A stretch of DNA of 21,721 nucleotides. It comes from a virus. Both the position numbers and the translations under genes were made by a program. Positions 1 to 21,721 of this stretch are shown piece after piece (the stretch's first letter is position 1; the number at the start of each line of letters is the position of its first letter). The notes under the pieces were generated by a model, which was given only the letters and a program-made list of their open reading frames with translations, was not told the origin of the DNA and ran no database searches. Location: the IMG/VR virus record IMGVR_UViG_3300025418_000637, positions 1 through 21,721 of that record, one strand, 5' to 3'.

Positions 1-9
1 CTGGTATAC

Positions 10-366
10 TTAGACTGGCAAGTAAACCGGCTTAAAGCCAAAGACTTCGCACCGGTATAATACACCATGGATCTCAAACTCATCATTGACCATAGATGAC
101 CGGTGGCCAATATAACGGCCAAAATGAGTACGCAGAGGCTGCATTACTTCTACATCGTCACTATAATCTTTATTCTCAAACTCTTCTTCAGAGACGGGAT
201 CAATAAGCATGGGCCCCTTGGACCAAGAACCAAAGACATTTTGAGTACGCTCAAAGGCATATTCCAATGCCGCATCAGTATTCATGCTCGGAAAAGCATC
301 AACATTTGCAATATGCACGCGCCCACCCGAGAGTTCGTCGATATGATAAACTGCCACGATAGCCAT
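10..366 (-). CDS. Hypothetical early protein, 118 aa
   Basis: I do not recognise this protein. It starts with MAIVAVYHIDEL, is acidic in the middle (EEEFENKDYSDD near residues 60-72) and has no membrane segment, signal peptide or catalytic motif that I can see. It looks like a small soluble alpha/beta protein. The ATG at 364-366 is preceded by AAGGA about 8 nt upstream on the minus strand, a good ribosome binding site. A near-consensus sigma70 promoter lies directly upstream (-10 at 397-402, -35 at 420-425), so it should be transcribed early as its own unit. The stop is TAA at 10-12. It is the left-most gene of an early array that probably continues beyond the window. The reading frame is well supported; the function is unknown. 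Confidence 0.8.
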   Translation of the reverse strand: MAIVAVYHIDELSGGRVHIANVDAFPSMNTDAALEYAFERTQNVFGSWSKGPMLIDPVSEEEFENKDYSDDVEVMQPLRTHFGRYIGHRSSMVNDEFEIHGVLYRCEVFGFKPVYLPV

Positions 367-380
367 TAGTTTTTTCCTTG

Positions 381-426
381 TTTCCTTTGATATCCCATCA
401 TACCATGGGAACGAATTAATGTCAAT
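381..426 (-). repeat. Promoter/leader cassette repeat, type A copy 1
   Basis: This 46-bp block matches 626-671 at 42 of 46 positions by direct alignment. It contains promoter P1 and the first part of the leader, including an AAAGGAAA purine run. The promoter and leader have evidently been duplicated as one unit ahead of unrelated genes. Confidence 0.85.
397..425 (-). promoter_or_regulatory. Early sigma70-type promoter P1
   Basis: On the minus strand TTGACA (425-420), a 17-bp spacer and TATGAT (402-397). The -35 is followed by TTAATT, as in all six promoters of this block. It lies about 30 bp upstream of the 118-aa gene. The inverted repeat CCCAT/ATGGG (394-398 and 405-409) brackets the -10 box. 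Confidence 0.85.
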
Positions 427-432
427 CCACTC

Positions 433-612
433 TCAGGCGTCAGCGGCCCGAAGCTGCTGACTCATATGCCGGTATTCATCTCTATAGATCTCAAGATCTT
501 CTTCGAGTTCTTTAATGAGCCTCAGGGCTTTTTCATACTTAGAGGTGTGGAGTACTACCCAACCACTCTGAGTACCACAGTAAGGCTCAAGTAGTTGAAC
601 TATCTTACTCAT
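433..612 (-). CDS. Small early protein, 59 aa
   Basis: A 59-residue ORF reading MSKIVQLLEPYCGTQ at the start and QQLRAADA at the end, with TGA at 433-435. Residues 25-50 (KYEKALRLIKELEEDLEIYR) are strongly charged with a heptad-like pattern, so a short amphipathic helix or coiled coil is likely. A purine-rich site (AAGGGAAA) precedes the ATG at 610-612, and promoter P2 sits 30 bp upstream. This promoter spacing and the filled gap between its neighbours support a real gene despite its size. The family is not recognised. Small early phage proteins of this sort often bind host enzymes, but nothing in the sequence shows a target here. Confidence 0.72.
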   Translation of the reverse strand: MSKIVQLLEPYCGTQSGWVVLHTSKYEKALRLIKELEEDLEIYRDEYRHMSQQLRAADA

Positions 613-625
613 GCCGTTTCCCTTA

Positions 626-671
626 TTTCCTTTGATGTCCCATCATACCATGGGCTGGAATTAATGTCAAT
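626..671 (-). repeat. Promoter/leader cassette repeat, type A copy 2
   Basis: Second copy of the 46-bp type A block (see 381-426). Four differences are visible: one in the leader and three adjacent ones in the spacer. Confidence 0.85.
642..670 (-). promoter_or_regulatory. Early sigma70-type promoter P2
   Basis: Minus-strand TTGACA (670-665), 17-bp spacer, TATGAT (647-642), with TTAATT after the -35. It drives the 59-aa gene. Like P1 it has CCCAT/ATGGG arms around the -10 (639-643 and 650-654). Confidence 0.85.
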
Positions 672-685
672 GGCCTGAGCCAAGG

Positions 686-1516
686 TTACCCATTCTTGAG
701 GCAGGTAACCTTGGCCAGGGACTCGAACCGAGTTGCATTGGCTCGACGAAGCTTAGCAATCTTGAGAACCATACGAAGACTGGTTTCACGAAGACGGTCG
801 AAGTTCTTAATCACGAAGTTCATGACGTCAGACTTCTGTTCTTCAGTGTAGTCATCGAGAAGACCAGCTTTGACGACTTGCTTGATACGGATGAGGTAGT
901 CACGCTTAGTCTTCATGGCGAGATCGATGTAATGGGACCGAGAAACAAGAGCACCGAAGTGAGGTGCAAGCTTGTGACCCTTGTCGATCATTGCATCCAT
1001 GTCGTAGTTGGTAATAAAGATGACAGTACCTTGGAACTGGAAGCGACGAGGAATGATGTCGCCATCTTGGTCCTCAAACTTAGCTTCAGTCATCCAAGAG
1101 ATCATACGCTTGTCAGACGAGTCAGTTGCAGCCTTGATAAGGTTAAGAGACACATCGTCGAAGAAGATGCTGTCGGCATCGTCAAAGACCACGACACAAC
1201 CGGGATGCCTATGCTCATAAAGAGCACGAAGCAGACCAGTAGCACGAACATAGCCCTTGATCTGAGTACTACGGATACCTTCCGGATCATACTCATTCAG
1301 CACTTGCTCGACAGTAAACGACTTGCCGAGACCAGCAGGGCCAGAGACGATGAGACCACGAATGGTACCATCTACTGCGGCATATGCAAGATCGCTGAGA
1401 ACAGTGAAGCGTTCATGCAGCTTAGCTTCGATTTGCTCATCCGTTTCATTAGAGACAGCTTGAGCGAAAGAAGAAACGTTACGAGCTTTGTCACGGTTAT
1501 AAACGCCACGAGGCAT
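686..1516 (-). CDS. AAA-type P-loop ATPase, early
   Basis: A 276-aa nucleotide-binding protein. Walker A is GPAGLGKS (residues 59-66), Walker B is VVVFDDAD (108-115) and a sensor-1 type segment IFITN ends at N170. R193 in the SRSHYIDL segment is a candidate arginine finger, and the C-terminal helical part holds an SLRMV segment near 246-250. This is the AAA/AAA+ layout of a single ATPase core with a short lid. No nuclease, primase or DNA-binding domain is visible, so the substrate is unknown; remodelling or loading on DNA is only a family-level guess. I chose the ATG at 1514-1516 because it has AAGGAC upstream. A longer reading from TTG at 1582 would translate the promoter itself, whose transcript starts near 1547. 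Promoter P3 drives it as a single gene. Confidence 0.88.
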   Translation of the reverse strand: MPRGVYNRDKARNVSSFAQAVSNETDEQIEAKLHERFTVLSDLAYAAVDGTIRGLIVSGPAGLGKSFTVEQVLNEYDPEGIRSTQIKGYVRATGLLRALYEHRHPGCVVVFDDADSIFFDDVSLNLIKAATDSSDKRMISWMTEAKFEDQDGDIIPRRFQFQGTVIFITNYDMDAMIDKGHKLAPHFGALVSRSHYIDLAMKTKRDYLIRIKQVVKAGLLDDYTEEQKSDVMNFVIKNFDRLRETSLRMVLKIAKLRRANATRFESLAKVTCLKNG

Positions 1517-1553
1517 ATTGAGATGTCCTTTGTTTGGTTGGTTTGATAAGGCT

Positions 1554-1582
1554 ATTATATCTGGTAGGCTAATTAATGTCAA
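1554..1582 (-). promoter_or_regulatory. Early sigma70-type promoter P3
   Basis: Minus-strand TTGACA (1582-1577), 17-bp spacer, TATAAT (1559-1554): a full consensus promoter for the ATPase gene. The -35 box also supplies the TGA stop (1581-1579) of the 42-aa gene upstream. Confidence 0.9.
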
Positions 1583-1707
1583 TACCGCGGAGCTAGATGA
1601 TCCACATCAGCTGATCCGACTGACATCATAATCACGACTAAGATAAGCCCAGCTATGGCAAAGATCACAGCTGCAGCCTCAAGGGCAAACCTAATGTAGC
1701 GGTTCAT
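1579..1707 (-). CDS. Small single-helix membrane peptide, 42 aa
   Basis: The ORF starts MNRYIRFALEAAAVIFAI and ends HLAPRY, 42 residues. Residues about 9-29 are a continuous hydrophobic stretch (AAAVIFAIAGLILVVIMM), long enough for one transmembrane helix. Two arginines precede it, so the N terminus is probably cytoplasmic by the positive-inside rule. A strong ribosome binding site (AAAGGAAAAGGAA) lies just upstream and promoter P4 is 28 bp before the ATG. Its TGA stop at 1579-1581 lies inside the -35 hexamer of P3. Not recognised as a named family. A small early inner-membrane peptide could act in superinfection exclusion or membrane modulation, but that is inference only. Confidence 0.72.
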   Translation of the reverse strand: MNRYIRFALEAAAVIFAIAGLILVVIMMSVGSADVDHLAPRY

Positions 1708-1721
1708 GTGGATTCCTTTTC

Positions 1722-1764
1722 CTTTTGTAAGACCATTCTATATGGTAGGCCAATTAATGTCAAT
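1722..1764 (-). repeat. Promoter/leader cassette repeat, type B copy 1
   Basis: 43 bp identical to 2084-2126. It spans the -35, spacer, -10 and first leader bases of promoter P4. Exact identity outside coding sequence points to recent duplication or gene conversion. Confidence 0.9.
1735..1763 (-). promoter_or_regulatory. Early sigma70-type promoter P4
   Basis: Minus-strand TTGACA (1763-1758), 17-bp spacer, TAGAAT (1740-1735). It drives the 42-aa membrane peptide. CCAT/ATGG arms (1733-1736 and 1742-1745) bracket the -10 region. Confidence 0.82.
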
Positions 1765-1768
1765 GGGC

Positions 1769-2071
1769 TCAGACGTAATGAGTCAGATTGTCAAACTCAC
1801 GTCCGGCGGGCCAGGTCCATACAGTATACACAGCTAGCTTAGCCCACACAGCACAATCACGCCGAGTAGTACCAGAGATAGAGTTCCACCGACCAGAAGT
1901 CTTGCCATAGTTATAGCGAGGGCCAACATAAAAAGTCTTGACCTTATACTTCTTGCCAGTGACTTTACTCAGCTTATTCAGCTCAGCCTTAAGTACATCT
2001 CGAGCATAGTCGAGTTTATGGATAGGGATAGGAGTGTAGCCAACTGGAGTTTTGGGAGTGTAATTCTTCAT
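1769..2071 (-). CDS. Hypothetical early protein, 100 aa
   Basis: A basic 100-residue protein beginning MKNYTPKTPVGYTPIPIHK and ending WTWPAGREFDNLTHYV. It is rich in Lys, Tyr and Trp and has a lysine-rich middle (KLSKVTGKKYKVKTFYVG). No membrane segment or known motif is visible. The ATG at 2069-2071 is chosen because GAGGAATGGAAG lies just upstream and because the alternative TTG at 2125 would be inside the -35 box of promoter P5. The TGA stop at 1769-1771 is followed two codons later by an in-frame second TGA formed by the TTGACA of P4. Its composition would suit a nucleic-acid or host-protein binding role, but I cannot assign one. Confidence 0.75.
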   Translation of the reverse strand: MKNYTPKTPVGYTPIPIHKLDYARDVLKAELNKLSKVTGKKYKVKTFYVGPRYNYGKTSGRWNSISGTTRRDCAVWAKLAVYTVWTWPAGREFDNLTHYV

Positions 2072-2083
2072 GCTTCCATTCCT

Positions 2084-2126
2084 CTTTTGTAAGACCATTC
2101 TATATGGTAGGCCAATTAATGTCAAT
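2084..2126 (-). repeat. Promoter/leader cassette repeat, type B copy 2
   Basis: 43 bp identical to 1722-1764, holding promoter P5. See that entry. Confidence 0.9.
2097..2125 (-). promoter_or_regulatory. Early sigma70-type promoter P5
   Basis: Minus-strand TTGACA (2125-2120), 17-bp spacer, TAGAAT (2102-2097). It drives the 100-aa gene. CCAT/ATGG arms lie at 2095-2098 and 2104-2107. The -35 supplies the TGA stop (2124-2122) of the 40-aa gene. Confidence 0.82.
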
Positions 2127-2244
2127 CCGCCTTGTCGTTTTTATGACGAGAATGACGACTGAAGCTGCCCTTTCCCTTTTTAGCCTTAAAGATCAAGGCC
2201 TTATTGGCTTTATGGGCATTCTTGGCTATTGGGTTCTGGCTCAT
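2122..2244 (-). CDS. Small basic peptide, 40 aa
   Basis: The ORF starts MSQNPIAKNAHKANKALIF and ends RHKNDKAD, with the stop TGA (2122-2124) inside the -35 hexamer of promoter P5. It is extremely rich in Lys, His and Arg and has no hydrophobic segment, so nucleic-acid binding is plausible but not shown. Promoter P6 would start the transcript near 2269, leaving a leader of about 25 nt. The ribosome site is weak (GGAA repeats), and a competing 19-codon frame starts at an ATG right at the predicted transcript start. The promoter placement and the exact stop/-35 overlap seen also for the 42-aa gene favour it being real. Confidence 0.6.
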   Translation of the reverse strand: MSQNPIAKNAHKANKALIFKAKKGKGSFSRHSRHKNDKAD

Positions 2245-2275
2245 GTTCCAATTCCATAATTAATTCCATAAGAGT

Positions 2276-2304
2276 ATTATATTAGGTAGGCCAATTAATG
2301 TCAA
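2276..2304 (-). promoter_or_regulatory. Early sigma70-type promoter P6
   Basis: Minus-strand TTGACA (2304-2299), 17-bp spacer, TATAAT (2281-2276): full consensus. It is the first promoter of the leftward early block and lies back to back with the rightward late promoter. Confidence 0.9.
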
Positions 2305-2318
2305 TATCTTTTTTTTCT

Positions 2319-2326
2319 TATAAATA
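2319..2326 (+). promoter_or_regulatory. T4-type late promoter for the baseplate genes
   Basis: TATAAATA, the exact core recognised in T4 by RNA polymerase carrying the phage late sigma factor gp55. It sits 20 bp before the gene 25 ATG, after a T-rich run, and a GGGAG ribosome site follows. The match and position are seen directly; use of a gp55-type factor here is inferred, since no such gene is in the window. Confidence 0.8.
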
Positions 2327-2346
2327 TTAAAATATGGGAGTTTAAT

Positions 2347-2769
2347 ATGGCAACTTTAAAGACCGAATATCAAGTTCAACCCACATTATACATAGATATA
2401 CCTACGAACTTCGATATTCATCCAGTCAAAGGCGATATTGTTTTAATAAAAAATGATGAAGCCGTCAAGCGTTCTATTATTAATATTGTAAGAACATCTT
2501 TATTTGAAAGACGTTTCCGCCCAGATTTTGGCTGCAATGTTGTTGGACAACTCTTTGAAAACTTTAATGACAACACCATTTACATGGTACAGCAAAGTAT
2601 TATATCAGCTATAAACAGCTATGAGCCTAGAGCTAAACTTATCGATGTTACAGTTTCATCTATTGATGGAAATGATAATTCATTAGCAGCAACAATAACA
2701 TTTGCGATTAATGGGGCATCACAACAAACTACTTTAACAACCACACTTGGTGTCAGTCTTGTTAGATAA
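2347..2769 (+). CDS. 25: Baseplate wedge protein gp25
   Basis: This 140-aa protein belongs to the gpW/gp25 family; T4 gp25 is 132 aa. Residues about 36-65 (NDEAVKRSIINIVRTSLFERR onward) match the conserved front half, in which a short helix leads to the FERRFRPDFG turn. The family's EPR motif is at residues 93-95 in SYEPRAKL. In T4, gp25 forms the wedge core with gp6 and gp53 and helps couple the sheath to the baseplate. The ATG has GGGAG 7 nt upstream and follows a perfect late promoter core. Gene 6 comes 36 bp later, as in T4-like phages. The stop codon lies inside a second late-promoter-like sequence. Confidence 0.93.
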   Translation: MATLKTEYQVQPTLYIDIPTNFDIHPVKGDIVLIKNDEAVKRSIINIVRTSLFERRFRPDFGCNVVGQLFENFNDNTIYMVQQSIISAINSYEPRAKLIDVTVSSIDGNDNSLAATITFAINGASQQTTLTTTLGVSLVR

Positions 2770-2772
2770 ATA
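2765..2772 (+). promoter_or_regulatory. Candidate late promoter GATAAATA
   Basis: One mismatch to the T4 late core, 33 bp before the gene 6 ATG, and it includes the TAA stop of gene 25. In this AT-rich DNA a chance match is possible. Confidence 0.4.
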
Positions 2773-2805
2773 ATTGACGCCTTCACTTATTAATTGAGAT
2801 AATTC

Positions 2806-4605
2806 ATGTCATCAAACAGTGCACTTGTAACATCTAGTTTAGATTTTGATACAATCAAGGCTAATTTAGTTACATATCTACAGGGTCAACCTCAGTTTAA
2901 AGGCTACGACTTTCTTGGATCTAACTTATCAGTACTGATAGATCTATTAGCATACAACACTTATTATAATAATTTCTACACAAACATGGCCATCTCGGAA
3001 GCATTCCTTGACTCGGCACAAATCATGGACTCAGTAGTATCCCGTGCTAAGGAACTTAATTACACTCCTAGATCTAAAAGATCTGCCACAGCACAGATTA
3101 CCTTAAGTGTAACTCCACAGCCTGATAATGTTGGTAACTATCCAGCAAACATATATATTCCAAAATACTCTCAGTTCAGCTCTAGAATTGACACGAGTAT
3201 CTTTACATTTACTACAGATCAAGACATTGTTCTTAATTCAGTTAATAACTATACTACATCTAATATATCTATCTATGAAGGCACTGTAGTAACAGAGCAG
3301 TTTGTATATGATAGCACATTAACTGATCAGAAGTTTTTATTAAGCAATCCTAATATTGACACAACAAGCATTTCAGTTCATGTTCTAAATTCATTAACTG
3401 ATACTAATAATACTGAGTTCATTCAAGCATCTACTCTTCTTGGATATAATAATGCTTCAAAGATCTTCTTTATCCAAGGCTCATCTAATGGAAGATATGA
3501 GTTAATCTTTGGTGATGGTAATATTGGTCAAGCATTAATCAATGGTAATGTTATAAGTGTTACATATAGAGTCTGTGCAGGATCAAATGGTAACTTATGC
3601 AAGACTTTTATTCCAATCAATGGCATTGGTGGATATGGTCAAAGCCAAATAGGCGTAAAAACTGAGCTGTCTTCATATGGCGGATCTGATGCAGAAACCA
3701 TTGACTCTATTAAGTATAATGCACCAAGACATTACCAAACACAGCAGCGCGCAGTAACCAATGATGATTATCGTATCATTCTTCTTCAAAAGTTTCAGAA
3801 CATCAGAGCTGTGAATGTATATGGTGGTGAAACAGTATATCCTCCTAAGTATGGATACGTGTATGTTTCAGTAGATCTGAATAATGTAATAGGTGTTCCA
3901 ACTAGCGTAGCAGATCAGATTGCAGCATATCTTTTAAACTATATGCCTATTTCAATTAAGCCTATTGTAATTTCACCAGATTATATGTATATTGAGCCTA
4001 CAATCAATGTAAAATACAATCTAAATCTTACAACACAAAGCACCGGTGATATTCAGTCAACTATTCTTGCAACAGTTGTTGCATTCAATAATGATAATCT
4101 TAATGACTTCAATATTCTATTCAGATATAGTAAGTTAGCAGCTGCAATTGATAACTCAGATCCTTCAATCTTCAGTACTGATCTTGAAGTCCGTATGACT
4201 AGACGATACACACCTACAATAAATCAATCTGAGGTTATTTCAATTAACTTCGAGAATCCTTTAATTGCTGGTTCAGTAACTTCAACAGCATTTACATATA
4301 ACAATGTATCTGGATTCTTTAAAGATATGGGTGATGGTACTATTGCAATTGTAAGTGGTATTGGAACATCCGGTGGAACACCAGTAAGTAGTTCTAAAGT
4401 ATCAACACTTCAAGTTAATGTAGGTACTATTAATTATGACACTGGATTAGTATCAATTAACTTCCCAGCCGTATCTGCCTTTGTTGGAAATTATGTAAAT
4501 ATCTATGCTAAATCTTCTACACCAGATTTTAGTGTTAATACCAACAGCGTATTACTTATAGATCCAGTTGATGTATCAGTAAACGTAACGGCGGCTAGAC
4601 AATGA
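2806..4605 (+). CDS. 6: Baseplate wedge protein gp6
   Basis: The 599-aa product is a baseplate-J/gp6-type wedge protein (T4 gp6 is 660 aa). The N-terminal 100 residues (LDFDTIKANLVTYLQGQPQF, then a tyrosine-rich NTYYNNFYTNMAI segment) and the segment NAPRHYQTQQRAVTNDDY (305-322) are the conserved blocks. The latter is typical of gp6/gpJ proteins, where it precedes the C-terminal domains. In T4, gp6 dimers form the continuous inner ring that ties the wedges together. The ribosome site is modest (TTGAGA). The stop TGA overlaps the start of gene 7 as ATGA, which suggests translational coupling. Gene order, length and motifs agree. Confidence 0.92.
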   Translation: MSSNSALVTSSLDFDTIKANLVTYLQGQPQFKGYDFLGSNLSVLIDLLAYNTYYNNFYTNMAISEAFLDSAQIMDSVVSRAKELNYTPRSKRSATAQITLSVTPQPDNVGNYPANIYIPKYSQFSSRIDTSIFTFTTDQDIVLNSVNNYTTSNISIYEGTVVTEQFVYDSTLTDQKFLLSNPNIDTTSISVHVLNSLTDTNNTEFIQASTLLGYNNASKIFFIQGSSNGRYELIFGDGNIGQALINGNVISVTYRVCAGSNGNLCKTFIPINGIGGYGQSQIGVKTELSSYGGSDAETIDSIKYNAPRHYQTQQRAVTNDDYRIILLQKFQNIRAVNVYGGETVYPPKYGYVYVSVDLNNVIGVPTSVADQIAAYLLNYMPISIKPIVISPDYMYIEPTINVKYNLNLTTQSTGDIQSTILATVVAFNNDNLNDFNILFRYSKLAAAIDNSDPSIFSTDLEVRMTRRYTPTINQSEVISINFENPLIAGSVTSTAFTYNNVSGFFKDMGDGTIAIVSGIGTSGGTPVSSSKVSTLQVNVGTINYDTGLVSINFPAVSAFVGNYVNIYAKSSTPDFSVNTNSVLLIDPVDVSVNVTAARQ

Positions 4606-7445
4606 ATGATATTGAAAAGTCAATTGCACCATTAATTGAAGATCAGTTTCCTGAGTTTTATAAAACTGACGGTCCAAATTTTATTGCATTTGTAAAAGCA
4701 TATTATGATTTCATTTCAGATGGCGGAAATGAAGCTAGAAACATACTGACTTATCGTGATATTGATACTACTATAGATCAGTTCCTTAATAAGTTTAAGG
4801 ATGAGTACTTAAATGGTATTCCTTATCCTACATTTGCAAACACAAGAAATATTGTAAAGCATATTCAAGATCTTTATAAGTCTAAAGGTAGTAATCAATC
4901 TATTAAATTACTTTTCAGATTGATCTTTGGTATTGATGCTGAAATATATAACCCAGGTTTAGACATCATCAAACCTTCTGACGGTAAGTGGATTATTCCA
5001 CGTTATCTTGAGTGCAATAAAAGCAATAAGTCTTTTTCATTAATCGGCCAAATCATTAAAGGATCTATCACAGGATCTACTGCATTTGTTGACTCAGTAG
5101 CAAGAAAGAAAGTAGCCGGAAAATTCTTAGATATTGTATACATCAGTGATATACAAGGTCAATTTTTAACTGGTGAGATTATCAGTGCAGATGGAACATT
5201 AGAAGATGCACCAAAGATTGTTGGATCTCTTAATGAGATCACAGTAACTAATGGTGGAACCAATAACAAAGTTGGTGATCTTCTTTCAGTTACATCGTCT
5301 GATGGTAAAGGTGGAATCGGAATTGTAACTAGTACTTATGATGGTTCTGGTATTGTAAGCTTTAACTTACGAGATGGTGGTTATGGATATGAACAAACTA
5401 ACACATCGGTGTATATCTCTAATCTAGTTATTTCAGTTTCAAATTCATCAAGTTATTTCCCACCATTAGGAAGATTAATTCAACCTATGCAAGAGTTTGA
5501 ATACGAGACTCTTAATGGTGTTTTATTTGCTGTAGGTGATTATGTAAATGGATACGATTCATCCAATACTATACAAGCAAATGGATTTGTTATTGCAATT
5601 AAGAATGCTACAGCTAATAGCGGTAATCTTATCATTAGTGTTACTAATGGTGATTGGAATTATGCTACAAGCTATATTGCAACAGTCAATAATACTTCAA
5701 ACGCAGTATACTTTAATAGTAATGATATTACGGCATTTGCTACAGTAGTTGATTCTAATTCTTCACAAATTGGTATTGTATCAAATACTGCACCAATATA
5801 CTCAAAAGGAACAGTGTTCTTATTTGAGACTAATCCTATTGGTATCATAAGCAGCAGCAATACATCTCATGTTGTCACAGGCAATAATACAGTCTTTACT
5901 GAGTTTGTTTTGCCTGGTGACTTCTTATATATTAGATCATCAAATGCAATTATTGGAACTGTTGCTTCAGTTGCAAATGATATATCTTTAACACTTACCA
6001 GCAACTGCGCTGTAACTCTTACAGCCAATACACAAATTTGGCGTGGATCAAGAATTGCTTATGCTAATACTGGATCAATATATGATGTTGCAGCATCAGG
6101 TGCTAATTTTTCTTTAGGCAGTATCATTAATCCTGAAACTATACGCATTAATACTGATATTATATCATCCAATAATACAACTAACACAAATTTTTTAGAT
6201 ATTCTTGTTAGTGGAAATAATTCAGGTGTATCTGGAAATAGTTATGGATTTCCTTTAAAGCCTACTGCAAATATTAATAGTGTTATCTCATCAGTTCTTA
6301 ACTACAATGCTGTTACAATTGGATCAATTCAAAGTATTTCAAAGATCAATGTTGGTAGATTTTATAATGCTAGTCCTTTTGTTTATATTCGTGATAACAA
6401 TATAGCAGACTATGATAGATATAATCTGCAAATAAATCTTGGAACAACTAACAATAGATTTGCTGCTAATACGTTCTTATATCAAGATCAAATTGTTAAT
6501 TTCTATGATCTATTACTTGGATCTACTACTGGTACGTTCCAAATTGGTGAAGGGGTTATACAGCATACATCAAATGCACATGGTATTGTTGCAGAAATAA
6601 ACTCTCCTCATATAAGAGTTAATACTGTTTCTGGTACATTTAATGGAACCGACTATATTATTGGACAAACCAGCGGTGCTAATGCTACACCAAACAGCAT
6701 ATCAAGCAATACAATTACAGTTCAAGCTCGAGCATTTATTAAGTCTGCAATTTCTAATACAATTGTAGTCGAACAAGAATCATATACGCATCAATTCAAT
6801 ACTAGTGATGCAATATACAGTATTGATGCATTAGGTGTTAAGACGGGTCAAGGAACTGTAAAAACAGTTTATACGGTACCATCTAAACAAATGGGAACAA
6901 ATGCAAATGTTGTTGCAAATGTGTCTTCTTCAGTTGGAATTGCAAATACAGTTAAAGTTATTTCATCAGGATTTGGATATTCTGAAGCTATTCAATTACA
7001 ATTGATTAATCTTATATCAAATAACGCAGGAATTATCTTTGGTCAAGCTAATGTCTATACAGCAGGAGTTGCTAATGGATATTGGCAAGATAATAGAGGT
7101 AAACTAAATTCTGACAAATATATACATGATAATTACTTCTATCAAGAGTATTCATATCAAATAAGATCGCGTCTTTCTATTCAAACTTATGCTGATATAC
7201 TTAAGAAAGTTCTGCATGTAAGTGGAACACTTATGTTTGGTGAAGTTATTATTACTTCTGAAGATATCATAAACTTGAATACACAAGGAGTAATTATTAG
7301 TGGTGTTACAGCAAGTCCTATTCCGCCGCCCCCTCCATTATTCTTTAGAATATATCAACCATATACAACTAATGATAACTATCTCGATACAGCTCTTGAT
7401 CCATTAATAGATACTGGAATTAGAGTTGCTTATGTTGGTCCATAA
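4602..7445 (+). CDS. 7: Baseplate wedge protein gp7-like
   Basis: A 947-aa protein whose two ends resemble the C-terminal half of T4 gp7. The N-terminal ~120 residues (LIEDQFPEFYKTDGPNFIAF, later LYKSKGSNQSIKLLFRLIFG) align with a T4 gp7 stretch beginning about two thirds along that protein. Residues ~843-884 (YQEYSYQIRSRLS, then VLHVSGTLMFGEV) match the gp7 segment with a membrane-like HPVGFGF turn. The ~700 residues between are strings of small beta modules absent from T4 gp7, including GxGY-type repeats and a ~70-aa module (residues 414-480) that recurs in later genes. A proline run (PIPPPPPLFF) lies near 905-915. The ATGA overlap with gene 6 supports coupling. In T4, gp7 links gp10, gp8 and gp6 in each wedge. 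Confidence 0.85.
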   Translation: MNDIEKSIAPLIEDQFPEFYKTDGPNFIAFVKAYYDFISDGGNEARNILTYRDIDTTIDQFLNKFKDEYLNGIPYPTFANTRNIVKHIQDLYKSKGSNQSIKLLFRLIFGIDAEIYNPGLDIIKPSDGKWIIPRYLECNKSNKSFSLIGQIIKGSITGSTAFVDSVARKKVAGKFLDIVYISDIQGQFLTGEIISADGTLEDAPKIVGSLNEITVTNGGTNNKVGDLLSVTSSDGKGGIGIVTSTYDGSGIVSFNLRDGGYGYEQTNTSVYISNLVISVSNSSSYFPPLGRLIQPMQEFEYETLNGVLFAVGDYVNGYDSSNTIQANGFVIAIKNATANSGNLIISVTNGDWNYATSYIATVNNTSNAVYFNSNDITAFATVVDSNSSQIGIVSNTAPIYSKGTVFLFETNPIGIISSSNTSHVVTGNNTVFTEFVLPGDFLYIRSSNAIIGTVASVANDISLTLTSNCAVTLTANTQIWRGSRIAYANTGSIYDVAASGANFSLGSIINPETIRINTDIISSNNTTNTNFLDILVSGNNSGVSGNSYGFPLKPTANINSVISSVLNYNAVTIGSIQSISKINVGRFYNASPFVYIRDNNIADYDRYNLQINLGTTNNRFAANTFLYQDQIVNFYDLLLGSTTGTFQIGEGVIQHTSNAHGIVAEINSPHIRVNTVSGTFNGTDYIIGQTSGANATPNSISSNTITVQARAFIKSAISNTIVVEQESYTHQFNTSDAIYSIDALGVKTGQGTVKTVYTVPSKQMGTNANVVANVSSSVGIANTVKVISSGFGYSEAIQLQLINLISNNAGIIFGQANVYTAGVANGYWQDNRGKLNSDKYIHDNYFYQEYSYQIRSRLSIQTYADILKKVLHVSGTLMFGEVIITSEDIINLNTQGVIISGVTASPIPPPPPLFFRIYQPYTTNDNYLDTALDPLIDTGIRVAYVGP

Positions 7446-7448
7446 ATA
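7441..7448 (+). promoter_or_regulatory. Candidate late promoter CATAAATA
   Basis: One mismatch to the T4 late core, 26 bp before the gene 8 ATG, and it includes the TAA stop of gene 7, as at 2765-2772. It could be chance in AT-rich DNA. Confidence 0.38.
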
Positions 7449-7474
7449 AAACAAATGAAATTGCAGAGATAAAG

Positions 7475-9814
7475 ATGGCTATAGTATCAAACACAAAACT
7501 TTTTAATGTAACAAGTGCATTAGATTTTTATAATCCAATTAAAGATGTGTCTAACTCACAATATTACGTCTTTACTGCGCGCACATTAGGATGGCAAAAT
7601 AACTTATCACCAAATGCAATCAGTATAGGTGTTACTGAAACTGAATATCAGATTTATGATGAAATGATCTTTGGTAAGATCATTAATCCACAAGATGTTG
7701 CAATTATGACCAATAGATATGATTGGGTTGCAAACACAGTTTACGCTCAATATGATGATAAAGATCCTAATCTATATCAAAAGAACTTTTATACTATTAC
7801 CTCACCAGGTGGAATCAACAATCAGTATGATGTGTTTAAGTGTTTATATAATGCTAATGGTGCTCCATCATTAGCACAGCCTGTACTTTCACAAACAGAT
7901 CCAACAGATGAAGCATATTATGCTAATGATGGATATCAGTGGAAATACATGTATAGTATTGATACTTCAACATATAATAAGTTCACAACAGCAGATTATA
8001 TTCCAGTAGTTTCAAACTCAACATTAGCAGCATACTCAACAAATGGATCTATTGATACTATTGTTTTAGAAAATTCTGGAAATGGTTATGTAGCATATGC
8101 TACTGGATCTTTTGCTGCTGCAGGTGCTATCTATGATAGTACATATGCAATTACATTTGCATCTAATACATCTACAACAAGTACAACACAATTGTCTTAT
8201 GTTGGATTAGATAATTTCTTTACAAATTCAGCCATATACATTGTTTCTGGTACCGGTGCAGGTCAGCTTAGAAATATTATAAGCTATGTTGTAACATCAT
8301 CACAACATCAGATTACAGTCGATAATCCATTTTCTCCTCCACCAGATTTTACTTCTGTATACCAAATATCTCCTCGCGTTATTATTACAGGAGATGGTCA
8401 AGGTGCAACAGCTATTACACAAGTTAATCCGGTCTCAAGCGGAATTCTTTCAATTAATATCATTGATTCTGGATTAAATTATTCATATGCTCAAGTAGAT
8501 ATTGTAGGTAATACTGGAAGTACAAACTCAAGTGGCGGTGCTGTTGCAAGAGCTATTATTTCTCCCCGCGGCGGTCATGGATCTAATGTATATTCTGAAT
8601 TATATGCAAATAAAGTTGGTGTTAGTGTAGTATTCAATGGAAATGAAAGTAATACTATTTCTAGTAATAACCAATATTCGCGCATTGGTATTATTAAACA
8701 ACCACATTTTGCTAATGTAATAGTTGAATGTGTAGGTGGAGCATTTTCAACTGGAGAAACTGTCACACAAGCACAAGGCTCAAATACTGCAATATCAGTA
8801 AGAACAGCATTAGATTATAACTATGTATATACTATTCAAAACTTTATAAACTTAAATCTAACTTCACCAGTTACACTTACACAAGGTGCTAAAGTATATC
8901 AAGACGATGGAAGTTTTGCAAATGGTACAGTAACATATGTTAATAACACAACATCTGTAATTGTAAGACAAGACTTTGGGTTGTTTTCAAATAATCATAA
9001 TCTTGTTCTTCTTGCAAATACAAATACTAATACTTCAATTAATGGAATATCTCAAGCATTTACATCTAATGTTTATGGTTTAGATGATAATAGTCATGCA
9101 TTTACTTGCAACACATTAATACAGTCACCAAAGTTTATAATTGATGATAGACATATAAAGAACCTTGCTGAATTACCAGTAGGAAGTCAAGCACAATCTG
9201 CTATTGCATCTGCAAATTCTGTATCATTTTATTATGTAACTTTATCAAATAGTAATATAGTAACTATTGAAAACTATACAACAACCGCAATACTTGCTAA
9301 TGCACAATATGTAGCAACTGGAAAATTTGTTGCAAGTAATGGAACAGCAATTCAATTAACTGATGTACTTGGAAGATTTGTTTCAGTTGCAAATGCAATA
9401 GGTACTACATCAGGATTATCAAGACAAATATTAAACCAAGTATCCGGTCCAGTTGATACATTTAATCAAACCTATAGACTATATGGATCATATGACACAG
9501 GATCTTTACCGTTTGTATTGAATGATTATGTTATTCAACCAACCACTGGAGCATTTGGTTATATTCAAGATATATACAAAGACAATTCTAACACAGTAAC
9601 AGGATTTGCAATCAGTACTACAAAGGGTACATTCCAAGCTGGATATGCAGTAAAATCTGCAGATCAAGTACTTAAGAGTTACTCGGTTTCTTCCGTAATT
9701 CAGCCAGATCTTATTAAATATACAGGTGATATTGTATATGTTGAAAATATTACACCTATTCCAAGATCTAATACTCAATCGGAACAGTGTCAACTTGTAT
9801 TGCAATTTTATTAA
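7475..9814 (+). CDS. 8: Baseplate wedge protein gp8-like, enlarged
   Basis: A 779-aa protein with T4 gp8 signatures at both ends (T4 gp8 is 334 aa). The front part has FNVTSALDFYNPI and, from residue 152, DGYQWKYMYSIDTSTYNKF followed by DYIPV, which parallels gp8 DGYVWEYLFEI. The last 29 residues (GDIVYVENITPIPRSNTQSE, then LVLQFY) parallel the gp8 C terminus with its MIYMENRPP motif. In between lie about 500 extra residues of beta modules. One is the SGTGAGQLRNIISY type near 260-300; others are GLNYSYAQVDI-like glycine-tyrosine repeats and FSTGETVTQ-like segments. In T4, gp8 is a dimer on the outside of the wedge. The ribosome site is GAGA, 8 nt before the ATG. The extra mass suggests a more elaborate baseplate periphery than T4. 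Confidence 0.88.
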   Translation: MAIVSNTKLFNVTSALDFYNPIKDVSNSQYYVFTARTLGWQNNLSPNAISIGVTETEYQIYDEMIFGKIINPQDVAIMTNRYDWVANTVYAQYDDKDPNLYQKNFYTITSPGGINNQYDVFKCLYNANGAPSLAQPVLSQTDPTDEAYYANDGYQWKYMYSIDTSTYNKFTTADYIPVVSNSTLAAYSTNGSIDTIVLENSGNGYVAYATGSFAAAGAIYDSTYAITFASNTSTTSTTQLSYVGLDNFFTNSAIYIVSGTGAGQLRNIISYVVTSSQHQITVDNPFSPPPDFTSVYQISPRVIITGDGQGATAITQVNPVSSGILSINIIDSGLNYSYAQVDIVGNTGSTNSSGGAVARAIISPRGGHGSNVYSELYANKVGVSVVFNGNESNTISSNNQYSRIGIIKQPHFANVIVECVGGAFSTGETVTQAQGSNTAISVRTALDYNYVYTIQNFINLNLTSPVTLTQGAKVYQDDGSFANGTVTYVNNTTSVIVRQDFGLFSNNHNLVLLANTNTNTSINGISQAFTSNVYGLDDNSHAFTCNTLIQSPKFIIDDRHIKNLAELPVGSQAQSAIASANSVSFYYVTLSNSNIVTIENYTTTAILANAQYVATGKFVASNGTAIQLTDVLGRFVSVANAIGTTSGLSRQILNQVSGPVDTFNQTYRLYGSYDTGSLPFVLNDYVIQPTTGAFGYIQDIYKDNSNTVTGFAISTTKGTFQAGYAVKSADQVLKSYSVSSVIQPDLIKYTGDIVYVENITPIPRSNTQSEQCQLVLQFY

Positions 9815-9828
9815 TTAACGAGGAATAG

Positions 9829-12800
9829 ATGCCTTTACAGACTAACTTCAATGTATCTCCATTTTATGATGATTATAATGCAAATAATAATTATCATAGA
9901 ATTCTGTTTAGACCCGGTATTGCTCTTCAAGCAAGAGAGCTGACCCAGCTTCAAACTATTCTTCAAAATCAAATTGAAAGATTTGGTGATAATATCTTCG
10001 TTGAAGGTACTATTATTCAAGGGTGTACATTTAATTATGACCCTAATTACTATTATGTAAAGTTACCAGATCTCATGGTAAATGGTGCACCAACATTAGC
10101 ATCAGCATATGTTGGTTGGACTGCAGTTGACCCAGCATCTAATCTTCAAGCTATTGTAATTAATTCAAGAATTGGATATGAAACTCAAGCTCCATTCTTG
10201 AATACAATTTATGTAAAGTATATCAATAGCGGTGTATATGCTAATGGTACACAAGTTCAGCAATTTGCTAATAATACTATTCTTAAGTTCTATGCCGGTT
10301 CATATAATTCTGGTAACACTGCAAATTATCAAAGCTTTTATGATACTGCATTAGCCGGAGATCAAAATGGCCAGCTTAACGGTGTTGATGTATTCCCAAC
10401 TGGTACAGGTTATGCATTCTCAGTAAGCGATGGTATTATCTTCCAAAAAGGACATTTTGTTCGTGTTCCAAATAATACCAGTGTAGTAGTCAGTGCTTAT
10501 ACTAACTATCCAAACAATGTGTCTGTAGGCTTTGTTACAGATGAAAATATTATTACAGAATTAAACGATCAATCATTATTAGATAATGCTGCAGGTTATA
10601 CTAATGCTAATGCTCCAGGTGCATGGCGTCTTCAACTTATGCCAAGACTTGTAGTATCACAAACAGATACTATTCCTGCAAATAACTTCCTTTCATTAGT
10701 AAGATTTGAAGACGGTAATGCTGTAAAGGTAAATCAAACTACACAGTATAATGTTCTTGGTGATGAACTTGCTCGTCGGGAATATGAAACCAGCGGCGAC
10801 TTCGTAGTAAATCCATTTACAGTAAGTACTGAGCAATATACTACAAATACATCTTATTTTAAAGCTGTTGTAAGTTCTGGTCTTGCATACATTGATGGAT
10901 ATAGAGTTGAGCAAAAGAATTCATCAAGACTCGGTGTACGTAAAGGTCTTGACACTAAGACTTTAAATGGTCAAACAGCAAGTACTCGTTATGGAAATTA
11001 TGTAAGAGCTAATGAGTTTGTTGGACAATTTAAGATTGGATCTAAAGTATACTTATATGATACTGCAACACAGGCTCTTACAAATGATATTTTTGCACCA
11101 AATCCAACAGGAAATGTAATTGGTACAGCTACTGTTATTTCATTAGCATATGAAACCGGTGTAATTGATACAAACACTGCAATATATGATATCTATCTAA
11201 AAGATATCACTATGAATAGTGGAAGAAACTTTACAGATGTAAGATCTGTTTTTGCTAATACTTCAGGTGGAGCAAATACTGCTCTTGCTGATCTTGTATT
11301 AGAATATAATATTACAAAGCAAGCAAATGTTGCAGTTATTAAAGACGCAACATTTAGTAGTCTTGTATTTCCAACTGGTAAAGCTGCAGTACAAACAATT
11401 CAATCTAATGCATTGTTTGTTTATAAAACAAGCAGCACAGTTCAATTTAATACTTCCGGTCTGGCAAATCTTCCAATTCTGACTTCTGGTAAGATTTATG
11501 ATTATGGAGTTGGTACATTATCGGCTGCTGAAGAAGCATCTATTATTATTGTTCCTTATAATACAACTAATGTATCTACAACAACTGGTACAGCTTCAAC
11601 CAATACTTCATCTAATCAAGTAAATGGTTCTGGAACATCATTCCTTTCGCAATATCAGATTGGTGATTACATTATTGTTGGAAATGATTATAGAAGAATT
11701 ACGAATATTGCTAATAACACTGCACTATTTGTTGATAGTAATTGGCCAGCTATAAATTCTGGTCAATCACATAATAAGTGTTATCCAGCATATATTCCTA
11801 TCAATATTACTGATAGAAATTCTATTGTTACACTTGCAAATTCAACATCGATGTCAGTACAACTAAAGTCTGCAGCGGGTTCTGCTGAAACATTTGCAGT
11901 TGGTCCAAATACTGAAATTTATTATAATGTATCACAACAAACTGGTGCAACACCTAAGACAGTTAATACAACTATAGTTTGTATTGATACTGCTTATAAT
12001 CTTGCATTAAATGGAACAGTAAATGTTTCTTCTACATCAGCTAGTGTAACAGGTGCAAATACTAAATTTAGTTCATATATTCTTCCAGGATATAAGTTAT
12101 ACCTTGCAAATAATAACTCAAACAGTGCATTTATTGGTACAGTTGCTAATGTTGCAAATGATACAGCATTAACGCTTACAAGCAATGCTTCTTATACTGG
12201 AACTAATCAGAATATTATATACAGTGCTAATAATTCTCGTGGCCCGGCCGGTCCTTGGCCTCTTGGATTCCCAGATGCTTATAATCTATTAGCAGTTTAT
12301 AGAACTAGTGCAAATCAAGGGTTCACAGTATCGCCTGAATATAATGTATCCGGATCATTTGCAATTCAAACAAATCAGACTGATACTACATATAATATTT
12401 CAAATCTTATTTTAAGTCCTACAAGTAGCTTACAGCTTAATAACGGTGATAAGCTTACCGTTGTGTATAGAGTGTTTAGACCAACATCAACCCAGCCTGG
12501 ATTCTTTACAGTAGATTCTTATCCAATTGATGACGCAAACACTGCTAATACTATAGCAATTACAACTGATACTATTCCAACATATACTACATCGTTAGGA
12601 AAGACTCTTGCATTAAGAGACTCTATTGATTTTAGAGAATATGTATCTAATACAGTTCCTCTTTTTGCAAATCTTTCTCAAGCAGTAGCTGCTAGTGCTG
12701 GAATTAATCCTTCAGATAATACTACATTAACTGCACAAGCATTTGTAACACCAAATCAAGTGTTTACATACAATGTTACATACTATCTGCCAAGACAAGA

Positions 12801-14325
12801 TAAGATCTTCTTAAATGGTGCAGGAAGCTTAAGTATTGTTGAGGGAATATCTTCTGATAATCCAGTTCCTCCTGCAGATCAACCAACATCTATGACTTTG
12901 GCTACACTTTCAATTAGTCCATATCCTACATTACTTCCTAAGTTTACAAGTAAAAATAATATTACAGTACCAAAGGTTGTATCAGTATCTGCACAAACAC
13001 GCAGATATACTATGTCTGATATTGATAAGCTCAATAAGAGAATTACAAGCTTAGAATATTATTCATCTTTATCATTACTTGAACAGTCAACAACTGCTTT
13101 AAACATTCAAAGTTCATTAACTGGACTAAATGTTTATAAGAATGGCATCTTTGTTGATAATTTCAATGATACTACTGGAGCAAATTTAACTGATAAAGAA
13201 TACTTTGTTTCTAGAGATGCAACAGAATCTTCACTGATTCCTGCATTCGAAGAAAGAATTTATGACTTCATGTATGATCCAAATGAAAATAATGGAAATG
13301 GATTATACGCAGCATCAGGTGATCTTGTAACTCTTCCATATAATGAAGCAGTATTATTAACTCAACAATCAGCAACAAGAACAAGAAATTGTACAGCCGG
13401 TTTCTATAATTGGGTAGGTACTCTCAAGACTGCACCTACATATGATAACTTCATCGATGTTCGTGTAAACTCTGTAGTAACTACAATCAATAATATTAGT
13501 AATATCACAAATAATACATATAATAACATTACTAATATTACTAATGATACTACAAACAATACATATAACAATACTACTAACAATATTAGCAATATCACAA
13601 ATATTACTCAAAGTGCAGCAGCTTCTACTTCTAATCCAGTATCGGCCGGTGCAGCTAATCCAGGTGTAGTATTCCCACTACCAACAAAAACTGGAAATAA
13701 CGGTATTGTTTCAGGCGGTGTAACAAATAATAGCGGAACTCCACCTACAGTTCCTTCAGGTACTGCAATAACAACTATTGTAGCATCTCCACCAATTCTT
13801 AGTACATCTGTTAGCGATCCATCAGTAGATACTACAGTTGGAGGATATGATATAACTGTTCCTGATAGTTATACTTCGTATGTTCCTGGAGATTCTGGAC
13901 AAGGAACTACAATAGATCTTAATGCAATTGATTCTGCATTAGCCGGATTACCAGATATAGCATCGTCTGTATTGGATTCTATTCCATCAGTAAATACACC
14001 AAATACACCAACAGATACTACACCAATTTCAGTATCTAGTAGTACGCAAGGAGATATTGCATCTTTAATTGATACAGTTGCTATAGATTCATCATCTCAA
14101 ATTACACCAACAGATACTGGAAGCGTTTCAACATCTATAACAACAGATCCATTAGCAGCAAGATTAAGTGATACAAACTTTAATGGTCCTACAAATATTA
14201 CATATGATACTCAAACACAAGGTATCGATGCAGAATATAATCTTGATGGAGGAGCTATTGGGTTCGGAGGCGGAGGAGGCGAATTCCTTGCTCTTGGTTT
14301 AGATGACATGACAAAGAATTATTAA
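9829..14325 (+). CDS. Giant virion structural protein, DUF4815 type
   Basis: 1498 aa. The opening (NFNVSPFYDDYNANNNYHRI, then FRPGIALQARELTQLQTILQ) is the signature of DUF4815 virion proteins known from cyanophages and related T4-like phages. Residues ~1060-1150 (SDIDKLNKRITSLEYYSSLS, later LNVYKNGIFVDNFND) form a second conserved block of this group. Two copies of a ~70-residue module occur (587-640 and 729-798). Residues ~1219-1261 are an Asn/Thr/Ile repeat (NITNNTYNN type), followed by a Ser/Thr/Pro-rich region and a glycine-rich tail (GFGGGGGEF near 1480). It is probably a trimeric or extended baseplate-peripheral or fibre-attachment protein, because it follows gene 8. The exact T4 counterpart is unclear; gp9 and gp10 positions are equivalent by order only. 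GAGGA precedes the ATG. Confidence 0.82.
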   Translation: MPLQTNFNVSPFYDDYNANNNYHRILFRPGIALQARELTQLQTILQNQIERFGDNIFVEGTIIQGCTFNYDPNYYYVKLPDLMVNGAPTLASAYVGWTAVDPASNLQAIVINSRIGYETQAPFLNTIYVKYINSGVYANGTQVQQFANNTILKFYAGSYNSGNTANYQSFYDTALAGDQNGQLNGVDVFPTGTGYAFSVSDGIIFQKGHFVRVPNNTSVVVSAYTNYPNNVSVGFVTDENIITELNDQSLLDNAAGYTNANAPGAWRLQLMPRLVVSQTDTIPANNFLSLVRFEDGNAVKVNQTTQYNVLGDELARREYETSGDFVVNPFTVSTEQYTTNTSYFKAVVSSGLAYIDGYRVEQKNSSRLGVRKGLDTKTLNGQTASTRYGNYVRANEFVGQFKIGSKVYLYDTATQALTNDIFAPNPTGNVIGTATVISLAYETGVIDTNTAIYDIYLKDITMNSGRNFTDVRSVFANTSGGANTALADLVLEYNITKQANVAVIKDATFSSLVFPTGKAAVQTIQSNALFVYKTSSTVQFNTSGLANLPILTSGKIYDYGVGTLSAAEEASIIIVPYNTTNVSTTTGTASTNTSSNQVNGSGTSFLSQYQIGDYIIVGNDYRRITNIANNTALFVDSNWPAINSGQSHNKCYPAYIPINITDRNSIVTLANSTSMSVQLKSAAGSAETFAVGPNTEIYYNVSQQTGATPKTVNTTIVCIDTAYNLALNGTVNVSSTSASVTGANTKFSSYILPGYKLYLANNNSNSAFIGTVANVANDTALTLTSNASYTGTNQNIIYSANNSRGPAGPWPLGFPDAYNLLAVYRTSANQGFTVSPEYNVSGSFAIQTNQTDTTYNISNLILSPTSSLQLNNGDKLTVVYRVFRPTSTQPGFFTVDSYPIDDANTANTIAITTDTIPTYTTSLGKTLALRDSIDFREYVSNTVPLFANLSQAVAASAGINPSDNTTLTAQAFVTPNQVFTYNVTYYLPRQDKIFLNGAGSLSIVEGISSDNPVPPADQPTSMTLATLSISPYPTLLPKFTSKNNITVPKVVSVSAQTRRYTMSDIDKLNKRITSLEYYSSLSLLEQSTTALNIQSSLTGLNVYKNGIFVDNFNDTTGANLTDKEYFVSRDATESSLIPAFEERIYDFMYDPNENNGNGLYAASGDLVTLPYNEAVLLTQQSATRTRNCTAGFYNWVGTLKTAPTYDNFIDVRVNSVVTTINNISNITNNTYNNITNITNDTTNNTYNNTTNNISNITNITQSAAASTSNPVSAGAANPGVVFPLPTKTGNNGIVSGGVTNNSGTPPTVPSGTAITTIVASPPILSTSVSDPSVDTTVGGYDITVPDSYTSYVPGDSGQGTTIDLNAIDSALAGLPDIASSVLDSIPSVNTPNTPTDTTPISVSSSTQGDIASLIDTVAIDSSSQITPTDTGSVSTSITTDPLAARLSDTNFNGPTNITYDTQTQGIDAEYNLDGGAIGFGGGGGEFLALGLDDMTKNY
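13483..13611 (+). repeat. Asn/Thr/Ile coding repeat
   Basis: Degenerate short tandem repeats built from AATATTA, ATCACAAAT and ACATATAAT units, encoding N-I-T-N and N-N-T-Y-N type motifs within the 1498-aa protein. Similar polar N/T runs are found in other phage fibre proteins, where they join domains. Confidence 0.75.
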
Positions 14326-14339
14326 TTAAGGAATAATTT

Positions 14340-17300
14340 ATGACTACTACACCCATTGTAACAGCATTAGATTCATCAATAGTTTCACCTGTAGGAGGTC
14401 TTACGACAGTACAGGTTGGAGACTATCAAACAGATGGTTCTAAGCTACCATTTATTCGTGAACAGACTATTGGTCTTTATGCAACTGGCATGAAACCCAA
14501 TACTGTGTTATATGTGTATTTTGACTCTACAGCCATTTCACAATTTGTTACTCCAGCAACATTAGATTTTTCAATTATAAATCCTCAAGTTACAGATTTT
14601 ATTCCTACTGCACCTCGAGGTACATATTTGACTTCTGATGCTAATGGTAATGTATCTGGTATTCTTTATATTCCGGCATTAAAGTTCTTTGTTGGTACAA
14701 AAACAATTATCATTACAGATGTTCCAAATCTTGCAAGTTTTAATTCTTGCACAACATCTGCAACATTCTTATTCAATGCATTTAATTTTACGACAAGTAC
14801 TATTTCTGGTACAACACAAACAAATACATCTACAACTACAAATGATAATACTTCAACATCGACAAAGGTTGTATCTACTCGTCCAGTAACAAATGTAACA
14901 GAAAATAATACTGATAATTCTACAACTCAAACAAACACTATTATTACTCCACCTCCGCCACCACCACCTTCTCCACCTACACCACTGCCTACTTTAGTTT
15001 TAAATGCAAATCTTCCAGATGCAAAAATTGGAGCAGCATATTCGGGCATTGTAGCACCTTCTGGAGGTAAGCCCCCATATTCTACTACATGGGCGCTTAA
15101 TGGAGCTCCAACGGGGCTTCTCGCGACTGCAGGAGCGGCTGGTACAGTATCTGTAACCGGTATTCCAACTGGAACTGGATTATTCTATAGTGCTTCTATT
15201 ACAGTAACAGTTAATGATTCTAATGGTGGATCAACTACACAAACATATCCAATTAATGTGTTTGGTACATCAGCTGCAAATACTGCTGCAGATGGCGGTG
15301 TAAAAGCTGCAAACGGTACTCTTGTTAATACACCTATGACAGAAACACTTGTACGTGTAAGACGTCGTGATCAAGATCCAATTGCTCAAAGCTTCTATGT
15401 AGATGAAAACAGATTTAAGAATTTGGATGGAATCTATGTAACTTCTGTAGATTTATTCTTCCAAACTAAAGATCCAATATTAGGTGTTACAGTTGATATT
15501 GTGACTGTGCAAAATGGTCTTCCAACAAGTACAAGTATTCCATTTTCTAGTAAAACAATGAAATCATCTGAAATTAATATTTCATCTCTTCCAGATACAC
15601 CAACTCGTATAGTATTCCCATCGCCAGTATTTCTTTCTAGCGGAAACTACTATGCATTAAGAATTACTCCAGATGGTGATAATCCAAACTATACAATATA
15701 TACTTGTGAAGTTGGTAAAACAGATCTGCTGACCAATACTCCAGTAACAAAGAACTGGGGTTCAGGCGATATGTTTAATTCAACAAATGGAAATACTTGG
15801 GTGCCTTTACAGAATGAATTCTTAAAGTTTAATCTTTATATGGCAAACTTTACTACAAACATAGGATCTATAAAGCTTGTCAATAAAGACTATGAATTCT
15901 TGATGGTTTCAAATAATGTTGGAACATTCAATCATGGTGAATATGTATTCCAATATGCAAATGCTTTATTCTCAAATACTACAAATTCAGGTGCTGCTGT
16001 AGTTATGGCAACTAATAGTCAAGTTGTTCATGTTAATACATCAAGTAATGCTGCATTTACAAACAGTGTTGCTGGATTTACAGTACTTAATCCCGGAAAC
16101 AAAATTGTAGTATCAAATGGAAGTGCATTCGATATACTTACAGTAGCTAATGTTTCTAATTCTACAGTAATTAATATTGTTGGATATCCTAAGTTTAGTA
16201 CATCAAATGGTACTATACAAATTACACCTCTTGGAACAGTAGACTTCTATGATAGATCTAAGTTTAGTCTTACTTTAGATAATTCAACTGCAAACTCTTC
16301 ATCATTCTGCTTCAAACCAGGTAACATTATTATTGGAACAGAATCATGTGCAGGTGCAACTATTGCTACTGTAAGAAACAGAGTTATTAATAGATTTAAT
16401 CCATATCTTTCAACTGTGCAATATCAGAATGCACAAGTTCAGTATGATATGAAAAATACTGTTAAAGATGAATACACTGATACACCATTTACTACATATC
16501 CATCTAATAAGACCAGTCATATTCTTGATAATGAAGTTATTATTGCTTCAAAGACAAATGAAATTATCTATAGAAGCGGTAATAAATCATTAGTTGCCAA
16601 TGTTATTATGACAACAAGCAACAACTTTATTTCACCAGCTCTTGATCTTCAAAGTGCTTCTATTGTTACCGATTATAACTTAATCAATAATAGTTTATAT
16701 CTTGAAAATACAAAGAATGGTCGTGCAGTCAATAAGTATATTTCAAAGACTGTAACACTTGCACCAGGTTTAGATGCAGAAGCATTTACCACATACATCA
16801 ATGCATATTGGCCTCCAGCAGCAAATGTTGCAGTATATGGCAAATTCTTATCATCAAATGATCCAGGTCTGTTTGATGATAAAGACTGGACATTATTAGA
16901 ACAAGTTGGTGGAAATGGATTATATTCAGATCCATATAATCTAAATGATATTAAAGAATATCAATTTAAGATTCCAGTATTACCACCAACAGATGCAAAA
17001 ACTGGTGTAATTATTACACATGGTAATACTACAATTTCTGGTACTGCGACAGCATTTACACAAGATGTTGCAGTAAATGATCTAATTGTTCTTTACCAAG
17101 ACTCGGCATTAACAATGTATCAAGTTGCAAAGGTGGTTAATATTACTAATGATTCTACATTGACCATTGATACTCCTGTTGGATTCTCTAACACAGTCAT
17201 AGGTAGATATAGCATTATCACACAACCAAATCAAGCATTCTTGAATGATTTGAACCACGGTATTGTAAGATATTACGCTAATGGTGTACCATATGATACA

Positions 17301-17396
17301 TTCATTACTTTTGCTATTAAAATTGATCTTTTATCGCAATACTCATATCAAGTTCCACGTATTCTGAGCTTAAGATCAGTAGCTACATCGGTGTAA
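14340..17396 (+). CDS. Large virion structural protein with Ig-like insert
   Basis: 1018 aa. Residues 1-150 carry a module common in cyanophage tail proteins (IGLYATGMKPNTVLYVYFD, then an SGILYIPALKFFVGTKTIII segment). From D346 the DPIAQSFYVDENRF block begins another common module. Between them lie a Thr/Asn-rich linker (~152-203), a polyproline run (204-217) and a He_PIG-like Ig domain (218-307; NLPDAKIGAAYSGIV to DSNGGSTTQTYPINV). Residues 889-960 contain the ~70-aa module also present in gp7 and in the 1498-aa protein. It is likely a baseplate-periphery or tail-tip protein partnered with the 1498-aa product. The ribosome site AAGGA precedes the ATG. No T4 homologue is evident. Localisation is inferred from order and modules. 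Confidence 0.78.
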   Translation: MTTTPIVTALDSSIVSPVGGLTTVQVGDYQTDGSKLPFIREQTIGLYATGMKPNTVLYVYFDSTAISQFVTPATLDFSIINPQVTDFIPTAPRGTYLTSDANGNVSGILYIPALKFFVGTKTIIITDVPNLASFNSCTTSATFLFNAFNFTTSTISGTTQTNTSTTTNDNTSTSTKVVSTRPVTNVTENNTDNSTTQTNTIITPPPPPPPSPPTPLPTLVLNANLPDAKIGAAYSGIVAPSGGKPPYSTTWALNGAPTGLLATAGAAGTVSVTGIPTGTGLFYSASITVTVNDSNGGSTTQTYPINVFGTSAANTAADGGVKAANGTLVNTPMTETLVRVRRRDQDPIAQSFYVDENRFKNLDGIYVTSVDLFFQTKDPILGVTVDIVTVQNGLPTSTSIPFSSKTMKSSEINISSLPDTPTRIVFPSPVFLSSGNYYALRITPDGDNPNYTIYTCEVGKTDLLTNTPVTKNWGSGDMFNSTNGNTWVPLQNEFLKFNLYMANFTTNIGSIKLVNKDYEFLMVSNNVGTFNHGEYVFQYANALFSNTTNSGAAVVMATNSQVVHVNTSSNAAFTNSVAGFTVLNPGNKIVVSNGSAFDILTVANVSNSTVINIVGYPKFSTSNGTIQITPLGTVDFYDRSKFSLTLDNSTANSSSFCFKPGNIIIGTESCAGATIATVRNRVINRFNPYLSTVQYQNAQVQYDMKNTVKDEYTDTPFTTYPSNKTSHILDNEVIIASKTNEIIYRSGNKSLVANVIMTTSNNFISPALDLQSASIVTDYNLINNSLYLENTKNGRAVNKYISKTVTLAPGLDAEAFTTYINAYWPPAANVAVYGKFLSSNDPGLFDDKDWTLLEQVGGNGLYSDPYNLNDIKEYQFKIPVLPPTDAKTGVIITHGNTTISGTATAFTQDVAVNDLIVLYQDSALTMYQVAKVVNITNDSTLTIDTPVGFSNTVIGRYSIITQPNQAFLNDLNHGIVRYYANGVPYDTFITFAIKIDLLSQYSYQVPRILSLRSVATSV

Positions 17397-17397
17397 T

Positions 17398-17610
17398 ATG
17401 AACTACGTTAAAACAGAGGATAAGAATTACATGAGAGATGTCAATAGTAATGCAATCCTAAATACTAACATAGAAGGTTTAACGATGTATAAACTACAAC
17501 GTGAACAAATTTTGAAGAACTCAAAACTTGCTGACGAAGTACAAAGTCTTAAGTCCGATATACAGGATATAAAGGAGCTTCTTATGAGGATCGCAACAAA
17601 TGTTAAGTAA
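17398..17610 (+). CDS. Small coiled-coil protein, 70 aa
   Basis: The ORF starts MNYVKTEDKNYMRDVNSNAI one base after the previous stop, so it probably relies on translational coupling since no clear ribosome site is present. Residues ~30-66 (MYKLQREQILKNSKLADEVQ onward to LLMRIATNV) have a heptad pattern of Leu/Ile/Val, consistent with a coiled coil. There is no signal or membrane segment. A comparable short helical protein is often found at this place in cyanophage-like virion clusters. It could be a small linker between baseplate and fibre proteins or a folding helper. The 57-aa gene downstream overlaps it by 11 bp and has a similar helical tail. Confidence 0.78.
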   Translation: MNYVKTEDKNYMRDVNSNAILNTNIEGLTMYKLQREQILKNSKLADEVQSLKSDIQDIKELLMRIATNVK

Positions 17611-17773
17611 AAAGCCATCTGACAAGAAAAATAATTTTAATCCTTTTGATACACGTGATAGTCGAGCAGTTGCTATTGATTCTACATTAAATAAGATATT
17701 AGAATTAAAACAAGATATTGAAAATATGAAAAGAGAGATTAATAGTATCGTGGAGAATAGATTTAATGGCTAA
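17600..17773 (+). CDS. Small coiled-coil protein, 57 aa
   Basis: A short ORF reading MLSKKPSDKKNNFNPFDTRD at the start and NSIVENRFNG at the end. The first 20 residues are basic and probably disordered. Residues ~28-52 (STLNKILELKQDIENMKREI) form a clear heptad-type helix. The ATG is preceded by GAGG about 10 nt upstream. It overlaps the preceding gene by 11 bp and the following gene by 8 bp, fully bridging the interval between them, which argues for a genuine gene. It may pair with the 70-aa protein through the helices. No known family. Confidence 0.78.
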   Translation: MLSKKPSDKKNNFNPFDTRDSRAVAIDSTLNKILELKQDIENMKREINSIVENRFNG

Positions 17774-18608
17774 ATATTATGCAAATATTCAACCCGAATT
17801 TGATACATTCGGAGTTTGGATTGCCAAGACTAATAATCTACTCAACGATATATCAACTATTGTTATTACTGTAGATGGAACAACCGACGGTGCAGTAACA
17901 ACAGGTAATGCCTTTGTCAATGGATCTCTTGGTGCAACTACATTAGTAGTTAATACTGCAATCAGAGGTGGAAACGGTTCTGTTTCCGGTATATTAGCTG
18001 TAGCATCAAATACTTTATTCCAATACAATGTAAATGTTGCTGGTGTTTTATCGGCAAATATTGCAACAATCAATAGCGCTAATGTTGGAAATCTTCAAGT
18101 TGGATTTTTAACAGCTAATATTGCAAATGTTGCTACACTTATTGCAAATACTGCAACTATTAATACATTAAATGTATCAACTCTTAATGTAACTGGATCT
18201 TCAGCAGCATTTAATGTACCTGTAAGCTTTAATGCTAATGTAAGCATGAATAACAATTATTTGACCAATGTATCCTTTAAAGGATATAATGAGTTCTTAA
18301 ATAATGTTTCATCAGCATCAGGTACAGTTACATTAGATCTTGCTGCTTCAAACTTCTTTGTTCTAAATCTTGTTGGAAATGTTACATTAGCATTTAATAA
18401 TGCTCCTTCTGGTAAGGCTGAAACCTTTACTATAATTGCGATTCAAGATGGTACTGGTGGTCGTACTATTTCTTGGCCTTCTGGAACCAAGTATGCTGGT
18501 GGAGTAGTTCCACCACAAACAACTGCAGCAAATGCAATTGATGTTTGGACAGTATTAACCTTTAATGGACTGAATATAGCATCACTATCTGTCAAGAACG
18601 CGAGTTAA
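17766..18608 (+). CDS. Tail-fibre-like structural protein, 280 aa
   Basis: The N terminus (MAKYYANIQPEFDTFGVWIA) is followed by a serine/alanine/asparagine-rich shaft. Residues ~95-145 repeat an A-x-I-x-T-L-N-V pattern (for example TATINTLNVSTLNVTG) that suggests a repetitive beta or trimeric coiled structure. The C-terminal ~110 residues (GNVTLAFNNAPSGKAETFTI, later DGTGGRTISWPSG and VWTVLTFNGLNI) resemble a small beta domain found at the end of many phage fibre proteins. GGAG upstream of the ATG gives a usable ribosome site, and the start overlaps the 57-aa gene by 8 bp. It may be a short tail fibre or a connector to the adhesin encoded next. The fibre class is well supported by composition; its exact role is not. 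Confidence 0.75.
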   Translation: MAKYYANIQPEFDTFGVWIAKTNNLLNDISTIVITVDGTTDGAVTTGNAFVNGSLGATTLVVNTAIRGGNGSVSGILAVASNTLFQYNVNVAGVLSANIATINSANVGNLQVGFLTANIANVATLIANTATINTLNVSTLNVTGSSAAFNVPVSFNANVSMNNNYLTNVSFKGYNEFLNNVSSASGTVTLDLAASNFFVLNLVGNVTLAFNNAPSGKAETFTIIAIQDGTGGRTISWPSGTKYAGGVVPPQTTAANAIDVWTVLTFNGLNIASLSVKNAS

Positions 18609-18611
18609 AAT

Positions 18612-20390
18612 ATGCCTGTATCTGGTGGCGATTATGGTTTAGAAAAAACATGGAGAGCTTCTGGAATAGGTACAGTTACATTTAATTCTCCAGGTAATTT
18701 TACTATTCCATATGGTAAAAACTTAATCTCATTCTATGGTCAAGGTGGAGTTGGTGGAAACTCTACACCTAACTATTCAGTATCACCAGGTGCTGCTACA
18801 GCATATAGCACTACAGGTGGAAATATTTCTACTTATAACACAGTTCCTGGATCAGCTAATTACTCTATAGTGCCAGGAACTATAAGCGGATATAATACAA
18901 CTCCTGGTAATAATCCAGCTTCGTATAATACTACAGGTGGAAATATAGCAGCATACAATACTGTTCCAGGTAATCCTGCTTCTTATTATGTTTCAGGAGG
19001 AACTGTTGCTTCATATAGTACGGTTCCTGGAAGCGTAGCTTCATACTATGTTGCTGGAGGTACGCCTTCCACATATGCTGTTTCTTATCCAAACTATGCT
19101 TATATTAGTCAGATCACATCAAATATTCCATCATCAACAGGAATTAATTTGACTAATGGAGCAAGCAGCGATCACTTAGCTGGCTGGTATCTTAATAGAC
19201 ACGGAACAGATTATTATTATGCTGATCAGGGACCATATAATACAAGTAATGGTGCAACTAATGGTCAAATTTGTCAAGCTAATGCTCCATTTAATGGTGA
19301 CGTAAACCCATCTTGCGCTCTTGGATTAGTAGTAAGATATCAACAATTTATTAGTACTTATTGCTTAGGTGGAGCAACATGGCCAACTGCATATCTTGAG
19401 CATCAAACACAAAGCGGCGGTTGGACTTTCTTTGGATATAATGTTACATACGTTGCTGGAGCAAGACCAACTGGATACGCAAGTATTGGTGCAATATTAG
19501 CAGGTGATGCATTTGCAGCTGCAATACTTCCTTATATTATTAATGCTGCTATTCCATCAGGTGGAGCACAAAATACATTACTTAATAGATTAAAAACATA
19601 TACTTGGACTTCTGGAAACATTGCTTCAAACTTCGCAGACTTTGCAGCATATGCAGGAAGCCTAGCTGGTGGTCAACCTGCTACATATAATCCACCAACA
19701 ACATATGTTACTTCTATTTTAGAACGTCATCATCATACTGTATCTGGATTTACTACAGTATATGTTGGTGGATACAACCCACCAACAGTATTATATGGAA
19801 CTTGTCCAGCTTATGTGCTTAATGCTAATGGATGGACTACAGCTTACTTATGTACTACTGGTCCAGGAACAGTTGCTTCATATAATCCAATAGCATATAC
19901 TGTAACATCATATAATACTCTTTCATATCCAGTTGGAAGTTATAATCCTCCAGCATATCCGGTAGCATCATATAATCCTCTGTCATATCCAGTTGCTTCT
20001 TCTAATCCTACTACATATCCTATATCAGCTTATAATACAATATTATATCCTACAGCATCATATAATGCTCCTACATACGCAATTGCTGGATATAATTCAC
20101 CATCATATACAATTTCTGCATATAATTCTCCAGCCTATCCAGCAGCAACTTATAATACAATATTACATCCGGTAACTGCATATGCTCCTCCAACATATCC
20201 TATAGCTGGGTATAATGTTGGTGGAAATGGAGGAATATCTTCAGCATTTGGTGTTACAATGCCTGGAGGAATTGGTGGATACGCACCAGTTATTTCAACA
20301 AGTTATATAAATCCATATGTATATCCAGATAATACTACGTATCCTATAACCGTTGCTCCTGGTGGAGTAGTAGTTATAAAATCTGAATAA
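18612..20390 (+). CDS. Decapeptide-repeat tail adhesin candidate, 592 aa
   Basis: The first ~50 residues (GTVTFNSPGNFTIPYGKNLI, then FYGQGGVGG) and the last ~60 (GGNGGISSAFGVTM to TYPITVAPGGVVVIKSE) together resemble one glycine-rich phage tail domain split in two. Inserted between are two arrays with a strict 10-residue period, residues 61-160 and 421-535, with consensus xxASYNTxPG and VASYNPPxYP. They flank a core (161-420) with Cys at 221, 235, 251, 398 and 414, HHH at 373-375 and many aromatic residues. This is probably a receptor-binding fibre or tip protein, made late. It begins 3 bp after the 280-aa gene. The tyrosine-rich decapeptide repeat is one I do not recognise from a named family. 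Confidence 0.72.
   Translation: MPVSGGDYGLEKTWRASGIGTVTFNSPGNFTIPYGKNLISFYGQGGVGGNSTPNYSVSPGAATAYSTTGGNISTYNTVPGSANYSIVPGTISGYNTTPGNNPASYNTTGGNIAAYNTVPGNPASYYVSGGTVASYSTVPGSVASYYVAGGTPSTYAVSYPNYAYISQITSNIPSSTGINLTNGASSDHLAGWYLNRHGTDYYYADQGPYNTSNGATNGQICQANAPFNGDVNPSCALGLVVRYQQFISTYCLGGATWPTAYLEHQTQSGGWTFFGYNVTYVAGARPTGYASIGAILAGDAFAAAILPYIINAAIPSGGAQNTLLNRLKTYTWTSGNIASNFADFAAYAGSLAGGQPATYNPPTTYVTSILERHHHTVSGFTTVYVGGYNPPTVLYGTCPAYVLNANGWTTAYLCTTGPGTVASYNPIAYTVTSYNTLSYPVGSYNPPAYPVASYNPLSYPVASSNPTTYPISAYNTILYPTASYNAPTYAIAGYNSPSYTISAYNSPAYPAATYNTILHPVTAYAPPTYPIAGYNVGGNGGISSAFGVTMPGGIGGYAPVISTSYINPYVYPDNTTYPITVAPGGVVVIKSE
18792..19091 (+). repeat. 30-bp coding repeat array, N-side
   Basis: Ten degenerate 30-bp units, each encoding a decapeptide with Tyr at position 5 and usually PG or GG at positions 9-10 (residues 61-160 of the 592-aa protein). 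The frame and length are constant; the DNA differs mainly at third codon positions. Confidence 0.85.
19872..20216 (+). repeat. 30-bp coding repeat array, C-side
   Basis: About eleven and a half 30-bp units encoding decapeptides with YN at positions 4-5 and YP at 9-10 (residues 421-535). It has the same period as the N-side array with a different end motif, proline in place of glycine. Confidence 0.85.
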
Positions 20391-20399
20391 GGTAAGTAA

Positions 20400-21014
20400 A
20401 TGAGCGCGCAATTTACAACATACATAGGTACATATAATAGAGAACACGAACACGGTATCAATATAGATGACACCAATAAAAAGTCATCTAATGTGCTGTA
20501 TATTGGATTTGATGGTGATCCTAAACTTACATTTAAAGTTCAAAGAGATGATCCAAATCAATTAAAAGAATTTGATAGACTTATAGATGTATGCTTAAAA
20601 TCAAAAGATTCTTTTGAATATGAAATTCCAGATAATAATACGTTAATCATAAAAGCAGATTTTGGAAATCAACCAAATAATACATGGTTAAATGTAAATG
20701 ATACTTGGGTATCAAATAGTTTACCATACACAATAACTACATATAAAGAAGATTTTTGTGTATCAATCTTAGATATCACAGAATCAGATCCAATCTTAAA
20801 TGTAAAATATTGCAGATTAAGTAATGGAAATATTACATATTCATCTTCAAATAATAAAGATGTGTTTGTAATAGGTATGAAATATACTATAAATGGAAAT
20901 ACATATTATAATAGTAATCACCATAGAGCTATGAAAGAATTTGCTAATACTAATTTAGACATAACACTTTCCACTGAAGATCTATGTTTTGTAGCAGTTA
21001 TAGAATATAAATGA
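20400..21014 (+). CDS. Hypothetical protein, 204 aa
   Basis: I do not recognise this protein. It starts MSAQFTTYIGTYNREHEHGI, lacks a signal peptide or membrane segment, and alternates beta-like stretches (VLYIGFDGDPKLTFKV, DVFVIGMKYTINGNTYYN) with charged loops. It reads as a single beta-rich soluble domain, unlike the low-complexity fibres upstream. AAGG lies 7-8 nt before the ATG. It overlaps the sulfotransferase-like gene by 4 bp (ATGA), so the two are likely translated together. That link suggests either an accessory virion component such as a fibre cap or chaperone, or a partner of the modification enzyme. Neither can be shown from sequence. Confidence 0.75.
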   Translation: MSAQFTTYIGTYNREHEHGINIDDTNKKSSNVLYIGFDGDPKLTFKVQRDDPNQLKEFDRLIDVCLKSKDSFEYEIPDNNTLIIKADFGNQPNNTWLNVNDTWVSNSLPYTITTYKEDFCVSILDITESDPILNVKYCRLSNGNITYSSSNNKDVFVIGMKYTINGNTYYNSNHHRAMKEFANTNLDITLSTEDLCFVAVIEYK

Positions 21015-21676
21015 TAATACATGAAAAAAGTAAAGTTGCAATACTGTTAAATCCAAAAACAGGATCTACTACACTTTGTGATATTTTTCAAAAGTATGAT
21101 GTTGATGTTTGCATACACGATCATAAAACTTTAACAGATTTTAGAGAAGAATATTCAGATCATTCTGAATATAAAATTTATTCATTCTATAGAGAACCTA
21201 TAGAAAGATTTAAGTCTGCATATAATACAGCACTTAGCTTACACAATCATAGAACATTTAGATTTATTCTTTTAAAGAATGTATCTAAAAAATCAATATC
21301 AATGTATGATGTGGCTAAACCTATTTCAGAAGAAAATATTGAATATCTAAAAAACATATCTCCATATGAAATGCTTACGGCTTTAAACACTGAAGATATT
21401 AATAAGATAAGATCATTTACTCCATTATTTGCAAATCAAATACAATGGATAGATGATTCAGTAACAACACTAAACTTTGAAAACTTTGAGTCAGAAGTAA
21501 AAATGCTTATTGAAACCTGCGGATTTGATTCATCAAATCTAAAAAAGATTCCAAAACTGAATAAATCTACAGATATATATAACTATAGAAGATTTACAAA
21601 AGCTGATAAACAAGCTATCAAAAAGTTCTATAAAGAAGATTATAAATTTTTTGAATCTAAAAATATCATTTTTTAA
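21011..21676 (+). CDS. Sulfotransferase-like protein, 221 aa
   Basis: Residues 15-21 (PKTGSTT) form the 5'-phosphosulfate loop of PAPS-dependent sulfotransferases. Residues 57-72 (YSFYREPIERFKSAYN) form the 3'-phosphate motif, with R61 and S69 as the expected binding residues. H36 and H38 in CIHDHKT are candidates for the catalytic base. This fits the membrane-type carbohydrate sulfotransferase fold (Sulfotransfer_2 or _3), although the protein is short and has no membrane anchor. The likely reaction is transfer of sulfate from PAPS to a glycan or protein hydroxyl; the acceptor is unknown. The start overlaps the preceding stop as ATGA and no ribosome site is evident, so coupling is likely. 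A different P-loop kinase-like role cannot be excluded. Confidence 0.75.
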   Translation: MIIHEKSKVAILLNPKTGSTTLCDIFQKYDVDVCIHDHKTLTDFREEYSDHSEYKIYSFYREPIERFKSAYNTALSLHNHRTFRFILLKNVSKKSISMYDVAKPISEENIEYLKNISPYEMLTALNTEDINKIRSFTPLFANQIQWIDDSVTTLNFENFESEVKMLIETCGFDSSNLKKIPKLNKSTDIYNYRRFTKADKQAIKKFYKEDYKFFESKNIIF

Positions 21677-21690
21677 TTTGGAGTTATATA

Positions 21691-21721
21691 ATGGTTTTTC
21701 GTGTCAATAAGTATGCAGCGC
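21691..21721 (+). CDS. Start of a further gene, truncated by the window edge
   Basis: ATG at 21691 with TTGGAG about 8 nt upstream, reading MVFRVNKYAA to the window end. It lies 14 bp after the sulfotransferase-like gene on the same strand, so the cluster continues. Too little is present to assign a function. Confidence 0.6.
   Translation, partial: MVFRVNKYAA

Follow-up and report, generated by a model that had tools for sequence, protein, structure and literature searches.

The described systems closest to the protein presented here are T4 gp37, gp38 of phage S16 and gp24 of the myocyanophage Pam3. In T4 gp37, domain D11 is inserted within the collar domain D10: its stem consists of residues 882–931 and 960–1009, 50 each, the needle contains seven iron sites with His ligands, and the tip, residues 932–959, binds LPS and OmpC (PMC6957217). 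Phage S16 caps its fibre with a separate tip protein, gp38, which combines conserved attachment tryptophans with five hypervariable distal loops and features ten short glycine motifs (PDB 6F45; PMC6851490). Pam3 gp24 comprises a TNF-like plus glycine-rich domain, i.e. a beta domain with glycine-rich loops, an N-terminal helical domain for baseplate docking, and six loops (PMC9608196). Here, we describe a gene whose product is likely a fibre-tip adhesin of an uncultured T4-like phage, in which paired repeat arms would form an out-and-back stalk that carries an exchangeable head.

The gene lies in the window (the whole stretch of DNA that was analysed, 21,721 bases long and recorded in IMG/VR), which carries a T4-type baseplate operon with gp25-like (PF04965, phrog_261), gp6-like (phrog_219) and further wedge genes identified by Pfam and PHROG search. 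The closest relative of the gp6-like protein (42%) is found in Caulobacter phage Cr30; the inspected genes adjoining the Cr30 fibre gene include no such adhesin. At the beginning of the window (1–2200), the GC content is ~46% versus 33% elsewhere, and an AAA ATPase gene (686–1582, minus strand; phrog_1250, E 1.6e-81) is divergent to the baseplate operon; this region may be a mosaic block or an assembly joint. Asn/Thr-rich short repeats (NNISNITNNTYNN) occur at 13480–13607, within the gene at 9829–14325. A tail-fibre gene (17766–18608, plus strand; phrog_9017, E 1.5e-10) is separated by a 3-base gap from the adhesin gene P0001 (18612–20390, plus strand), whose open reading frame of 592 aa was confirmed as listed. 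The next gene (20400–21014) has no family match, and a similar-sized gene (381–980) is found at the matching place in L004, a truncated relative. Also near the adhesin, 21011–21676 weakly matches phrog_3347, a galactose-3-O-sulfotransferase (E 1.7e-6), and the downstream side of the adhesin in another relative, L008 (8389–12000), features a 2OG-Fe(II) oxygenase, a DUF6065 protein and a glycosyltransferase-methyltransferase fusion.

The adhesin can be divided into six parts, all on the plus strand. An N-terminal tail (aa 1–19; 18612–18668) contains a conserved KTW motif, present in every relative that has an N-terminus, and lies outside the confident base strands (pLDDT 55–65). It is followed by the N-terminal half of a base domain (aa 20–48; 18669–18755), which is conserved in the family and predicted with a pLDDT of 85–96 over aa 21–50; arm 1 (aa 49–160; 18756–19091) with 11 units of ~10 residues, from Y55 to Y155; a variable head (aa 161–420; 19092–19871), for which no homologue was found; arm 2 (aa 421–535; 19872–20216) with 12 units of exactly 10 residues, from Y424 to Y534; and the likewise conserved C-terminal half of the base (aa 536–592, FGVTMPGGIGG...YPDNTTYPITVAPGG; 20217–20387), with a pLDDT of ~80–93 over most of its length. 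Searches of this protein against Pfam, PHROG and NCBIfam gave zero matches, a PDB match was absent, and 50,697 phage records contained no credible relative. The earlier note, made from the sequence alone, knew of no named family with this layout, and these searches named none; a full-length match to a characterised fibre family was likewise not found in Pfam, PHROG or the PDB.

The two arrays are visible in the DNA as well, with a period of 30 nt. In the protein, 8 of 13 Tyr in aa 61–160 and 11 of 21 in aa 421–535 share one 10-residue phase, exceeding every one of 20,000 shuffles (maxima 7 and 8, respectively). In array 2, Tyr recurs every 10 residues from 424 to 534, with Ser replacing it at 464. 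Array 1 begins at Y55, one unit before the start first assigned to it, and continues with Tyr at 65, 75, 84, 94, 105 and 115...155, so that one 9-residue and one 11-residue step cancel each other. Because of these compensating steps, the original description of an exact 10-residue register without a single slip was wrong for array 1; it holds for array 2, apart from the identity of residue 464. A search for His-coordinated iron sites along the stem found a single His (519) in the arms.

But where else does such a protein occur? An exact DNA pattern for array 1 retrieved nothing, a pattern for array 2 led to L004, and stepwise-built alignments led to L008 and L009–L037. This search for the repeats in other phages, which the earlier note had proposed, recovered nine further distinct full-length relatives from IMG/VR: L008 (= L023 = L037), L009 (with ten identical loci), L019, L020, L024, L025 with its near-twin L026 (counted once), L027, L032 and L034 (= L033 = L035), in addition to the fragments L004, L022, L028 and L030. 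The distinct full-length proteins are 279–649 aa long, and all share an N-terminal base (~50 aa), two arms, a head and a C-terminal base (~55 aa). The proposal of two arms bracketing a variable core in a split base thus extends to nine more members, with matched unit counts and variation concentrated in the head. The adhesin family is real, coherent and so far unnamed. Cultured phages searched with the family base segments yielded nothing. In a separate search, tblastn matches in Listeria phages were dismissed as composition artefacts, as their frame is opposite to annotated genes and partly intergenic. L038 (Omnitrophota) is a different protein that has only the stretch EKTWRATG in common with the family.

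The genomic position of the adhesin is conserved, too. The C-terminal ~125 residues of the window's fibre protein are common to the genes upstream of the relatives (41–58% identity, 8 other loci), and the adhesin directly follows the fibre gene, with a gap of −1 to 16 nt, in nine of ten loci with an untruncated start besides L032, the window included. An upstream gene with the fibre C-terminal domain ends at most 16 bases away in the window, in eight full-length loci and in the fragment L022, while in L032 an oxygenase-like gene lies between fibre gene and adhesin.

In the comparison of core and repeat number among relatives suggested earlier, the heads proved variable and the arm counts matched. 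We analysed ten proteins, the window and its nine relatives, with L025 and L026 taken as one. Each unit has an aromatic residue as its anchor, and the residue after it is usually Asn. The units were counted by hand, with an uncertainty of one unit at the head border, giving 11/12 in the window, 22/22 in L009, 18/18 in L020, 13/14 in L019, 15/16 in L024, 14/15 in L027, 18/19 in L025, 13/13 in L034, 9/9 in L008 and 2/2 in L032. The counts of the two arms are within one of each other in all ten proteins, while ranging from 2 to 22 across them. The summed arm differences amount to 5 versus a permutation mean of 58, a sum as low as observed being reached in 0 of 200,000 permutations of these family members, which are not independent of one another, in 48 of 200,000 with one protein per clade, and still in only 530 of 200,000 with automatic unit counts, which overrun into Tyr-rich heads. 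When the arm boundaries were set independently, by self-similarity, arm lengths correlated with r = 0.98; L008 (92/137) fits worst owing to a blurred head border. Unit length varies from ~8 residues in L025 to 10–11 in L009, L019, L020 and the window and 19, with two aromatics, in L034, and within one protein, the two arms may be unlike in both sequence and length of the unit: in L024 and L027, units of arm 1 have 10 residues and those of arm 2 mostly 11–12, with counts differing by one only.

Could such arrays be disordered or simple spacers, which grow and shrink by slippage and reach similar lengths through shared repeat dynamics? Their composition is of low complexity, their predicted confidence is low, and several members are one unit unequal; however, the counts match despite differing arm sequence and unit length, and in the close relatives L009, L019 and L020, whose largest flanking matches are 85–92% identical, both arms have changed together. 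The unit spacings of L008 argue against spacers as well: read from the base outwards, the two arms agree in 7 of 8 steps, versus 2 of 8 when un-mirrored. We therefore regard the spacer explanation as very unlikely. The matched counts, the mirrored spacings of L008 and the single 13-residue step adjoining the head in each arm of L034 fit arms that would run antiparallel.

The head is the least constant part of the protein. In the window, Cys 221, 235, 251, 398 and 414 and an HHH motif at 373–375 are located in aa 161–420, where a core with these features had been noted before; an antibody chain in the PDB matched this head (E 0.0087), which was dismissed as chance. Across the family, head length ranges from 10 to 260 aa. 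The heads of L034, L025 and L032 have ~43–77 residues and two Cys each, that of L008 has ~205 residues and carries DUF4214, and those of L009, L019, L020, L024 and L027 have only 10–18 aa and lack Cys altogether. One could propose that the conserved functional core of the family resides in a metal-binding Cys/His head, with the arms as mere linkers, for which the residues in the window head and the Cys pairs in L025, L032 and L034 would speak, yet five Cys-free heads and a DUF4214 head leave this explanation with hardly any credibility. As the Cys/His core is particular to the window member, a conserved metal site is, judged by these sequences, unlikely to be the essence of the family. All 12 Cys are located in heads, and charged residues plus His make up 1.1% of the arms versus ~9% of head and base (9.3% of heads). 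Over 10,590 positions, the near-identical contigs L025 and L026 show 43 differences. Of these, 41 fall in the head (at L025 8642–8825), in a stretch of 187 nt, while the remaining 10,403 nt account for 2, with the reservation that the two accessions are neighbouring metagenomes and that either contig could be a strain chimera. The affected head codons comprise 20 synonymous and 9 nonsynonymous ones with every kind of base change. A diversity-generating retroelement was rejected for this head, as the changes are not adenine-directed and 20 codons are synonymous; from the base changes, an exchange of the head allele looks like the better fit.

How might the arms be built? In AlphaFold2 monomers, in which an oligomer cannot show, the strands of either base half are predicted confidently, and each arm unit receives a single short strand at low confidence (pLDDT ~45–65; pTM 0.34 and 0.40), while the window head was not resolved. 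Polyproline/glycine-like arms, as envisaged in the earlier note, find no support in these low-confidence models. A fold search against the PDB and viral models gave nothing significant (best E 5.7e-3), and weak matches to beta-solenoids and jelly rolls were discarded as below significance. An alternative would be a tip adhesin of the glycine-rich kind represented by Pam3 gp24 and S16 gp38: the base would be a beta domain with loops extended into long Pro/Gly/Tyr motifs that pack as a polyglycine- or polyproline-II lattice, the head would be one enlarged loop, and arm counts would match since lattice layers must fill. The N-terminal base segment of the family can be aligned to a simple glycine-rich protein from a different phage, itself downstream of a fibre gene (hhalign E 1.2e-6), and the C-terminal segment does so weakly (E 0.004); this comparison involves a single protein with an FNxxGxFTxPxG-type N-terminus and names no Pfam family. 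The earlier idea of a split glycine-rich base draws support from the N-terminal alignment, with the C-terminal match weak. The gene order is also as in gp37-gp38, and the units of array 1 are rich in PG/GG. However, array 2 and the arms of L025 contain little Gly, the predicted short strands, even at low confidence, do not resemble an extended coil, and solved structures lack a sequence match, the family profile giving 0 matches against all PDB chains at E<=10. We consider a glycine-rich lattice unlikely, though clearly less so than spacer arrays.

We favour the out-and-back stalk as the likely explanation, with the product binding the receptor from the tip of a T4-type tail fibre. Its N-terminal tail, which bears the KTW motif, may dock onto the end of the fibre encoded by the preceding gene, and the N- and C-terminal halves, both confidently predicted, may join into one beta base domain. 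From this base, the chain would leave along arm 1, build the exchangeable head and come back along arm 2, the antiparallel arms forming a stalk of matched height. As the arms match in the number of units rather than of residues, every unit probably contributes a constant rise, for example as a single strand in a beta stack. The head is predicted to bear the receptor-binding surface and to be replaceable while stalk and base stay. More tentatively, we would like to propose that this unnamed family equips T4-like environmental phages with a stalk of adjustable length: a single chain would supply two repeat rows, often unlike each other yet kept at matching numbers, in which every unit forms a short beta strand, and the head would be swapped as a cassette, a module possibly unseen in solved fibres. 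If the out-and-back reading is right, one gene encodes reach, in its arm units, and specificity, in its head, as distinct parts that can be read separately, making host-range variation of uncultured phages readable from metagenomes. The matched-arm rule would then yield a precise prediction about the structure of a repeat type without solved relative, and the reading would also point to the 10–260 residues expected to contact the host in a protein that is otherwise of low complexity.

Finally, we place this adhesin into the context of the systems introduced above. In phages of the S16 type, the gp38 gene comes after the fibre gene. The family shares this order with gp38, as well as hypervariable distal segments and a conserved N-terminal Trp, here in KTW, that may serve attachment; however, it features two long regular arms and one head instead of ten glycine-rich motifs in a PGII lattice, and its profile has no PDB match. 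With Pam3 gp24, it shares by analogy a beta base bearing long loops with a variable distal end, but neither the helical docking domain and six loops nor any sequence match. With T4 gp37 D10-D11, it shares the layout of a split base, two equal stem stretches and an inserted tip, seen here at sequence level (11/12 units in the window). The T4 needle bears iron and does not consist of short repeated units; the window arms contain one His, the family head may reach 260 residues, its gene is separate from the fibre gene, and no sequence match to gp37 was detectable. As the layout is that of T4 gp37 while sequence and iron sites differ, the adhesin would, by analogy, work like these known systems while being filed in none of their families.
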